Assembly: GCA_903900705.1 (NCBI GenBank)
Contig: CAIUOG010000119.1
Span: 1-64,000 of the forward strand
DNA: 64,000 nt
Origin: an uncultured Acidobacteriia bacterium
GTDB lineage: Bacteria > Acidobacteriota > Terriglobia > Bryobacterales > Bryobacteraceae
Direction of reading: 5' to 3'
Part shown: positions 1-64,000 of the stretch, in pieces
How positions within the stretch are numbered: position 1 is the first letter of the stretch
Layout: every line of letters begins with the position of its first letter
Program-made: the position numbers and the translations under genes
The notes under the pieces: generated by a model
What the model was told of the DNA's origin: nothing
What the model saw: the letters and a program-made list of their open reading frames with translations, nothing else
Databases searched by the model: none

Positions 1-12
1 CGCATCCACAAG

Positions 13-132
<120 letters not shown>

Positions 133-138
133 AAATTC

Positions 139-174
139 AAAAGCCCGACCCCCAAAAAGGTCGGGCTTTTTCAT
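139..174 (+). terminator. Rho-independent terminator of the rRNA operon
   Basis: Arms AAGCCCGACC (141-150) and GGTCGGGCTT (159-168) are perfect complements around an 8-nt loop. A run of T follows the stem. It lies 7 nt after the 5S 3' end. Confidence 0.93.
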
Positions 175-236
175 TTTGGTACAAACTTTCCCTGAGAGCT
201 TTCCCCGCATCCCGGCACTAACTATGCACACGCACA

Positions 237-635
237 TTGCAAACTGCAGCTCTGGCCGTTGCACTGGCCGCCCTTTCTCTGGGGGCACAGGCAGCGCCGA
301 TCCCGGTTCCCGCGACGATCGATTCCCCTCTCTTTACGGTTACGGATTTCCTGGCCTCACTCAATCCCCGGATTGATCTGGTCGCCCCGCAGAACGAACT
401 ATTCGAATCGCTCACACCACCTCCTCCGCAACTCGGGGATTTTGATGGCAGCGTGCCGCCGATTCCCGGGCCGGTTCGGGGTGCAGTGCTGGCCGCCGCC
501 GAACCACCGACATTTCTGACGCTGCTCGGCCTGCTGTCCGGCGTGGCGGCAATTCGGGTCCGGCAACAGTTGGCGATCGAGAAACGCCGCCGGTACCGTC
601 GCCGAATCCGAATCGACTTTCGTCAGTTGGCCTGA
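237..635 (+). CDS. small secreted protein with a PEP-CTERM-like tail
   Basis: A 132-residue protein of unknown function. The N-terminus is a signal peptide (hydrophobic stretch about residues 3-17, then AQAAP). The C-terminus has an EPP tripeptide, a hydrophobic segment TFLTLLGLLSGVAAI and many arginines, which resembles a PEP-CTERM/exosortase sorting signal. The basic tail is longer than in canonical signals, so that reading is tentative. The start is TTG: there is an in-frame stop at 219-221 and no ATG or GTG between. No clear Shine-Dalgarno is visible. It stands alone between the rRNA terminator and the convergent DUF2911 gene, with which it overlaps by 13 nt. Confidence 0.55.
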   Translation: MQTAALAVALAALSLGAQAAPIPVPATIDSPLFTVTDFLASLNPRIDLVAPQNELFESLTPPPPQLGDFDGSVPPIPGPVRGAVLAAAEPPTFLTLLGLLSGVAAIRVRQQLAIEKRRRYRRRIRIDFRQLA

Positions 636-1159
636 ACCGTAAAGGGGATGTAGGCCTCGGTGTTTTCCCACATCAGGGCCAGTGTCCCTCTATTCCCGCC
701 CTCGTTGCGAAGTTCGATCCGGAAGGTCTCCACTGGTTCGGTGAGCTTCCGGACCAGCATGCGGGTCCGGCCAATGTCCCGGGCGGCGCGATAGTTCAGG
801 TGAAACTGACCAGTCTCCCTGTTGATGATCAGGGTCCAGTCCTTCTCGGTGGGGATGGTCCAGATGCTGTAAGAGCCTTTGGGGATCTTCAGGTCTCCGA
901 GCCGGATATCCGCGCCGAGGTTGAACCCTGTCGCAATGTTCGCTCCGGTGCACCAGACCTCGCCATACGGAACCAGTGCGCCCATGATCCTGCGACCGTG
1001 TGCGGAGGGTGCGAAGTAGTCGACGGAAAACTCCCTGCCAGCAATGGAGACGCTCGCCTTCGCTTCGGGGCTCGTGTAACGCCCACGCTGTGCCGTAGAC
1101 ACGCCGCGTCCGAGAACGGTTCCAAGACTCAACAGAAAAGAACGCCGGAAGAGCTTCAT
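623..1159 (-). CDS. DUF2911 domain secreted protein
   Basis: A 178-residue protein. Residues 1-23 form a signal sequence starting MKLFRRSFLLSLG, ending near STAQ. The rest matches the DUF2911 family: a SPEAKASVSIAGREFSVDYFAP start, GEVWCTGANIATGF, a KGSYSIWTIPTE motif and WTLIINRETGQF. The family is common in Acidobacteriota and Bacteroidota, and its biochemical function is unknown. The gene follows the LysR gene on the same strand with a 63-nt gap, so co-transcription is possible but not shown. Confidence 0.85.
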   Translation of the reverse strand: MKLFRRSFLLSLGTVLGRGVSTAQRGRYTSPEAKASVSIAGREFSVDYFAPSAHGRRIMGALVPYGEVWCTGANIATGFNLGADIRLGDLKIPKGSYSIWTIPTEKDWTLIINRETGQFHLNYRAARDIGRTRMLVRKLTEPVETFRIELRNEGGNRGTLALMWENTEAYIPFTVQAN

Positions 1160-1222
1160 TCCGCCATCCTACCCCATATCGGGGCACCTATCGAGACGGA
1201 GCAATTTCCAGGCGCAACGGGG

Positions 1223-2107
1223 TCAGGCTATCACGAACTGCAGGAACTCGCGGGCGGCGCGGCTCAATTTCTTTTTCTTCCGGTGGATGATGGCGACGGG
1301 GCGCCGCAGTTCCGGGGCATGGAGGGGGATGGAAACCAGGCGACGCTGTTCAAGCTCCGCCTGCATGGTGCGTTCCGGCAGGATACTGATGCCGGAGCCC
1401 AGCGCCACCGCCTCTTTGATGGACTGGATGTTATCGAGCTGCATGACGATGGAAATCTCCACATCGCTTTCCCGGAAGAAGCGATCGAGTTCCCGGCGGA
1501 TGATGACTTCCTCGTCAAACGCAATGAAGGCTTCTCCGTGCAAGTCGCGCGGCACCACCATCTCACGACCGACAAATGCGTGGGATGGATATGCCGCGAC
1601 GGTCATGCGCTCTTCCCGCCAGGGCACGACCGTCAGGTCGCGCCGATGTTCCGGATAACTGATGAAGCCGAGGTCCGCTTGATCTTCGAGCACGGCTTCG
1701 TACACTTTGTCCGGGCGAAGCAACTGCACGTGAATGGCGGCGCCGGGGAATATCTTGCCGAACTCTTCGCGCAGCCGACCCATTTCGGAAAGACCGATGG
1801 AATAGATAGATGCGATGCGGATCACGCGTTCCGCGGAATCCTTCATCTCTTCGAGCGCGGCGGTGAAGTCTTCGGCGCGTCGAAGCACGTCGCGGCAAAG
1901 GTCGGCGTAGAGTTTGCCGGCGGTGGTTAGTCCCAGCGGCCGGGTGGAGCGGTCGAAGAGTTCGATCCCCAGCCGCTTTTCGAGATCCTGAATATGCTGA
2001 GTCGCTGCGGACTGGCTGATGCCGTTCAGCTGCGCGGCCCGGCTCAGACTCTTGGCATGGACTACATCACGGAAAAGCTTGCAATCAGCGAAGATCACCT
2101 CCGCCAC
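1223..2107 (-). CDS. LysR-family transcriptional regulator, divergent from gltBD
   Basis: A 294-residue LysR-type regulator. The N-terminal winged HTH (about residues 6-64) has the typical SLSRAAQLNGISQSAATQHI helix pair followed by LEKRLGIELFDRS. The remainder is a periplasmic-binding-protein-like effector domain (about 90-290), with the usual GSGISILPE motif near 250. It starts with GTG at 2107; a second GTG at 2098 is possible. It is divergent from gltB over a 113-nt gap, the arrangement of GltC in Bacillus, so control of glutamate synthase is plausible. The effector cannot be read from the sequence. Confidence 0.9.
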   Translation of the reverse strand: MAEVIFADCKLFRDVVHAKSLSRAAQLNGISQSAATQHIQDLEKRLGIELFDRSTRPLGLTTAGKLYADLCRDVLRRAEDFTAALEEMKDSAERVIRIASIYSIGLSEMGRLREEFGKIFPGAAIHVQLLRPDKVYEAVLEDQADLGFISYPEHRRDLTVVPWREERMTVAAYPSHAFVGREMVVPRDLHGEAFIAFDEEVIIRRELDRFFRESDVEISIVMQLDNIQSIKEAVALGSGISILPERTMQAELEQRRLVSIPLHAPELRRPVAIIHRKKKKLSRAAREFLQFVIA

Positions 2108-2163
2108 TATATCATAAGTAAATCTAATGAAGGCTGTAATCTAAATTTCGTTTGCGTGATAAT

Positions 2164-2196
2164 ATCTCAACCTGCTAAGATTGGGAAACTACCCAA
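2164..2196 (+). promoter_or_regulatory. inverted repeats in the lysR-gltB intergenic region
   Basis: ATCT (2164-2167) and AGAT (2178-2181) form a LysR-box-like dyad with a 10-nt spacer. TTGGG (2181-2185) and CCCAA (2192-2196) form a second small dyad. Both lie between the divergent genes, where a LysR regulator would bind. The operator role is inference. Confidence 0.35.
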
Positions 2197-2220
2197 CGTA
2201 TCTACCCAAGGGCTAGCTAT

Positions 2221-5200
2221 ATGAGCCACTCTTCCGGCATTCCAGTTTCTCTTCTTCCCAATGACTCCGTCGCCATGGGCCTCCCGGAGGCACAGGGTCT
2301 TTATTCTCCAGCCAACGAGCATGACGCCTGCGGTATCGGCTTCGTAGCGAACATCAAGGGCCATAAATCTCACGACATCATCGAAAAAGGGATTCAGATT
2401 CTCATCAATCTGACCCATCGCGGCGCCTGCGGTTGCGATCCGGAAACCGGCGATGGCGCTGGTCTGCTGATCCAGATCCCCCATCGCTTTTTTGCCCGCG
2501 AAGCCAAGGCACTTGGATTTACCCTGCCGGCTCCCGGCGATTACGGCGTGGGCATGGTTTTCATGCCGGTGGAACGTCACGAGCGGCTGGTCACGGAAGG
2601 TATTGTGGAGCGGATTGTCCGCGAAGAAGGCCTTCCCTTGCTGGGCTGGCGCGATACGCCGATTGACGGCAACGCCATCGGCCGCGTCGCCCGGGCGTCG
2701 CAGCCTTACATCCAGCAGATCTTTGTGGGACGGCCCTCCAGCATCACGCCGGATCAATTTGAAGCTCGCCTGTACGTGGCCCGCAAGCGGATGGAGGCGG
2801 AAGTCGCGGCGGAAGCGGAGGAGTTGCCGAACCGCGGGATGTTCTACGTCCCCTCGCTCTCGGCGCGGACCATCATTTATAAGGGCCTGCTGCTGGCTCC
2901 TCAGATCGCGAAGTTCTACATTGAGCTTTCAGACCCGGACGTGATGAGCGCGCTGTGTGTGGTCCACCAGCGTTTTTCGACCAACACGTTTCCGACCTGG
3001 CAGCTGGCGCACCCGTTCCGCTATGTGGCCCACAACGGGGAAATCAACACCGTCAAGGGCAACGTCAACTGGATGCATGCCCGAGAGTCGATCCTGCAGT
3101 CGGACCTGTTTGGTGACGAGATCCAGAAGCTTCGGCCGATCATTCAACCGAACGGCAGCGACTCCGCCGCCTTCGACAACGCACTGGAACTGCTGGTGCA
3201 ATCGGGACGCTCACTCCCGCACGCGGTTGCGATGCTGGTGCCCGAGGCCTGGGACGGTCATCCGTACATGGATGACAAGAAGAAGGCGTTCTACGAGTAC
3301 CACTGCTCGCTGATGGAGCCCTGGGACGGTCCGGCGGCGATTACGTTTACGGATGGCCGGGTGATTGGCGCGACCCTGGATCGCAATGGTCTGCGTCCGG
3401 CCCGATATGTCGTGACGCATGACGACATGGTGGTGCTTTCGTCAGAAGCCGGCGTGTTGCCGGTTAAGCCCGAAAACGTCAAAATGAAGGGCCGTCTGCA
3501 ACCAGGCAAGATGTTCCTGATCGACCTGGAACAGGGCCGAATTGTTTCAGACGACGAACTGAAGGGCCAGCTGGCGAACCGCCAGCCGTATGGCGAATGG
3601 CTGAAGGAATACCAGATCACACTGGACAAGCTGCCGGAACCGGCCCGTGTGCACGGGTCCGACCATGCCACCATCATCGCCCGCCAGCGCGCCTTCGGAT
3701 ATACGGACGAAGACGTCCGGATGCTGATGACGCCCATGGCGGCGAACGGCGAAGAGCCGCTGGGCTCGATGGGTGTGGATACGCCGCTGGCCTGTCTGTC
3801 CGACAAGCCACAGCCCCTGTTCAACTACTTCAAGCAGCTTTTTGCGCAGGTGACGAATCCGCCGATCGATCCGATCCGCGAAGAGATGGTGATGTCGCTG
3901 GTCAGTTACATCGGCCGCGAGCAGAACATCCTCGCCGAGACGCCGCAGCACTGCCACACCATGAAGCTGCCGCATCCGATCCTGACCAATCGGGATCTGG
4001 AGAAGCTGCGCCGCGTCTCCCGCGGCGACTTTCTGGCCACCACGCTGCCGACCCTCTTCCCGGCCGCCGATGGCGAGGTGGGGCTGGAGCGCGCGCTGGA
4101 CGGCGTCTGCCGGCGGGCCTCGCTCGCCATCGATGCGGGCTACACGATCCTGATCCTCTCTGACCGCGGAGTGGACCCGAACTATGCTCCGATTCCGAGC
4201 CTGCTCGCGCTGACCGCGGTTCACAACTATCTGATCCGCGAAGGCAGCAGAACGCAGGTGGCGCTGATTATCGAATCCGGCGAGCCGCGCGAGGTGATGC
4301 ATTACGCGCTGCTGATCGGATACGGCGCGAGCGCCATCAATCCGTATCTCGCGATTGAAACGCTGGAAGATCTGGCGATCCGGGGCAATCTGCCCGAAGG
4401 CACGTCCTTCGACAAGGCGCTTTATCACTACATCAAGGCCATCAACAAAGGGTTGCTGAAGGTCTTCTCGAAGATGGGCATCTCCACGCTGCAGAGCTAT
4501 CGCGGCGCGCAGGTGTTCGAAGCGATCGGCCTGAACAGCGAGCTGGTCAAAAAGTATTTCACGGGTACGGCTTCGCGGATTGAAGGCGTTGGGCTGGATG
4601 TTCTGGCGCGCGAAGCCACCATGAAGCATTCCATCGCGTTCCAGCACCTTACGGACGCGGACACGGAACTGCCGGTGGGCGGCGCTTATGCATGGCGCGT
4701 CCGGGGCGAGGATCACCTGCTGAATCCGGCGACCATCAGCAAGATGCAGCACGCGGTGCGGCAGTCAAGCTATGCGACCTTCCGCGAATACACCGACACG
4801 ATAGACCTTCGGAATCGGGAAATCTGCACGCTGCGAGGCCTGTTCGAATTCAAGCCGGGTACGCCGGTTCCGATTGAAGACGTGGAACCGGCCAGCGAAA
4901 TCGTCAAGCGGTTTGCCACGGGCGCGATGTCGTTCGGGTCGATTTCGAAGGAAGCCCATGAAACCCTGGCCATTGCGATGAACCGCATTGGCGGCCGGTC
5001 GAACACGGGTGAGGGCGGGGAAGACGAAGAACGTTTCAAGCCGGACGCCAATGGTGATCTGCGGCGCAGTTCCATTAAACAGGTTGCCAGCGGGCGCTTC
5101 GGCGTGACCACGAACTACCTGGTGAATGCGGACGAACTGCAGATCAAGATGGCGCAGGGAGCGAAGCCCGGTGAGGGCGGTCAGCTTCCCGGTCACAAGG

Positions 5201-6846
5201 TGGATGACGTGATTGCGAGGGTGCGGCACTCGGTCCCCGGGGTGGGGCTGATTTCGCCGCCGCCGCACCACGATATCTACTCGATCGAAGATCTGGCGCA
5301 GCTGATTTACGATTTGAAGAACGTGAATCCGAAGGCCCGCATTTCGGTGAAGCTGGTGGCGGAAGTAGGCGTCGGCACGGTGGCGGCGGGCGTTTCGAAG
5401 GCGCACGCGGACGTGGTGCTGATCAGCGGACACGATGGCGGCACCGGCGCCTCGCCGCTGACTTCCATCAAACATGCCGGCGCACCGTGGGAACTGGGCC
5501 TGGCGGAAACGCAGCAGGTGCTGGTGCTGAACGATCTCCGCAGCCGGATTCGGGTGCAGACGGACGGCAAGCTGGCCACCGGTCGCGACGTGGTGATCGC
5601 CGCGCTGCTGGGCGCCGAAGAGTTTGGCTTCTCCACGATGCCGCTGGTTGCGATGGGCTGCATCATGATGCGCAAGTGCCATCTGAATACCTGTCCGGTC
5701 GGTATCGCCACGCAGGATCCGGCGCTGCGCGCGAAGTTTGCGGGGCAGCCGGAAGACGCCATTAACTTCTTCTTCTTCATTGCCGAACAGGTGCGCGAAA
5801 TCATGGCGCAACTGGGCTTCCGGCGGATGGATGACATGATCGGCCACGTGGAGCATCTCGATACCCGGAAAGCGGTGGACCACTGGAAGGCGAAGGGGCT
5901 GGACTTCTCGGAACTGCTCTACAGTCCGCCAACGCCGTCCCGCGTGGCGCGCCGCTGCACGATTAAGCAGGATCACGGCCTCGACGAAGCGTTGGATTTC
6001 AAGCTGATCGATCACGCCAAGGATGCGATTGAGAGCCTGACTCCGATTGAAATCAAGCTGCCGATCAAGAATATTCACCGAACGGTGGGGGCGATGCTGT
6101 CGGGCGAAATTGCCCGGCGGTATGGGTCGGTCGGGCTGCCGAAGGACACCATCAAATTCAAGTTCAACGGTTCGGCGGGGCAGAGCTTCGGGGCATTTCT
6201 TGCGCCAGGCGTCACGCTGGAACTGGAAGGCGAATCGAACGATTACGTGGGCAAAGGCCTCTCCGGCGGGCGGCTGATTGTCTATCCGCCGAAGAACTCG
6301 ACCTTCGTGCCGGAAGCGAATATCCTGGTGGGCAACGTGGTGCTGTATGGCGCGACCAGTGGCGAAGCCTTCTTCAACGGCATGGCAGGCGAGCGCTTCG
6401 CGGTGCGGAATTCGGGAGCGAGCGCGGTGGTGGAAGGTCTGGGCGACCACGGCTGCGAGTACATGACCAACGGTCTGGTGATCGTGCTGGGCAAGGTGGG
6501 CCGCAACTTCGCGGCGGGCATGTCGGGCGGAATCGCTTACGTTCTGGATGAGACCGGGCAGTTCTCGGCGTACCGGTGCAACAAGACCAGCGTTGATCTG
6601 GAACAGGTCTTTGATCCGGCTGACCAGGCGCTGCTGAAGGACTGGATCGGACGGCATCTGGAAGTGACGGGCAGCCCGCGGGCGAAGTGGATTCTTGACA
6701 ACTGGGCGGCGATGCTGCCGAAGTTTGTGAAGGTCTACCCGCATGAATTCAAGCGGGTGATGAAGAAACGCGAAATGCAGGCGGTGGCAGCCGCGCAACT
6801 GGCTGCATCACAGATCTCCTCATCTCAGCAGGCGGTGACGAACTAA
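2221..6846 (+). CDS. gltB: glutamate synthase (NADPH) large subunit
   Basis: The 1541-residue alpha subunit of GOGAT. With GltD it makes two glutamates from glutamine, 2-oxoglutarate and NADPH in the cytoplasm. The nucleophile of the class II glutaminase domain is Cys37 (DACGIGF), so a 36-residue propeptide is presumably removed. The glutaminase domain continues with [20 protein letters not shown] near 255. The FMN synthase domain begins near 900 ([17 protein letters not shown]) and contains [10 protein letters not shown] near 1070. The 3Fe-4S ligands are Cys1147, Cys1153 and Cys1158 (C-x5-C-x4-C). The C-terminal GXGXG beta-helix starts near 1313. Length and domain order are complete. The stop codon overlaps the gltD start. 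Confidence 0.99.
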
Positions 6847-8264
6847 TGGGAAAAGTAACCGGCTTCCTTGACTACTCACGCGAAACGCCCGGCAGGCGTC
6901 CGCCGGCTGATCGCATTAATGACTGGTTTGAGATTTACCAGCCGTTTCCGGAAGACAAGATCAAACAGCAGGGCGGTCGCTGCATGGATTGCGGCGTGCC
7001 GTTCTGCCATACCGGTTGTCCGGTTTCGAATATCATCCCGGACTGGAACGACCTGGTGTGGCGCGGGCGCTGGCGGGAAGCAATTCGCGTACTGCACAGC
7101 ACCAACAACTTTCCGGAATTCACGGGCCGCATCTGTCCGGCGCCCTGCGAGGCATCCTGCGTGCTCGGTATCAATGAACCCGCGGTCACCATCAAGAACG
7201 TTGAGAAGACCATTGTGGATCGCGCGTGGGACCAGGGCTGGATTGTGCCGGAGATTCCGCCGTCCCGCACGGGCAAGCGTGTTGCCGTAGTGGGGTCGGG
7301 CCCGGCCGGCCTGGCGGCGGCTCAGCAGCTGGCGCGCGCCGGCCATTCGGTGACAGTTTTTGAAAAGAGCGACCGCATTGGCGGCCTGCTGCGCTACGGG
7401 ATTCCCAACTTCAAGATGGAGAAGCACCTCATTGATCGCCGCGTCGCACAGATGACGGCGGAGGGTGTGGAGTTTGTGGTGAACGCGCATGTGGGCGTCA
7501 CCGTTCCGGTGGCGGAACTGCAGCGCGACTTCGACGCGATTCTGCTGGCGGGCGGCGCTGAACAACCGCGCCACCTGAAAGTGCCGGGGCGAGAACTGAA
7601 CGGCATTCATTACGCGATGGAATTCCTCCCGCAGGCGAACAAGGTCTGCGAGGGCGACACCGTTCCGGGTCAGATTCTGGCGACCGGCAAGCGGGTTGTC
7701 ATCATCGGCGGCGGCGATACCGGCGCGGATTGTCTGGGGACAAGCCACCGGCAGCGCGCCGCGCACATCACGCAGTTTGAACTGATGCCGAAACCGCCGG
7801 AGTCCCGCGCGCCGCAAACGCCGTGGCCGCTCTGGCCGATGCAGCTTCGTACGGAAAGCGCGCACGAGGAAGGTGGTCTGCGGGACTGGAGCGTCAACAC
7901 GGTCCGGTTCAGCGGCGACGAGCAGGGAAATGTGAAGAAACTGCACGGCGTCCGCGTGGGTCCGCCGCCGACGTTTGCGGCGATTCCCGGCAGCGAATTC
8001 GAGATGGATGTCGATCTGGTGCTGCTGGCGATGGGCTTCACGGGGCCGGTTCGCAACGGACTGCTGGAAGAACTCGGCGTGGCGCTCGATAACCGCGGCA
8101 ATGTGCAGGCGAATGCCAGCTACATGTCGTCGGTGCCGGGGGTTTTCGCGGCGGGGGACGTGCGGCGCGGTCAGTCGCTGGTGGTGTGGGCGATTGCGGA
8201 AGGTCGCAAGGCTGCGCGTGGCATTGACGAATACCTGATGGGTTCCTCGAAGTTGCCGGTTTAA
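6846..8264 (+). CDS. gltD: glutamate synthase small subunit
   Basis: The 472-residue beta subunit passes electrons from NADPH through FAD to two 4Fe-4S clusters and on to GltB. Cluster cysteines are visible at 46, 49, 54 and 58 ([13 protein letters not shown]) and at 97, 101 and 105 (CPAPCEASC). The FAD Rossmann motif [14 protein letters not shown] lies near 148. The NADPH motif [13 protein letters not shown] lies near 285. A second FAD motif, [19 protein letters not shown], is near 430. Its ATG shares one base with the gltB TAA, so the two are probably translationally coupled. Confidence 0.98.
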
Positions 8265-8273
8265 TCCTCTTTT

Positions 8274-8735
8274 ATGATTCGCGCTGCCCAGGCGGAAGAC
8301 CTTGCGGAGGTTCGGGAGATCTTCCGCGAGTATGCCGCCTGGGTGGGCAACGATATCTGTTTTCAGGCTTTTGAACGCGAGCTGGCGACCTTGCCGGGAC
8401 GCTACGCGCCGCCTTCAGGCCGGCTTCTGCTGGCATTTTCCGGGGAACGGCTGGTGGGTTGCGCCGCGTTGCGGGGGCTGGAGCCGGGTGTCGGTGAGAT
8501 GAAGCGGCTGTATGTGCGGGAGGAAGCCCGTGGCGCCGGTCTGGGTCGCGAATTGGCGCAACGGATTATCCGCGAGGCGCGGGAATCGGGGTACCACAGC
8601 CTTCGTCTCGATACGCTACCCCGGATGGAATCCGCCATACGACTTTATCGGGATCTGGGCTTTTCAGAAATACCACCCTATGGCGATAACCCTCCCGAAG
8701 CGATCTGTTTGGAATTGACCCTGCCACATTTGTAA
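8274..8735 (+). CDS. GNAT-family N-acetyltransferase
   Basis: A 153-residue single-domain GNAT protein. It starts MIRAAQAEDLAEVREIFREYA. The acetyl-CoA motif A is seen as KRLYVREEARGAGLGRELAQ (about residues 79-98), and a C-terminal ESAIRLYRDLGFSEI segment is typical of motif B. It lies 9 nt downstream of gltD on the same strand and may be read from the same transcript. The acyl acceptor is unknown. Confidence 0.88.
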   Translation: MIRAAQAEDLAEVREIFREYAAWVGNDICFQAFERELATLPGRYAPPSGRLLLAFSGERLVGCAALRGLEPGVGEMKRLYVREEARGAGLGRELAQRIIREARESGYHSLRLDTLPRMESAIRLYRDLGFSEIPPYGDNPPEAICLELTLPHL

Positions 8736-8851
8736 AAAGTCCGGATGGAAGCCCTCAGAAATCTGTTATAACCAAAGAAACTCTTGCGTTCGCGCTGTGT
8801 TTGCGTTGAGGTAGAGTGTGAGGGCCGCGGCTCGGGGAAGCTGCCCGGAGG

Positions 8852-10921
8852 GTGATTCGCTTGATCAAGACCAAATGGACGGCGCCCGCTGTGGCGTCCG
8901 TAGTCGCACTGGGGATATGGGGCTTAACGCCGTCCCGGGCGCAGGAACCCGTGCCGCAGTCGCGGACGGAAAAGCAAACCGCAGTCAATGCTGAGGAAGA
9001 CGCGCTTCCGGTGGAGCATGCCGAGTGCAGTTTCTTCGGGGCGTCGCGGGAACGATTCCTGCCTCGCATTCATCCCAAAGCGGAATCCGTCCCTGGCCGT
9101 CTGACGCGCCAGTTTGGCACGCTGGCCGCGCGCCTGAACACGAATCGGGAAAAGCCGTTTGCGGCCGCTTCGTCGGGCAACGGCAACCTGATCGACAAAT
9201 ACATCTTCGCTGACCTGCAGGCCAACAACATCACCCCGGCCGGAAAGACCACGGATTACGAATTCATTCGCCGCGTCACGCTGGACCTGACGGGCCGCAT
9301 TCCCACGGCGGATCAGGTGGCGCAGTTCGTTGCCAGCACAGACCCGGACAAACGCACCACCGCGATTGACCAGATTATGGTCCGCTCCGAGTGGGTGGAC
9401 AAATGGACAATGTTCTATGGCGATCTGTTCAAAAACACCGCGAGCGCGGTGCAGGTGCAGATTCGTCCGGAAGGCCGCAACGCTTTTTATAAGTACCTGC
9501 ACAACGCGCTCAGCACGAACCGGCCGTATAACAAGATGGCGACAGAAATGATCGCCGCGCAGGGGAACAACAGCTTCGACCAGACGAACGGCCAGCTCAA
9601 CTACCATGTGCTGGGCGTGGTGACTGGTGGTCCCACGCAGGATATTTTCGATAATCAGGCCGCCAACGTAGCGGACCAGTTTCTGGGTCTTGCCCATGTG
9701 AACTGCCTGCTCTGCCACAGTGGCCGCGGCCATCTGGACAGCCTCAGTCTCTGGGGCTCGCAGGTCACCCGCGCCCAGGCCTGGGGCTTCGCGGCATTCA
9801 TGTCGCACACCTGGACCCGCAGCATCGCCACGCCGCAGGATCCAAACAACGCGAACGCCCGCTACAACTATTTCTCGCTGGATAAGTACACCACCGATTA
9901 TGCGCTGAACACCACGACCGGGAATCGCCCGGCGCGGCAGCCGATTGGCAGCACCAGGACCATCACGCCGGTCTATCTGTTCGACGGCAACAAGCCGTCA
10001 AGCGGAGAGGATTACCGCGTGGCGCTGGCCCGCAATGTGACCGGCGATTTCCAGTTCGCCCGAGCCGCCGTGAATTACATCTGGGCGGCGTTCTTCGGCC
10101 GGGGTATTGTGGATCCGCCGGATCAGTTCGACCCGGCCCGCCTGGACCCTGACAATCCGCCGCCGGACCCGTGGACTCTGCAGCCTTCGAACGCCCGGTT
10201 GTTGAATGCCCTGGCGCAATATTTTATCGACAATAACTACAGCGTTAAGTCCGTACAGCGCCTGATTCTGACTTCCGATACCTATCAGCTTGCCTCGGAG
10301 TACAACGGCACGTGGGACCCCGCGTGGGAGCCTTACTTCGCCCGGCACTTTGTGCGCCGGCTGATGGCCGAGGAACTGCATGATTCCGTGGTCACCGCGA
10401 TCGGTACGCTGCCGACTTATACCGTGAACGGGTTCTCGAACGACTCCACGGTATACGGGGTGACCTCGCCGGGCTTCGGCAAGATCAACTATGCGATGCA
10501 GGCGCCGGACGTGGTCAATATGCCGGATAACGGCGGCGCGGTCAGCCAGTTCATGGACGTCTTTCTGCGCGGCAACCGCGACGACCAGCCCCGCAAGACA
10601 GAAGGTTCGATCCTGCAGGCCCTCGGCCTGATGAATGACGCGTTCATTCAGAACCGGATTCATGCGACCGGCGCCGGCGCCACGGCCACGTTCCTGACAA
10701 AGTTGCTGGCACAGTATCCCACCAATGAAGACGCTCTGGTGAACAGCCTGTTCCTGAATGTTCTGAATCGCTATCCCACGGCCGATGAGAAGGCTGACTC
10801 AATTGCGCAGCTGAACAGCGGCCAGAAGCTCGCCAATGGCATCGGCGTGAATCTGAAGACCAACGCGGAGGATCTGCTCTGGGCGTTGTTTAACAAAGTC
10901 GACTTCGTGTTCAATTACTGA
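8852..10921 (+). CDS. DUF1549/DUF1553 domain secreted protein
   Basis: A 689-residue protein with a signal sequence (about residues 9-30, ending SRAQ). The DUF1549 domain contains the FIRRVTLDLTGRIPTADQV signature near 145. A CLLCH motif near 286 occupies the place of the CxxCH motif that these proteins carry between the two domains. The DUF1553 domain follows, with FVRRLMAEELHDSVV near 505. Unlike the paralogue at 40555-43152 it has no N-terminal cytochrome-like domain. The start is GTG, preceded by CGGAGG. It is paired with the downstream DUF1501 gene. Function of these pairs is unknown. Confidence 0.88.
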   Translation: MIRLIKTKWTAPAVASVVALGIWGLTPSRAQEPVPQSRTEKQTAVNAEEDALPVEHAECSFFGASRERFLPRIHPKAESVPGRLTRQFGTLAARLNTNREKPFAAASSGNGNLIDKYIFADLQANNITPAGKTTDYEFIRRVTLDLTGRIPTADQVAQFVASTDPDKRTTAIDQIMVRSEWVDKWTMFYGDLFKNTASAVQVQIRPEGRNAFYKYLHNALSTNRPYNKMATEMIAAQGNNSFDQTNGQLNYHVLGVVTGGPTQDIFDNQAANVADQFLGLAHVNCLLCHSGRGHLDSLSLWGSQVTRAQAWGFAAFMSHTWTRSIATPQDPNNANARYNYFSLDKYTTDYALNTTTGNRPARQPIGSTRTITPVYLFDGNKPSSGEDYRVALARNVTGDFQFARAAVNYIWAAFFGRGIVDPPDQFDPARLDPDNPPPDPWTLQPSNARLLNALAQYFIDNNYSVKSVQRLILTSDTYQLASEYNGTWDPAWEPYFARHFVRRLMAEELHDSVVTAIGTLPTYTVNGFSNDSTVYGVTSPGFGKINYAMQAPDVVNMPDNGGAVSQFMDVFLRGNRDDQPRKTEGSILQALGLMNDAFIQNRIHATGAGATATFLTKLLAQYPTNEDALVNSLFLNVLNRYPTADEKADSIAQLNSGQKLANGIGVNLKTNAEDLLWALFNKVDFVFNY

Positions 10922-10932
10922 GTGAGGATGCC

Positions 10933-12321
10933 ATGAACGAACAGCAGAAATTCGAAAAGCAGTTTCGCGAACGTCCTCACGCGGTCCGGAGTTTTTCCGA
11001 AAAACCGCATCTGTCCCGCCGCCATTTTCTCTCGATGGCGGCCGCCGGTGTGACGGCTTCGTGGCTGGCGCCGAATCTGAAAGCGGCGCCGGTGATCACG
11101 GCGACTCCGGTGCAAACGATGAACACGGCGAAGAACGTGATTTTCATCCTGCTGGCCGGTGCGCCGAGTCACACGGATACGTTCGATCTGAAAGTTGTGA
11201 ACGGCACTACGCCGTCAACCTTTAATCCCGCCACGGTCAACGGTGTTCTGTTCCCCACGGGCCTGATGCCGAAACTGGCGGCGCATATGCCGGACATCGC
11301 GCTGGTGCGCTCCATGCGCTCGTGGGCGCTGGTGCATTCGCTGGGGCAGACCTGGACGCAGATCGGTCGGAATCCGTCCGGCGTGCTGGGGAATGTTTCG
11401 CCGAACATCGGCAGCGTGGTGGCGATTGAGAAGGCCGCGGAACGTACGCCGGGTCAGGTTTTTCCGACGTTTCTCGCGCTGAACTCGGCCGGTGGCGTGG
11501 GGCCGGGCTATATGCCGTCCGCGTTCGCGCCGTTCAAGGTCACGCCGTCGAACGCGGGCCTGAAGAACACCACGAACCCGGATGGACAGGCGCGGTTCAG
11601 CCAACGCTGGGACTTTCTGCATCACATCGACGATCCCCTGCGGGTCAACTCGCCGGACGGCGTGCAGATGGACGACTATAACGAGTTCTACGCGGCGGCC
11701 AACGGCATGATGTACAACCCGGTGGTGACGAAAGCCTTCAGCTTTACCACGGCTGACTCGGCTCTCTATGGCAGCACTTCGTTCGGCAACGCCTGCCTGA
11801 TGGCGAAGCAGGCGCTGGCGGCCAATCAGGGCACCCGGTACATCGAGATCACACTCGGCGGCTGGGACATGCACACCAACATCTACGTCAACAACCAGTT
11901 GCCGACGCTCACGAAGACTCTCGACAACGGGCTGGGGCAGTTGATCACGGACCTGAAGAGCCTGGGCCTGCTGGATGAGACGATGATCGTGATGGCCGGC
12001 GAGTTCGGTCGAACGGTCGGCAAGGTCACGCCGGCGGGCGGTCGCGACCACTATCCGCAGCAGTTCGCGTTCTTTGCGGGCGGTGGCGTGAAGGGCGGCA
12101 AGGCCATTGGATCCACGGACGCCACGGGTGCTTTTACGGTGGACCCGGGGTGGTCCCGCCAACGTGACGTGAAGCCGGAGGATGTGGAGGCCACGATTTA
12201 CTCCGCGCTTGGCATCAACTGGACCACGGTGCGCTATGACGACCCGCTGGGTCGCGGTTTCTACTACGTTCCGAATTCGGATACCGATCTCTACGGTCCG
12301 ATCAACGAACTCTTCCACTAA
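10933..12321 (+). CDS. DUF1501 domain protein with Tat-type signal
   Basis: A 462-residue protein of the DUF1501 family (alkaline-phosphatase/sulfatase-like fold). A twin-arginine signal, SRRHFLSMAAAG, occurs about residues 28-39 after a longer than usual hydrophilic leader. Family motifs include NVIFILLAGAPSHTDTFDLK, LGGWDMHTN, MAGEFGRT near 354 and GRDHYPQQFAFFAGGGVKGG. It lies 11 nt after the DUF1549/1553 gene, the classical partner, and probably shares its transcript. It is likely periplasmic. Substrate unknown. Confidence 0.9.
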   Translation: MNEQQKFEKQFRERPHAVRSFSEKPHLSRRHFLSMAAAGVTASWLAPNLKAAPVITATPVQTMNTAKNVIFILLAGAPSHTDTFDLKVVNGTTPSTFNPATVNGVLFPTGLMPKLAAHMPDIALVRSMRSWALVHSLGQTWTQIGRNPSGVLGNVSPNIGSVVAIEKAAERTPGQVFPTFLALNSAGGVGPGYMPSAFAPFKVTPSNAGLKNTTNPDGQARFSQRWDFLHHIDDPLRVNSPDGVQMDDYNEFYAAANGMMYNPVVTKAFSFTTADSALYGSTSFGNACLMAKQALAANQGTRYIEITLGGWDMHTNIYVNNQLPTLTKTLDNGLGQLITDLKSLGLLDETMIVMAGEFGRTVGKVTPAGGRDHYPQQFAFFAGGGVKGGKAIGSTDATGAFTVDPGWSRQRDVKPEDVEATIYSALGINWTTVRYDDPLGRGFYYVPNSDTDLYGPINELFH

Positions 12322-12327
12322 TCCGGG

Positions 12328-13563
12328 TTAGGTGAGTTCCGCCTTCTTCGTCTCCGGCAGCGTGAAAATCAGCGCGGCTCCCAGCAGGAAGAAGGCGGAG
12401 TTCAATGCCAGTGACGCGCCGATGCCGTAGCGATCGGCAAAGAATCCCACCACCCAGGGCGCCATGGAACTCATGCCGCGCCCGATGTTGTAGACGAAAC
12501 CCAGTCCGGCCCCGCGCAGGGCTGTCGGATACAGTTCCGCCAGCATGGCTCCGAACAGGCTGAAGAAGCCGGTGCCCAGGAAGCCGATGACGGGTCCGAG
12601 GAGCAGCAGGGTGCGTTCGTCATGGGAAGCCCCATAGAGCGGCGTCGCGATCGCCGCGCCCAGCACATACAGCACAAACGCGGGGCGGCGTCCGATCCTG
12701 TCGGCCAGCCAGCCGAAGGCCACGTAACCGGCGAACGCGCCCATTTGCATGGGGACGACAAACGCGCTGGTCTTCACGATACTGAGTCCCGCGCCGCCCT
12801 TCGCGGGGGAGGCGGAAAGAAAGCCGGGGACCCAGGTGAACAGCCCCCAGTAGGCAAAGAGTACGCTGGTGGCGAGCATGGACGCGAGCACGGTGCGGCG
12901 CAGCAGCAGGCCTGAGAAGATGCCCCGGATGCCGACGCGCGGCTGCAGTTTCTGCTCCTTCCAGATGGCGGGCTCCTCGATATTGTTGCGCAGCGCGAGT
13001 GCCAGGAACGCGGGGAAAAGCCCGGTGAGGAAAAGCGCCTTCCAGCCCCAGCGCGGCAGCACCACGGCGGTGATTCCGGCGGCCAGCAGGTAGCCGAGCG
13101 CCCAGCCGGACTGCATGATTCCTACTGCTTTGGCCCGGTGTTCCGCCGGCCACGTTTCCGCCACCAGCACGGCGCCCGCGGACCATTCGGCGCCGAGACC
13201 GATGCCCACCATGGCGCGCCAGAAAAGCAGGGAAGCCAGGTTCCAGCTGAACGCCGTACCCGCCGAAGCGATGCTGTAGATCAGAATCGACCAGATCAGC
13301 GACTTCGCGCGGCCCATGCGGTCGGAAAGAATGCCAAAGCCGATGCCCCCGATGGCGGAGAAGGCAAGCGTGAATGAACTGACCAGGCCCGCCTGGGTGG
13401 CGCTCAGGTGGAACTGCTCACGGATCACGTTGATGGCGAAGACGAACAGCAGTACGTCCATCGCGTCCAGCATGTAGCCGGCCTGCGCGCCGAAAAGAGT
13501 GAGCCATTGCTGGCGGGTGATGGAGCGAAGGCTGGAAGCGGGATAGTCCGGAGCGGGGGCCAT
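12328..13563 (-). CDS. MFS transporter
   Basis: A 411-residue protein with about 12 hydrophobic segments. It carries the MFS signature GILSDRMGRAKSL after TM2 (about residue 77), a second copy GWLADRIGRRPA after TM8, and GAEWSAGAVLVAETWP in TM4-5. This pattern resembles the aromatic acid/metabolite:H+ symporter branch. The transported compound cannot be read. It is convergent with the DUF1501 gene (6-nt gap). The minus-strand genes upstream are a secreted hypothetical and a decarboxylase. Confidence 0.9.
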   Translation of the reverse strand: MAPAPDYPASSLRSITRQQWLTLFGAQAGYMLDAMDVLLFVFAINVIREQFHLSATQAGLVSSFTLAFSAIGGIGFGILSDRMGRAKSLIWSILIYSIASAGTAFSWNLASLLFWRAMVGIGLGAEWSAGAVLVAETWPAEHRAKAVGIMQSGWALGYLLAAGITAVVLPRWGWKALFLTGLFPAFLALALRNNIEEPAIWKEQKLQPRVGIRGIFSGLLLRRTVLASMLATSVLFAYWGLFTWVPGFLSASPAKGGAGLSIVKTSAFVVPMQMGAFAGYVAFGWLADRIGRRPAFVLYVLGAAIATPLYGASHDERTLLLLGPVIGFLGTGFFSLFGAMLAELYPTALRGAGLGFVYNIGRGMSSMAPWVVGFFADRYGIGASLALNSAFFLLGAALIFTLPETKKAELT

Positions 13564-13590
13564 TCGCTCGATATTAGCGCGCGCCCCCCA

Positions 13591-14280
13591 TCAGCTATGG
13601 TCGCGTGGGCCGAGGTGGAACTTCTTTTTGATGTCCGGCCAGAATTCCTTCAGGCAATTCGAGATGGAGTCTGAGATCAACTGGGACGCCAGCCGGTTCG
13701 CCGTGTCGCCCGCGCTGCGCTGACCCGGATAGTATGCGGCGGCAACGCCCGCCGTGATCGCGTTCCCGGTGAATTCGGAGAAGTTGAAGCGGTACGTGTC
13801 TCTGTCGGTCCGGGTAACGAAGATCCTCGAAAGGGCCCACGCCGCGCGGACCGGGATCGAGCCATGTGCGCGCCTGTAATAGCGCGGGTCTTCATGCAGG
13901 AGGGTAGGCAGCAGGCCCTCGGTCATCATGTTGCCCATCATCTGGTCCGCGTAGGTGGTCACGTAGCGATGCGCGTAACCCTTTAAGCCCTGGCCAAACT
14001 CCGGGTTGGTGTTTTCCACGTGATAGATCAGGGTGTACCAGGCGGCTATGGCGTAACCGGGCGGGTCAAAGGAATCATGCACGGCGATGGTGAACTTCTG
14101 CTTCGCGGTCAGGGGCGCAAAGGGCTGACTGGAGTCGGCGGTCCTGTAATTGGGAAGAACGCCGAAGAGATGTTTGTCCGGTGGCTTCTGGTCCGGCTCC
14201 GCCTGCGCCTGCGCCCGCAGCTTCACTGTTCCCGACACAAGAAAACACGCAATCAGAAGAACCAGTTTTTGTTTGGACAA
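13591..14280 (-). CDS. secreted hypothetical protein
   Basis: A 229-residue protein with an N-terminal signal sequence (about residues 1-24, ending KLRAQA). I recognise no characterised family. Visible features are a conserved-looking core GLLPTLLHEDPRYYRR near 130, a NFSEFTGNAITAGVAAAYYPG segment near 173 and a basic C-terminus. Similar proteins are, as far as I recall, frequent in Acidobacteriota. It lies between the MFS gene and the PLP decarboxylase on the same strand, with gaps of 27 and 44 nt. Confidence 0.75.
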   Translation of the reverse strand: MSKQKLVLLIACFLVSGTVKLRAQAQAEPDQKPPDKHLFGVLPNYRTADSSQPFAPLTAKQKFTIAVHDSFDPPGYAIAAWYTLIYHVENTNPEFGQGLKGYAHRYVTTYADQMMGNMMTEGLLPTLLHEDPRYYRRAHGSIPVRAAWALSRIFVTRTDRDTYRFNFSEFTGNAITAGVAAAYYPGQRSAGDTANRLASQLISDSISNCLKEFWPDIKKKFHLGPRDHS

Positions 14281-14324
14281 ACCTCAGCTTGCCAGCTCTT
14301 CGTTATTCGGCTATGACAAAACGG

Positions 14325-15728
14325 CTAAGATTCCAACCGTTTCAGGACGTTTTCCACGGCTGCAATGACGCGGTCGACCTCGGCCTGGGTGGTGCGCCAG
14401 TTGGAAACGCTGACGCGCATGCAGCGACTGCCGTGCCAGGTTGTGCCGCCGAAGAAGGCCTCGCCGGAGGCCAGGATTGCCGCGATCACTTTGTCGGTCC
14501 ACGCGTTGTCGTCCAGGCCGGCGGGGTCCGGGAAGCGCACCAGCCCCTGATTGATTTGTGGCTCCCACACGATTTCCGCACCGGGCAGCGCGCCGACGCC
14601 GCGCACCAGTGCGAGCGCCAGATCGCAGCACCGGTCGACGAGCTGTTCGACGCCGGACCGGCCCAGCTGGCGGATCGCCGCATAGGCGGCGAAGCCACGG
14701 GCGCGGCGGGAGAATTCGGGATTCCAGTCCATCTGATCGCGCGCGTTGCCGTCGTAGATCAGATAGGATTCGCGGCTGGACATGCTGGCCAGATGCGCGG
14801 CATTGTCGCGCACGAAGGCGAAGCCGGAATCGTAGGGGACGTTCAGCCATTTGTGGCCGTCGGTCGCCCAGGAATCGGCCAGATCCACACCATCGGTCAG
14901 GTGGCGGAACCGTGCGCTGGCGGCGGCCCAGAGGCCGAAAGCGCCATCCACATGGACCCAGGCGTTGTACTTCTTCGCGATCGGGATCAGTTCGCGGAAG
15001 GGGTCGAATGAGCCCGTGCAGAGTTCGCCCGCGAGCAGGAGGACGATGGTGGGCCGGTCCGGCTCGCGGCGCAGTTCAGCTTCGAGGTCCGCGGGGCGGA
15101 GCCGGTACTGGTCATCGGCCGGGATATCGATGACGCAGTTCTTACCCAGGCCGAGCAGACGCAGCGCGCGGGTGGTGGAGCTGTGGCGCTGATTGCCGGA
15201 GATTACGCGGATCGCCGGAGCACCCTGCAGGCCGTCGGCTTCCACATCCCAGCCTTTGGATCGGAGAACCGCGTTGCGGGCGGCGGCGAGGCAGGTGGCG
15301 TGCGCCATCTGGCAGCCGGTGACCAGGGCGAAACTGGCCTGTCTGGGTAAGCCGAGGAGTTCGCTGACCCAGGCTCCGGTGGCTTCTTCGGCGATGGCGG
15401 CGGCGGGACCAGCGGCGTAAAGGCCGGCGTTCTGGTCCCAGGTGGAAGTCAGCCAGTCCGCTGCCAGCGCAGCCGGGACGGAACCGCCCACCACCCAGGC
15501 GTGGAAGCGGCCGCCGGCGCTGCCGACAATGCCGCCCGCGGAATCCGCCACCAGTTCGTCGATCACCTGTTCGGCGGGCAGAGGGCCGTCGCCGAGAGGC
15601 CTGAGCAGACGCCGGCGCATGGTGGCGAGATCCACGGTGGGCCCGACCGGGGCGTATGGCAGTTGGTCCAGGTGTTGGAGGGAGTGGTGAATTGCCCGCC
15701 CGAGCGCGCGCGTTGTCTCGTCTTGCAT
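14325..15728 (-). CDS. PLP-dependent group II decarboxylase (aromatic amino acid decarboxylase-like)
   Basis: A 467-residue fold-type I PLP enzyme. The PLP-binding lysine is Lys293 in the ATDGHKWLNVPYD motif. Asp261 of HVDGAFG should bind the pyridine nitrogen. The segment GNQRHSSTTRALRLLGLG near 178 is typical of the family. The likely reaction is decarboxylation of an amino acid such as tyrosine, tryptophan or diaminobutyrate; the substrate is not determined. I chose ATG 15728. The frame stays open upstream to 15980, but that stretch overlaps the 91-residue gene and has no family resemblance. The start is 22 nt after that small gene. Confidence 0.9.
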   Translation of the reverse strand: MQDETTRALGRAIHHSLQHLDQLPYAPVGPTVDLATMRRRLLRPLGDGPLPAEQVIDELVADSAGGIVGSAGGRFHAWVVGGSVPAALAADWLTSTWDQNAGLYAAGPAAAIAEEATGAWVSELLGLPRQASFALVTGCQMAHATCLAAARNAVLRSKGWDVEADGLQGAPAIRVISGNQRHSSTTRALRLLGLGKNCVIDIPADDQYRLRPADLEAELRREPDRPTIVLLLAGELCTGSFDPFRELIPIAKKYNAWVHVDGAFGLWAAASARFRHLTDGVDLADSWATDGHKWLNVPYDSGFAFVRDNAAHLASMSSRESYLIYDGNARDQMDWNPEFSRRARGFAAYAAIRQLGRSGVEQLVDRCCDLALALVRGVGALPGAEIVWEPQINQGLVRFPDPAGLDDNAWTDKVIAAILASGEAFFGGTTWHGSRCMRVSVSNWRTTQAEVDRVIAAVENVLKRLES

Positions 15729-15750
15729 TGTCTTCTGATGCCAACGCTGC

Positions 15751-16026
15751 TCAGGCCGTCGCAAAAGACGGTTCCGGGTGGTGCTGAATGCGGTCCACCA
15801 CGGGCGTGTAGCGCAGCCGTGCGGCTTCGAAGCCGCCGGAGGCCAGCACGCGGTGAAGATCTTCCAGCCAGCTGCGCCAGGCGGGAAACTCCACGTGCGT
15901 CTGCCATTCCTCGTAGCGCAGGGTGGGGTTGATGGAGTAGGGAAGCTTCGCCAGCGCGTCGAGAAAACGCTCGATCTCACGAGGCGGCACGGAAACGGTG
16001 ACAGACAACAGGTCGGTGATACGCAC
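15751..16026 (-). CDS. small hypothetical protein upstream of the decarboxylase
   Basis: A 91-residue protein without a signal peptide or membrane segment. It starts MRITDLLSVTVSVPPREIE and contains several aromatic residues (YEEWQTHVEFPAWRSWLED). I do not recognise the family. It lies directly upstream of the PLP decarboxylase (22-nt gap), so the two probably form an operon, and an accessory role is possible but unproven. A GGAGAA ribosome binding site precedes the ATG on the minus strand. Confidence 0.6.
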   Translation of the reverse strand: MRITDLLSVTVSVPPREIERFLDALAKLPYSINPTLRYEEWQTHVEFPAWRSWLEDLHRVLASGGFEAARLRYTPVVDRIQHHPEPSFATA

Positions 16027-16147
16027 GGTTCTCCTTTAGCCCTTTTTTAACGTGGTGGCAAGTAGATGGCCCGCAATGCTGCGAACCTAAATCACTCCAC
16101 GAACCTTCATTCTGCACCCTGGCGGCGGGTTTGGTCAAGCGGGTGAC

Positions 16148-16160
16148 TCCTGTTACAGGA
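16148..16160 (+). promoter_or_regulatory. short perfect inverted repeat upstream of the peroxiredoxin
   Basis: TCCTG-TTA-CAGGA is a perfect 5-bp dyad with a 3-nt centre, 41 nt before the peroxiredoxin ATG. It could be an operator. No family-specific match is claimed. Confidence 0.25.
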
Positions 16161-16201
16161 CCCTGGCGCGGAAATGCTAGTCTGTTCGTGAGGAGTTTTA
16201 T

Positions 16202-16744
16202 ATGAAGCTAGTCACAGTCGCCGCGCTCGCGTTTTCCGCCTGCGCGGGGCTCATGGCGCAGACTCAACCGGTGCAGCCCCTGAAGGTGGGGGATGTTGCG
16301 CCGAACTTTACGTTGAGCTCCACCATGGGCGGCAAAGTGACGCTGGCCGATTTCAAAGGCAAGAACCCGGTTGTTCTGGCGTTCTTCCCGGCCGCGTTTA
16401 CCGGTGGTTGAACGAAGGAATTCACAGCATACCAGGCTGGTATTGCAAAATTCGAAGGCAATGAAACAAAGGTTTTTGGCGTCAGCACGGACAACACTCC
16501 CTCGCAGAAAGTGTTTGCCGAGCAGCTCAAGCTGACTTTCCCGCTGCTCAGTGATTTTGGCACCCGCGAAATGGCGAAAGCCTACGGGGTGCTGCGTCCG
16601 GACGGCATGTGCAATCGCATCACGTATGTGGTGGATAAGGAAGGCAAGATCGCGTTTGTCGAAATAGGCAACACGGCGATTGATCCGACCGCCACAGACG
16701 AAGCCTGCAGCCGGCTGGCCCATCGGGCGGCAACAGCCAAATAG
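16202..16744 (+). CDS. selenocysteine-containing peroxiredoxin (in-frame TGA read as Sec)
   Basis: A 180-residue exported AhpC/TSA-family peroxiredoxin if the TGA at 16409-16411 is decoded. Residues 1-20 are a signal peptide ending LMAQ. The thioredoxin-fold motif VGDVAPNFTLSS is near 29. FFPAAFTGG is followed by the TGA (residue 70) and then TKEFTAY. In the family this position is the peroxidatic cysteine (FFP..FT..C-TKE). The frame continues without any other stop through GVSTDNTPSQKVFAEQ, FPLLSDF and NRITYVVDKEGKI to a normal C-terminus. A SECIS-like hairpin follows the TGA. GAGGAG precedes the ATG. The alternative is a nonsense-mutated gene, but the exact position and the hairpin argue for Sec. 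Confidence 0.9.
16418..16453 (+). promoter_or_regulatory. bacterial SECIS-like hairpin
   Basis: The upper stem pairs GCATACC (16427-16433) with GGTATTGC (16439-16446), with one bulged T at 16444 and the apical loop AGGCT. The lower stem pairs GAATT (16418-16422) with AATTC (16449-16453). The apical loop begins 22 nt after the TGA and has a G in its first two bases, both of which fit the known bacterial SECIS consensus. It lies inside the coding sequence, as bacterial SECIS elements do. Confidence 0.8.
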
Positions 16745-16745
16745 C

Positions 16746-16783
16746 AAAAAGGGGGACCGGCGGCAACGTCGGTCCCCCTTTTT
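16746..16783 (+). terminator. bidirectional terminator between the peroxiredoxin and proS
   Basis: Arms AAAAAGGGGGACCG (16746-16759) and CGGTCCCCCTTTTT (16770-16783) are perfect complements around a 10-nt loop. The A- and T-runs at each end allow use from both strands, which fits the two convergent genes. Confidence 0.93.
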
Positions 16784-16797
16784 AATCCCGTCCGTTC

Positions 16798-18240
16798 TTA
16801 GTAAGACTTGGCGATGACAACGCGCCGGTCCACTTCCTCGCCGGTCACGATGCATTTGCCCGCGCCGTCGTACTCGTCCACCAGCGGAATATTGCGAACG
16901 GTCGCCTTGAATTCCTTCAGGCGCGCGTCGCAAATCGGGTCGTCCTTCACGTGGGCCATGACGAACTTTCCACCGCCTTTTTCGGCGGTCACTTCGCGCA
17001 GAATCTCTTCCACTTCGCCGAGAGAATTGGCCACCACGGTATTGGCCTGGAGCCGCGCTTTGGCGGCGTTGTAGAGGTCTTTCTGCATGGTGTCGAGCAC
17101 AGTCGCGAACTTCACGCCCACTTCGCTTTGCGAAATGATTTCCTTCGTCCCCGTGTCGCGCCGCTTCAGCACAATGTTGTTGGAGGCGAGGTCGCGCGGA
17201 CCCAGTTCCAGCACCACCGGCACGCCGCGCCGTTCCCAGTGGAAGAACTTCGCGCCGGGCGACTGCCCTTCGCGATCATCGACCTTCGCGCCCAGTTCTT
17301 TCGCGATGCGATGCGCGGCTTCGAGCACCGGACCCTTCTCTTCTTCCTTGCGGTAAATCGGCACGAGAACTGCCTTGGTGGGAGCAAGTTTCGGGGGCAG
17401 CACGAGCCCCTTGTTATCGGAATGGCTCATGATCAGGCCGCCGATGAGGCGCGTGCTCACACCCCAGCTGGTCTGCCAGACATGTTCCAGCTGGCCATCC
17501 TTGTTCTGGAACTGCACGTCGAAGGCTTTGCCGAAGTTCTGGCCGAGGTCATGGCTGGTACCGGCCTGCAGCGCGAGGCCGTTCTGCATCATGGCTTCGA
17601 TGGAGTAGCTCCGCAGCGCGCCGGCGAACTTCTCCGCCCGCGACTTTACGCCCTTGATCACGGGCATCGCCATGATGTCTTCCGCCACCTCGGCGTAGAC
17701 GTCCAGAATGCGGAGCACTTCCTCCACCGCTTCCTGGTGATTCGAGTGCGCGGTGTGGCCTTCCTGCCAGAGGAATTCCGTGGTCCGCAGGAACATGCGG
17801 GTGCGGAGTTCCCAGCGCACCACGTTGGCCCACTGGTTGTAGAGCAGCGGGAGATCGCGCCAGCTCTGAATCCACTTCGCGAAGAAATGCCCCACGATGG
17901 TCTCGGAAGTGGGCCGGATGACATAGGGCTCTTCCAGTTCCTTGCCGCCCGCCACCGTCACCACAGCCAGTTCCGGCGAGAAGCCTTCCACATGCTCGGC
18001 TTCCTTTTTGAGGAAGCTTTCCGGAATCAGCAGAGGGAAGTAAACGTTCTGGTGGCCCAACGCCTTAAAACGTCCGTCGAGTTCGCGCTGCAGATTTTCC
18101 CAGACCGCGTAGCCGTTGGCCTTGATGACCATGCAGCCCTTGACGATCTCGGCGGGTTCCGCCATGTCTCCCTGCAGGACGACGTCCTGATACCATGCCG
18201 CGAAATCCTTCTCGCGGGGTGTGATTGGTGATTCTGCCAT
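16798..18240 (-). CDS. proS: prolyl-tRNA synthetase (short, archaeal/eukaryal-type)
   Basis: A 480-residue class II aminoacyl-tRNA synthetase that charges tRNA-Pro in the cytoplasm. Motif 2 region ([24 protein letters not shown]) is near 140, preceded by the [10 protein letters not shown] substrate loop near 104. Motif 3 ([17 protein letters not shown]) is near 266. An anticodon-binding domain follows. The protein ends in KSY, as ProS type 3 does. It lacks the INS editing insertion of the long bacterial form, which agrees with its length. It is divergent from hemD. Confidence 0.97.
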
Positions 18241-18296
18241 GAACTTTCAGGGTAATTCACGGGGTGCCACCGGCGTGGTGTTACGGGCGAGCCTTC

Positions 18297-18302
18297 TACA
18301 AT
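18297..18302 (+). promoter_or_regulatory. TACAAT -10 element placed for a leaderless hemD mRNA
   Basis: TACAAT ends 6 nt before the ATG of hemD, so initiation 7 nt after the hexamer would fall on the A of the start codon. There is no Shine-Dalgarno. No convincing -35 is seen. Confidence 0.5.
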
Positions 18303-18308
18303 TCAGAT

Positions 18309-19127
18309 ATGTCTTACAACGGCCTCCGCGTTCTGTCTCTTGAAAGCCGCCGCGCTGAAGAGATGGCCACGCTCATCCGCAAGCAGGGAGGCGAGCCGTT
18401 CGTTGCGCCGTCCATGCGCGAGGTGGAGATGGAAAGGCACGACGAAGCCTTCGATTTCGCGGAGCGCCTGCTCAGAGACGAGTTTGATGGGGTGATTCTG
18501 CTGACGGGAGTCGGTACGAAGCTGCTCTGGCAGACCATGCTGTCGCGCCATGCGGAAGCGGACCTGAAAGCCGCGCTGCAGCGCACCACGGTGATTGTGC
18601 GCGGCCCCAAGCCGTCCGCCGCGATTCGCGGGATCGGGCTGATTCCGAACGTGCAGGTGCCGGAGCCGAACACGTGGCGCGAACTGCTGGAGACGATGCG
18701 CCCGCGTCCGGAGAAGCGCGTTGTGGTGCAGGAATACGGCAAATCCAATGCGGAACTGCTGGCCGGTCTGCGCGAACAGGGCAGGGAAGTGAGCGCGGTC
18801 CGCATCTATGGCTGGGATCTGCCGCTTGACACCGGGCCTCTGCGTGAAGCCGCGGCCCGCCTTGCCGCCGGGCAGATCGATGTGGTGCTGCTGACCACGT
18901 CGATGCAGGTGGTGAACCTGATCCGGATCGCCGAAGAGGAGGGAATCGGGGGGCAGGTGCGTGAAGCGCTCGCTTCGGCATGGATCGGCTCCATTGGACC
19001 CACCACGAGCGAGACGCTGGAGGACTACGGTTTGAAGGCCGATTTCGAGCCGAGTCATCCAAAAATGGGGCTCCTGGTCAACGAGTCGGCAGGCCTTGCG
19101 GCAGGAGCCCTGGCAAACAAGCGATAA
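18309..19127 (+). CDS. hemD: uroporphyrinogen-III synthase
   Basis: A 272-residue HemD-family protein, which closes and isomerises hydroxymethylbilane to uroporphyrinogen III in heme and cobalamin synthesis. Features are the N-terminal LRVLSLESRRAEEMATLIRK, GVILLTGVGTKLLW near 78, VVLLTTSMQVVNLI near 196 and IGSIGPTTSETLEDYGLKAD near 234, the last being the family's most conserved part. I use ATG 18309; upstream in-frame residues have no family resemblance. It heads the hemD-scpA-scpB-rluB run. Confidence 0.9.
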   Translation: MSYNGLRVLSLESRRAEEMATLIRKQGGEPFVAPSMREVEMERHDEAFDFAERLLRDEFDGVILLTGVGTKLLWQTMLSRHAEADLKAALQRTTVIVRGPKPSAAIRGIGLIPNVQVPEPNTWRELLETMRPRPEKRVVVQEYGKSNAELLAGLREQGREVSAVRIYGWDLPLDTGPLREAAARLAAGQIDVVLLTTSMQVVNLIRIAEEEGIGGQVREALASAWIGSIGPTTSETLEDYGLKADFEPSHPKMGLLVNESAGLAAGALANKR

Positions 19128-19938
19128 TGAAAGATTGTCTGCTGTGCCGGAAGCCTCTTCACAATCGCCGCTCAACGTCCACCTCGATCAGTACGATGGT
19201 CCGCTCGACCTTCTGCTCGATCTGATTCGGCGTCAGCAAATCGATATCCGCAATATCCCGATTGCGACCATCACTTCGCAATATCTGCTTTATCTTGATA
19301 AGGCGCGCGAGATGGATCTCGACATCGGCGCTGAATTCGTCTTTATGGCGGCGACGCTGATTCACATCAAATCGCGCATGCTGCTGCCGACGGACCCGGC
19401 TCTGAAGCGGGAAGGCGACAAGGATGAAGATCCGCGCGAGGAACTGGTGCAGCGGCTGCTGGAACACCAGCGCTTCAAAGACGCGGCGGAAATGCTGCAG
19501 CAGAAGCGGATGATCGAAGAGAACGTCTGGTCGAATCCGCAGATCAAACAGTTTATTGCGGATGATGAGGACCCCGGACTTGCGGTCAGCCTGTTCGATC
19601 TGGTCAAGGCATTTGGCGAAGTCCTGGAGAGGGTGAAGACCCGCCCGGTGTACGAGGTGCGGGACGAAGAAATCTCCGTCAGCGATATGGTGACGCTCGT
19701 CCGGAAGCTGCTTTCGGAGACGGGGAAAACCAGGCCGCTGTTCATTCTGCAATTGATGGAGAAGCAGCGCAGCCGGCGCGCCATGATCTGCCTGTTCCTC
19801 GCCGTGCTGGAGATGGTGAAGATGCACACCGTCGAGATTCTGCAGAAGGAACTGTTTGGCGAGATCGCGCTGGGCAAGGGCGACCGGTTTGACGAAGCCG
19901 TGGAAGCGCCCGCAGAGATCGAAGAGGAATACAAGTAG
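19096..19938 (+). CDS. scpA: segregation and condensation protein A
   Basis: ScpA, the kleisin subunit of the Smc-ScpAB condensin. The family signature YDGPLDLLLDLIRRQQIDIRNI begins about 33 residues in, followed by LDIGAEFVFMAATLIHIKS. The C-terminal winged helix contains SRRAMICLFLAVLEMVK. The length from TTG 19096 is 280 residues, but that start overlaps hemD by 32 nt. TTG 19135 and GTG 19144 are equally possible and would remove 13 or 16 residues. No strong ribosome binding site decides between them. scpB follows 5 nt later. Confidence 0.95.
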   Translation: MRQEPWQTSDNERLSAVPEASSQSPLNVHLDQYDGPLDLLLDLIRRQQIDIRNIPIATITSQYLLYLDKAREMDLDIGAEFVFMAATLIHIKSRMLLPTDPALKREGDKDEDPREELVQRLLEHQRFKDAAEMLQQKRMIEENVWSNPQIKQFIADDEDPGLAVSLFDLVKAFGEVLERVKTRPVYEVRDEEISVSDMVTLVRKLLSETGKTRPLFILQLMEKQRSRRAMICLFLAVLEMVKMHTVEILQKELFGEIALGKGDRFDEAVEAPAEIEEEYK

Positions 19939-19943
19939 AACGA

Positions 19944-20879
19944 ATGGAAACCCCCGAAACAGAACCGGTTTCAACGGAAGAATTGACGGAAGCGCCCGCG
20001 GTGGAAGGCGAAGCACCGGCGGTGGATGGCGAAGCGCCCGCGGTGGAAGGCGAAGTGATTGCCGACGCGCCGGTTGCGGAAATCGATATCGCCGTTGATG
20101 AGGACGAAGAGTTCTTCCTGCCGGAAGAAGATCCGCATGTATTTACGATGCCGGTGGCTGACGCGGAACTGAAGGCGGTTCTGGAAGCGATCATCTATGT
20201 GACGGAAGAACCGCTCACGCTCGACCAGCTCTGCGCGGGTCTGGACCAGCCGCGTGACCGCGTGCTGGACATTCTGGAAGAACTGGCGGCCGATTACGAG
20301 CAGTCGCACCGCGGGCTGACGATCCGGGAGATTGCCGGCGGCTTCAAGATGGCGACGAAGCCGGAGCATCACGAGTCGGTCCGGCGCTTTGTCCGGAATC
20401 TGAATCCTCCGCTGAAGTTGTCTCTGCCGGCGCTGGAAACGCTGGCGGTGATCGCGTACAAGCAGCCCATCACGGCGCCGGAGATCATGGAAATCCGCGG
20501 CGTGCAGGGCGCCGGCGTGCTGAAAACGCTGATCGACCGCAAACTGATTGCCACGGCGGGTCGCAAACAGGTGGTGGGCAAGCCGATTCTTTACAAGACA
20601 ACGCGCGAGTTCCTGGTTCAGTTCGGGCTGAAGAATCTGGCCGAATTGCCCACGCTCAAAGAATTCCAGGACATTGGCCGCATGGATTCCGATGCGGGCG
20701 CGCCGGCGGAAGCGCAGCACACGCCTTCGCCTTCGGAGCCGCTGCTGTTCCCCGCCGCGCCGCATGAAGAGGCGGCGCCGGAACCGGAAACCGTACTCGA
20801 AACCGCACCCGAACCCTCTGCCGAAGAACCTGAGACCGGCATACAAGCAGAAACAACAGCCCCGGAAGAGGTTCAATAA
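19944..20879 (+). CDS. scpB: segregation and condensation protein B with acidic repeat extension
   Basis: A 311-residue ScpB, which bridges the kleisin in the Smc complex. The core of two winged helices (about residues 75-230) has LKAVLEAIIYVTEEPLTLDQL and LPALETLAVIAYKQPITAPE, followed by RGVQGAGVLKTLIDR. Residues 1-70 are an acidic extension with three tandem heptads (APAVEGE, APAVDGE, APAVEGE at 17-37). The C-terminal 80 residues are low-complexity and rich in Ala, Pro and Glu. The stop overlaps the rluB ATG by one base. Confidence 0.96.
   Translation: METPETEPVSTEELTEAPAVEGEAPAVDGEAPAVEGEVIADAPVAEIDIAVDEDEEFFLPEEDPHVFTMPVADAELKAVLEAIIYVTEEPLTLDQLCAGLDQPRDRVLDILEELAADYEQSHRGLTIREIAGGFKMATKPEHHESVRRFVRNLNPPLKLSLPALETLAVIAYKQPITAPEIMEIRGVQGAGVLKTLIDRKLIATAGRKQVVGKPILYKTTREFLVQFGLKNLAELPTLKEFQDIGRMDSDAGAPAEAQHTPSPSEPLLFPAAPHEEAAPEPETVLETAPEPSAEEPETGIQAETTAPEEVQ
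19992..20054 (+). repeat. three tandem 21-nt repeats in scpB
   Basis: Three consecutive 21-nt units encode APA-V-E/D-GE heptapeptides. The first and third units are identical at the protein level, and the second differs by one Asp. Copy number may vary between strains. Confidence 0.8.
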
Positions 20880-21748
20880 TGCCCGAAGAGCGCCTGCAGA
20901 AAATCCTGGCCGGAGTGGGTATCGCCTCGCGCCGCAAGGCGGAGGAACTGATCCTCGAAGGCCGTGTCACGCTGAACGGTCAGACGGTTACCGAACTTGG
21001 CACGAAGGCGGACATCGAGCGCGATCACATCAAGGTGGATGGCCGTCTGCTGCGCCCGGTCACCAACCACGTTTACATCGCGCTGAACAAGCCCGATTCC
21101 GTGGTCACCACCGCTCACGACCCGCAGCGCCGCACCACCGTGATGGATTTGCTGAAGGGTCTCAAAGCGCGCGTCTATCCGGTGGGGCGGCTGGATTATC
21201 ACAGTGACGGACTGCTGCTGCTCACCAATGACGGCGAGTTTGCCAACACCATTATTTCCGCGAAAAGCCACATCCCGAAAACGTATTACGTGAAGGTCAA
21301 GGGCGCTCTCACGCTGGAGGCGGAAGAGAAGTTCCGCACCGGTATTCCGCTGAGCGGCAAGCGCACCGCGCCCGCCGGGCTGAAGCTGATCCGCAAGGGC
21401 GATAACCCGTGGTACGAAGTGACGCTGATTGAAGGCCGTAATCAGCAGATCCGCATCATGTTCAAGCACCTGGGGCACCTGGTGGAGAAACTGCGCCGCG
21501 TCCGCATCGGCGTGGTGGAACTTGGCAAGCTGAAGCCGGGTGAGTTCCGCTTCCTCGACCAGGAAGAAGTGGCGAAACTGATGAAGATGGCGAAGCGCGA
21601 GGGCGGTCCGGTGGATCTCGTCCGCCCGCGTCCGGATTCGGCCCGGCTGCCGCAGTCTCCCGCGAAAAAGACGGCGGCGAAAAAAGCGTCTCCGAAGGCG
21701 ACAAAAAAACATGTCGGCACAAAGCGACCAGCTCCTAAAAAGCGCTAA
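20879..21748 (+). CDS. rluB: 23S rRNA pseudouridine synthase, RluB/RsuA type
   Basis: A 289-residue enzyme. The N-terminal S4 RNA-binding domain (about residues 3-50) starts ERLQKILAGVGIASRRKAE. The catalytic domain has the VGRLDYHSDGLLLLTND motif, with catalytic Asp106, and the RNQQIRIMFKHLGHLV motif near 188. Residues beyond about 255 form a Lys-rich tail. It is the usual companion of scpAB in bacterial genomes. The last 38 nt overlap the next gene in another frame. The exact target uridine (RluB 2605 or another) is inferred from the subfamily only. Confidence 0.95.
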   Translation: MPEERLQKILAGVGIASRRKAEELILEGRVTLNGQTVTELGTKADIERDHIKVDGRLLRPVTNHVYIALNKPDSVVTTAHDPQRRTTVMDLLKGLKARVYPVGRLDYHSDGLLLLTNDGEFANTIISAKSHIPKTYYVKVKGALTLEAEEKFRTGIPLSGKRTAPAGLKLIRKGDNPWYEVTLIEGRNQQIRIMFKHLGHLVEKLRRVRIGVVELGKLKPGEFRFLDQEEVAKLMKMAKREGGPVDLVRPRPDSARLPQSPAKKTAAKKASPKATKKHVGTKRPAPKKR

Positions 21749-22115
21749 GACAATCGCGGTGGTCGGGCTCTCCGGCAATCGCTGGCGGCCCAGCTATGGC
21801 GTCAGTGAGTACATGCAGGCCATGGGCTACCGCATCATTCCGGTGAATCCCAAAGAGTCTGAAGTGCTGGGCGAGAAGGCGTACGCCACGCTCGAGGAGA
21901 TTCCGGAGCCGGTGGATATTGTCAACATCTTCCGGCAATCGCATTTTGTGCCGGAGATTGTGGATTCGGCGATCCGGATCGGCGCGAAACTGGTGTGGAT
22001 GCAGGAAGACGTCATCCACGAAGAGGCCGCACGCAAGGCCCGTGAGGCTGGTCTGGAAGTCGTGATGGACCGGTGTATCCTGAAGGACCACCGCAGGCTG
22101 ATGCGACCGGCTTAG
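21711..22115 (+). CDS. CoA-binding domain protein (YccU-like)
   Basis: A 134-residue Rossmann-fold protein of the CoA-binding family (CoA_binding_2). It shows TIAVVGLSGNRWRPSYGVSE near 14, then IIPVNPKESEVLGEKAYATL and a C-terminal GAKLVWMQ segment, all typical of the family. Function is unknown beyond CoA binding. It overlaps the 3' end of rluB by 38 nt, which suggests it is the last gene of that operon. Confidence 0.9.
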   Translation: MSAQSDQLLKSAKTIAVVGLSGNRWRPSYGVSEYMQAMGYRIIPVNPKESEVLGEKAYATLEEIPEPVDIVNIFRQSHFVPEIVDSAIRIGAKLVWMQEDVIHEEAARKAREAGLEVVMDRCILKDHRRLMRPA

Positions 22116-22118
22116 CCG

Positions 22119-22955
22119 CTATTCCGCCAGCTTCGTCGCCTGCCGGGAGACCAGTTGCCAGCCCGCCGGGGTTTTGGTCCAGACGTGCAGCACGTTCATG
22201 TGGACGATGTTGGTGCTGCTGTGCCAGAGATCCACTTTCGCCCGGACCAGCGCCACGCTCTGGTCGCCGCCGTAAAGGCGCACCGTGGTGTTGGAGAAAT
22301 CCATGCGTTCGATGGGGCTCGCGCCCTTCATGATGGAACTGATCACATCGGCCTTTGTCTGGAACTCCCCGCCGGAGTGCACATAGGCGAGGTCCGGCGC
22401 GAGGAGTTTGCCGAGAGCGGCGTCGTCCCTGCTGATCATGGCGTTCCTGTAGGCGTCCATGGCTGCGAGGACCTCGGTTTCGAGGGTGGCGGCGGAGACC
22501 TTCGGCTTCCAGGCGGCGGCGAGTTTCTTTGCTTCGGAAAGCTGCGCGGGAGTGAGCTTCAGGGCAAGGTCGTCTCGCATTTCCGCGACGCTCACCTGAT
22601 CGCCGCCTGTGGTGCCGGCGGCTGCCAGCAGGTACCACATATAAGCCTGGACGAGGTCCTGCTTCACGCCGCCTTTGCCAAAGCCATAGAGGATGCCCAG
22701 GCTCGCCTGCGCGAACGGTTCGCCCTGATTGGCCGCCTCCCGATACCAGTGTTCGGCCTGCGTGAAGTCTTTCGGCAGCCCGATGCGCCCGGTTTCATAG
22801 TTCTTGCCGAGGTCGAACTGCGCGTCAGCATCGCCTTTGAGCGCGCGTTCGAGCAGCCGTTCGCGCAGGGGCCGCGCGGGTTTGCCGCCGCCCGGAGGTT
22901 GCGCCAGACAGCACGCCGCAGTCAGGAGAAATGCCGCCAGAGATCGGTTCCGCAC
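22119..22955 (-). CDS. secreted protein with Sel1 repeats and a SnoaL-like domain
   Basis: A 278-residue protein with a lipoprotein-like or Sec signal (about residues 1-18, ending CCLAQ). Residues about 38-115 form two Sel1-type repeats (GDADAQFDLGKNYETG, AQASLGILYGFGKGG). Residues about 160-275 resemble a DUF4440/SnoaL-like nuclear-transport-factor-2 fold (AMDAYRNAMISRDDAALGKLLAPD). Function unknown. It is convergent with the CoA-binding gene (3-nt gap) and follows the VWFA gene on the same strand by 22 nt. Confidence 0.8.
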   Translation of the reverse strand: MRNRSLAAFLLTAACCLAQPPGGGKPARPLRERLLERALKGDADAQFDLGKNYETGRIGLPKDFTQAEHWYREAANQGEPFAQASLGILYGFGKGGVKQDLVQAYMWYLLAAAGTTGGDQVSVAEMRDDLALKLTPAQLSEAKKLAAAWKPKVSAATLETEVLAAMDAYRNAMISRDDAALGKLLAPDLAYVHSGGEFQTKADVISSIMKGASPIERMDFSNTTVRLYGGDQSVALVRAKVDLWHSSTNIVHMNVLHVWTKTPAGWQLVSRQATKLAE

Positions 22956-22977
22956 GGCTACGATGCTATCACGCGAT

Positions 22978-25089
22978 TTACGGGGCCAGCACGATGGGAG
23001 CCTGCCAGAAGGACGCTTTCTGGCCGGCGGGATCGAGTACGGTGACCTGGCAGTTGTAGCGGCCGGGCTGCAGTTTCCCGAGCGACAATACGAACTTCAG
23101 GGGCACGGTATGGAGCCGGTTCGCCTGACCTTCGGTGACGGGCAGGGGCGGTGTTTCGAAGGCCTTCGTCTGGCCGCGGTAGAAGGTCACGAACGCCACC
23201 AGCGGTTGTGTGGTGGTGGCATTCGGCTCATAGGCCTGCAGGTAGACGTACATGTCCTTGTTGCGGCTGAAGACGCGGGTGACGTTGGGCAGCAGTTTCT
23301 GCCCGTTCTGCACCAGCGGATTCGCCACCAGGCCCTTGTCCTTATCCTTTGCCGTGAACAGCGCGTCGCGCATGTCCTGCAACTGGCTGCTCAGGACCAC
23401 GGAACTGAGCGGGATCCGCTTGTCTTCCTTGTTCAGGTTGGGGATGAGGAACTTCGTGATGTAGGTGCCGATGCGCCCCGTTTCGTCGTCACGGGCCAGC
23501 ACTTTGATGGTGTAATTGCCGGGCAGCAGCGTGAAGCCGGTGTCGTACTGAATCGGGCGTTTGGCCAACTCCGCCACGGTTGCGCCGGTGAGTTTGATGT
23601 CCACCTTGTCGCGCACGTTGCTGACGGTGGTGCCGTATTCGTCCTTCACCTCACCGATGAAATCGATCACAGTGCGCTCGGAGCCGCCGCGTCTGGCGAG
23701 CGCGAGTTCACTGCCCGGAATCTTCATGGCGAGCGGGACGAAGTATTCGGCGCGGTTGATCTGGAAGTAGTCGACTTCGAGGGCGATGGTGAGGTCGGTA
23801 ATGGGGTCGCCCTGCATGAGCGCGTCTTCGAGTTGCCGTTCCTTATCAGCGGTGGTGAATTTGCTGAAGGTTTTGCCGGCGTAGTAGCCCTGGCGGTAAT
23901 CGAGTTTCGCGGAGGTGTCGGCGAGGGAAATCTTCACGCGCCGGAACTTGCCGTCGAGCGCCGGCTTCGTCGTGTAATAGCCGATGATGTAGTAGCTCGA
24001 AATGGCCTGCTGGGCCTGGACGATGCCCTGGGCGAGATCGTTGTAATCGAGCAGGGCTTTGCCGCCCGTGTCCGCCGCGAGGGCGTACAGGGTGTCCTGC
24101 GAACGCTGGAAATTGGAGGATGCCGCCAGCGCGGAGGCCCCCGAATACATGCCGGCGCCTCCCGGCGAACCCACGGTGGCATCGCCGAGGGGCGCGCCCG
24201 CCACAAGACCGCGCGCGTCGATGGGGAAGAACGATACGTTCGCGCGGACCGCCGCGTTGGTGGTCGCCTGCAACTGCGCCTGGTTGTTGGTGCCATTCAG
24301 GCGCAGGCCGCTGGCGAAGTAGATCAGCGATTTCTTTTCGTTGAGCGACCCCAGCATTTTCACCGCCGTCTGCAGGGCGGCCAGTTGCCGGTCCGTATTG
24401 AAGATGTTGAATTCGGCGTCGTCCTGCCCGAAGGCGCTGCCGGTATCGGCGGAACTCGCATCGGCGGCATTTTCATCGAAGCCCTGGCCGCTGCCGACCA
24501 CCAGCGTCTCCACGGACTTCAGCAGTTCGGTCTTATCGCTGGTGAAGTCATTCAGTACCTTCACGGCCGCGCCTTCATACTCCAGAATCGACATCATGTC
24601 GGCGGGCTTCATCTGGTTTTTGATGAACTTCTGCGCCGAACTCAGCGCGCGGATCTGATCCGGCACGGGCATCGAACTCATGTCGAAATAGATGGCGAGC
24701 ATGCGCTTATCGCGATAGCGGATATCGCCCGGTGGCTCCGGCGTGATCTGCCCATGCGCCACGGTGGTGACGTTCCGGGAGGCTGGCGGAGGGGAGGCTG
24801 GCGTGGGCCCGGTTGCGTCAGGCTCATCCAGTTTCTGGAACTCGCAGAACTGAATGGTTTGCGCGACGCCGTCTTCGGTGAGGGTGAAGTCCTTCGCGGT
24901 CAGGCCCTCCACCGGCTTGCCGTTTTTGTCTTTCACGATGACGGCCTCCACCACGAGCTGCGTGTTGGTGGTGAACTTCACGACACCGTCATTCGACTGT
25001 GTGGCGTTGGACTGAGAAGAGGCCGCCTGCTGGCCGGTAAGGGGCAGCAGAAAGACGAGCAAAGAGGCGATCAGTTGCCGGATCATCAT
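22978..25089 (-). CDS. VWFA-related domain protein (Acidobacteria type)
   Basis: A 703-residue secreted protein. The signal is at residues 1-23. A segment with EAVIVKDKNGKPVEGLTAKDF lies near 47, followed by a von Willebrand A-like domain containing LAIYFDMSSMP near 131, where the metal-site motif deviates from the strict D-x-S-x-S. The middle holds SLIYFASGLRLNGTNNQAQL and FFPIDARGLV. The C-terminal half is beta-rich. These proteins are abundant in Acidobacteriota and their role is not known. The ATG overlaps the TAA of the receptor gene upstream by one base, so the two are co-translated. Confidence 0.88.
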   Translation of the reverse strand: MMIRQLIASLLVFLLPLTGQQAASSQSNATQSNDGVVKFTTNTQLVVEAVIVKDKNGKPVEGLTAKDFTLTEDGVAQTIQFCEFQKLDEPDATGPTPASPPPASRNVTTVAHGQITPEPPGDIRYRDKRMLAIYFDMSSMPVPDQIRALSSAQKFIKNQMKPADMMSILEYEGAAVKVLNDFTSDKTELLKSVETLVVGSGQGFDENAADASSADTGSAFGQDDAEFNIFNTDRQLAALQTAVKMLGSLNEKKSLIYFASGLRLNGTNNQAQLQATTNAAVRANVSFFPIDARGLVAGAPLGDATVGSPGGAGMYSGASALAASSNFQRSQDTLYALAADTGGKALLDYNDLAQGIVQAQQAISSYYIIGYYTTKPALDGKFRRVKISLADTSAKLDYRQGYYAGKTFSKFTTADKERQLEDALMQGDPITDLTIALEVDYFQINRAEYFVPLAMKIPGSELALARRGGSERTVIDFIGEVKDEYGTTVSNVRDKVDIKLTGATVAELAKRPIQYDTGFTLLPGNYTIKVLARDDETGRIGTYITKFLIPNLNKEDKRIPLSSVVLSSQLQDMRDALFTAKDKDKGLVANPLVQNGQKLLPNVTRVFSRNKDMYVYLQAYEPNATTTQPLVAFVTFYRGQTKAFETPPLPVTEGQANRLHTVPLKFVLSLGKLQPGRYNCQVTVLDPAGQKASFWQAPIVLAP

Positions 25090-28000
25090 TAAAACCTCAC
25101 CCGGACGTTGGCGCTTACCGTCCTCATTGGATTTGCCGCATTGGGCAGGCCGAACTGGGAGCTTGTGACCGTGGTGTTCCAGCTGGGGAACGTCACGTGG
25201 TTCAGGGCGTTGGCGGCGTCCAGGCGAACGTCCATCGTCACCCGGTCATGCAGCGGGAAGGTACGCGCCATGGAAGCGCCGAGGTTGAACTGGCCCGGGC
25301 CGGTGATGGAATTGCGCCCGGCGTTGCCCCACTGTCCCGCGGCGGGTGCGCGGTACGCAGCCGGGTTCAGGAAGAGCCCGGTGGGGGCGCCGTAAAGCGC
25401 CGCGCCGGTGTAATCCGGCCGGATGCTGCCCGTGACGCCGGTGCCGATCACGTTTGCCACATAGACCGGCGTGAGCGGCATGCCGCTGCCCGCCGTGATC
25501 TGCGTGCTGATGGTCCATTCTTTGAAGGCCGCGCCGCGCCAGCCCGTCATCAGCGCGCCGCCCTTCACGCCGACTCCCGTGCTGTACTGCGTCTGCACCG
25601 TCAGCACATGGCGCTGGTCGAAGTTCGAAAGTCCGCGTTCGCCGCGCAGGTTCAGCCAGTTCTGGGCGATGAGTGAGCCGCCCTGCCCGCGCCCGCCCAG
25701 TGCCGCATCGTCAAGCGCTTTCGAGAAGACGTATTGCGCGGTGGCGGTGATGCCGTTGTGCAGGCGGCGACGCAACTGGAACTGTCCGGATTCTTTGGAG
25801 GAATTGCCGTTGGACGTCAGGTAGGTATAGCCGGCCTGGCAGGCGGGGCAGGGGTTCGGCGCGCCTGTTGGATAGGTATTCGGCAGGAAGGCCTGCTGCG
25901 CGCGGGTGCCTTTGATGCCCAGGTAAGTCGTTGTCATGACGAGCGAGCCGGGCAGATCGCGCTGCACCTGCAATTGCCAGCTCTGCGCGTAGCCGATTCG
26001 GAAGTTCGGGTCCACCGCGAACGTGTTGGGCGTGGTGGTGGGCGAAAAAACGAAGCCATTTGCGAGGGTCAGGGGATTCGCGGCGGTGTTCTGCACGCTC
26101 AGACTCTTCGAGAGCGGGGATTGCTGCGCCATCCGGCTGGCGATCGACTGGTAGACCGAAGTGTCATACGTGATGCCGTAGCCGCCGCGCACCACGAGCG
26201 ACGAGCCCGGGATGGGCCGCCACGCAATGCCGATGCGCGGCTGGATGGCGTGCTTGTCGGGATTCACCAGGGAGTCGGCGAAGCGCAGGCCGGTGAGCGA
26301 GCCGGTGGGGCTGTTGGCGATCACGGGAGCTTCGGCGCTGAAGCCGGGCTTGATGTCGAGATTCACGAGCCGGCCGTACTTTTCGGTGGTCGGGGCGTTG
26401 TACTCCCAGCGCGCGCCGATGTTGAGGGTGAAGGACGGCGTCAACCGCCAGTCGTCCGTCATGTAGAGGTCATAGAGCGCGGAGCGGAAGTATTTGTCGG
26501 CATTGCCGAAGGCGATGGAGCTGGTGTCCGGGGTGCCACGCAGAAAGTCGCCGAAGTCGGAACCGGTGGCCGCGCCGGTGAAGGCAAAGCTGCCGCGGGG
26601 ATCCTGCTGGCCGAGGAAGTTCGATTGCAGCTTTTTGTAGTCGCCCCCGAAGGTAAAGTTATGCGGGGAGCGGTTGAAGTAGCCGTTGAAGCCGCCCGCG
26701 GCGGTCTGGCTCCGGTTGTAGGACTGCTGTGCATCGGACAGGGGATAGATGCCGCTGGCGAAGCTGAGAGCCGGGGGCCCCCAGTTCAGAGCGTCCTGGT
26801 TGTTGCCGGTGATGCCGGCCGCGCCGGAGACGTTGGTGCGATTCGCGAAGTACGGCGTGCTGCGCTGCGCCAGGCGGTTGAACTGGAGCTTGTAGGTGGC
26901 AAAGAAGCGCTGGCTGAAACGGTGCGCCCAGTTGACCGTGATGTCGAATCCGGAGGAACTGTTGGTGTCAGTGAAGCCGAACAGGCTGTTCGATTCCCCG
27001 CGAATGCTCTGAAAGCCGAAGGTGCCGAACACCTGGTTGCTCCGCCCGAGGGTCTTCGAAAGGCGCGCCTGCACGCTGTCCTGATCGCTGACGCCAGTGA
27101 GCGCGGTCTGGTAGTTGTAACGGCCGATGGCGTTGAAGTTCGGGAGAGGATAGAACTTCAGCAGCGCGAGCGCCTGGGGACTGATCAGGCTGGCTGGTAT
27201 GACGCCCGTTCCGGTGTCGCCATCGCGCTGCGCCTGCGTTGGCACCAGCGCGGAGACCGTGTTGGCGTTGCGATTCCGCTGGGACTGGTAAGCGATAAAA
27301 AAGGCGGGCGGCGTGGGCGAGTTGATCAGGTGGGGAATGCGCAGGGGGCCGCCGAAGGTGCCCATCACCTGCAGATGGGTGTAGGCTGGCTTCGGCGTGT
27401 CCTGGCCGGTGAGCGAGTAATTGCGGGCATCGAGAGCGGCATTTCCGAGTACAAAACCGGCGCTGCCGTTGTAGAGCGAGCCGGGTCCGCGACGGTTATT
27501 GCCGAACGCGCCGGACATCCCGAACGGAGAAACGGCGGCGTTATTGGAGCTGCCGTTGATGGCGAAGGAGTCTGCCGAGCTTTGATTGGCGTCGCTGGGC
27601 GCGGCCACGGTGTCGGCGGTCGGCGGTGCGGCGGAAGCCTTCACGTCTGTGCGCTGGAAGCCGGCTTGCGGGGTTGCCGCGACGGTCGGTTTGGAATTCT
27701 TTTTGCCTTTTGCCGGCGCCTTGTTTTCCGTCACCACGGTGGTGGGCGCGGGAGTTGGCGGCGCGGGTGGGGCGGCCGGCGCACTCGCCCTGATCTCGTC
27801 GAAGGGCAACAGTTTCAGTTCCCATTCCAAAGCCGGCGCGGACGCGGACACCGTGACGGTCTGTTTGAGAGGCGCGAAGCAGAGCATGTCCACTTCCATT
27901 GACCAGACGCCATCCGGGAGATCCGGAAACGAGTAGGCGCCGTCCGGGTTCGTGACAGCCGTGAATTTCTTTGCCTCCGGCGCAGCGCCCTGGCCCGCCG

Positions 28001-28130
28001 TGATGGTTGCCGTGATGGTTGCCGTGATTGTTGCGCCCGGAACCGGCAGGCCGGCGAACTTCACCGTGCCCTTCTGTTCCGTGGCGAAAAGACCGGTTGC
28101 AAACAGCAAAATGAGGAACAACTTACGCAT
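25089..28130 (-). CDS. Oar-like TonB-dependent outer-membrane protein
   Basis: A 1013-residue protein. It has a signal peptide (residues 1-16), a carboxypeptidase-regulatory/Cna-B-like domain (about 20-100, GAYSFPDLPDGVWSMEV), a Pro/Ala-rich linker (about 110-165) and then a large beta-barrel. The barrel has many alternating aromatic strands and the terminal strand ends in VRF, a typical outer-membrane C-terminus. No strong plug motif is visible, so it may be an Oar family member without a full plug. Substrate unknown. It heads a two- or three-gene operon with the VWFA gene. Confidence 0.87.
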   Translation of the reverse strand: MRKLFLILLFATGLFATEQKGTVKFAGLPVPGATITATITATITAGQGAAPEAKKFTAVTNPDGAYSFPDLPDGVWSMEVDMLCFAPLKQTVTVSASAPALEWELKLLPFDEIRASAPAAPPAPPTPAPTTVVTENKAPAKGKKNSKPTVAATPQAGFQRTDVKASAAPPTADTVAAPSDANQSSADSFAINGSSNNAAVSPFGMSGAFGNNRRGPGSLYNGSAGFVLGNAALDARNYSLTGQDTPKPAYTHLQVMGTFGGPLRIPHLINSPTPPAFFIAYQSQRNRNANTVSALVPTQAQRDGDTGTGVIPASLISPQALALLKFYPLPNFNAIGRYNYQTALTGVSDQDSVQARLSKTLGRSNQVFGTFGFQSIRGESNSLFGFTDTNSSSGFDITVNWAHRFSQRFFATYKLQFNRLAQRSTPYFANRTNVSGAAGITGNNQDALNWGPPALSFASGIYPLSDAQQSYNRSQTAAGGFNGYFNRSPHNFTFGGDYKKLQSNFLGQQDPRGSFAFTGAATGSDFGDFLRGTPDTSSIAFGNADKYFRSALYDLYMTDDWRLTPSFTLNIGARWEYNAPTTEKYGRLVNLDIKPGFSAEAPVIANSPTGSLTGLRFADSLVNPDKHAIQPRIGIAWRPIPGSSLVVRGGYGITYDTSVYQSIASRMAQQSPLSKSLSVQNTAANPLTLANGFVFSPTTTPNTFAVDPNFRIGYAQSWQLQVQRDLPGSLVMTTTYLGIKGTRAQQAFLPNTYPTGAPNPCPACQAGYTYLTSNGNSSKESGQFQLRRRLHNGITATAQYVFSKALDDAALGGRGQGGSLIAQNWLNLRGERGLSNFDQRHVLTVQTQYSTGVGVKGGALMTGWRGAAFKEWTISTQITAGSGMPLTPVYVANVIGTGVTGSIRPDYTGAALYGAPTGLFLNPAAYRAPAAGQWGNAGRNSITGPGQFNLGASMARTFPLHDRVTMDVRLDAANALNHVTFPSWNTTVTSSQFGLPNAANPMRTVSANVRVRF

Positions 28131-28264
28131 GCGCGGCGGATTCTCCGATCACCACAACCTCTGTAGACTCCAGTGTCAACTACTTTGGACGCTGCCCGAA
28201 AGATCCCGTCCTTAAGCTATTCCGAAGCAAACGTCCCAAAAGTTCCGCGAAAGTCACCGGACGC

Positions 28265-28270
28265 TACAAT
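28265..28270 (+). promoter_or_regulatory. TACAAT -10 element just before the PfkB kinase gene
   Basis: TACAAT ends 7 nt before ATG 28278, placing the expected start of transcription at or one base from the start codon. No clear -35 is visible. Confidence 0.5.
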
Positions 28271-28277
28271 TAAGGGA

Positions 28278-29198
28278 ATGTCTATGGTCGTCGTTGGCTC
28301 CGTCGCGTATGACGGCGTCGAAACCCCGCACGGAAAAGTGGAGCGTATGCTTGGTGGCGCGGCCACCTATATCGCCCTTTCCGCCAGCTTCTTCACGCAG
28401 CCCAAAATCGTCGCGGTCGTCGGCGAGGATTTCGCCCAGGAAGATACGGATCTTCTGGTCTCGAAAGGCATCGATCTGACCGGTCTGGAGCGGGTGCCCG
28501 GGAAGTGTTTCTTCTGGGCGGGCAAGTACTCGCCGGATATGAATGACCGCGAGACGCTGGTTACGGACCTGAACGTTTTCGCCGATTTCAATCCGAAGCT
28601 GCCGGACTCCTATAAATCGACTCCCTATCTGCTGCTGGGCAATATTCAGCCGGGGCTGCAGAAGGCCGTGAAGGCGCAGATGGATCCGTCGGTCCGGCTG
28701 GTGGGCGGCGACACGATGAACTACTGGATTGCCGATTTCCGCAGCCAGTTGCTGGAAACGATTGCGGAATGGGACTTCCTGCTGATCAACGACGGCGAAG
28801 CGCGCATGCTTTCGGGCGAGAACAACCTGAAAAAGGCCGCCGCGAAGATTATGGACATGGGGCCGAACACGCTGGTGATCAAGCGCGGGGAATACGGCGC
28901 AATCCTGTGGCGTCGGGACGGCCATTTCATGGTGCCCGGCTATCTTCTGGAAGACGTTTTCGACCCCACGGGCGCGGGTGACTGCTTTGCCGGCGGCTTC
29001 ATGGGGTATCTGGCGGGCCAGGGGATCGACCTGAAAGATCCGAAAGTGGATCACAACGAAGTCCGCAAGGCCGTGATTTACGGTTCCGTGATGGGCAGTT
29101 TCTGCTGCGAACGCTTCGGAGTCGACCGGTTCCGCACGCTGACCCGCAGTGAGATTGATGGCCGCTTCGAAGAATTCAAAGCCTTCACGTCGTTCTAA
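28278..29198 (+). CDS. PfkB-family sugar kinase
   Basis: A 306-residue ribokinase-like kinase. The N-terminal GG motif is MLGGAATYIALSASFF near 24. The C-terminal signature DPTGAGDCFAGGFMGYL near 233 contains the catalytic Asp. The substrate (a sugar or nucleoside) is not predictable. I use ATG 28278; the frame is open to 28173, but those extra residues do not fit the family. The gene's 3' end overlaps the following glycosyltransferase by about 40 nt, which suggests an operon. Confidence 0.9.
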   Translation: MSMVVVGSVAYDGVETPHGKVERMLGGAATYIALSASFFTQPKIVAVVGEDFAQEDTDLLVSKGIDLTGLERVPGKCFFWAGKYSPDMNDRETLVTDLNVFADFNPKLPDSYKSTPYLLLGNIQPGLQKAVKAQMDPSVRLVGGDTMNYWIADFRSQLLETIAEWDFLLINDGEARMLSGENNLKKAAAKIMDMGPNTLVIKRGEYGAILWRRDGHFMVPGYLLEDVFDPTGAGDCFAGGFMGYLAGQGIDLKDPKVDHNEVRKAVIYGSVMGSFCCERFGVDRFRTLTRSEIDGRFEEFKAFTSF

Positions 29199-30729
29199 TT
29201 CTTCCTCCGCCCCCGGCAACGGCGCGCCGGCCACGCTTCTCTGCCTGGCCGTCTGCCTTGCCGTGATGGCGGCGGCGGTCGCGTATTTCTTTGAGACCGG
29301 CGCCACTCTCTACTCCGGCGATGCCGAGGCGCACCTGAATATTGCGCGGCGGATTGTCGATTCCCGCACGCCCGGCTGGGCGCAGATCGGCACCACCTGG
29401 CTGCCGCTTCCCCACCTGCTGATGCTGCCGCTGGTCCGGCTGGACTGGTACTGGAAAACGGGTCTGGGCGGCGCGATTCCCTCCGGAATTCTGATGGCGG
29501 TCGCCGCCACCTTCCTGTTCGCGGCCATGCGCCGCGTTTTTGGCGATGCGCTGCCCGGCGTGGCGGCGGCTGCGATTTTCCTGCTGAATCCGAACACGCT
29601 GTATCTCGGTTCCATCCCCATGACGGAGCCCGCGCTTTATGCCTCACTGTTCGCGCTGCTCTATTTCACGGTCCGTTTTGGTGACACGCAGGGCTGGGGC
29701 GCGCTGCTTGGCGCGGGTCTGGCGGCCTGTGCGGGAACCCTCACGCGTTATGAGGCCTGGTTCCTGCTGCCGTTTGCCGCGCTCTATATCTGGATCAAGG
29801 CGCCGGGAAAGCGCTGGGCGTCCGCGGCGGTGTTCTGCGGGATCGCGGGAGCCGGGCCGCTGCTCTGGTTCTGGCATAACTGGTGGTACTTTGGCGATCC
29901 GCTGTATTTTTACCGGGGGCCGTGGTCGGCCCGCGCCATTCAGGGGAAGGCCACTTATCCGGGAAAGGGCGACTGGCGGAAGGCGGCGTATTACTTCTTT
30001 GAGGCCGGGCGGCTTGTGGTGGGGCTGCCCGGTTTGGTGATTGGGGCAGTGGGCTTTCTCGCCGGGTTTGCCACACGGCGCGCCCATTGGGCCCTGCTGC
30101 TGCTGGCGCTGCCCCCCGCCTTCTATATCTGGAGCATTCATTCTTCCGCGACGCCGGTATTTGTGCCGCAGCTGGAGCCGCATGGCTGGTACAACATTCG
30201 CTATGCAATGGCCTTCCTGCCGCTGGCCGCCATGGGCGCGGCGGCGCTGGTGAAGTTCGTGCCGCGGTTCGGGAAGGCGGCGGTGGTGGTGCTGCTGGCG
30301 ATTTCGCTTTCACCCTTTGCGCTCGACTGGAAATCGCCCGGCATCATCTGGCAGGAGGCGGAAATCAACTCCCGGGGCCGCCGGGAATGGACCGCGCAGG
30401 CGGTGGCGTTCCTCCGGGTGGCCCGCGGTCCGCACGAAACCTTCTTTACCAGCTTCAACGACATGACGGCGATTTACCGCACGCTCGGCATCCCGTTGCG
30501 CGAAACGCTGACCGGCGACAACGGCACGCAGTTCATGATGGCGCAGGCGCGGCCCGAGTTCTTCCTGTGGGAGGACTGGGCTCTGGTGATGGGCGGCGAT
30601 ACCGTGCAGGGCATTATCGACAAGGCCCGGCTGCGCGGCCCGAAGTATGAACTCAGCCGCCGCATATTCGTGAAGAATCAACCAGTCATTGAGATTTATC
30701 ACCGACTTTATGAAGATCCCCTTCGTTAA
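29149..30729 (+). CDS. polytopic membrane glycosyltransferase (GT-C/GT39-like)
   Basis: A 526-residue protein from GTG 29149, or 523 from ATG 29158. It has about 9-11 transmembrane segments. After TM1 it has a periplasmic loop with SGDAEAHLNIARRIVDS, which holds the acidic residues typical of the first GT-C loop, and a later LTRYEAWFLLPFAALYIW segment. A lipid-linked sugar is the expected donor. The acceptor is unknown. It overlaps the kinase gene upstream and the DapF-like gene downstream, so it is embedded in one transcript with a nucleotide-sugar dehydrogenase. Confidence 0.8.
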   Translation: MRLMAASKNSKPSRRSNSSSAPGNGAPATLLCLAVCLAVMAAAVAYFFETGATLYSGDAEAHLNIARRIVDSRTPGWAQIGTTWLPLPHLLMLPLVRLDWYWKTGLGGAIPSGILMAVAATFLFAAMRRVFGDALPGVAAAAIFLLNPNTLYLGSIPMTEPALYASLFALLYFTVRFGDTQGWGALLGAGLAACAGTLTRYEAWFLLPFAALYIWIKAPGKRWASAAVFCGIAGAGPLLWFWHNWWYFGDPLYFYRGPWSARAIQGKATYPGKGDWRKAAYYFFEAGRLVVGLPGLVIGAVGFLAGFATRRAHWALLLLALPPAFYIWSIHSSATPVFVPQLEPHGWYNIRYAMAFLPLAAMGAAALVKFVPRFGKAAVVVLLAISLSPFALDWKSPGIIWQEAEINSRGRREWTAQAVAFLRVARGPHETFFTSFNDMTAIYRTLGIPLRETLTGDNGTQFMMAQARPEFFLWEDWALVMGGDTVQGIIDKARLRGPKYELSRRIFVKNQPVIEIYHRLYEDPLR

Positions 30730-31504
30730 ACTCCACGGCGCAAAGAACGACTTTCTGCTGACTTTCGTCGAAGACGCTCCCTCGCAGAATCTTCCGGAGA
30801 TCGCCATCGCCATTTGTGATCGCTACACGGGCGTGGGGGGCGATGGCTGGATGCTGGTGGATCGCGCCGGCGGTCCCGGCTACGACGCCTCGATTCGTCT
30901 GTTCAATTCCGATGGCAGCGAGCCCGAGCTTTCCGGCAACGGCACGCGCTGCGCCGGAGCACTGCTGCTGCTCGACCGCGAGGAGGGCGAGGTTCGCATC
31001 CGCACCGGAGCGGGCATCAAGCACCTGCGCCTGATCGGTCGCAATGGCCCGGAATACCTGTTCGAAATGAACATGGGGACGATTCGCGTGGTGGAATTGC
31101 ACGCCACGGTGCAGGGTCGCGATGCGGTAATTGTGGACGCCGGGAATCCTCAATGCGCCATGCCGGTGGAGAGTTTTGACTTCGACTGGCGCTCGGTGGG
31201 CGCGGCGGTGGAGCGCGATGCGCGCTTCGCGAACCGTACGAATGTCTCGTTCATCCGGCCGGTGGATCGGCACACCATCGAAGTCCGCATCTGGGAGCGC
31301 GGGGCGGGGGAGACGAACAGTTCCGGCACCGGGTCCACCGGCGCTGCTGTTGCCGCGGTTGCCCGTGGCATGGCCGAAAGTCCTGTGACTGTTCGTACAG
31401 TGGCGGGGCCGCTGGTGCTCACGCTGGGCGAAGAGGCTTCCCTGCGGGGTCCGGCGGAGTTGGTTGCCACCGGAACTTACCACCATGAGATTATAAAGGC
31501 GTAA
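30710..31504 (+). CDS. diaminopimelate-epimerase-like protein with Ser/Ser active site
   Basis: A 264-residue member of the DapF fold: FVKLHGAKNDF at the start, GVGGDGW, RLFNSDGSEPE, RNGPEYLFEMNMG and WERGAGET. In real DapF two cysteines, in the xCGNG and ACGTG motifs, act as the acid-base pair. Here both are serine: Ser75 (LSGNGTR) and Ser205 (NSSGTGS). The rest of the active-site frame, including Glu201-Thr202, is kept. Either it epimerises by another mechanism, has another substrate, or is inactive. It overlaps the glycosyltransferase by 20 nt and precedes a nucleotide-sugar dehydrogenase by 15 nt. Naming it dapF would be premature. Confidence 0.85.
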   Translation: MKIPFVKLHGAKNDFLLTFVEDAPSQNLPEIAIAICDRYTGVGGDGWMLVDRAGGPGYDASIRLFNSDGSEPELSGNGTRCAGALLLLDREEGEVRIRTGAGIKHLRLIGRNGPEYLFEMNMGTIRVVELHATVQGRDAVIVDAGNPQCAMPVESFDFDWRSVGAAVERDARFANRTNVSFIRPVDRHTIEVRIWERGAGETNSSGTGSTGAAVAAVARGMAESPVTVRTVAGPLVLTLGEEASLRGPAELVATGTYHHEIIKA

Positions 31505-31519
31505 TTACGAAGGATTCAA

Positions 31520-32809
31520 ATGAGCCTCTCTGAAAAAATCCTCGCAAAAAAAGCGAGCGTTGGCGTTGTGGGCCTTGGCTACGTCGGCCTCCCTCTCGCT
31601 GTGGAATTTGCCCTTGCGGGCTTTCATGTCACCGGCATCGATCTGAACGCGGACAAAGTGGCCCGCGTCAACGCCGGCGACTCCTATGTGGGCGATGTCC
31701 CTTCTTCCGTGCTGGCTCCTCTGGTGCAGCAGGGTCTTATCAAGGCGACCACCGATTTCGCGTGTCTGGCGGAACTGGACACGGTCAACATTGCGGTTCC
31801 CACCCCCCTGCGCAAGACCAAAGACCCGGACATGAGCTACATTGTGTCGGCGACCGAGGAAATTGCGAAGTACATTCACCAGGGCATGCTGGTGATTCTG
31901 GAATCGACCACCTACCCCGGCACGACGGATGAACTGGTCCTGCCGATGCTCGAAAAGTCCGGCCTCAAGGTAGGCGAAGACTTCTATCTGTGCTTCTCGC
32001 CGGAACGCGTGGATCCGGGCAATCCCAAGTTCCAGACAAAAAATATCCCGAAAGTGGTGGGCGGCAAGACCCCGGTTTGCACGGAGTTGGGCGCGCTGTT
32101 CTATGCGCAGGCGCTGGAACACGTGGTGCCCGTGAGTTCCACCCAGGTTGCGGAAATGGTGAAGCTGCTTGAAAACACCTTCCGCATGATCAATATCGGT
32201 CTGGTGAACGAGATTGCCGTGATGTGTGATGGCATGGGGATCGACGTCTGGGAGATTATCGACGCGGCGGCCACCAAGCCCTTTGGTTTCATGCCTTTCT
32301 ACCCCGGCCCGGGGCTGGGCGGTCACTGCATTCCGATCGATCCGTTCTATCTTTCGTGGAAGAGCAAGCAGTCCGGCATCGAAGCCCGGTTTATCGAACT
32401 GGCGGGTTATATCAACGGTCAGATGCCGCATTTTGTCGCCACCAAGGTGCAGAATGCGCTGAATGAAGTCTGCAAGTCGGTGAAGGGTTCGAAGATTGTG
32501 ATCTATGGCGTCGCTTACAAGCGCGACATTGATGACGTGCGCGAATCCCCGGCGCTCGATATTATTCACCTGCTCAAGAAACGCGGTGCGGAGATCAGCT
32601 ACATCGATCCTTATGTCCACCAGATCCGCTTCGATGGCGAGATTATCCATTCGAGCGGCGATGAAGCGCTCTCCGCGGCGGACTGCGTTGTGATCGTGAC
32701 CGACCACAAGTGTTTCGACTATGCGGCGCTGCTCGAAAAAGCCAGTCTGATTGTGGATACGCGGAATGCGCTGAAGGGTGTGAAGTCCGACAAAGTCTTC
32801 CGCCTGTAA
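31520..32809 (+). CDS. nucleotide-sugar dehydrogenase (UDP-GlcNAc/ManNAc 6-dehydrogenase type)
   Basis: A 429-residue UDP-sugar 6-dehydrogenase that would oxidise C6 of the sugar to a uronate with two NAD+. The NAD-binding motif VGLGYVGLPLAVEFALAG is at about 16-33. PTPLRKTKDPDMSYI near 94 and ESTTYPGTTDELV near 130 are typical of the WbpA/WecC branch. The catalytic cysteine is Cys270 in LGGHCIPIDPFYL. This suggests synthesis of an acidic surface polysaccharide with the glycosyltransferase two genes upstream. The gene lies 15 nt after the DapF-like gene. GAAGGATTC precedes the ATG. Confidence 0.93.
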   Translation: MSLSEKILAKKASVGVVGLGYVGLPLAVEFALAGFHVTGIDLNADKVARVNAGDSYVGDVPSSVLAPLVQQGLIKATTDFACLAELDTVNIAVPTPLRKTKDPDMSYIVSATEEIAKYIHQGMLVILESTTYPGTTDELVLPMLEKSGLKVGEDFYLCFSPERVDPGNPKFQTKNIPKVVGGKTPVCTELGALFYAQALEHVVPVSSTQVAEMVKLLENTFRMINIGLVNEIAVMCDGMGIDVWEIIDAAATKPFGFMPFYPGPGLGGHCIPIDPFYLSWKSKQSGIEARFIELAGYINGQMPHFVATKVQNALNEVCKSVKGSKIVIYGVAYKRDIDDVRESPALDIIHLLKKRGAEISYIDPYVHQIRFDGEIIHSSGDEALSAADCVVIVTDHKCFDYAALLEKASLIVDTRNALKGVKSDKVFRL

Positions 32810-32853
32810 GGCGACTCCTGGCGTTCGCCCGGGTTCTTTGTACTGTTCCGTCG

Positions 32854-32907
32854 CCTCCCGAGGGGTAGAAAGTCCGGCACCCATTGACTTTCTACCCCCG
32901 CGGGAGG
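32854..32907 (+). repeat. long inverted repeat (hairpin) before the FecR-domain gene
   Basis: CCTCCCG (32854-32860) pairs with CGGGAGG (32901-32907), and GGGGTAGAAAGTC (32862-32874) pairs perfectly with GACTTTCTACCCC (32886-32898). The loop is 11 nt and only one small asymmetric bulge interrupts the 20 base pairs. No T-run follows, so it does not look like a normal terminator. It ends 24 nt before the ATG of the next gene. Confidence 0.8.
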
Positions 32908-32931
32908 ATCATCAACGACAAGGGGAATTCT

Positions 32932-34170
32932 ATGTACACCCATAAGCGCTTGGTTTCCGTCGCGGTTCTGGTTGGTATGACAGCCGCGGCTTCCTTCGCT
33001 CAAAGCGTTGTTTCCGCCCACTCCGGGACCCTGCATTATTTCGACGGCGATGTTTCGATCGACGGCCAGTCGATCCAGTCCAAAGTCGGGAAGTTCTCTG
33101 AAATTAAAGAGAACAGCGTCCTGCGCACGGGCATGGGCCGTGCCGAAGTGTTGCTGACGCCGGGCGTTTTTCTGCGCGTGGGCGAAAATTCCTCCATTAA
33201 GATGCTGGACAACCGGCTGCTGAGCACGCGTGTCGAGGTGATTTCCGGCACCGCGCTGGTGGAATCGGATGACCCGGAAGTGTCGGTGAAAGACCCGGCG
33301 GTCACCATTGTTTATAAGGACTACCAGATTCAGCCGGTGAAGTACGGCATCTTCGAGATCACCTCAGACCCGAGCCAGATGAAGGTTTTCAAGGGCCAGG
33401 CGTCGGTGGTGGCGGGGTCGAACAAGGCTCTGATTAAAGAAGGGCGCCTGATGCCCTTCGAAGCGGCGCTGGTTTCGGAGAAGTTCAACGAAAAACAGGC
33501 CGATGACCTGTATCTCTGGGCTCGCGACCGTTCCGCTTACCTTTCGGCGGCGAATATGTCCTCCGCCCGCTCGCTGGCCTCGAACGGCTATTCGCCTCTG
33601 GGACTGTATGGCAATGGCTACCCCGGCCTCGGTTTCAATGATCGTTTCCAGGGCGGATGGTACTACAATCCGTACCTGAGCATGTACACCTACATGCCTT
33701 ACGGCGGTACGATGTGGAGCCCGTTTGGTTACGGCTACTTCAGCCCCTACACGATTTACGGCTACTACACGCCGGGTAATTACTACTGGAATGGCGGCGG
33801 TACGCGTACGTCGGCCGGTGTGCCGCTCTCGAACATCGGGACTTCCACGCTGGCGGCTTCGCAGGTGATCCGCGCCGGTTCGGGTACCAACACCCATCCG
33901 ACCCTGGGGTCGCCGGTTCGCAGCAGCAACGGTTTCTCCGGCACCAACGGTGCGGCGACCGGCGGGTTCCGCGGCGGCTTCAATGATGGTATGGCGCAGC
34001 GCGGCGGCAATTCGAATCCCGGTTTCGCCAGCGTAGGTAACGCGGCTCCTTCCAATTCCGGCGGCTTCTCCCCCGCTGTTTCCGCGGGCGGGATGGGTTC
34101 CGGTGGTATGGCTCCCGGCGGTGGAGCGGCCGGTGCGGCGCGTGTGGGTGGCGGCGCCCGCGGCAAGTAA
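32932..34170 (+). CDS. secreted FecR-domain protein with Tyr- and Gly-rich tail
   Basis: A 412-residue exported protein. The signal is residues 1-24 (ending FAQS). A FecR-like beta domain (about 25-170) includes VLRTGMGRAEVLLTPGVFLRVG and VEVISGTALVE. Residues about 205-270 are rich in Tyr, Gly and Pro, and the last 120 residues are Gly/Ser/Asn low complexity. The usual FecR partners (ECF sigma factor, TonB receptor) are absent next to it, so it is not a classical anti-sigma regulator. AAGGGG precedes ATG 32932. The frame is open further upstream only through the hairpin. Confidence 0.82.
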   Translation: MYTHKRLVSVAVLVGMTAAASFAQSVVSAHSGTLHYFDGDVSIDGQSIQSKVGKFSEIKENSVLRTGMGRAEVLLTPGVFLRVGENSSIKMLDNRLLSTRVEVISGTALVESDDPEVSVKDPAVTIVYKDYQIQPVKYGIFEITSDPSQMKVFKGQASVVAGSNKALIKEGRLMPFEAALVSEKFNEKQADDLYLWARDRSAYLSAANMSSARSLASNGYSPLGLYGNGYPGLGFNDRFQGGWYYNPYLSMYTYMPYGGTMWSPFGYGYFSPYTIYGYYTPGNYYWNGGGTRTSAGVPLSNIGTSTLAASQVIRAGSGTNTHPTLGSPVRSSNGFSGTNGAATGGFRGGFNDGMAQRGGNSNPGFASVGNAAPSNSGGFSPAVSAGGMGSGGMAPGGGAAGAARVGGGARGK

Positions 34171-34231
34171 CGGTTTTGTTTCAGCGTCCTGCCTGGCAGG
34201 ATGCTGAGCAGAGAAGACAGCGTGTTATCCT

Positions 34232-34264
34232 GAAGCTTCGCGTCGAATCCTGGCGCGAAGCTTC
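34232..34264 (+). repeat. perfect inverted repeat upstream of tRNA-Ser
   Basis: GAAGCTTCGCG (34232-34242) and CGCGAAGCTTC (34254-34264) are an 11-bp perfect dyad with an 11-nt loop. It lies 46 nt before the tRNA. There is no T-run beside it. Confidence 0.7.
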
Positions 34265-34310
34265 TTCAGTTTGGCCCGGCAATTCTCAGCGGCCCGTCGA
34301 AGTTCTTCCC

Positions 34311-34400
34311 GGAGAGGTGGCCGAGTGGTTGAAGGCGCACGCTTGGAAAGCGTGTTTAGGGGAAACTCTAACGAGGGTTCGAATCCCTCTCTCTCCGCCA
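34311..34400 (+). tRNA. tRNA-Ser (GGA)
   Basis: The acceptor GGAGAGG pairs with CTCTCC near the 3' end. The anticodon loop is CTTGGAAA with anticodon GGA. There is a long variable arm, as required for a class II tRNA, and an encoded CCA at 34398-34400. The T-arm GGTTCGAATCC is intact. A T-run follows immediately. Confidence 0.96.
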
Positions 34401-34480
34401 TTTTTTCCTGCTCCCGTTCTAAGCCCTAAGCCCCCACTTATTTTCCGGCAAATCCCCCGCTCCGGCATCCATTCCTGCAG

Positions 34481-35194
34481 ATGCGGGTTTTTCTGATTGG
34501 TGCAGCGGGCGGGATTGGTTCCGCCACGGCGCGGCGTTTGGTGCGCGAGGGTGTCGAGGTCATTCTGGCGGGTCGGACTCCGGACAAGCTGCTGGCACTG
34601 GGGGCGGAACTTGAGTCGCGCCATGTGGTGGTGAATGCCGCCGATTTTGACGCTCTGGAGCGCGCCGTGACCGAGGCCGGTCCGCTGGACGCGGTGGTCA
34701 ACTGTGCCGGGTCTTTGCTGCTGAAGCCCGCCCATCTGACCACGGAACGCGAGTTTCGGGATACCGTTGAACTCAGTCTCACCACCGCCTTTTCCGCTGT
34801 CCGCGCGGGCGCGAAGGCCATGATGCGGACTGGCGGTTCCATCGTGCTGTGCGCCACGGCGGCGGCGCGGACCGGGTTGCCGAACCATGAGGCGATCGCG
34901 GCGGCGAAGGGCGGGGTGATGGCGCTGGCGCTGTCTGCCGCGGCTTCGTATGCGGGCCGGAATATCCGCGTGAACTGCGTTGCGCCCGGGTTGGTGGAAA
35001 CGCCACTGACGGCGCGGATCACACAGAACGAGTCCGCCCTCAAAGCCTCCCAGGCCATGCATGCGCTGGGTCGCATCGGGCATCCGGAGGATGTTGCCTC
35101 CGCGATTGCGTGGCTGGTGAACCCGGAGAACTCCTGGGTCACCGGTCAGGTGATTGGCGTGGACGGCGGCCTGGGCACCCTCCGGTCACGCTGA
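34481..35194 (+). CDS. SDR-family oxidoreductase lacking the catalytic tyrosine
   Basis: A 237-residue Rossmann-fold protein of the short-chain dehydrogenase family. The cofactor motif IGAAGGIGSATARRL is near 6, VVNCAGSLLLKPA is near 68 and RVNCVAPGLVETPL is near 166. The active-site Lys is present in HEAIAAAKGG, but the Tyr four residues before it is Ile. This HEAIAAAK variant is, as far as I recall, a recognised SDR subgroup, so it need not be inactive. The stop TGA overlaps the photolyase gene ATG by one base. Confidence 0.88.
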   Translation: MRVFLIGAAGGIGSATARRLVREGVEVILAGRTPDKLLALGAELESRHVVVNAADFDALERAVTEAGPLDAVVNCAGSLLLKPAHLTTEREFRDTVELSLTTAFSAVRAGAKAMMRTGGSIVLCATAAARTGLPNHEAIAAAKGGVMALALSAAASYAGRNIRVNCVAPGLVETPLTARITQNESALKASQAMHALGRIGHPEDVASAIAWLVNPENSWVTGQVIGVDGGLGTLRSR

Positions 35195-35988
35195 TGCGTC
35201 GGGATTTCAGCACGCGCGAAGACCTGGCCCGATACCTGCGTGCTGAGTTCCCGAAAGCGGCGGCGCGGGACGGCGCGGTGAGCCCGATTCGGGGCGGAAA
35301 AGCCGCCGCCGAGCAGCAACTGCGGTTGCTGCGGCCTCTGAATTACGGCCCGACGCGGAACTTTCTGAACGGGGCGGTGACCCGCCTTTCGCCTTACATC
35401 CGGCATGGTGTGCTGACTCTTGCGCAGGTCCGGGACTATGCGGTTTCGCTGATTCCGACCCCGCAGTCCGCCGTGAAACTCATTTCGGAACTCGCCTGGC
35501 GGGATTACTGGCAGCGGCTTTACGCGCACTGTGGCGATGGCGTCTGGGTGGACCGCGAAGACTACAAGACGGGGCTTCCCGCGTCTGCCTATGGCGAGAC
35601 TTTGCCTGCGGATCTGGCGGCTGCGGAAACCGGGCTCGCCTGTATGGACGCCTTTTCGCGGGAACTGCGGGACACCGGCTATCTGCACAATCATGCGCGA
35701 ATGTGGCTGGCCGCGTACGTGGTCCACTGGCGCAGAGTCCGGTGGCGGGCGGGGGCGCAATGGTTCCTGACGCATCTGCTGGATGGTGACCCGGCCTCGA
35801 ATAACCTGTCCTGGCAGTGGGTGGCATCGACGTTCTCCAACAAGCCGTACTTTTTCAATCGCGAAAACCTGGAGCGCTATTCGGGCGGCGTGTTTTGCCG
35901 CTCGTGCGCGGCCCGGGAAAGCTGTCCGTTCGAGGATTCCTATGAGAGTCTCGAAAAGCGATTGTTCCGGATTGGCGGCGCCCGGTGA
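35194..35988 (+). CDS. photolyase/cryptochrome FAD-binding domain as a stand-alone protein
   Basis: A 264-residue protein that matches only the C-terminal FAD-binding domain of DNA photolyases. Motifs are TRLSPYIRHGVLTLAQVRDY near 61, SELAWRDYWQRLY near 93, HNHARMWLAAYVVHWRRV near 166 and LLDGDPASNNLSWQWVAST near 195, which contains the flavin-contacting Asp/Asn. The C-terminus has a C-x2-C-x5-C cluster (near 232-240). The N-terminal alpha/beta domain is missing here. A short protein resembling that domain is encoded immediately downstream with a 4-nt overlap. ATG 35194 overlaps the SDR stop. Confidence 0.88.
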   Translation: MRRDFSTREDLARYLRAEFPKAAARDGAVSPIRGGKAAAEQQLRLLRPLNYGPTRNFLNGAVTRLSPYIRHGVLTLAQVRDYAVSLIPTPQSAVKLISELAWRDYWQRLYAHCGDGVWVDREDYKTGLPASAYGETLPADLAAAETGLACMDAFSRELRDTGYLHNHARMWLAAYVVHWRRVRWRAGAQWFLTHLLDGDPASNNLSWQWVASTFSNKPYFFNRENLERYSGGVFCRSCAARESCPFEDSYESLEKRLFRIGGAR

Positions 35989-36368
35989 GCCGGCTCTTCT
36001 GGATGCACACGGACTGCCTGGCTGTGCCCCCGTGCGAACCCGCCGTCTTTGTGTTTGACGACGAGCAAATCGAAGCCGGCCAGTGGGGGCTGAAGCGTCT
36101 GCTGTTCCTCTACGAATGTCTGCTGGAACTGCCGGTGGCGATCAAACGTGGGCGGACGGTTGAGGCACTGGTCGCTCTGGCGGGGCAGGACACGGTCGTG
36201 GTCACGGTTTCTTCGCCCGACCCCTGGATTCGGGAGCAGATCCGGTTGATACGTGAGCGGGTGGCGGTGGAGGTGCTGCCCGCTCCGGAGTATGTCGAAC
36301 TTCCTGAAAACGTGGATCTTACCCGGTTCTCGCGTTACTGGAAACGAGCGGAGAAGCTGCTACTGTGA
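35985..36368 (+). CDS. small protein resembling the N-terminal photolyase alpha/beta domain
   Basis: A 127-residue protein. The order LFWMHTDCLA, then PAVFVFDDEQI, then a GLKRLLFLYECLLELPVAIKR helix, then an ALVALAGQDTVVVTV strand, follows the N-terminal Rossmann-like domain of photolyases (FVFD, the helix that reads RL.FL.E.L.EL, and the region of the antenna site). The match is by eye and distant. The ATG lies within the end of the FAD-domain gene (ATGA overlap). If right, the two genes are a split photolyase with the domains in reversed order. Confidence 0.6.
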   Translation: MSRLFWMHTDCLAVPPCEPAVFVFDDEQIEAGQWGLKRLLFLYECLLELPVAIKRGRTVEALVALAGQDTVVVTVSSPDPWIREQIRLIRERVAVEVLPAPEYVELPENVDLTRFSRYWKRAEKLLL

Positions 36369-36440
36369 GGATTGAGACAAACGCGTAACTTGTCCGCCAT
36401 GGGACACGCCATACTCCTTCTGGCCCGACAAAAGGATTCA

Positions 36441-38576
36441 ATGACCAAATTCGCTCGCCGGAGCTCTCAGGCTCTGGTTGCATCACTCGCCCTGCTCGCT
36501 GTCAGCGTTGCCAATTCCGCTCCTCCGGCGGATAAAGCAAAAGCCAAAGGCGCAAAAAGCGCCGCCACTGCTGCGCCATCCTTCGGCAACGCCGATGCGA
36601 TCACCGAGGAGGAACTCCGGGTTTTCCTGTACTTCCTGGCCTCTGATCAGATGGAAGGGCGCAATCTGCCCTCGCGAGGCTTTGACACTGCGGCGCTTTA
36701 CGTGGCCAGCCATCTGGCGGAGTGGGGCCTGAAGCCGGGCGGCAGCACGAACAAAACCGATGGCCCGCTGCAACCCTACCTGATGCCGATGGAACTGGTG
36801 AGCAAGAGCATTGTTCCGGCTGAGAGCAAGGCCACTGTCAGCGGCATCCCGCAGGGCGGCGGACGCGGCGGGCGTGGTGGTGGTGGCAATGCCGGCGCTG
36901 CTCCGGCAGCGGGCGCCGAAGGCCGCGGCGGGCGTGGTGCGGCCGCGGGACCCCGCAGCCTGGATCTCGAATATGGCAAGGACTGGAGCGTAGCGGCCGG
37001 TGGACGCGGTGGTCCGCCGCTCGATTCGTTTGAAGTGAGCGGCAACCTGGTTTTTGTGGGGAACGGCTACGTCATTCATAAGACGAAGACGGACCCGTTC
37101 GCCGGTCTCGACGTGAAGGGCAAGATTGTGGTGGTGGCTGGTCTTCCGGCCGAACTCGCCGCCCAGGCGGGTGGTGGCGGGCGCGGTGGACGTGGTGGTG
37201 GACGGGGAGACGCGGCGACGGCAGAGGCGCCAGCACCTGCAAGCGGCGCGGCGGCCAACCCGGCACCCGCCGCCGCAGCGGCCGGCGGCGGGCGTGGAGC
37301 AACCAATCCACTGGGTGAAAACTGCGTCGACTTCCTGACGCCCGAAGAGGCTGCGGCCAGGAACGGCGCGGTCGCCGTGGTGACCCTGGCGAACTTCCAG
37401 GAACTGAGTACACTGGCAAATCCCAATGCGGCGGGCGGCGGTGGCCGGGGCGGTTTTGGTGGCGGCGCGGCGCTGAATGGTCCGCAGTATCGTGTGCCGA
37501 AGTTGCAGGCGCCTCCGGCCTGCCCGGCGGTGCCGGCGGTTTCGGCGGCGCTCGGCCTGACCAATGCGATCTTCCAGGGGGAACGCACTTCTGCATCGCA
37601 GGTCTTCTACGCGGCGGGTTCCAACGCGAAGCAGGATTCCTTTGCGCTCTCGGCGGAAAAGAAGCTGAGCCTCAAAGTGGTGACGAAGACGGAACCCAAC
37701 CACGGCGAGAACGTGGTGGGCATCCTCGAAGGCGGCGACCCCGTCCTGAAGAACGAATACGTGGTGATCAGCGCGCATCTGGACCATATCGGTCTGGCGG
37801 CTCCCCTGCCGGACGGCCACAACGTCAACAACGGCGCGGACGATGACGGTTCCGGTTCGGCGGCCATGCTGTCGATGGCGCATGCCTACGCGGCCGGCGC
37901 GGCAAAAGGCATCCGTCCGAAACGCAGCATCATCTTCCTCTGGAACGCTGGTGAGGAGAAGGGCCTGTGGGGTTCGCAGTACTTCGCGGAATACCCGCCG
38001 TTCGACATCACCAAAGTGGTGGCGGACCTCAACATGGACATGATCGGCCGCACCAAAGGCCCGGGTTTTGTGGATACCGACCCGACCCACGTATTGGTGA
38101 ACCCCGGTGAGATCCTGGTGGTGGGCCCGCAGATCAGCAGTGACGAACTGGGCAAGACGATTGAGACCGTCAACAGCGGATATCAGAAGCTGACGCTGAA
38201 CCACTTCTACGACACCACCGCGCCGGATGCGACCCATGACAACCTGGGCCCCCAACCGAACGGCCAGCGCATTTTCTATCGCAGCGACCACTACAACTTC
38301 GCGAAGATCGGCATCCCGATCGCCTTCTTCACCACGGGTCTGCACCCGGATTACCACCGGGCGACAGATACGCCGGATAAGATCGACTACAAGGAAATGC
38401 AGGTGGTGGCCCGCACGGTCGCCGCAGTGGGCTGGGTGCTGGGCAATCAGGACGGGCGTCCGAAGATCAATGAGAAGCTGCCCGAACAGCTGAAGAAGGA
38501 CATGAAGGCCGCGAAGGATCAGGGCTGGGGCAAGACGACTCCGGTGCTGGATCCGCTGCCTGGCGGCCCTCGCTAA
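36441..38576 (+). CDS. secreted M28 zinc aminopeptidase-like protein with Gly-rich inserts
   Basis: A 711-residue exported peptidase of family M28. The signal is at about residues 1-28 (ending ANSA). The di-zinc ligands are seen in ISAHLDHIG (His), NNGADDDGSG (Asp), NAGEEKGLWGS (Glu), NMDMIGR (Asp) and DYHRATDTPDKI (His). Between residues about 120 and 380 lies a PA-type region interrupted by GGRGGRGG and Ala/Gly-rich stretches. AAAGGAT precedes ATG 36441. The frame is open upstream to 36372 with no signal sequence there. A DJ-1-like gene follows. Confidence 0.92.
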   Translation: MTKFARRSSQALVASLALLAVSVANSAPPADKAKAKGAKSAATAAPSFGNADAITEEELRVFLYFLASDQMEGRNLPSRGFDTAALYVASHLAEWGLKPGGSTNKTDGPLQPYLMPMELVSKSIVPAESKATVSGIPQGGGRGGRGGGGNAGAAPAAGAEGRGGRGAAAGPRSLDLEYGKDWSVAAGGRGGPPLDSFEVSGNLVFVGNGYVIHKTKTDPFAGLDVKGKIVVVAGLPAELAAQAGGGGRGGRGGGRGDAATAEAPAPASGAAANPAPAAAAAGGGRGATNPLGENCVDFLTPEEAAARNGAVAVVTLANFQELSTLANPNAAGGGGRGGFGGGAALNGPQYRVPKLQAPPACPAVPAVSAALGLTNAIFQGERTSASQVFYAAGSNAKQDSFALSAEKKLSLKVVTKTEPNHGENVVGILEGGDPVLKNEYVVISAHLDHIGLAAPLPDGHNVNNGADDDGSGSAAMLSMAHAYAAGAAKGIRPKRSIIFLWNAGEEKGLWGSQYFAEYPPFDITKVVADLNMDMIGRTKGPGFVDTDPTHVLVNPGEILVVGPQISSDELGKTIETVNSGYQKLTLNHFYDTTAPDATHDNLGPQPNGQRIFYRSDHYNFAKIGIPIAFFTTGLHPDYHRATDTPDKIDYKEMQVVARTVAAVGWVLGNQDGRPKINEKLPEQLKKDMKAAKDQGWGKTTPVLDPLPGGPR

Positions 38577-38603
38577 ACCGGGGGCGGTAGTCTGAAGTCA
38601 GCT

Positions 38604-39182
38604 ATGAAGAAGATTCTTGTTCTTGCAGGCGACTACGTTGAAGACTACGAAATCATGGTGCCTTATCAGGCGCTGAAGATGGTTGGCTACACGGTCCACA
38701 CGGTTTGTCCGGGCAGGAAGGCCGGGGATTCCGTGCGGACCGCCATCCACGACTTCGAGGGCGACCAGACCTACTCGGAAAAGCGCGGCCACAACTTTAC
38801 CCTGAACGCGACCTTTGAAAACATCCGCGCGGAAGACTATGACGGGCTCTACATTCCTGGTGGCAGGGCTCCGGAGTATCTGCGGCTGGATGAAAAGGTG
38901 CTGGACATTGTGCGCCACTTCGCGGAAACCAATAAGCCCATCGCCAGCATTTGCCATGGCGCACAGTTACTGACGGCGGCGGGCGTGGTGAAGGGGCGGG
39001 AAGTGAATGCCTACCCCGCCGTGGGGCCGGAAGTCACCCTGGCCGGCGGGACGTATGTGCCGTTGGGCTGGGAAGACGCGCACGTGCAGGGAAACCTGGT
39101 GACCGGCCCGGCATGGACCGCACATCCCGCGTTTCTGGCCGGATTTTTGAAGTTATTGGGCGCTACGATTACGCTCCAGTAG
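38604..39182 (+). CDS. DJ-1/PfpI-family protein
   Basis: A 192-residue class I glutamine-amidotransferase-like protein of the DJ-1/PfpI family. It begins [24 protein letters not shown], as this family does. The nucleophile Cys117 lies in [25 protein letters not shown] near 80 contains the conserved GG-x-x-P segment. Possible activities are a protein or nucleotide deglycase, glyoxalase or protease; none is assigned. It lies 27 nt downstream of the peptidase gene. Confidence 0.92.
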
Positions 39183-39188
39183 TTCCCG

Positions 39189-40565
39189 CTACGCCAGCAG
39201 GTCCTGGATCACATTGCCCGCCACGTCTGTCAGGCGCATATCGCGGCCGCTGTAGCGGTACGTCAGGCGTTTGTGGTCCAGCCCGAGCAGGTGCAGCATG
39301 GTGGCGTGCAGGTCATGCATGTGGACCTTGTTTTCCACCGCGAAGTAGCCATAATCGTCGGTTGCGCCGTAAACGAGGCCGGGCTTCGCGCCGCCGCCCG
39401 CCATCCACATGGTGAAGCCGAACGGGTTGTGGTCGCGGCCCACGGCCTTGTTGAAGCCGCCATCGCCCATCTGCGCGCAGGGGGTGCGCCCGAACTCGCC
39501 GCCCCAGATGACCAGCGTTTCGTCGAGCAGGCCGCGCGCCTTCAGATCTTTGAGCAGCCCCGCGATGGGCTTATCCACGGACTGCGCGTTGATGCGGTGG
39601 CCGTCTTCCAGATTGGAATGCTGGTCCCAGCGGTCGAAGCCGGAGCGGGCGGGCGTCAGGAGTTCGATAAAACGGACGCCGCGCTCTACAAGTCGGCGAG
39701 CCAGCAGACACTCCCGGCCAAAGTCATCGGTGAGCTTGTCGCCCAGGCCGTAGAGCTCTTTGGTGGCGTCGGTCTCTTTCGAGAAATCGAGCAGGTCCGG
39801 GACCGCGCTCTGCATGCGGAAGGCGAGTTCGTAGTTCTGAATGGTGGCTTCCACCTCGCTGGAGGCGGCGAAGCGCTCCACCACGCCCGCGTTGAGTTGG
39901 CTCAGCAGCGCGAGCTTTTCGCGCTGTTTGGTCCGTTCGGCGGCAGGTGGTTCGAGGTCGGCCACCGGGGTTGCGCCCTTCCGGAAAAGAGTCCCCTGAT
40001 AGCTGGCGGGCAGGAAGCCTGCGCCGAAACAGTCGATGCCACCGGGCGGGATGAGGCCGCTTTCCAGAACGATGAAGCCGGGCAGATTGTCGCAGACGCT
40101 GCCGAGGCCGTAATTCACCCATGCGCCCATGCTGGGCCGCCCCTGAAACCCGGAGCCGGAGTGGATGAAGTAGTTGGCCGCCGTATGTTCCGAGTGGTCC
40201 GCCACCATGCTCCGGATGATGGTCATGTCGTCCACGCAGGTTGCGGTGTGCGGGAAAAGCTCGCTCACCCATGCGCCGGATTGCCCGTATTGCCGGAAGG
40301 AAAACGGCGAGCCCAAAATCTTGTCACTGATATTGAAAACGGTGGTGGGCGGCTTGAATGGCAGAGGTTTCGCGTGTTCCTGGCGCAGGCGCGGCTTGGG
40401 GTCGAAGCTGTCCATCTGCGAAGGTCCGCCATCCATGAAGAGGAAAATCACGCTCTTCGCCTTCGCCGGGTAGTGTGGCGCGCGGGTGGCGGCATTGAGG
40501 GAAAGGGCCGCCAGGGCTCCAAAGCCATTGGCGGAGCGAGCCAGAAACTGACGCCTATTGAACAT
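39189..40565 (-). CDS. DUF1501 domain protein with Tat-type signal
   Basis: A 458-residue protein. The start ATG 40565 gives MFNRRQFLARSANGFGALAAL, a twin-arginine signal. The frame is open to 40787, but this is inside the previous gene and lacks family resemblance. The DUF1501 motifs are SVIFLFMDGGPSQMDSFDPK, SMVADHSEHTAANYF, VIWGGEFGRTPCAQ near 351 and GRDHNPFGFTMWMAGGG. It overlaps the end of the DUF1549/DUF1553 gene by 11 nt and is probably made from the same mRNA. Function unknown. Confidence 0.92.
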   Translation of the reverse strand: MFNRRQFLARSANGFGALAALSLNAATRAPHYPAKAKSVIFLFMDGGPSQMDSFDPKPRLRQEHAKPLPFKPPTTVFNISDKILGSPFSFRQYGQSGAWVSELFPHTATCVDDMTIIRSMVADHSEHTAANYFIHSGSGFQGRPSMGAWVNYGLGSVCDNLPGFIVLESGLIPPGGIDCFGAGFLPASYQGTLFRKGATPVADLEPPAAERTKQREKLALLSQLNAGVVERFAASSEVEATIQNYELAFRMQSAVPDLLDFSKETDATKELYGLGDKLTDDFGRECLLARRLVERGVRFIELLTPARSGFDRWDQHSNLEDGHRINAQSVDKPIAGLLKDLKARGLLDETLVIWGGEFGRTPCAQMGDGGFNKAVGRDHNPFGFTMWMAGGGAKPGLVYGATDDYGYFAVENKVHMHDLHATMLHLLGLDHKRLTYRYSGRDMRLTDVAGNVIQDLLA

Positions 40566-43152
40566 AGGAAAACTCCGCTGTGTTGAAGAGGACATGCGCC
40601 AGGTCGGCGCGGCTATCCTCGGTATCGCCATGCTGCCTAAGATAGTCGAGTGCGGCGGCCTGCTCTGCCGCGGAGGGCGGACGCGCGAATGCTTCCTGAT
40701 ACATGGAACCCACCAGGTTCGGTAGAGTACGGTCTTCGACGAGGGTGCGCCTGGCCCACAGCCGCGCCTGCCGCAGCACGAATTCATTGTTCAGCAGCAT
40801 GAGAGCCTGGCTGGGTACGGCGCTTGAACCGCGCGCGCCGATGGTCGAGATGGGCAGCGGGTAGTCAAACGCGAGGAACAGGGGTGTGAGGAAGTTGCGG
40901 CGCACCTGGATGTAGATGCTGCGGCGGCCGTCGCCATCGAGCGGGCCGCTGGGCGGCTTGCCGCGCCCGTCCTGATATTTGCTGATGAATGGCACCACGC
41001 TCGGCCCATAGAGTTTCGGGTCGAGGTGGCCGGAGAGTTGCAGCATCGCATCGCGGATCGCTTCCCCTTCCAGACGCCGGATGGGAACCGTTTTCTCGTA
41101 CGCGTCGGTCAGCAGAATTTCACGGTGCAGTTGTTTCAGGCTCCAGCCGCTGTCGATAAAATGCCTGGCGAGCGTGTCTAGTAATTGCTGATTGGCGGGT
41201 TTCTCGCCCATCACGCCGAAATTGTCGGTCGACTTCACCAGCCCGGTGCCAAAGTGGTGCATCCAGACGCGGTTCACCATGACGCGAGCCAGCAGCGCCT
41301 GCGAATCGTTCGTCAGCCAGTCGGCAAATTGGAGCCGCCCGGAAGTCTCGCCCACGGGCCGGGTCTGTTGGGTCAGCACCCGCAGGAACCCTCGCGGCAC
41401 TTCCGCGCCCAGGTTCTGGTGACTGCCCCGGATGTGAATCTTCACGTTCGCGGGGTCTTCATCGTGGCTGATCATGGCGAAGGTGGATTCCGGCAGCCGG
41501 GCTTCGAGCGCCGCATCCGGCTCAACCGGCGCGATAGACGGGGCTTCCACAATCGCGGGCGGATCTTTGTGATCCGAGATCACAATTGCCGCCACCGCCA
41601 TGTACCCGGTGCGCGAGCGGTCCACCAGTTCGAAGTAGCAGGTGCGGTCTTTCGAGAGCGTCATGCGGTCGGATTTCCAGGTGAAGCCTTCGGCGCCAGT
41701 GGGGAAGAAGTGCGAGCTCTTGTAGTCGTCCGCCACCACGGTCAGCCGGAGATCCCCTTCACCCAGGCGCGGTTTGGTGTACTTCGTGCCCTGAAACAGC
41801 ACATGGACGTAGAAGCGCGGCATGCGGAACTTCGGGGACGTGAGCGATCCCACCGCGGCCAGTGACCCGGGGCCCGCCGTATCGGCCACGCCGTTCGAGA
41901 TGGTGATGCCCTGGCCTTCCTGATGCCACTGCGCGAACTCCGTGAAGAGTTCGTCGCCCTCGCGGAGTTGCAGTTTCGGGGCTTTGGCGGCGGGTCGCGC
42001 GGGGTATTGCCGCATCACCTCCGCGATTTCCGTCTGCCGCCGGGGGCTGTCGATCACGGCCTCGCGGACCCGCGTGGAATGCATCACGCCCGCGAGCGCG
42101 TAGTAATCGGCGGTGGGGATGGGGTCGAATTTGTGGTCGTGACAGCGGGCGCAGGCGACGGTCAGACCGAGGAAGGTCTTGCTGAAAACGTCGATCTGGT
42201 TGTCCACCTGGTCGGCGCGCGATTTCACGGAATCGGTGGCGGAGTTCAGGATTTCGCCGAACCACCAGGCGGTTGTGCCCAGGGGCGATTCCAGATACGA
42301 TCCGTCCTTCGAGAGCCGGGGGCGGGGCAGCAGATCACCCGCCACGTGCTCGCGGACGAACTGATCGTAGGGCAGATCGTCATTCATGGCGCGGATGACG
42401 TAGTCGCGATAGCGCCAGGCGTCGTTTTTATCGTGATCGTATTCGTGGCCGTTGGTCTCGGCATACCGGACGAGGTCGAGCCAGTGGCGTGCCCAGCGCT
42501 CGCCGTATTGGGGGCTGGCGAGCAGTTTTTCCACGGCGGCGGCCTTGTCCGGGTGGCGCTCGAACGCGGTCAGCGCTTCGGGCGTGGGTGGCAGGCCCGT
42601 GAGGTCATACGTGACGCGGCGCAGCCAGATGTTCGGGGGAACGGCCTGACCCTGCGGCTTCAGAATTGCGTCGATGGCGCCCGCGGTCGCAGGTTTTCCT
42701 GAGGCGGGCAGCGGCTGAAAGGCCCAGAACTTCCGGGCCTGTTCGGGATCGAACTGTTTGGTGAGGGGCTTTGGCGGGCTGGCGGGACCCTCGGAGCGCG
42801 GGTCGGGCGCGCCCAGGGCAATCCACTGGCGGAAATCCGCGATGACGTCGTCGGGCAGTTTGCCGGTGGGCGGCATCTGCAGGTTCGGATCTTTGTAGAG
42901 AATTGCCTGGTAGAGGCGGCTTTCGTCCGGTTTGCCGGGGATGATGGCGGGGCCGGAATCGCCGCCCTGCAGCAGGGACTGGCGGGAGGTGACGCGGAAA
43001 TTCGCTCGCGGCGACGCGGCGTGACAGGCCTCACAGCGGGAGGCGAGGATTGGCCGGATGTGCTTTTCGAAGAACTCGGTCTGGTCCGGCGTCTGCGCGA
43101 AGGCGAGTGTGGCGGACGCGACGAGGATAGAGATGGTCGGGCGAAGTTCCAT
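40555..43152 (-). CDS. PSCyt1-DUF1549-DUF1553 secreted protein
   Basis: An 865-residue exported protein; ATG 43152 is chosen because it begins directly before the signal sequence, though ATG 43170 is possible. An N-terminal cytochrome-like domain has the heme motif CEACH near 45, followed by GKPDESRLYQAI and MPPTGKLPDD. The DUF1549 domain has LRRVTYDLTGLPPTPE near 179. CARCHDHKFDPIP near 333 is a second CxxCH. The DUF1553 domain fills the C-terminal third (VNRVWMHHFGTGLV). It is the upstream member of a pair with DUF1501. The family is best known from Planctomycetes. Confidence 0.9.
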   Translation of the reverse strand: MELRPTISILVASATLAFAQTPDQTEFFEKHIRPILASRCEACHAASPRANFRVTSRQSLLQGGDSGPAIIPGKPDESRLYQAILYKDPNLQMPPTGKLPDDVIADFRQWIALGAPDPRSEGPASPPKPLTKQFDPEQARKFWAFQPLPASGKPATAGAIDAILKPQGQAVPPNIWLRRVTYDLTGLPPTPEALTAFERHPDKAAAVEKLLASPQYGERWARHWLDLVRYAETNGHEYDHDKNDAWRYRDYVIRAMNDDLPYDQFVREHVAGDLLPRPRLSKDGSYLESPLGTTAWWFGEILNSATDSVKSRADQVDNQIDVFSKTFLGLTVACARCHDHKFDPIPTADYYALAGVMHSTRVREAVIDSPRRQTEIAEVMRQYPARPAAKAPKLQLREGDELFTEFAQWHQEGQGITISNGVADTAGPGSLAAVGSLTSPKFRMPRFYVHVLFQGTKYTKPRLGEGDLRLTVVADDYKSSHFFPTGAEGFTWKSDRMTLSKDRTCYFELVDRSRTGYMAVAAIVISDHKDPPAIVEAPSIAPVEPDAALEARLPESTFAMISHDEDPANVKIHIRGSHQNLGAEVPRGFLRVLTQQTRPVGETSGRLQFADWLTNDSQALLARVMVNRVWMHHFGTGLVKSTDNFGVMGEKPANQQLLDTLARHFIDSGWSLKQLHREILLTDAYEKTVPIRRLEGEAIRDAMLQLSGHLDPKLYGPSVVPFISKYQDGRGKPPSGPLDGDGRRSIYIQVRRNFLTPLFLAFDYPLPISTIGARGSSAVPSQALMLLNNEFVLRQARLWARRTLVEDRTLPNLVGSMYQEAFARPPSAAEQAAALDYLRQHGDTEDSRADLAHVLFNTAEFSYVQ

Positions 43153-43193
43153 CGCGATGATGGAGACCATTATCTATCAGGGGAAGGAAAAGA

Positions 43194-43270
43194 TGGTGAG
43201 TCGGGCGGGACTCGAACCCGCGACCCTCTCATTAAAAGTGAGATGCTGCTACCAACTGAGCTACCGACTC
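43194..43270 (-). tRNA. tRNA-Lys (TTT)
   Basis: On the minus strand the acceptor GAGTCGG pairs with CCGACTC and is followed by an A discriminator and an encoded CCA. The anticodon loop CTTTTAA gives anticodon TTT. The D-arm AGCTCAGTTGGTAGAGC type and T-arm GGTTCGAGTCC are present. Confidence 0.95.
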
Positions 43271-43319
43271 AGACTCAAAACCATGATACCAGCCCGGCAC
43301 GCGTGGTCCGCGCCGCTGC

Positions 43320-43325
43320 TATAAT
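43320..43325 (+). promoter_or_regulatory. TATAAT -10 element of tRNA-Leu
   Basis: A perfect TATAAT lies 18 nt before the mature tRNA 5' end, in the short gap between two divergent tRNA genes. A -35 is not evident. Confidence 0.6.
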
Positions 43326-43343
43326 TCGAATCGGCCTACCCAC

Positions 43344-43430
43344 GCGAACGTGGCGGAATTGGCAGACGCTCTGGATTTAGGTTCCAGCGCCCGAAAGGGC
43401 ATGGGAGTTCGACCCTCCCCGTTCGCACCA
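43344..43430 (+). tRNA. tRNA-Leu (TAG)
   Basis: The acceptor GCGAACG pairs with CGTTCGC. The anticodon loop TTTAGGT gives TAG. There is a long variable arm (class II), a T-arm AGTTCGACCCT and an encoded CCA. It is divergent from tRNA-Lys. Confidence 0.95.
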
Positions 43431-43438
43431 TGGTCCCC

Positions 43439-45118
43439 TCAGCGTTTGTCGCCGGAACCTTTGGCCGGAACAATCCCGCGGGCCTCATCCACCAGCAGCA
43501 TCTGATTGGCGGGCACGCCGGAAAAGCTCTGCTTCGTCCCGCTGGGCCATTCCACCTGAATCGATTTGACCACCGTGTCCGCACCCAGGCCGAACGTCAG
43601 GGCCAGGTCGCTCTGGGAGGCGTAGCTCGAGCCGCTGCGGACCGTGCTCCATTGTTTGCCCGACGCGCTTTCGATGCGCACCACGGCGCCGATGCCATCC
43701 CGGTTGGACTTCGTCCCCGCCGTCCGGATGGAGATCCAGTGGTTCCGGTTACCGCCGTCGTTTCGCAGCAGCCGCGCCGGACCGGAGTTCACGGAGAACA
43801 GCACGTCCAGATCGCCGTCGTGATCGAAGTCGCCGTAGATCGCGCCGCGCGCCACCATCGGGGTGGTAAAGGCATCGCCCACTTTGGCCGAAACATTCTC
43901 GAACTTTTTGCCGCCGAGGTTCCGGAACAGCAGAGGCGGTTCCCTGTACTTGATTTTCGGCTGCACGCGCCCGATCTCTTCTTCGATATGCCCGTTGGCC
44001 GTGAGGATATCCGGGTAGCCATCCAGATCGTAGTCGAAGAAAAACACGCCGAACGCGAGAGATAGCAGGCTCTCCCGGCCCACGGTGGAGAGCGGCGCTT
44101 CATCCACGAACAGGCCCTTGCCTTCGTTGTGATAGAGGCCCAGCATCTGGTTCGAGAAATTGCCGACGAGGAGATGCGCGCGGCCGGTGCGGTCATAATC
44201 AGCCCAGTCGACGCCCATCGCTCCGCGCGCCACGCCGTCTTCGCCGAACGCCACGCCGGCGGACATGCCGAGTTCGCTGAAAGTTCCGTTGCGGTTATTG
44301 CGATAGAGCTTGTTGGGCTGGGTGTCATTGGTCACGAACAGGTCCGGCCATGTGTCCCCGTCGAAATCGATCACGGTGACGCCCAGGGACTTGCTGGTGG
44401 CGTCGCCCATGCCCGCTTTCACCGTCACATCCTCGAAACGCCCGTTGCCCAGGTTGTGATAGAGCTTGCTCTGCGTGCCTTTGTAGGATTCGGGTGTGCA
44501 GTAGGATTTCGTCGCGCCATCGAGCGAACACCAGATGTCGCCTTTCTGCGTCCACTGCACGTAGTTGGCGACGAAGAGGTCGAGCTTGCCGTCCTTGTCG
44601 AAATCGAACCAGGCGGCGCTGGTGGCGAAATTCGCGTTGCTGATGCCGGAGGACTTTGTCACGTCCTTAAACTTGCCGCCGCCCTCGTTGTGGAACAGGC
44701 GGTCGCCTTCGAGCGCGGTGACGTAGATGTCGTCGCGGCCGTCATTGTCGAAGTCTGCCACGGCGACGCCGATGCCGTACATTTCCACGTCGAGACCGCT
44801 TCCCGCCGTCACATCGGTAAACGTGCCGTTCTTATTGTTCCGGTAGAGCGCGGGCAGGGAACGCTGGCCGCGCGGGCTCCAGTCCTTCCCGTTCACCAGA
44901 AAGATGTCCTGCCAGCCGTCGCCATCGGCATCGATAAACGCCGCGCCCGCACCCAGCGTTTCCGGCAGATACTTCTTGCCGGTCTTCCCCGCATTGTGGG
45001 TGAAATGGATGCCCGCCGAAGCCGTGACATCCGTAAAATGCACCTCGGTCACACCCGCCGGAATCGCCAGTAAAGCGGCGAAAAAGAAACAGCCCCCAAC
45101 TCCCCCGATGACTCTCAC
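43439..45118 (-). CDS. secreted FG-GAP/VCBS repeat protein with ASPIC/UnbV domain
   Basis: A 559-residue protein. The signal is at residues 1-22. About seven FG-GAP-type blades carry calcium-binding loops such as DADGDGWQD, DFDNDGRDD, DFDKDGKLD and DFDHDGDLD, which suggests a beta-propeller. The C-terminal 90 residues match the ASPIC/UnbV domain (HWISIRTAGTKSNRDGIGAVV and GSSYASQSD, VEWPSGTKQ). Its function is unknown. Its start overlaps the stop of the pentaheme cytochrome gene by 4 nt (ATGA), so the two are co-translated and probably work together outside the cytoplasm. Confidence 0.92.
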   Translation of the reverse strand: MRVIGGVGGCFFFAALLAIPAGVTEVHFTDVTASAGIHFTHNAGKTGKKYLPETLGAGAAFIDADGDGWQDIFLVNGKDWSPRGQRSLPALYRNNKNGTFTDVTAGSGLDVEMYGIGVAVADFDNDGRDDIYVTALEGDRLFHNEGGGKFKDVTKSSGISNANFATSAAWFDFDKDGKLDLFVANYVQWTQKGDIWCSLDGATKSYCTPESYKGTQSKLYHNLGNGRFEDVTVKAGMGDATSKSLGVTVIDFDGDTWPDLFVTNDTQPNKLYRNNRNGTFSELGMSAGVAFGEDGVARGAMGVDWADYDRTGRAHLLVGNFSNQMLGLYHNEGKGLFVDEAPLSTVGRESLLSLAFGVFFFDYDLDGYPDILTANGHIEEEIGRVQPKIKYREPPLLFRNLGGKKFENVSAKVGDAFTTPMVARGAIYGDFDHDGDLDVLFSVNSGPARLLRNDGGNRNHWISIRTAGTKSNRDGIGAVVRIESASGKQWSTVRSGSSYASQSDLALTFGLGADTVVKSIQVEWPSGTKQSFSGVPANQMLLVDEARGIVPAKGSGDKR

Positions 45119-47928
45119 TCAGACCCTCCCTGGGCTGCCACTGCTTTGCGTTTGGCGGTATTCAGCACCACGGTTTCGTGATCGTGAATGTTCTGCCGCT
45201 CATTGTTATCCTCCGGGCTCACCAGACGCCGCGCGCCGGTGATCGCCTGCGAGGATTCCTCCGCCTTGAAGCGCCGGAAGAGTTTCTCTTCGCGGGCCGC
45301 CGCCTGCACATCGCCCAGGCCGCGCCAGGCCAGCATCGCGGTGTAGTGCATCTGCAGATCTTCCGGATCCACCTGTTCCACGCGCTGCAGGGCATCGAGC
45401 GATTCCTTGTATTTCCGCTGCAGGAAGAGGATGCGCGCCACCTGATTGAGCACCACGCGGTCGCGCGGATATTTCGAAGTCACAATGGCCAGCGACTTCA
45501 GCGCGGCATCGTAATCGCCATCCGCCTTTTCCGCCAGCGCGCGGAAATAATAGGTTCGTCCCAGGGAGGGGTCAATGGCGAGCGACTTCTGTACGTAGGG
45601 CTTCGCCGCCTCCACTTCGCCTTCCTGAATCAGGGCGCGCGCCACGTTCAGCCAGCCATCGGCATAACCCGGCTCCGCTTCGGTGACCTTCTTAAAGGCG
45701 TATTCGGCGCCCTTCAGATCGCCCTGCAGCAGCATGCCGATGCCCCAGTCGTTCCAGCGCTCGCGGTCGGCTTTGGTGGCGACTTGATTCCACTGCGTTT
45801 CCGCCGCGTTGTTGGTCAGGTCGAGCCTTGCTTCCGCCCTGGCGAGAACGATAATCGGCAGGTCCGGAATGTGGTCTTTGATCGCGCCGGAGACATTGGC
45901 CGGGATGTTGGCCTTGTCGAAGCTGTACTGGGCGCTGTTGTGCTCTTTATCGATGAGCGCCGGGTCCTGGCCTGGCTTTGGTTTGCCCGCGTAGGCGAAT
46001 TCGGTGTAATAGCGCGTGAATTTCCGGTAATTGAGTTTGGCGCTCAGCGTGACCGGGCCTTTGGCGTCCTTCGGAATGCGCACCAGGAAATGGACGGTAT
46101 CGGCCGCGCCGGGCTGGATCTGCCGGGCGTAGAGCACGCTGCGGGCCTGCCAGGCGTTGCGCTTATCGATGGGATTGCCCGCCGCGTCCAGTTGCGCGGC
46201 TTTGTAGAAATGCGCGCCCGGGTCCACCCGGCCCTTGCCGTCCTCTTCCACCTGGCCGCTCCAGAAAATCACCTTGCCGGTGGCATCCACCGCCTGGAGT
46301 TCCAGCCAGATATCGAAGGAGTCGATGGTGCCGCCGGGGAAGAAATGCCCGATCTTGCGCGTCCGGACAACGGCATCCACGCGCGCCGTTACGCCCGGCG
46401 TCAGTTTGAGAGCGGCTTTGTTGAGGGGCGCGGCGACCTTCCCCACTTCGCGAATAAACGTATCGCCAGCCTGATCGGACTCCTCTCCCACCGCCGTACC
46501 GCTCATCACCTGCGGCCCGGTGGCGGCGCGCCGCACCATTCGTGTGCCGCTCTTTTCGTCCACGGGCGAGACGGCAAAGATATCCACCGTAATGAAGCCG
46601 GAGGTCAGAAACTTCTTCGTCGCTTCCATTTGCGCGGCATCCTGATTCACGGTCGGCAGCGCGGTGTTCGCGGCTATGAAGCGGTGGGAATGGATCTTGC
46701 CATCGTGATGGCCCGCTTCGCGGGAAGGTTCCGTCGGCATATGGCAATCCGTGCAGGTCTGCCCTTTGGGTGGATAGTAGAACGACCGCGCGCCCTCGCC
46801 AAAACCGCTGGCCTGCCAGTTGTCGTAGTCATTGAAGCCGCGGAACCAGCGGTAATCGTTCACAGGGACATCGAGATGAACCTTGTGGCAGGCGGAGCAG
46901 AACTCTGAAGTGCTCTGCGTCATGAACGGCTTCAGGAACGTGCGGCGGTGGGGCTCCGGGTTCAGATAAGTCATGAAGTCCACCATGGCCTTCATGTACT
47001 TGTTTTTGCTGGTCATCAACTGGTGCAGCGGGGGGTACTCGATGGTGAAGCCGCCGTTGCCCATGGTACCTTCCACATGCGTGATGGCATGGCACGACGT
47101 GCACGCCAGACCGGCCTGCGCTTCCGGCGTGTCGATCTGGTCTTTGATGGGTTTATCGAAACGGCCATTGAAGAACACCGCATGGTCATGGCAGCCGGCG
47201 CACCACTTGCTGGGACCGGGGCCCTTCACTTCCTGCATGTACTCAATGGCTTTCCGGTAGAACTGGTTGTTGAACGAACCGAAATGATGGCTGGAGCTCT
47301 TCCACTCGTCGTAGGCCTGCTTGTGGCACTCGCCACAGGTTTCGGAATCCATGAAGAAGTTGGAGGGGATTACGCCTCCCACATTGGTCTTTGCCGAAGA
47401 CGGGAAGAACGGCGACTTCGGGCCGCCGCCCTCCTCTTCCATGGAAATCGGCGCGACCGGAGGGTTCACAATCTTATCCGCCTGGTTCGGCGCCGCCCTG
47501 CGATAGCCCAGCGTCAGCAGCGGCAGCCCCACCATGACGATACAGGCATACTGGAAGCCCTTCCGGAAGCCGGGTGTAGCCTGCCGGCGGATCCACGGGA
47601 TCAGGGCCGCAGTCCCCAACACCCCAGCCACAATGTGCGCGATCAGCACAGGGCGAAGTTCCAGCAGACTGCCCTGCCAGGTCAGATAGCCGCCCGCCAG
47701 AAGTGTGATTCCGAACAGCAGAGTCGCCACCGGCGCGCGGCGAGCTGCGGAATCGGGCTTGCGAAGACTCCAGAGCAGCCCCAGCGCCAGCCCGATCCCC
47801 AGGAGAACATGGAACAGCACATTGCCCATATAGAACAAGGTGGCGGAAGCGAACGCGGCCAGATACCCGGCGTTCACCAGCAGAATCAGAAAGCCGACGG
47901 CCAGCCGGTTCTCAAATAGCTTCTTCAT
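45115..47928 (-). CDS. membrane-anchored pentaheme cytochrome c with TPR domain
   Basis: A 937-residue protein. Residues 10-142 hold five predicted transmembrane helices. Residues 198-396 hold five CxxCH heme motifs: CGECH 198, CAGCH 243, CTSCH 276, CSACH 344, CTDCH 392. The first block resembles the cytochrome c-554 fold (ETCGECHKQAYDEWKSSSH). A beta-rich region with GHFFPGG follows, then about four TPR motifs (about 700-880). The hemes should lie outside the cytoplasmic membrane. This fits an electron-transfer or redox-enzyme role that cannot be named. It is translationally coupled to the UnbV-domain gene. Confidence 0.9.
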   Translation of the reverse strand: MKKLFENRLAVGFLILLVNAGYLAAFASATLFYMGNVLFHVLLGIGLALGLLWSLRKPDSAARRAPVATLLFGITLLAGGYLTWQGSLLELRPVLIAHIVAGVLGTAALIPWIRRQATPGFRKGFQYACIVMVGLPLLTLGYRRAAPNQADKIVNPPVAPISMEEEGGGPKSPFFPSSAKTNVGGVIPSNFFMDSETCGECHKQAYDEWKSSSHHFGSFNNQFYRKAIEYMQEVKGPGPSKWCAGCHDHAVFFNGRFDKPIKDQIDTPEAQAGLACTSCHAITHVEGTMGNGGFTIEYPPLHQLMTSKNKYMKAMVDFMTYLNPEPHRRTFLKPFMTQSTSEFCSACHKVHLDVPVNDYRWFRGFNDYDNWQASGFGEGARSFYYPPKGQTCTDCHMPTEPSREAGHHDGKIHSHRFIAANTALPTVNQDAAQMEATKKFLTSGFITVDIFAVSPVDEKSGTRMVRRAATGPQVMSGTAVGEESDQAGDTFIREVGKVAAPLNKAALKLTPGVTARVDAVVRTRKIGHFFPGGTIDSFDIWLELQAVDATGKVIFWSGQVEEDGKGRVDPGAHFYKAAQLDAAGNPIDKRNAWQARSVLYARQIQPGAADTVHFLVRIPKDAKGPVTLSAKLNYRKFTRYYTEFAYAGKPKPGQDPALIDKEHNSAQYSFDKANIPANVSGAIKDHIPDLPIIVLARAEARLDLTNNAAETQWNQVATKADRERWNDWGIGMLLQGDLKGAEYAFKKVTEAEPGYADGWLNVARALIQEGEVEAAKPYVQKSLAIDPSLGRTYYFRALAEKADGDYDAALKSLAIVTSKYPRDRVVLNQVARILFLQRKYKESLDALQRVEQVDPEDLQMHYTAMLAWRGLGDVQAAAREEKLFRRFKAEESSQAITGARRLVSPEDNNERQNIHDHETVVLNTAKRKAVAAQGGSE

Positions 47929-48006
47929 TTTTGGTGTTCTTCCATTATCTTGAGTCCGGCAGGCCCGGGGAGTAATAGAAAAATACTAGGGGAGTGAAGG
48001 TAAAGT

Positions 48007-48963
48007 ATGTCTGAATCCATTGAGTTCGCCATCGTGGGCGCCGGTATGGCCGGGCTGACCGCGGCCGCGATGCTCCGTCAGAACAGCCGGCGGGTTGTCC
48101 TTCTCGACAAAGGCCGCGGCGTGGGCGGACGCCTGGCCACCCGCCGGGCCGGCGAGAGCCGCTTTGACCATGGCGCGCAGTTCTTTACCGTACGCGATGC
48201 CCGGTTTCGGGCGGCCGTCGATCAGTGGCGCGCCGCCGGCTGGGTTACGGAATGGTTCACCGAAACCGGGCATACTCGCTACCGGGGTACCGGCGGCATG
48301 AACGGTCTGGCCAAAGAACTGGCGAAACCCTTCGACGTTCGCACGCAGACCGCGGTCACCCGCATCGAAGCCGCGGACGGCGGCTGGCTTCTGGTGACCG
48401 GGGCGGGCGACGAAATCCATGCCGGGAACCTGCTGATGACCGCTCCGGTCCCGCAGTCGCTTGCGCTGCTGGCGGGCTGCCTGGCTGCGCTCGCGCCCGA
48501 TGTTTTTGAGGACCTGCGCGGGATCGACTATGATCCGTGCTTCGCCTTGCTGGCAACGGTCGAAGGACCAGGCCTGGTGCCCGCCCCCGGCTATGTGCGC
48601 CCGGAAACCGGCCCCATCGCTTTTCTGGCGGACAACACGCGGAAAGGCGTTTCCACGGGTCCCGCCGCGCTGACGATTCATGCGAGTCCCGGCTTCACGC
48701 GCGATTATTTTGATGCCCCGCACGAAGAGATCGCACGGCTTTTACTGGAAGCCGCCGCGCCCTGGCTCGGCGGCGCCGTCACGGCGTGGCAGGTCCACCG
48801 GTGGAAGTTCAGCCAGCCCATAACCCCGGTTTCGGCGGCGTTTCTGTACTCAGCCACCCCCGCGCCGATCGCGTTCGCCGGTGACGCTTTCGGCGGACCC
48901 CGCGTGGAAGGCGCATTTCTCTCCGGGTTGAGCGCCGCCGAAGCTTTCCTCGCGCTACACTAA
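48007..48963 (+). CDS. renalase-like NAD(P)/FAD-dependent oxidoreductase
   Basis: A 318-residue flavoprotein. The FAD motif FAIVGAGMAGLTAAAMLRQ is at residues 7-25, followed by LLDKGRGVGGRLATRR near 33, with the FDHGAQFFT motif near 53. This is the renalase/amine-oxidase-related arrangement. A C-terminal GDAFGGPRVEGAFLSGLSAAE near 292 closes the flavin site. The substrate in bacteria is not settled. GGGAGTGAAGG precedes the ATG. It is divergent from the cytochrome gene and followed at 7 nt by an M28 peptidase. Confidence 0.88.
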   Translation: MSESIEFAIVGAGMAGLTAAAMLRQNSRRVVLLDKGRGVGGRLATRRAGESRFDHGAQFFTVRDARFRAAVDQWRAAGWVTEWFTETGHTRYRGTGGMNGLAKELAKPFDVRTQTAVTRIEAADGGWLLVTGAGDEIHAGNLLMTAPVPQSLALLAGCLAALAPDVFEDLRGIDYDPCFALLATVEGPGLVPAPGYVRPETGPIAFLADNTRKGVSTGPAALTIHASPGFTRDYFDAPHEEIARLLLEAAAPWLGGAVTAWQVHRWKFSQPITPVSAAFLYSATPAPIAFAGDAFGGPRVEGAFLSGLSAAEAFLALH

Positions 48964-48970
48964 GCGGAAA

Positions 48971-50209
48971 ATGAAACTCTGCCTCGGGTTTTTCGCCGCT
49001 ACAGCCGCACTTTTCGCCCAGACCCCTCCCGCCGCCCCCGCCGCCGAGCCGGATCCCATCAAAACCGTTGTCAGTCGCCTCGATCTTGAGAAATACAAGG
49101 CCACCATCAAAGGTCTTACCCGCTTCGGTGACCGCCGCCAGGGCACCGAACGCAATCGCGCCGCCATTGACTGGATTGAAGCCCAGTTAAAGAGCTACGG
49201 CTGCGCGAATATCGAACGCATCAGGTACGACTATCAACCGCCCGCCGGTCGGGGACCTGCGCCCAACGCCGACGGAGGAAATCCGCCTGCTTCAACACCC
49301 GGCGCAGCGCCAGCGGGCGCGGGTCGCGGTGGTCGCGGCGGACGGCAGGGAGGCGGTACGCCGCGTGGCATCCGCGCGAAGACCGGCGTGAATAACGATC
49401 CGAATTTGCAGCCCGATGAGAAGCTTCGCGCCCTCAATACGCCCCCGTCGGTGGCTGGCGAGCGCCAGGAGGTTTTTTGCACGAAGGTCGGCGTCACGCA
49501 TCCGGAAGAGATGTATATCGTCAGCGCCCACATGGACGGCATTGGCTGGGGTGAAGCCGCCAATGACGATGGCTCCGGCACGGCGATCGTGATGGAGGCC
49601 GCCCGCATTCTCAGCAGCCCCGACGTGCAGACGGAGCGCTCCATCCGCTTCGTCCTCTGGAACAATGAAGAGTCCGGCACGAACGGTGCGCAGGCTTATG
49701 TGACCCAGCGCAACGAACTGCAGGGCAAGGAGTCGCCTGCTGGTTCCGGCAAGTATCCGGAGCCGAAATGGCTCGGCGTCATCCAGCATGACATGATGCT
49801 TTTCGACCACGGCATGCCTCTTAAAGACGGTACGATGCCCAAAACGCAGCGCCCGGAAGCCGACGTCAATATTGAATTCCAGAGCGCTTCGAAGATGGCG
49901 AAGGAGTCCGCCGAACTCGCGTGGAAGATCCAGGCCGCCAACGAGAAGTACGCCACTGATTACCCCGCGACCGTGGGCGCGCACATGACGAACACCGATT
50001 CCGGTCGTTTCCAGGACCTGGCGCCTTCCGTCAGCCTGCGCGAAAACGAACGTGGTCCGCAGATTGGCAACGGCTGGGACCCACACTGGCACCAGCCCAC
50101 CGACGTGTACGCCACCTTCAATGACGACGATTTCCGCCTGGGTCTGAACGCCGCGCAGACCACTCTGGGGGCCGTCTCGCAACTGGCCGGATTGAAGCTG
50201 AAACAGTAG
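48971..50209 (+). CDS. secreted M28-family zinc peptidase
   Basis: A 412-residue exported peptidase. The signal is at residues 1-18. Zinc-site motifs are IVSAHMDGIGWGEAANDDGSG (His and Asp), NNEESGTNGA (Glu), VIQHDMML (Asp) and a final HWHQPTDVY (His). Residues about 85-130 are an insert rich in Gly, Arg and Pro (AGRGGRGGRQGGGTPRG), like the one in the peptidase at 36441-38576. It lies 7 nt after the flavoprotein gene. Substrate peptide unknown. Confidence 0.9.
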   Translation: MKLCLGFFAATAALFAQTPPAAPAAEPDPIKTVVSRLDLEKYKATIKGLTRFGDRRQGTERNRAAIDWIEAQLKSYGCANIERIRYDYQPPAGRGPAPNADGGNPPASTPGAAPAGAGRGGRGGRQGGGTPRGIRAKTGVNNDPNLQPDEKLRALNTPPSVAGERQEVFCTKVGVTHPEEMYIVSAHMDGIGWGEAANDDGSGTAIVMEAARILSSPDVQTERSIRFVLWNNEESGTNGAQAYVTQRNELQGKESPAGSGKYPEPKWLGVIQHDMMLFDHGMPLKDGTMPKTQRPEADVNIEFQSASKMAKESAELAWKIQAANEKYATDYPATVGAHMTNTDSGRFQDLAPSVSLRENERGPQIGNGWDPHWHQPTDVYATFNDDDFRLGLNAAQTTLGAVSQLAGLKLKQ

Positions 50210-50242
50210 CGCCGCACATGCCCGGCGGGGCCGCCTATCTGG

Positions 50243-50248
50243 TATTGT
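50243..50248 (+). promoter_or_regulatory. TATTGT -10-like element just before the YncE-like gene
   Basis: TATTGT ends 8 nt before ATG 50257, which would leave a leader of about two bases. The hexamer is a weaker match to the consensus than the others in this window. Confidence 0.35.
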
Positions 50249-50256
50249 GATCTCAA

Positions 50257-51357
50257 ATGATTCTCCGTACCGGTCTGGCTTTCCTGCTTTCGATCTCCGC
50301 GCTGGCTGCGGAGACGACATCGCCGGCGCTGCTCATTCTCTCCAAGTCCGATCAGACGCTTTCGATTGTCGACGGGAAGACGCTGAAGGTCGGCGCGCGC
50401 CTGCCCTCCGGTCCGGACCCGCATGAAGTGGTGGCCTCCACGGACGGCCACTACGCTTTCATTTCCAACTACGGCGGCGGGGCGTACAACACCATTTCCG
50501 TGATTGACCTTGTGGCGCAGAAGGCCCTGCCCGCTGTGGATCTGAGCCCTCTGCGCGGACCGCACGGGCTCGACTTTTATGGGGGCAAACTCTGGTTCAC
50601 GGCGGAGATCAATAAGGTGATCGGCAGCCTGGATCCCGCCACGATGAAAGTCGATTTCATCCTCGGCACCGGTCAGAACCGGACTCACATGGTTTACGTG
50701 CTGCCCGATGGCAAACGCATGGTGACCACCAACGTGAATGCGGGGACGGTTTCGATCATCGACAAAACGATGGCGCCGCAGGGCCGGGGCCCGGGTGGTC
50801 CACCTCCGGGTGGTCCGCCTCCGGGTGGACGCGGTCCTGGTGGCCCTCCGCCACAGGGCGGGCCTGCGCGTGGACCGGGAGGACGCGGTCCTGGTGGTCC
50901 GCGCGAAGACTGGGATGAGACGGTCGTGAAAGTCGGACCTGGCGCGGAAGGCTTCGATGTCTCTCCCGACGGGAAGGAACTCTGGACCGCCAACGCGCAG
51001 GACGGCACTGTTTCCATCGTGGACCTGCCGGGTAAGAAGCTGAAAGAAACGCTGCAGGCCAATGTCACTGGCGCGAATCGCCTCAAGTTCACGCCGGATG
51101 GCAAACTGGTTTTGGTTTCGACGCTCGGCGGTCCTGATCTCACCATCATCGATGCCGCCAGTCACAAGGAACTGAAGCGCTTCCCCATTGGCAGGGGCGC
51201 GGCGGGCATCCAGATGCAGCCCGACGGCGTCCGGGCCTTCGTCGCCTGCACGCCGGATGACTATGTGGTGGTGGTGGATCTGAAGACTCTGCAGGTCACC
51301 GGCAAAATCGACGCCGGGAAACAGCCCGACGGCATGGCCTGGGTTCCCGCCAAATAG
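50257..51357 (+). CDS. YncE-like secreted beta-propeller protein with PGGPP insert
   Basis: A 366-residue exported seven-bladed propeller of the YVTN/YncE type. The signal is at residues 1-18. Blades show repeats such as LPSGPDPHEVVASTDG, AEGFDVSPDGKELWTANAQD and NRLKFTPDGKLVLVSTLGG. Residues about 170-215 are a Pro/Gly/Arg insert (GGPPPGGPPPGG, GPGGRGPGGPR) between two blades. The role of YncE-like proteins is not settled; ligand or DNA binding has been proposed. It lies 47 nt downstream of the M28 gene. Confidence 0.85.
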   Translation: MILRTGLAFLLSISALAAETTSPALLILSKSDQTLSIVDGKTLKVGARLPSGPDPHEVVASTDGHYAFISNYGGGAYNTISVIDLVAQKALPAVDLSPLRGPHGLDFYGGKLWFTAEINKVIGSLDPATMKVDFILGTGQNRTHMVYVLPDGKRMVTTNVNAGTVSIIDKTMAPQGRGPGGPPPGGPPPGGRGPGGPPPQGGPARGPGGRGPGGPREDWDETVVKVGPGAEGFDVSPDGKELWTANAQDGTVSIVDLPGKKLKETLQANVTGANRLKFTPDGKLVLVSTLGGPDLTIIDAASHKELKRFPIGRGAAGIQMQPDGVRAFVACTPDDYVVVVDLKTLQVTGKIDAGKQPDGMAWVPAK

Positions 51358-51365
51358 GAAAGCGC

Positions 51366-51788
51366 CTGACTTCCGAGCAACAGCTTCGCGAGAAGCTTCG
51401 TAAGATCTCCGCGCTCTTCGAGGGCGCAACCACCAGCGGAGAGCGCAACGCCGCTGCCGCCGCCATTGAGCGCGTGAAAGCCGCTCTCGCCGCGCTGACG
51501 AAAACCGAGCGCGCCGCCGAGGTGCAGTTCACGCTGCCTGACCGCTGGCAGCGCCGCCTCTTCGCCGCACTCTGCCGCCGCTACGGCCTGAATCCCTATC
51601 GCTACAAACGCCAGCGCCACACCACCGTGATGGTCCGCGTGCCCCGGACATTCCTCAACGAAACGCTGTGGCCCGAATACATCCAGCTGAAGGAGGCTCT
51701 CGACATCTACCTGAACGAGGCTACCGAGCGCATCATCCGGGAAGAGGTCTATGGCGATGACGAAGAAGCGCAGGAGCGCGGCGGCTGA
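51366..51788 (+). CDS. DUF2786 domain protein with probable CTG start
   Basis: A 140-residue protein from CTG 51366. The segment LREKLRKISALFEGATTSGE followed by RNAAAAAIERV is the DUF2786 signature and lies upstream of the first conventional start (GTG 51474), so translation must begin earlier. Between 51300 and 51474 the frame has no ATG, GTG or TTG. CTG 51366 has the ribosome-binding sequence AGGAAAG ending 3 nt before it. The rest of the protein is basic (RRYGLNPYRYKRQRHTT) with an acidic end. Function unknown. The start assignment is inference; ATT 51465 is less likely. Confidence 0.75.
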   Translation: MTSEQQLREKLRKISALFEGATTSGERNAAAAAIERVKAALAALTKTERAAEVQFTLPDRWQRRLFAALCRRYGLNPYRYKRQRHTTVMVRVPRTFLNETLWPEYIQLKEALDIYLNEATERIIREEVYGDDEEAQERGG

Positions 51789-51797
51789 TACCCCGGG

Positions 51798-52181
51798 CTA
51801 TTCGGTGGTGGCTCGCCGTCGCCGGGACCTTTTCTTCGCCTTCTCACTGTTGCGCTGTAACTGCAGGAAATAGGCGGACGAAATCGCGGCCATCAGTCCG
51901 GGAAAGCGTTCCTGCAACTCCGCGCAGCGCGGGGTATTGTGCATCTCCACGCCCTGCCGTTGCCCCCGGATCAGCCCCGCTTCCCGCAGGGCCTTGAAGT
52001 GCTGGGACAGGGTGGATTTCGGGATCGCCTTCTCATTGACCCGGAGGAAGCTCGAACAACTCGGCGCGCAGTCGCCCTTCACGATATCCGCAAAGATCGC
52101 CATCCGCACGGGATCGGAAAGCGCATGCAGAATCCCCTCCAGAGTAACGTCGTCGATTGAGGGGTGAAACAGCGGCCGCAT
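51798..52181 (-). CDS. ArsR-family HTH transcriptional regulator
   Basis: A 127-residue winged-helix regulator. It begins MRPLFHPSIDDVTLEGILHALSDPVRMAIF. The recognition region KSTLSQHFKALREAGLIRGQRQGVEMHN (about 62-89) is typical of the ArsR/SmtB fold. There are two cysteines in DCAPSCSS that could sense thiols or metals, but no clear metal site. The frame is open to 52301, but the ATG at 52181 starts the recognisable fold. It is divergent from an SDR gene over about 120 nt, which suggests that it represses that gene. Confidence 0.88.
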   Translation of the reverse strand: MRPLFHPSIDDVTLEGILHALSDPVRMAIFADIVKGDCAPSCSSFLRVNEKAIPKSTLSQHFKALREAGLIRGQRQGVEMHNTPRCAELQERFPGLMAAISSAYFLQLQRNSEKAKKRSRRRRATTE

Positions 52182-52221
52182 GTGCCACCATCTTACTCTC
52201 CGCCGTATGTTGTCGTCCATT

Positions 52222-52240
52222 AGTTCACAAGTTCGGAACT
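52222..52240 (+). promoter_or_regulatory. candidate operator between the ArsR-type regulator and the SDR gene
   Basis: AGTTC (52222-52226) and GAACT (52236-52240) form a dyad, and AGTTC-G-GAACT (52230-52240) is a perfect shorter one. They lie between the divergent genes. Regulator binding is inferred from position only. Confidence 0.4.
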
Positions 52241-52303
52241 CATGAATCCTGCCGGAACGGGGTTGCATCTGAACAGGCAGCTGGACAGAAAAGGAGAACA
52301 AAA

Positions 52304-53050
52304 ATGAGCAGACTGACAGGAAAAGTTGCAGTTGTAACGGGCGCGTCCAAGGGCATCGGCGCGGCCATCGCCCAATCTCTCGCCGCGGAAGGCGCCGCGG
52401 TGGTGGTGAATTACGCGTCGGGCAAGGCGGGCGCCGACGCCGTTGTCGCCGCGATCACGGGAGCGGGCGGCAAGGCTGTGGCGGTGGGTGGCGATGTCTC
52501 GAAGGCCGCCGACGCGCAGGGTCTTATCGACGCGGCGATCACGCATTACGGACGTCTCGATGTGGTGGTGAATAACTCCGGCGTCTACGAGTTCGCGCCG
52601 CTCGAAGCCATCACGGAAGAGAGCTTCCATCGTATGTTCAACATCAATGTGCTGGGCACGCTGCTGGTGACGCAGGCTGCCTCGAAGCATCTCGGCGAAG
52701 GCGCGAGCATCATCAATCTGGGTTCCGTCGTGACCCGCATCACGCCGCCCGCCTCCGCCGTCTACAGCGGCACCAAGGGCGCTATCGACGCGATCACCGG
52801 CGTGCTGGCGCGTGAACTCGGGCCACGCAAGATCCGCGTGAATTCCATCAATCCCGGTATGGTGGTTACCGAAGGCGTACAGTCCGCGGGCATCCACGAG
52901 AGCGACTTTGCCACTGCCACTGTGGCGCAGACCCCGCTGGGACGCCTCGGGCAGCCGGGCGACATCGCTGCCGTTGCGGTCTTCCTGGCCTCGGACGAGT
53001 CCGGGTGGCTTACCGGCGAGACGCTGCTGGCAGGCGGGGGCTTACGTTGA
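52304..53050 (+). CDS. SDR-family oxidoreductase
   Basis: A 248-residue classical short-chain dehydrogenase/reductase. The cofactor motif VVTGASKGIGAAIAQSLAAE is at about 10-29, NNSG is at about 89, the catalytic Ser is in INLGSVV near 138, and the active-site Tyr-x3-Lys is in AVYSGTKGAIDA near 151. The C-terminus carries GWLTGETLLAGGGLR. Substrate unknown. AAGGAG precedes ATG 52304. Its TGA overlaps the TTG start of the DinB gene. Confidence 0.93.
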   Translation: MSRLTGKVAVVTGASKGIGAAIAQSLAAEGAAVVVNYASGKAGADAVVAAITGAGGKAVAVGGDVSKAADAQGLIDAAITHYGRLDVVVNNSGVYEFAPLEAITEESFHRMFNINVLGTLLVTQAASKHLGEGASIINLGSVVTRITPPASAVYSGTKGAIDAITGVLARELGPRKIRVNSINPGMVVTEGVQSAGIHESDFATATVAQTPLGRLGQPGDIAAVAVFLASDESGWLTGETLLAGGGLR

Positions 53051-53523
53051 GCGCGGAAGCCTCTCTGGTGGACTCGGCGTTGCGCCTCTGGAAGAGCAAC
53101 GTGGAGCGTGCAGGGCAGTTCTTCTCTTCTCTCACCGAAGAGCAGCTCTCACAGGAGATCGCGCCGGGCAGGAACCGGCTCCTTTACCTGTGGGGGCACC
53201 TCGCGGCGGTGAACGACGCGATGTTGCCGCTCCTCGGCTTCGGCGACCGCCTGCACCCGGAACTCGATGCGATGTTCCTCAACAACCCGGATCGTGCGGT
53301 CAAAACCGTCTCCGCCACTGAGCTGAAGCGGATCTGGGAGGAAGGCACACGGAAGCTGGATGCTGCTTTCGCCGCACTGACCGCCGAACAATGGCTGCAA
53401 CGTCATACCGCTGTTTCCGAAGCGGATTTCGCCCGGGAGCCACATCGCAACCGTTTCGCAATTCTGCTGAGCAGAGCGGGCCATATCGCTTATCATCTGG
53501 GCCAGACGGCGCTGGCGAACTAA
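53047..53523 (+). CDS. DinB-family protein (TTG start)
   Basis: A 158-residue four-helix-bundle protein of the DinB/YfiT family. The three metal-ligand histidines are visible: LWGHLAAVND near 45, and HIAYHLGQ near the C-terminus. The start is TTG 53047, whose last two bases belong to the SDR stop (TTGA overlap). There is no earlier family-consistent start. It is probably co-transcribed with the SDR gene. Enzymatic role unknown; thiol-dependent S-transferase activity is known for relatives. Confidence 0.85.
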   Translation: MSAEASLVDSALRLWKSNVERAGQFFSSLTEEQLSQEIAPGRNRLLYLWGHLAAVNDAMLPLLGFGDRLHPELDAMFLNNPDRAVKTVSATELKRIWEEGTRKLDAAFAALTAEQWLQRHTAVSEADFAREPHRNRFAILLSRAGHIAYHLGQTALAN

Positions 53524-53538
53524 GGCGGGGAGGTGCGC

Positions 53539-54591
53539 TTACCGGCGCACCTCCTGCTCCCGCGTCGCTGGCCCTTCCACTGTCAAAACCTGCTGATCCG
53601 CGTCGAGCGTCGCCATCACGCCCAGGGGCAGCGTCACCTGGTCGATGGTATGACCGAAGCTCAGGCCGTAAAGCACGGGGATCTTCAGATCTCCCAGCAG
53701 GTAGTCGATCACCTCGCCCAGGGAATAGGCGGAATCATGACCGGGAGGTGGGCAGTCCTTGCACTCGCCCACCACGATCCCGGCCGCGGCCTGTAGCTTT
53801 CCCGCCAGCTTCAGCTGCGTGAACATCCTGTCGATACGGTAGATGTCTTCCCCGATGTCTTCCATCAGGAGAATCTTTCCCGCCGTCTCCACGCCGTATG
53901 GCGTCCCCAGCGTGGTCGAAAGCAGCGTCAGATTCCCGCCCGCCAATGCGCCCCGCGCCTTCCCGCCCCGCACCGTCCGCAGCGTATGCCCGGCGCGCAA
54001 TGGGTTCGCTTCCGGTGGATTCGTGACCGCTCCAATCGGCGCATGCCCGAACAGTGCGGCCCGCAGGTGCTGTTGTGACCACTCCGTGAGATGGCTCAGC
54101 GAAACCGGCCCGTGAAACGTCACCAGACCGGTTTTCTGCCCGATCGCCACATGCAGCGCCGTAATATCGCTGTAGCCCAGAAACACCTTCGGATTCGACC
54201 GGATCAGCCCGTAATCGAGCTGATCCAGCATCTGTGCCGACCCGTAGCCGCCCCGAATGCAGATAATCCCCTGTACTTCGCGGTCGGCAAACATGGCATG
54301 AAGATCGTCCACACGCTGCTGTGCCGTGCCGGCCAGGTAGCCGTAGCGCTGGCCCACCGAGCGGCCCATCTTCCACTTCAGCCCGAAGAACTCGCAGAAG
54401 CGTTTGGCAAAAGCCAGTTCGTCGGGGTCCGAAACATAACTCGAAGGGGTGATCAGCCCGATGGTGTCCCCGGCCTTCAGCGCTTTTGGCAGAATCGGGG
54501 CGGGCGCGCCGGGAGTGGATGCCGATTGCGCGAGTAGCGCCGAGCCCGTCAGGGTTTGCTGGAAGAACGTCCGTCGAAGCATCTTAGACAT
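53539..54591 (-). CDS. S66-family LD-carboxypeptidase
   Basis: A 350-residue exported serine carboxypeptidase, expected to trim the D-alanine from murein tetrapeptides (LdcA type). The signal is at residues 5-25 (LRRTFFQQTLTGSALLAQS, possibly Tat). KAGDTIGLITPSSYV is near 41. The nucleophile Ser is in FLGYSDITALH near 139. LMEDIGEDIYRI near 245 and YGLSFGHTIDQVTLPLG near 309 hold the Glu and His of the triad. It is divergent from the DUF2239 gene. Confidence 0.92.
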   Translation of the reverse strand: MSKMLRRTFFQQTLTGSALLAQSASTPGAPAPILPKALKAGDTIGLITPSSYVSDPDELAFAKRFCEFFGLKWKMGRSVGQRYGYLAGTAQQRVDDLHAMFADREVQGIICIRGGYGSAQMLDQLDYGLIRSNPKVFLGYSDITALHVAIGQKTGLVTFHGPVSLSHLTEWSQQHLRAALFGHAPIGAVTNPPEANPLRAGHTLRTVRGGKARGALAGGNLTLLSTTLGTPYGVETAGKILLMEDIGEDIYRIDRMFTQLKLAGKLQAAAGIVVGECKDCPPPGHDSAYSLGEVIDYLLGDLKIPVLYGLSFGHTIDQVTLPLGVMATLDADQQVLTVEGPATREQEVRR

Positions 54592-54637
54592 TCCTCACAG
54601 TGTAAAGCCCGCCGTCCGCCCATGTGCCGTGACGGGC

Positions 54638-54666
54638 TTGACAGGATATTTTTATCCGGGTAATAT
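54638..54666 (+). promoter_or_regulatory. sigma-70 promoter with an inverted repeat in its spacer
   Basis: TTGACA (54638-54643), a 17-nt spacer and TAATAT (54661-54666) form a near-perfect promoter. The -10 ends 6 nt before the GTG of the DUF2239 gene, which predicts a leaderless mRNA. The spacer holds GGATA-(4 nt)-TATCC (54644-54657), a likely operator or structural dyad. Confidence 0.8.
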
Positions 54667-54672
54667 TCGGAG

Positions 54673-55197
54673 GTGTCTAACTCCTGCACCGCCTTCCATA
54701 GCAAGATCCGCCTTGCCTCCGGACCTCTGGCCGATGTCGTCCGGCGAATGGAGGAATTCCGGCGGCAGGACTCTACCGCGCAGATCCTGATTTTCGATGA
54801 CAAAACCGGGGAGCAGATCGACCCTCCGGTGTCAGTCGCGGTTCCGACGCCTAAGCAGCCCGGGCGACCGAAACTCGGCGTGGTCGCCCGGGAAGTCACT
54901 CTGCTGCCCCGTCACTGGGATTGGCTCTCGACGCAGCCGGGAGGCGCTTCCGTCGCATTGCGCAAACTGGTGGAACAGGCCATCCGAACGAATGGCGAAC
55001 AGGATGGACTCCGCCGCGCCCGACAGGCCGCTTATCGTTTCGCCACGGCGTTGGCCGGCGATGAACCCGGCTATGAAGAAGCACTGCGGGCGCTGTTCGC
55101 GGGCGATCACCCGCGGTTTCTGGCGATGATGGAACCCTGGCCTCCGGATATTCGCGACTACGCGGCGGCGCTCGCCTTCGGGCGGGAAGAAGCCTGA
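54673..55197 (+). CDS. DUF2239 family protein
   Basis: A 174-residue cytoplasmic protein of the DUF2239 family. Motifs are FHSKIRLASGPLADVVRRM, ILIFDDKTGEQIDPP, GRPKLGVVAREVTLLPRHWDW near 64 and QPGGASVALRKLVEQA, the last three being diagnostic. Function unknown. It starts with GTG 54673, directly at the predicted transcription start, without a leader. The GIY-YIG gene follows 1 nt after its stop, so the two form a transcription unit. Confidence 0.88.
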   Translation: MSNSCTAFHSKIRLASGPLADVVRRMEEFRRQDSTAQILIFDDKTGEQIDPPVSVAVPTPKQPGRPKLGVVAREVTLLPRHWDWLSTQPGGASVALRKLVEQAIRTNGEQDGLRRARQAAYRFATALAGDEPGYEEALRALFAGDHPRFLAMMEPWPPDIRDYAAALAFGREEA

Positions 55198-55198
55198 A

Positions 55199-55540
55199 AT
55201 GCTCTCGAAAGAACAGCGGAAACAGGCCGCTCATCAGTTTCGGGAAAGGAAGGTGCGCGCCGGGGTTTACGCGATCCGCTGCACCACCACCGGCAGCGTC
55301 TGGGTGGGCACTTCCCGCAATCTCGATACGGCTCAGAACAGCAACTGGTTCGCTCTCCGGATCGGCGGGCATCGCGATAAGCCCCTGCAGGACGAATGGC
55401 TCGCGAATCAGGAACCGGCCTTCACGTTTGAGGTGCTGGAAAGTATCGAAGAAGATACGCCGGCGCTGCTGGTTGCGGATCAGCTGAAATCCGCAAAGCA
55501 GCGCTGGCTGGCAAGGCTGGGAGCGCGCGGCCTGCTGTAG
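55199..55540 (+). CDS. GIY-YIG nuclease-fold protein
   Basis: A 113-residue protein with a degenerate GIY-YIG start (AGVYAIRCTTTGSVWVGTSRNLDT, residues about 21-44). The GVYAI and VWVGT strands replace GIY and YIG, and the basic helix RIGGHRDKPLQDEWLA follows. The final catalytic Glu candidate is in FTFEVLESIEED. It may or may not be an active nuclease. It lies 1 nt after the DUF2239 gene, with which it is surely co-expressed. Confidence 0.8.
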   Translation: MLSKEQRKQAAHQFRERKVRAGVYAIRCTTTGSVWVGTSRNLDTAQNSNWFALRIGGHRDKPLQDEWLANQEPAFTFEVLESIEEDTPALLVADQLKSAKQRWLARLGARGLL

Positions 55541-55559
55541 CTCGTTCAGACTTCGTGGA

Positions 55560-56087
55560 CTACTGCTTGCTGGAAGGCGGCACCATGTCCTTCAGCCGCA
55601 TGTAAGTCACCAGGTTGCCGTAGTGTTCCATAGTGTGGGCCGCATTGAAGTCCATGATGGAGATGCGGGTCATGGGGCGGCCGAAGAAGGTCACGGTTTC
55701 GGCAGCGGAGGATTCCGTCATCTTCTTGTAGCCCGCCTCGCAGTAGGCGAATGCCTGAGTCAGCGCGGCTACGACTTCCGCCTTTGACTTCGCTGTTTTT
55801 TCGATGCCCTTGTCTACCGGCTTGCCTTCAAGCGCTGCGCCGCAGAATTCATACTGGCCGTCGGCGATGTGCGCGAACAGTTCCCCGAAGGTGCGGACCT
55901 TCGGAGTGGGACGCCAGTTCCACAAATCAGCGGGAATCTGATCCGCCGATTTCACGACATTGTTCTTTGCATTGCCGAAAAGCACCATCGAACTGGAAAC
56001 CTGCGGACCGGCGGCGGGAGCCTGCGCGAAGGTGGTGGCGGCGGAAGACAGGACTAACGCGGCGGTCAGGAAGCGGGAAATGGACAT
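55560..56087 (-). CDS. secreted DinB-like protein
   Basis: A 175-residue protein. Signal residues are 1-22 (ending TTFAQ). The DinB-like metal-site histidines are seen in ELFAHIADGQ near 69 and HTMEHYGN near 153. Location outside the cytoplasm is unusual for DinB proteins but common in Acidobacteriota. ATG 56087 is chosen because the signal begins there, and a GATAAT lies 6 nt upstream. The frame is open to 56150 with no signal. Confidence 0.85.
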   Translation of the reverse strand: MSISRFLTAALVLSSAATTFAQAPAAGPQVSSSMVLFGNAKNNVVKSADQIPADLWNWRPTPKVRTFGELFAHIADGQYEFCGAALEGKPVDKGIEKTAKSKAEVVAALTQAFAYCEAGYKKMTESSAAETVTFFGRPMTRISIMDFNAAHTMEHYGNLVTYMRLKDMVPPSSKQ

Positions 56088-56093
56088 AACCCA

Positions 56094-56099
56094 ATTATC
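56094..56099 (-). promoter_or_regulatory. GATAAT -10 element for a leaderless DinB-like mRNA
   Basis: On the minus strand GATAAT ends 6 nt before the ATG at 56087, so initiation would fall on the start codon. No Shine-Dalgarno is seen between them. Confidence 0.45.
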
Positions 56100-56267
56100 G
56101 CTCAAACCGGCCAATTCAAATGTTATCGATGAGCGCATTCCCTGCCTCATCAGGCAAGCCGTTCCGCACGATAAATTCCGCGTTTTTTCTGAGCTTTCTG
56201 TCGACAGATGTGAAGGTCCACAAAGGAACTCGGAAAAAAGGACGAATCCCCCGGGGGGCGGAGGGGA

Positions 56268-56663
56268 TCAATGGATCGTTTCGACGCCCTCAGGGTGCAG
56301 GGTGCCACCGGTCATCCAGTCTTCTTCCCCCGCCTGTAGCAGTTTTGTCCGTAAATTTCTGAGGTGTCTCTCCACCGTTTCCGGCCTGCAACGGAGCCTT
56401 TCCGCAACGCCCGCCACAGTGGCCCCACTCTCGAATACTGAGTGCGCACCGCGCGTGAACAGAAGAAATATGAGGAATTCCCGGCTGGAGAGCGTCCGCA
56501 GAACGGTAATTGTGTTTTTGTTCACCCGTTTGTGATCCGGAGGTACTACCGGCGTAGCCGAGGTAGACATGCCCGAATTATATACGACTCCTGTAGTTTC
56601 TGTCGCCGGGATTTTGTCCGCCGCTAATTTGTCTGGGGAATCCTCAGCAACACCAGAGTTCAT
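56268..56663 (-). CDS. small LuxR-type HTH protein
   Basis: A 131-residue protein. The C-terminal half (about residues 55-115) carries a LuxR/GerE-type HTH: TLSSREFLIFLLFTRG, then VAGVAERLRCRPETVERHLR. The N-terminal half is Ser/Thr/Pro-rich and shows no receiver or ligand domain. A start at an internal ATG (about 56570) is possible. It is divergent from the large Oar-like receptor gene, so local regulation is plausible but not shown. Confidence 0.75.
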   Translation of the reverse strand: MNSGVAEDSPDKLAADKIPATETTGVVYNSGMSTSATPVVPPDHKRVNKNTITVLRTLSSREFLIFLLFTRGAHSVFESGATVAGVAERLRCRPETVERHLRNLRTKLLQAGEEDWMTGGTLHPEGVETIH

Positions 56664-56801
56664 TTCGTTTGGATAAGCACCGTATGACCGTTTGCTTAAT
56701 CGCTGTCTTTATCGTTTACTCTATTGACCCGGCTCCACGCTTGTGATAGCTTCTCCCACAGGTCATTTCCATTTCAGTCCGCCCAGGGGAGTCACACAAC
56801 C

Positions 56802-59800
56802 ATGTTGTTTTCACGTTCTCGCTCCATCGTCCTGTCTGTTCTCTTTTGTGCTCTGTCCGCCATCGGCTTGCAGGCGCAGATGACGATCACCGGCTCCGTT
56901 TCCGGTAACGTTTCCGATCCCTCCGGTCAAACCGTTCCGGGGGCATCCGTCACTCTCACCAGCGAAAAGACACGCGAAGTCCACAACACCAAAACCAACA
57001 CCGCCGGCGCTTTCAGTTTCAACGCCGTTCCGCCGGACGCCTATACTCTGAAGGTCGAACACGCCGGTTTTAAGGCTTATGAAAAGACTGCACTGGTGGT
57101 TGCCGCCAACGAGCGCATCGCCCTCGGGCAGATCACGCTCACCATCGGCGCGGTGAGCGAAACCGTGAGTGTGAGTTCCGAAGCCGCGCATGTGGAAACG
57201 GACAGCTCTGAGCAATCGGCCGACCTCACAACGGATCAAGTCGGCAATCTGACGGCCCGCGGCAGAGACGTGGTTTCGCTGCTCCGCACCATCCCGGGCG
57301 TTTCTTATCAGGCGGATCAGGATACGGTTGGTGGCCAGTACGGCACCGGCTCGCCGTCTATCCGCGGCGCGTCCAGCAACCAGAACATCATTGCCGTCGA
57401 TGGCGTGGTGAGCAATGACATGGGTTCGCCAAACGTCTTTTCGAGCGTCACCACGATGGACGCCATCGGCGAAGTGAAGGTCATTCTGAACGGCTATCGC
57501 GCCGAGTATGCCGGTAATGGCGGCACCGTCGTGCAGGTGGTCAGCAAGTCCGGTGGGCGCGATTTTCATGGCAACGCCTATTACTACGGACGCAATGAAG
57601 CCCTGAACGCGAACGATTTTTTCAACAACCGCAACAAGGTCAAGCGCCCGGAATACCGCTACAATACGTTCGGTTTCTCGGTGGGTGGTCCGCTCTTTAT
57701 CCCGGGCCGGTTCAACCGGGACCGTAAGCGCCTGTTTGCCTTCTATAACCTGGAAGAACTGCAGGATCGCGTGCCTGGCGGCCTGACGCAGTACACCATG
57801 CCGTCGGCACTGGAACGCAATGGCGACTTCTCGCAGACTTACGACACCAGCGGCAAGGTAATTCCGGTGAACGACCCCTACAACCTGGTGGGGGGCAAGG
57901 CGCAGCAGTTCCCTGGTAACGCGATTCCCGCGAGCCGGCTTGATAAGAACGGTCTCGCGCTGCTCAAGATCCTGCCGCTGCCCAACTTCGTGAACCCGTC
58001 CATCACCAGTTACAACTACAACTATCAGATTCAGGAAGTACAGGTTTTCCCGAAGCGCAGCAACCTGTTTAAGATTGACTGGGTGCCCACCGATAACGAC
58101 CGGGTGTGGTTCCGCGGCAAGACCTGGCTCTCACAGCAGGAAGGCTACTCCGTGGCCTCCGGCGCGACTCCGGTCGGGTTCTTTGCCCAGTGCTATTGCT
58201 TCTCCGAACAGGGCATCGCAACCGGCTGGACGCACACGTTCACTCCCACCCTGGTGATGGAACTCACCGCCGGCGTCCGCACGAACCACGAAGGCTGGAC
58301 GCCGTACAACGACACCACGACGCCTGCCCAGCTGGTCCCCACGGCGGGCAACCCGCTCTCCACCGTGCTGCGTTCCGCGGTCGGCTTCACCGCCGGCCAG
58401 TGGTATCCGTCTTCCAATCCGGATGGCATCATCCCCCGCTTCAGCTTCAACGTCGCCAGTTCGCCGAACGTGAGCTTTGATGACCGCTTCCTGAAGAATG
58501 GCACCGACTTCACCTTCAGCTTCAACGACAACTTCACGTGGACCAAAGGTCAGCACACCGTGAAGGCGGGCATCGACGTCTACCGTATCCGCGAGTATGA
58601 GGGCGAACGCAGCACCTTCAGCGGTACGTTTAACTTCTCCAAGGATACGAACAATCCGCTCGACACCAACTATGCCTTCTCGAACGCGGCGCTCGGCGTT
58701 TACCAGAGCTATACGGAATCGAACGCGCGCTTTGGCGCGAACGAACGGCAGGCGATTGTCGAATGGTTCGTGCAGGATACCTGGAAGGTCACCAAAAGAC
58801 TGACGCTCGATTACGGCGCGCGCTTCACCTGGGCCAATCAGATGTATCCGCATTACGACGGGCAGCAGTCGGTTCTCGCGCTGAGCCGCTACAGCGCGAA
58901 GAACGCGCCCACGCTGTTCCAGCCGGTGATTTCAAACGGCGTCAGAATGGCCTTGAATCCGGTTACCGGGGCGCTTCTGCCGCAGACCTATGTAGGCGCC
59001 TTTGTGCCCAACACGGGCAATCCGATTAACGGGGGCGTTCTTTCGGGCGACGCCAGCTACCCGCGTGGCTTCGTGAACCAGCAGCCGATTCACGTCGGAC
59101 CGCGGCTCGGTTTCGCCTACGATGTGTTTGGCGACGGCAAGACCGCCATCCGCGGCGGCATCGGCATCCTCTATAATCCGCGCTTCAGCCTCTGGAGCCC
59201 GACCACCAATAACCCGCCGGCCGTGCTGACTCCCATCCAGTATTACGGGACCATCAATACGCTGCTTCAGACCGTTGGCGTGCTCGCTCCCAGCAATACC
59301 AACGCACTGAACGTCGCGGGCAAAACCCCGCGCAACTACAACGGTTCGATTGGTGTGCAGCATGATTTCGGGCACTCCATTCTGCTCGATGTCTCCTACG
59401 CGCTGGTGCTGGGCCGCGATCTGCAGCAGAGCTACAACATCAATACCGTTCCCTACGGTTCGCGTTTCCTGGCGCAGAACACCGATCCGACCACCGGCAA
59501 GCCGCTGCCGGACAACTTCTTCCGTCCGTACCCCGGCTACAACAACGTCACGTTCCTCGACAATGCGTTTTCGTCGAACTATCATGCGCTGCTGGTTTCT
59601 TTGAACCGGCGGTTCTCGAAGGACCTGCAGATCGGCGTCTCCTACGCGTACTCGAAGTACATGGACTACACCGGTATCCCGGTCTACCGTCCGCTGCGGG
59701 TATGGGCGTACGGCCTTGATGGCGCGGATCAGACGCAGAACATGACCATCAACTACATCTACAACTTCCCGTCGGTGTCGAAGCTCATTCCGAACAAAGC

Positions 59801-60290
59801 GGTTGGCTATGTGCTGAATGGATGGTCGCTGTCAGGGATCGCGCAGTTCGCAGTCGGCACGCCGATTGCGGTCGGATTCAGCACCACGGACGGAACCGAC
59901 CAGACCGGCGGCGGCGATGGCCAGCGCATCAATGTGGTGGGAAATGCGAATTCCGGCACCACCCACACGTTCCTGCAGTGGTTTAACACCGCGGCCTTCG
60001 CCCGCCCGGGCATCGGCGATCCCGGCAACGCCGGCAAGTACGATGTGCGCGGTCCCGGCATCAGCAACGTGGATGCCGCTCTGGCGAAGATGTTCCCGCT
60101 GAAGAGCGAGAAACGCAATATTGAACTGCGCTGGGAAGCCTATAACGTCTTCAACCACACGCAGTTCTCCGGCATCAACGCCACGGCCCGTTTCGATCCC
60201 CTGGGGAACCAGACCAACGCGTTGTTCGGTCAGGTCACCTCCACACGCGCTCCCCGCGTGATGCAGGGTTCGCTGCGCTTTATCTTCTAA
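56802..60290 (+). CDS. Oar-like TonB-dependent receptor
   Basis: A 1162-residue outer-membrane protein. The signal is at residues 1-24 (ending LQAQ). A carboxypeptidase-regulatory domain (about 28-115) shows GSVSGNVSDPSGQTVPGASV and AGAFSFNAVPPDAYTLKVEH. A TonB plug-like region has NLTARGRDVVSLLRTIPGV and GSPSIRGASSNQNIIAVDG. The barrel follows, with RRFSKDLQIGVSYAYSKYMD near 944 and a terminal strand ending LRFIF. AGGGGA precedes ATG 56802. The frame is open to 56724 without signal features. A TTGACC at 56724-56729 could be a -35 element. Confidence 0.92.
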   Translation: MLFSRSRSIVLSVLFCALSAIGLQAQMTITGSVSGNVSDPSGQTVPGASVTLTSEKTREVHNTKTNTAGAFSFNAVPPDAYTLKVEHAGFKAYEKTALVVAANERIALGQITLTIGAVSETVSVSSEAAHVETDSSEQSADLTTDQVGNLTARGRDVVSLLRTIPGVSYQADQDTVGGQYGTGSPSIRGASSNQNIIAVDGVVSNDMGSPNVFSSVTTMDAIGEVKVILNGYRAEYAGNGGTVVQVVSKSGGRDFHGNAYYYGRNEALNANDFFNNRNKVKRPEYRYNTFGFSVGGPLFIPGRFNRDRKRLFAFYNLEELQDRVPGGLTQYTMPSALERNGDFSQTYDTSGKVIPVNDPYNLVGGKAQQFPGNAIPASRLDKNGLALLKILPLPNFVNPSITSYNYNYQIQEVQVFPKRSNLFKIDWVPTDNDRVWFRGKTWLSQQEGYSVASGATPVGFFAQCYCFSEQGIATGWTHTFTPTLVMELTAGVRTNHEGWTPYNDTTTPAQLVPTAGNPLSTVLRSAVGFTAGQWYPSSNPDGIIPRFSFNVASSPNVSFDDRFLKNGTDFTFSFNDNFTWTKGQHTVKAGIDVYRIREYEGERSTFSGTFNFSKDTNNPLDTNYAFSNAALGVYQSYTESNARFGANERQAIVEWFVQDTWKVTKRLTLDYGARFTWANQMYPHYDGQQSVLALSRYSAKNAPTLFQPVISNGVRMALNPVTGALLPQTYVGAFVPNTGNPINGGVLSGDASYPRGFVNQQPIHVGPRLGFAYDVFGDGKTAIRGGIGILYNPRFSLWSPTTNNPPAVLTPIQYYGTINTLLQTVGVLAPSNTNALNVAGKTPRNYNGSIGVQHDFGHSILLDVSYALVLGRDLQQSYNINTVPYGSRFLAQNTDPTTGKPLPDNFFRPYPGYNNVTFLDNAFSSNYHALLVSLNRRFSKDLQIGVSYAYSKYMDYTGIPVYRPLRVWAYGLDGADQTQNMTINYIYNFPSVSKLIPNKAVGYVLNGWSLSGIAQFAVGTPIAVGFSTTDGTDQTGGGDGQRINVVGNANSGTTHTFLQWFNTAAFARPGIGDPGNAGKYDVRGPGISNVDAALAKMFPLKSEKRNIELRWEAYNVFNHTQFSGINATARFDPLGNQTNALFGQVTSTRAPRVMQGSLRFIF

Positions 60291-60314
60291 ACTGCGCGAC
60301 TACGCCTACACCAG

Positions 60315-60356
60315 CGGCTGCCACTTTCTCTATGGAAGCGGCAGCCGTTTTCTTTT
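60315..60356 (+). terminator. terminator of the Oar-like receptor gene
   Basis: CGGCTGCC (60315-60322) and GGCAGCCG (60340-60347) are complementary around a 17-nt loop and are followed by TTTTCTTTT. It lies 25 nt after the stop codon. Confidence 0.85.
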
Positions 60357-60360
60357 GTCA

Positions 60361-60366
60361 TACGAT
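60361..60366 (+). promoter_or_regulatory. TACGAT -10-like element before the CMD-like gene
   Basis: TACGAT ends 6 nt before ATG 60373, placed for leaderless initiation, and lies just after the receptor terminator. The -35 region falls in the terminator hairpin and is not recognisable. Confidence 0.4.
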
Positions 60367-60372
60367 ATGCAG

Positions 60373-61002
60373 ATGCGCCTCCCGCCACGAATTGTTCTCC
60401 CCGCCCTTCTGCTGCTGGCCTCCGCCACGTGCTTCTCTCAGCTTTCGCCGCGCATGCCACAACTGAAGCTCGAAGACACCACGGGTGAGCAGCGCGCGCT
60501 GGCGGAACGCATGCTGAAGCAGACGCGCTCCGGCCTCACCGGGCCCTTCAACGCTATGCTCCGAAGCCCGGAGATGTCGCAGCCGCTGATGGATCTGTAT
60601 CTCTACTTCCGCTACAAGACGGCGCTGCCCCGGCCGCTGATCGAACTCGCCATCCTGATCACGGGCCGCGAATGGTCCGCGCCGTTCGAATGGTATATGC
60701 ACTATCCGATTGCCCGCAGCGAAGGTCTCTCCGCGGCCGTGCTGGCGGAACTGCGCGAAGGCAGGCGCCCGGCGACGATGAAGGCGGACGAGGGGATCGT
60801 TTATGACTTCTCCACCGAACTGCTCCGAACGCACCGGGTCGGTGATGTGACGTACCAGAAGACGCTCGCGCATTTCGGAGAGAAGAACCTGGTCGACCTG
60901 ACAGCACTCATCAGCGCCTATTCCACCTATGCCGCGCTGCTGAACGTGAACCAGTTGAAGCTGCCGCCCGGCGAGGGTCCCGAATACCTTCCCGTAAAAT
61001 AA
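60373..61002 (+). CDS. secreted carboxymuconolactone-decarboxylase-like protein
   Basis: A 209-residue protein of the CMD/AhpD-like alpha-helical fold. The signal is residues 1-23 (ending CFSQ). The fold region has FNAMLRSPEMSQPLMDLYLYFRYKTALPRPLIELAILITGRE. The CxxC redox pair of AhpD is absent (REWSAPFEWYMHYP), so peroxidase activity of AhpD type is not expected. ATG 60373 is preferred because of the upstream TACGAT; ATG 60367 and TTG 60355 are alternatives. The DinB gene follows 5 nt later. Confidence 0.82.
   Translation: MRLPPRIVLPALLLLASATCFSQLSPRMPQLKLEDTTGEQRALAERMLKQTRSGLTGPFNAMLRSPEMSQPLMDLYLYFRYKTALPRPLIELAILITGREWSAPFEWYMHYPIARSEGLSAAVLAELREGRRPATMKADEGIVYDFSTELLRTHRVGDVTYQKTLAHFGEKNLVDLTALISAYSTYAALLNVNQLKLPPGEGPEYLPVK
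60995..61000 (+). promoter_or_regulatory. TAAAAT -10-like element before the DinB gene
   Basis: TAAAAT overlaps the stop codon of the CMD-like gene and ends 7 nt before ATG 61008. It could give the DinB gene its own, leaderless transcript. Confidence 0.4.
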
Positions 61003-61007
61003 CCGGT

Positions 61008-61469
61008 ATGCTTCCGGATGTCCGCACCACCTGTCTGCAACACCTGGCTTTCATGCGCTGGGCAGATGAACGCATGCTCGGCGCCGTCGCCGAAAACATG
61101 CCGGACCAGATCTCCGTACTGAGCCACATTTATCTGGCGGAGGCCGTGTGGCTGGGCCGCGTGAAAGGGCAGGCGGACCTGATGATTACGCAGTTGCCCG
61201 CGCCCCCGAATATGCCGGAGCTGCAACGGGTCTGGCCGACCCTGCATCAGGAATGGCTCGATTGGGCGAATGATCTCGCAGCCTGGGATACCCTTGTTCC
61301 CCACCGCAACCTGCAGGGCGCTCTGTTTCAAATGCCCGCCTGGCAGATTGTGCTGCACCTGGTAAACCACGGCAGTTTTCATCGCGGTCAGGTGGCAGCC
61401 ATGCTGCGTGCCGCCGGGTTCACGCCACCGGCCACGGATCTGATCGTCTACTACCGCCTGCAGTCCTGA
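61008..61469 (+). CDS. DinB-family protein
   Basis: A 153-residue four-helix-bundle protein. It starts MLPDVRTTCLQHLAFMRWADERML, as DinB proteins do, with metal histidines in LSHIYLAEAVW near 39 and in HGSFHRGQVAAMLR near 122, the strongest DinB signature. It has no signal sequence. Function unknown. It lies 5 nt downstream of the CMD-like gene. Confidence 0.92.
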   Translation: MLPDVRTTCLQHLAFMRWADERMLGAVAENMPDQISVLSHIYLAEAVWLGRVKGQADLMITQLPAPPNMPELQRVWPTLHQEWLDWANDLAAWDTLVPHRNLQGALFQMPAWQIVLHLVNHGSFHRGQVAAMLRAAGFTPPATDLIVYYRLQS

Positions 61470-61474
61470 TCTGA

Positions 61475-62593
61475 TCAGGCGGCAGACTTCCACTTCAGGC
61501 CCAGCCCCAGTTGCTTCTGTGCGAACTCGATGCTCCGGCCCAGATCGTTGCGCTGCTGTTCCTTCAGCGCCTCCATATACTCGGCCGGCTTGCGGCCCGG
61601 GGAATCCTCAATCACCATGGAACCCATGAACGGATGCCCTTTTTTCGCCAGTGCCGCGAACCGCGCGAACTCGCTGGCGGGCATCTTCGGGAACCACTTC
61701 CACCAGTCTTTCTCGTAATACGGAAGAATCTGGGGCGGCCGCCCGGTGATGATCTCCAGTTGCAGCAGTGATTTCGGGCAGGTCTTCTGGTAGAGCGTGA
61801 AGAACGCCGTCCAGTCGATGATCCCCTCGCCCAGGGTGACCCACTGCGCCGCCGCGCCACGCGGGTGTTCGAATACCACGGAATCGCGCACGTGTGTGGA
61901 GACCGCGTAAGGCCCCAGAATCTCCAACGTTACCTGCGGATCTTCCATCACCCACATGGGATTGCCGGTGTCGAGGCAGGAGGCTACAAAATCCTTGCCC
62001 GATTCCACAATCACCGTCCGCGTCTCGCTGGCCTGCATATCGCCCGCGTGGTTTTCGAGCGCGATCTTTACGCCGCTATCCTGCGCCTGCGACCGGACGT
62101 TCCGAAAGACCTTAATGGTGGCTTCCATGAAGTATTCAATCGGCTTGTCACTCCGCCGGTCGTCCATCGAGCCCATAAAACAGCGCATCGACTTCGCGCC
62201 CACGGCCTTCGCGATCTTCAGGCCATTCACCAGGCGCTGTTCCGCCGTCTCGCCGTTGCTCTTCCAACTCTTCGAAACCGGGCAGATGCAGCCAATGCCG
62301 GAGTCGATTTCGAGGCCCAGTTTGTCGGCATGCGCTTTGACGGTGGCGAGGTGCGCCGGTTCGAGGCTGCTGTAATCGCCGGAGTCCGAGATCTGCACCG
62401 TGTCGACCTTCAGGCTCGCCGCATAGTCCAGCAGCTGAATGTCCTTCCATTTGAAGGCCCGGACCGAGTAGGTGTCGAAGCCCAGTTTGATTCCCGCACC
62501 CAGAGGATTCGCCATGCCAGTCGCCTGCGCGAACGCAATACCGGACCCGCCGATGCCCGCGGTGGCCGTCTTTAGAAAGGAGCGCCGATGCAT
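61475..62593 (-). CDS. sugar phosphate isomerase/epimerase-like TIM-barrel protein with Tat signal
   Basis: A 372-residue protein. MHRRSFLKTATAGIGGSGIAF is a twin-arginine signal, so it is exported folded. The rest is an AP-endonuclease-2-type TIM barrel (xylose-isomerase-like): KLGFDTYSVRAFKWKD, VDTVQISDSGDYS, VKIALENHAGD with the metal Glu and His, CLDTGNPMW with Asp, and VSTHVRDSV with His. The catalysed isomerisation is unknown. ATG 62593 is used; the frame upstream to 62689 lacks the signal. It converges with the DinB gene (5-nt gap). Confidence 0.9.
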   Translation of the reverse strand: MHRRSFLKTATAGIGGSGIAFAQATGMANPLGAGIKLGFDTYSVRAFKWKDIQLLDYAASLKVDTVQISDSGDYSSLEPAHLATVKAHADKLGLEIDSGIGCICPVSKSWKSNGETAEQRLVNGLKIAKAVGAKSMRCFMGSMDDRRSDKPIEYFMEATIKVFRNVRSQAQDSGVKIALENHAGDMQASETRTVIVESGKDFVASCLDTGNPMWVMEDPQVTLEILGPYAVSTHVRDSVVFEHPRGAAAQWVTLGEGIIDWTAFFTLYQKTCPKSLLQLEIITGRPPQILPYYEKDWWKWFPKMPASEFARFAALAKKGHPFMGSMVIEDSPGRKPAEYMEALKEQQRNDLGRSIEFAQKQLGLGLKWKSAA

Positions 62594-62802
62594 GTCTGTC
62601 TTTGTATCACGGGAAACGGAGTCCGCCCGAAAGTGCCCGCTCCCCGGCGATTGGATCACGCGGTACGCGGAAATATTTGCTGTGACCATAACTGCCGTCT
62701 TCTGAACGGGATGCGGGTGGTCTCGCGGGCCGGCCGATGCCTGCCTCCGGGCCTTTTTCCTTCCCCTCTGCTACAGAATCGAACCGGAAGGGAACCCACC
62801 GA

Positions 62803-64000
62803 TTGTCTGAACGCGTTTATAAACTCCAGCCGGACCGAACCATCAGTCTGCGCGGCTTCGACACGTTTGCCGCCGCCGCTGCGATTCACTCCGCCTCGCC
62901 CACCGATTTTACCGTGAGTGGCACGTTTCGCGACCCGGCGGACTTCGCCGTCGCCGTACTCCACGATGCCGATAATTTCTACGAGCATCCTTCCATCAAA
63001 TACCTGCCCGATTTCAACTTCGCCGGGCTCACCCTGAACTTCGATCTGACCTATAGCGACGGTCTGCAGCCCATCGATTCCCCCAAGTACAACTGGATCG
63101 ACTGGGCGACGCTCGATTGCATCCGCGCCGATAACACCACGGCGCAAATCCGCCTCTGGGATAACGCGATGCTGGCAGGGTCGGCATTCCCGGCGGCTTC
63201 CGCCACCTGCACGCTGCGGACCACGGACACTGGCATTGAAGCGTATGACCGCGTGACGCTCTGGTACCAGAATCTGGCCTTCGACTACATCGTGCCGGAA
63301 GGGCAGAAGACCGTGGAGTTTCAGTTCTACGCGGGTGGCACGGGCACAGCCCACTCCATCACCGTGAATGGCCGCGAATATTCCTACACCGAATCGGACC
63401 CGATGGGGGAAAACAGCGCCACGGTGGCAGCCGGGCTTCTGGCGCAGCTCGGCGACGATGCCGACGTCACGGCATCCGGCGGCAGCACGACCAACGCCAT
63501 TCAGCTCACCGTCCGGACGGAAAAAGCCGGGAATAGTTTCCCGGTCAGCGCCTCTGACGGCAATGCCGCCGCCACCATGCTGCTGATGACCCCCACCCTG
63601 GTGGCGGCCAGCCTGACGGCGGAAATCAACACGACGAATTGGGTTTCCGCCAACACCACCTATTCCCTGCTGGCGGTGGCGACCGGGCCACAGATTCAGA
63701 TTACGGTGGGGCGGTACGGCACGGCCAACGTGAGCGGCACTTCCGTCACGTGGAATTCCGGGCACGTCTTCTCCGGCATTGTTCCGGGCTCGACCATCCT
63801 GCTGGGCGGCGCGACCTACACGGTGGGCTCCGTGCAGTCGCCGAAGCAATTGACGCTCACCACGTCGGCGTCCGCCGGGTCCGGCGTTGCCTTTGTCAGT
63901 CCGCGCGGGGGCCGCGACGGCAATCTGATCCGCCTTTACGCCACCTCAAAAGCAGCCACCCTGACCACGGATCAGACGCAGTATCAGATGACCGGGGGCT
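62803..64000 (+). CDS. large hypothetical protein, 3' end outside the window
   Basis: An open frame with no stop from TTG 62803 to the window end, 399 residues so far. GGAAGGG at 62786-62792 is a good ribosome binding site about 10 nt upstream. It has no signal peptide. It is rich in Thr, Ala and Ser and looks beta-rich. SITVNGREYSYTE followed by NSATVAAGLLAQLGDDADV resembles repeat units found in phage tail-type and other structural proteins. I recognise no defined family. A minus-strand frame over 62656-63849 is its shadow. The protein continues beyond the right edge. Confidence 0.75.
   Translation, partial: MSERVYKLQPDRTISLRGFDTFAAAAAIHSASPTDFTVSGTFRDPADFAVAVLHDADNFYEHPSIKYLPDFNFAGLTLNFDLTYSDGLQPIDSPKYNWIDWATLDCIRADNTTAQIRLWDNAMLAGSAFPAASATCTLRTTDTGIEAYDRVTLWYQNLAFDYIVPEGQKTVEFQFYAGGTGTAHSITVNGREYSYTESDPMGENSATVAAGLLAQLGDDADVTASGGSTTNAIQLTVRTEKAGNSFPVSASDGNAAATMLLMTPTLVAASLTAEINTTNWVSANTTYSLLAVATGPQIQITVGRYGTANVSGTSVTWNSGHVFSGIVPGSTILLGGATYTVGSVQSPKQLTLTTSASAGSGVAFVSPRGGRDGNLIRLYATSKAATLTTDQTQYQMTGG

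Follow-up and report, generated by a model that had tools for sequence, protein, structure and literature searches.

A gene predicted to encode an exported, AhpE-like peroxiredoxin with selenocysteine as its peroxidatic residue in an uncultured member of the Bryobacteraceae

Introduction

According to the accessible text of two papers (PMC9312934, PMC13188914), peroxiredoxins that carry selenocysteine (Sec) in a PxxxTxxU motif are an established selenoprotein family, which bears out a remark in the first-pass annotation of the locus described here that such enzymes are known from several bacteria. In the accessible part of PMC1794560, 12 Sec-peroxiredoxins are listed, Acidobacteria are credited with three selenoprotein families and four selenoproteins, Cys-to-Sec events are reported for the peroxiredoxins, and oxygen is suggested to disfavour Sec. 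The accessible text on deep-Sep gives three known selenoprotein genes in one acidobacterium (PMC12013277), and that of PMC8945050 describes AhpE as a one-Cys enzyme that is reduced through mycothiol or mycoredoxin. In the literature accessible outside subscription papers and supplements, where a description may exist, we found none of an exported, an AhpE-like or an acidobacterial Sec-peroxiredoxin.

Here we describe a gene within a 64,000-nucleotide stretch of DNA (the window) from an uncultured Acidobacteriia bacterium. We consider, with a probability of roughly 0.85, that it encodes an exported AhpE-like peroxiredoxin with Sec as the peroxidatic residue.

Results

Gene layout and reading frame

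The gene lies on contig C119 of a 6.1-Mb genome that is 99.87% complete (Table 1). The start codon is ATG 16202-16204, behind a Shine-Dalgarno-like element read from the sequence, and the frame is unbroken except for a single in-frame TGA at codon 70, after which it continues for 110 more residues up to the stop TAG at 16742-16744. As is characteristic of selenoprotein genes, this TGA stands in place of a redox Cys: the stretch PAAFTGG-TGA-TKE has its TGA aligned with the peroxidatic Cys of Cys-peroxiredoxins. Both the placement of the TGA and the intact frame beyond it had been proposed from the first reading of the DNA, and both hold. The next ORF (16798-18240, minus strand) is convergent and presumably encodes proline-tRNA ligase; the stem-loop between the two genes is probably a two-way terminator shared by them, and a terminator scan did not pick it up, though folding showed the stem.

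Table 1. Positions of the features of the predicted Sec-peroxiredoxin locus in the window
Feature	Position	Strand	Basis
Shine-Dalgarno-like GAGGAG ahead of ATG	16190..16195	+	sequence
Predicted Sec-peroxiredoxin gene, 180 residues including Sec70	16202..16744	+	reading frame; Pfam AhpC-TSA 5e-35
Signal-peptide-like N-terminus MKLVTVAALAFSACAGLMA, likely cleavage LMA / Q	16202..16258	+	by eye and home-made rule
Active-site motif PAAFTGGU (PxxxTxxU)	16388..16411	+	sequence, alignment
Predicted Sec codon TGA, codon 70	16409..16411	+	sequence; aligned with TGC/TGT of Cys homologues
Whole hairpin including lower stem, for which SECIS support is weak	16418..16453	+	45-nt fold
Apical SECIS stem-loop AUACCA-GGC-UGGUAU	16429..16443	+	folds and family pairing test
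Arg139 codon	16616..16618	+	invariant in 17/17 rows
Cys169 codon, last helix, likely resolving Cys	16706..16708	+	conservation; helix from model
17-bp stem-loop between A and T runs, a likely bidirectional terminator	16746..16783	.	fold z -7.12

Protein family and active site

The read-through protein matches Pfam AhpC-TSA over residues 29-152 (120.6 bits against a cut-off of 26), and its matches to NCBIfam models all fall below their cut-offs. In an alignment of 17 rows, T67, U/C70 and R139 are invariant in every row, while Pro63, present in the window, is not found in all of them; we take Arg139 to be the conserved active-site Arg of peroxiredoxins. The protein thus combines an AhpC-TSA domain with a PxxxTxxC/U motif and the conserved Thr and Arg of a peroxiredoxin. 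The earlier label of AhpC/TSA peroxiredoxin is correct for the Pfam domain, but among solved structures the closest in sequence are those of AhpE rather than AhpC: the best match is Mycobacterium tuberculosis AhpE (3.3e-24), and the first five are all AhpE. In a Foldseek fold search, AhpE occupies ranks 2-6, after Bcp4 of Sulfolobus. In the AlphaFold model, built from the 17 rows (mean pLDDT 85.0, pTM 0.79), residue 70 falls close to where helix 68-85 begins, and Cys169 is in the last helix (162-179).

Read by eye, the position of Cys169 is Cys in 61 of the 64 TGA rows and in 15/15 Cys rows, mostly within ACSRL, and the rows lacking it are L122, L123 and L113_1274; a cruder scripted rule recovered it in 59 TGA rows and 13 Cys rows. 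Cys137 is not conserved in the 17-row alignment. In peroxiredoxins of the Prx5 type, a late helix of the same chain carries the resolving Cys, and Cys169 is probably a resolving Cys, to judge from its conservation. The closest relatives, in sequence as in fold, are those expected of the AhpE subfamily, but the protein does not have the single (1-Cys) active residue without a resolving Cys that marks AhpE. Because Cys169 is conserved and the 1-Cys pattern fails, the protein is here called AhpE-like and is not filed as AhpE.

It could be argued that the product is mainly a Sec-containing thiol:disulfide oxidoreductase or an envelope sensor rather than a peroxidase, since Pfam AhpC-TSA also includes peroxiredoxin-like thiol:disulfide oxidoreductases with Sec (PMC9312934, accessible text), the ResA and TlpA models match weakly, and no partner gene is common to all 11 neighbourhoods compared, in which a downstream ORF is common to L065, L066 and L067 only and upstream ORFs to L074 and L078. 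However, the active site reads PxxxTxxU and not UxxC or UxxU, the Thr and Arg of this site never vary in the alignment, and the structures closest in sequence are those of AhpE peroxidases, which together make such a role improbable.

N-terminus and predicted export

A simple home-made rule finds a signal-like N-terminus in 56 of the 64 TGA rows and 11 of the 15 Cys rows; the rows that pass have a positively charged start followed by a hydrophobic stretch, with an AxA-like site in 55/56 TGA and 11/11 Cys rows, and some rows fail because the contig is cut or the start is uncertain. From the shape of the N-terminus alone, the protein seems to work outside the cytoplasm.

The opposite view, in which the Sec-peroxiredoxin is cytoplasmic or remains anchored in the inner membrane through an N-terminus that is not cleaved, draws on rows that lack a signal-like start (L113_1274, L114_317, L116, L122 and L123) and on export being predicted by a home-made rule. 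Against it stands the frequency of the charged start and hydrophobic stretch, nearly always with the AxA-like site, in both TGA and Cys rows, and we give this view little credence.

Two other genomes carry TGA-bearing peroxiredoxin genes in adjacent pairs (L113, G117:C60; L114, G103:C11), and one member of each pair lacks the signal-like N-terminus, as if there were cytoplasm and envelope versions. The second gene of L113 has an in-frame TAG just ahead of the C-terminal ACS motif, which continues in frame; this TAG may represent decay, an error or a shortened protein. Outside the Acidobacteriota, a Candidatus Binatia MAG (L085) encodes a more distantly related TGA peroxiredoxin that has a signal-like N-terminus and no Cys169 motif.

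The codon at the peroxidatic site of homologues

A match at 1e-25 is present in 91 of 121 genomes, the source genome included, and 10 of the 18 other genomes of the same genus have a close match listing a TGA. Of 102 matches, 72 were fetched and read, together with loci from named relatives, the nearest of which are Bryobacterales or Acidobacteriia MAGs. After removal of duplicates and of matches weaker than 1e-28, 82 distinct homologues were kept, in which the peroxidatic codon is TGA in 64, TGC in 15, TGT in three and TAA or TAG in none. In a draw of 297 genomes across the phylum, 32 (again counting the source genome) have a match at 1e-36; each of the 33 matches in them lists a TGA, the codon at the site itself being unread. 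As 265/297 genomes are without a match at this threshold, the spread over the phylum is patchy.

Two further candidates were rejected. UAG or UAA as a Sec codon was suggested by rows that list TAG or TAA alone, but among the loci read these rows have TGC or TGT at the site; and a TGA-bearing match on C142 has Cys at the active site, with the TGA elsewhere.

The hairpin downstream of the TGA

In a 45-nt fold, the apical stem pairs 16429-16434 with 16438-16443 around the loop GGC (16435-16437). The first-pass annotation had placed the start of the hairpin 7 nt after the TGA and its apical loop 22 nt downstream; the start at the 7th base (16418) is as claimed, but 23 bases lie between the TGA and the loop. 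It had also held that the geometry suits a bacterial SECIS element, and this is the case: the accessible part of PMC13188914 gives a loop of 3-9 nt, a stem of 4-16 bp, a distance of 16-37 nt after the UGA, a G in the first two loop places and an MFE of at most -7.5, and the window has a 3-nt loop starting GG, 6 bp, 23 nt and -7.7 kcal/mol. On its own, however, the hairpin of the window is not unusual and is weak evidence: its z against dinucleotide-shuffled sequences ranges from -0.59 to -1.47, synonymous shuffles give an equally good 45-nt fold in 34% of cases, and 61 of 5000 synonymous draws produce the full set of six apical pairs. Since shuffling a single hairpin is uninformative, pairing was tested over the whole family instead.

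The family test used six fixed apical pairs at offsets 20-34 from the TGA, taken from the fold of the window, a choice that favours the TGA group to some degree. In the 64 TGA genes, 359 of 384 pair cells are formed, against 221.8 +/- 6.1 expected (maximum 240) from 1000 synonymous redraws, and all six pairs are present in 49 genes, compared with a mean of 0.6 and a maximum of 5 in the redraws. When the partner strand is shifted by 1 to 4 bases, only 58 to 180 of the 384 cells remain. In contrast, the Cys genes form 39 of 90 cells, which is chance (38.9 +/- 3.2 by redraw), and only one of 15 has all six pairs. The apical stem over the 64 TGA genes is therefore far beyond chance. Consistent with the proposed reading, for which a disrupted frame without a hairpin in close relatives would have counted as contrary evidence, the close relatives retain the frame, the TGA and the hairpin.

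In addition, the Tyr codon of the stem and the codon three further covary among the 64 TGA genes (TAC.GGT in 49, TAT.GAT in 12, TTC.GGA in one), with two exceptions, L122 and L123. The change from GGT to GAT swaps Gly for Asp, which implies that RNA pairing appears to outweigh protein sequence at this place. Pairing is thus preserved by paired changes in TGA genes and is not kept in Cys genes. The independent changes behind this are few: when the hairpin region is masked before tree building, the TAC.GGT/TAT.GAT switch requires at least 4 changes and the Sec/Cys switch at least 10, counted without direction, on a tree with many poorly supported forks. Independent-pair tests go in the expected direction in 4.6 of 6 and 2.5 of 3 pairs, with none contrary, and fall short of significance (median p 0.0625 and 0.25). 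The Sec-versus-Cys contrast in folding free energy is only moderate, with a mean z against synonymous shuffles of -0.84 in 64 TGA genes and -0.17 in 18 Cys genes (p 0.013).

One Cys (TGC) version, L063 of G045, still forms all six apical pairs, and its hairpin looks like a remnant SECIS left by a Sec-to-Cys change. The covariation exceptions L122 (G109) and L123 (G094) are TGA peroxiredoxins without a signal-like N-terminus and without Cys169; they have no hairpin at the usual place, no SECIS was found in them, and on the tree they group, by long branches, with Actinobacterial Cys rows.

Selenocysteine machinery

The check on which the Sec reading had been made to depend, a search of the genome for selA, selB, selD and tRNA-Sec, found all of them. 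SelA is encoded (E 1.7e-118), SelB scores 349.8 bits (cut-off 242.25) and SelD 365.8 bits (cut-off 125), and two tRNA-Sec genes reach 68.9 and 64.6 bits against a gathering score of 47, both with the anticodon TCA. An Rfam search at the selA locus returned nothing. The selD gene (L027, G000:C152:8002-8910, minus strand) itself has an in-frame TGA (VKAAG-TGA-ASK), with a hairpin whose loop GUU lies 20 bases after it; selD is probably a second selenoprotein gene of this genome, and as such points to UGA recoding in it.

Bacterial tRNA-Sec has an 8-bp acceptor and a 5-bp T stem, and both are read from the fold of the two tRNAs. The tRNA genes (L003, G000:C100:257-347; L004, G000:C126:70431-70521) each adjoin a tRNA-Gln on the opposite strand, and they are 91.7% alike over a stretch of 265 columns, with an extra anticodon-stem mismatch in the second copy; the two copies may reflect a duplication or an assembly effect.

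In the wider set of 121 genomes, 102 have a SelB match at 1e-60 and 98 a tRNA-Sec match at 1e-8, a few of the latter weak and near 50 bits. The codon could be compared with the machinery in 66 genomes, 55 with a TGA copy and 11 counted as Cys-only, one of which (G113) has a second, unread match listing a TGA. SelB or tRNA-Sec is present in 53/55 TGA genomes and 7/11 Cys-only genomes (p 0.006), and SelB alone in 50/55 and 7/11 (p 0.036); the two together, in 43/55 and 6/11, do not separate the groups significantly (p 0.13). These p values are soft, because many genomes are incomplete and the statistics ignore kinship. Neither SelB nor tRNA-Sec was found in the Cys-only genomes G034, G065, G068 and G089, nor in the TGA genomes G024 and G075, which are 80% and 64% complete.

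A different way of reading the UGA, independent of SelB and Sec-tRNA, such as an opal suppressor inserting Cys or Ser, may be considered in view of the weaker anticodon stem in one of the two tRNA-Sec copies and of the allo-tRNA genes described from Acidobacteria in the accessible text of PMC7609411. Nevertheless, both tRNAs, with their TCA anticodon, exceed the tRNA-Sec gathering cut-off and have the stem lengths given above, SelA, SelB and SelD accompany them, and a suppressor would have no need of a hairpin that is kept only with the TGA; this reading is very unlikely. As for the TGA being a real stop, created by a recent nonsense mutation or an assembly error in a Cys-peroxiredoxin pseudogene, a lone TGA on one MAG contig might in principle be erroneous, but 64 of the 82 distinct homologues have TGA at this codon and continue in frame, and the hairpin accompanies TGA and not Cys, so that this negligible alternative is already refuted by the relatives, short of a shared error.

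Discussion

Based on these results, UGA recoding, the SECIS element and the peroxiredoxin family of the Sec-peroxiredoxin gene are well supported predictions from sequence and its conservation, and it very probably encodes a selenoprotein belonging to an established class of enzyme; the protein itself would be expected to contain selenium and to act as a peroxidase. From family membership and conservation, we infer that it is exported, that Cys169 takes part, and what kinds of donor and substrate it uses. SelA would make Sec-tRNA-Sec using selenophosphate from SelD, and SelB, bound to the hairpin that closely follows the UGA, would deliver it to this codon. The protein would then cross the inner membrane by means of its signal peptide, and the selenolate of Sec70 would attack peroxide outside the cytoplasm. 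The resulting selenenic acid would probably be resolved by Cys169 as an Se-S bond, which a periplasmic thiol donor may reduce.

A wider reading, to which we lean slightly, is that many Acidobacteriota maintain a selenium-based extracytoplasmic peroxide defence through a distinct subfamily, with an AhpE-like core, Sec, a resolving Cys in the last helix, an Se-S intermediate and a periplasmic thiol relay, and with repeated Sec/Cys switches, some in genomes in which no Sec machinery was found. If this is true, selenium supply would be tied to peroxide resistance outside the cytoplasm, and the naturally occurring Sec and Cys versions, whose SECIS is still present, reduced to a remnant or gone, would let one ask why Sec is kept or lost. 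Since ordinary annotation would cut the gene at the TGA, a predicted envelope enzyme that is frequent in this bacterial family is easily missed.

Comparison with known systems

What this locus adds to the known class is an AhpE-like form, predicted to be exported and bearing a Cys in its last helix, together with how often it occurs among Bryobacterales-like genomes and the clear covariation in the SECIS. The protein resembles the known bacterial Sec-peroxiredoxins, such as that of Eubacterium acidaminophilum (PF00578, TxxU; cited in PMC9312934 and PMC13188914), in having Sec in PxxxTxxU, an AhpC-TSA domain and a downstream SECIS, as far as the accessible descriptions go. Compared with those descriptions, it adds a signal-like N-terminus and the last-helix Cys; moreover, the known forms are filed under COG1225 (Bcp) in the accessible text of PMC9312934, whereas the window protein is closest to AhpE. 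With M. tuberculosis AhpE (Rv2238c; PDB 1xxu, 4x0x, 5id2) it shares 37% identity and a TM score of 0.79 (query) by Foldseek, but AhpE is a 1-Cys peroxiredoxin with Cys, and the window protein instead has a predicted Sec70, Cys169 and a signal-like N-terminus. The protein may also resemble the Prx5 type, if its last-helix Cys serves to resolve the active site once this is oxidised.
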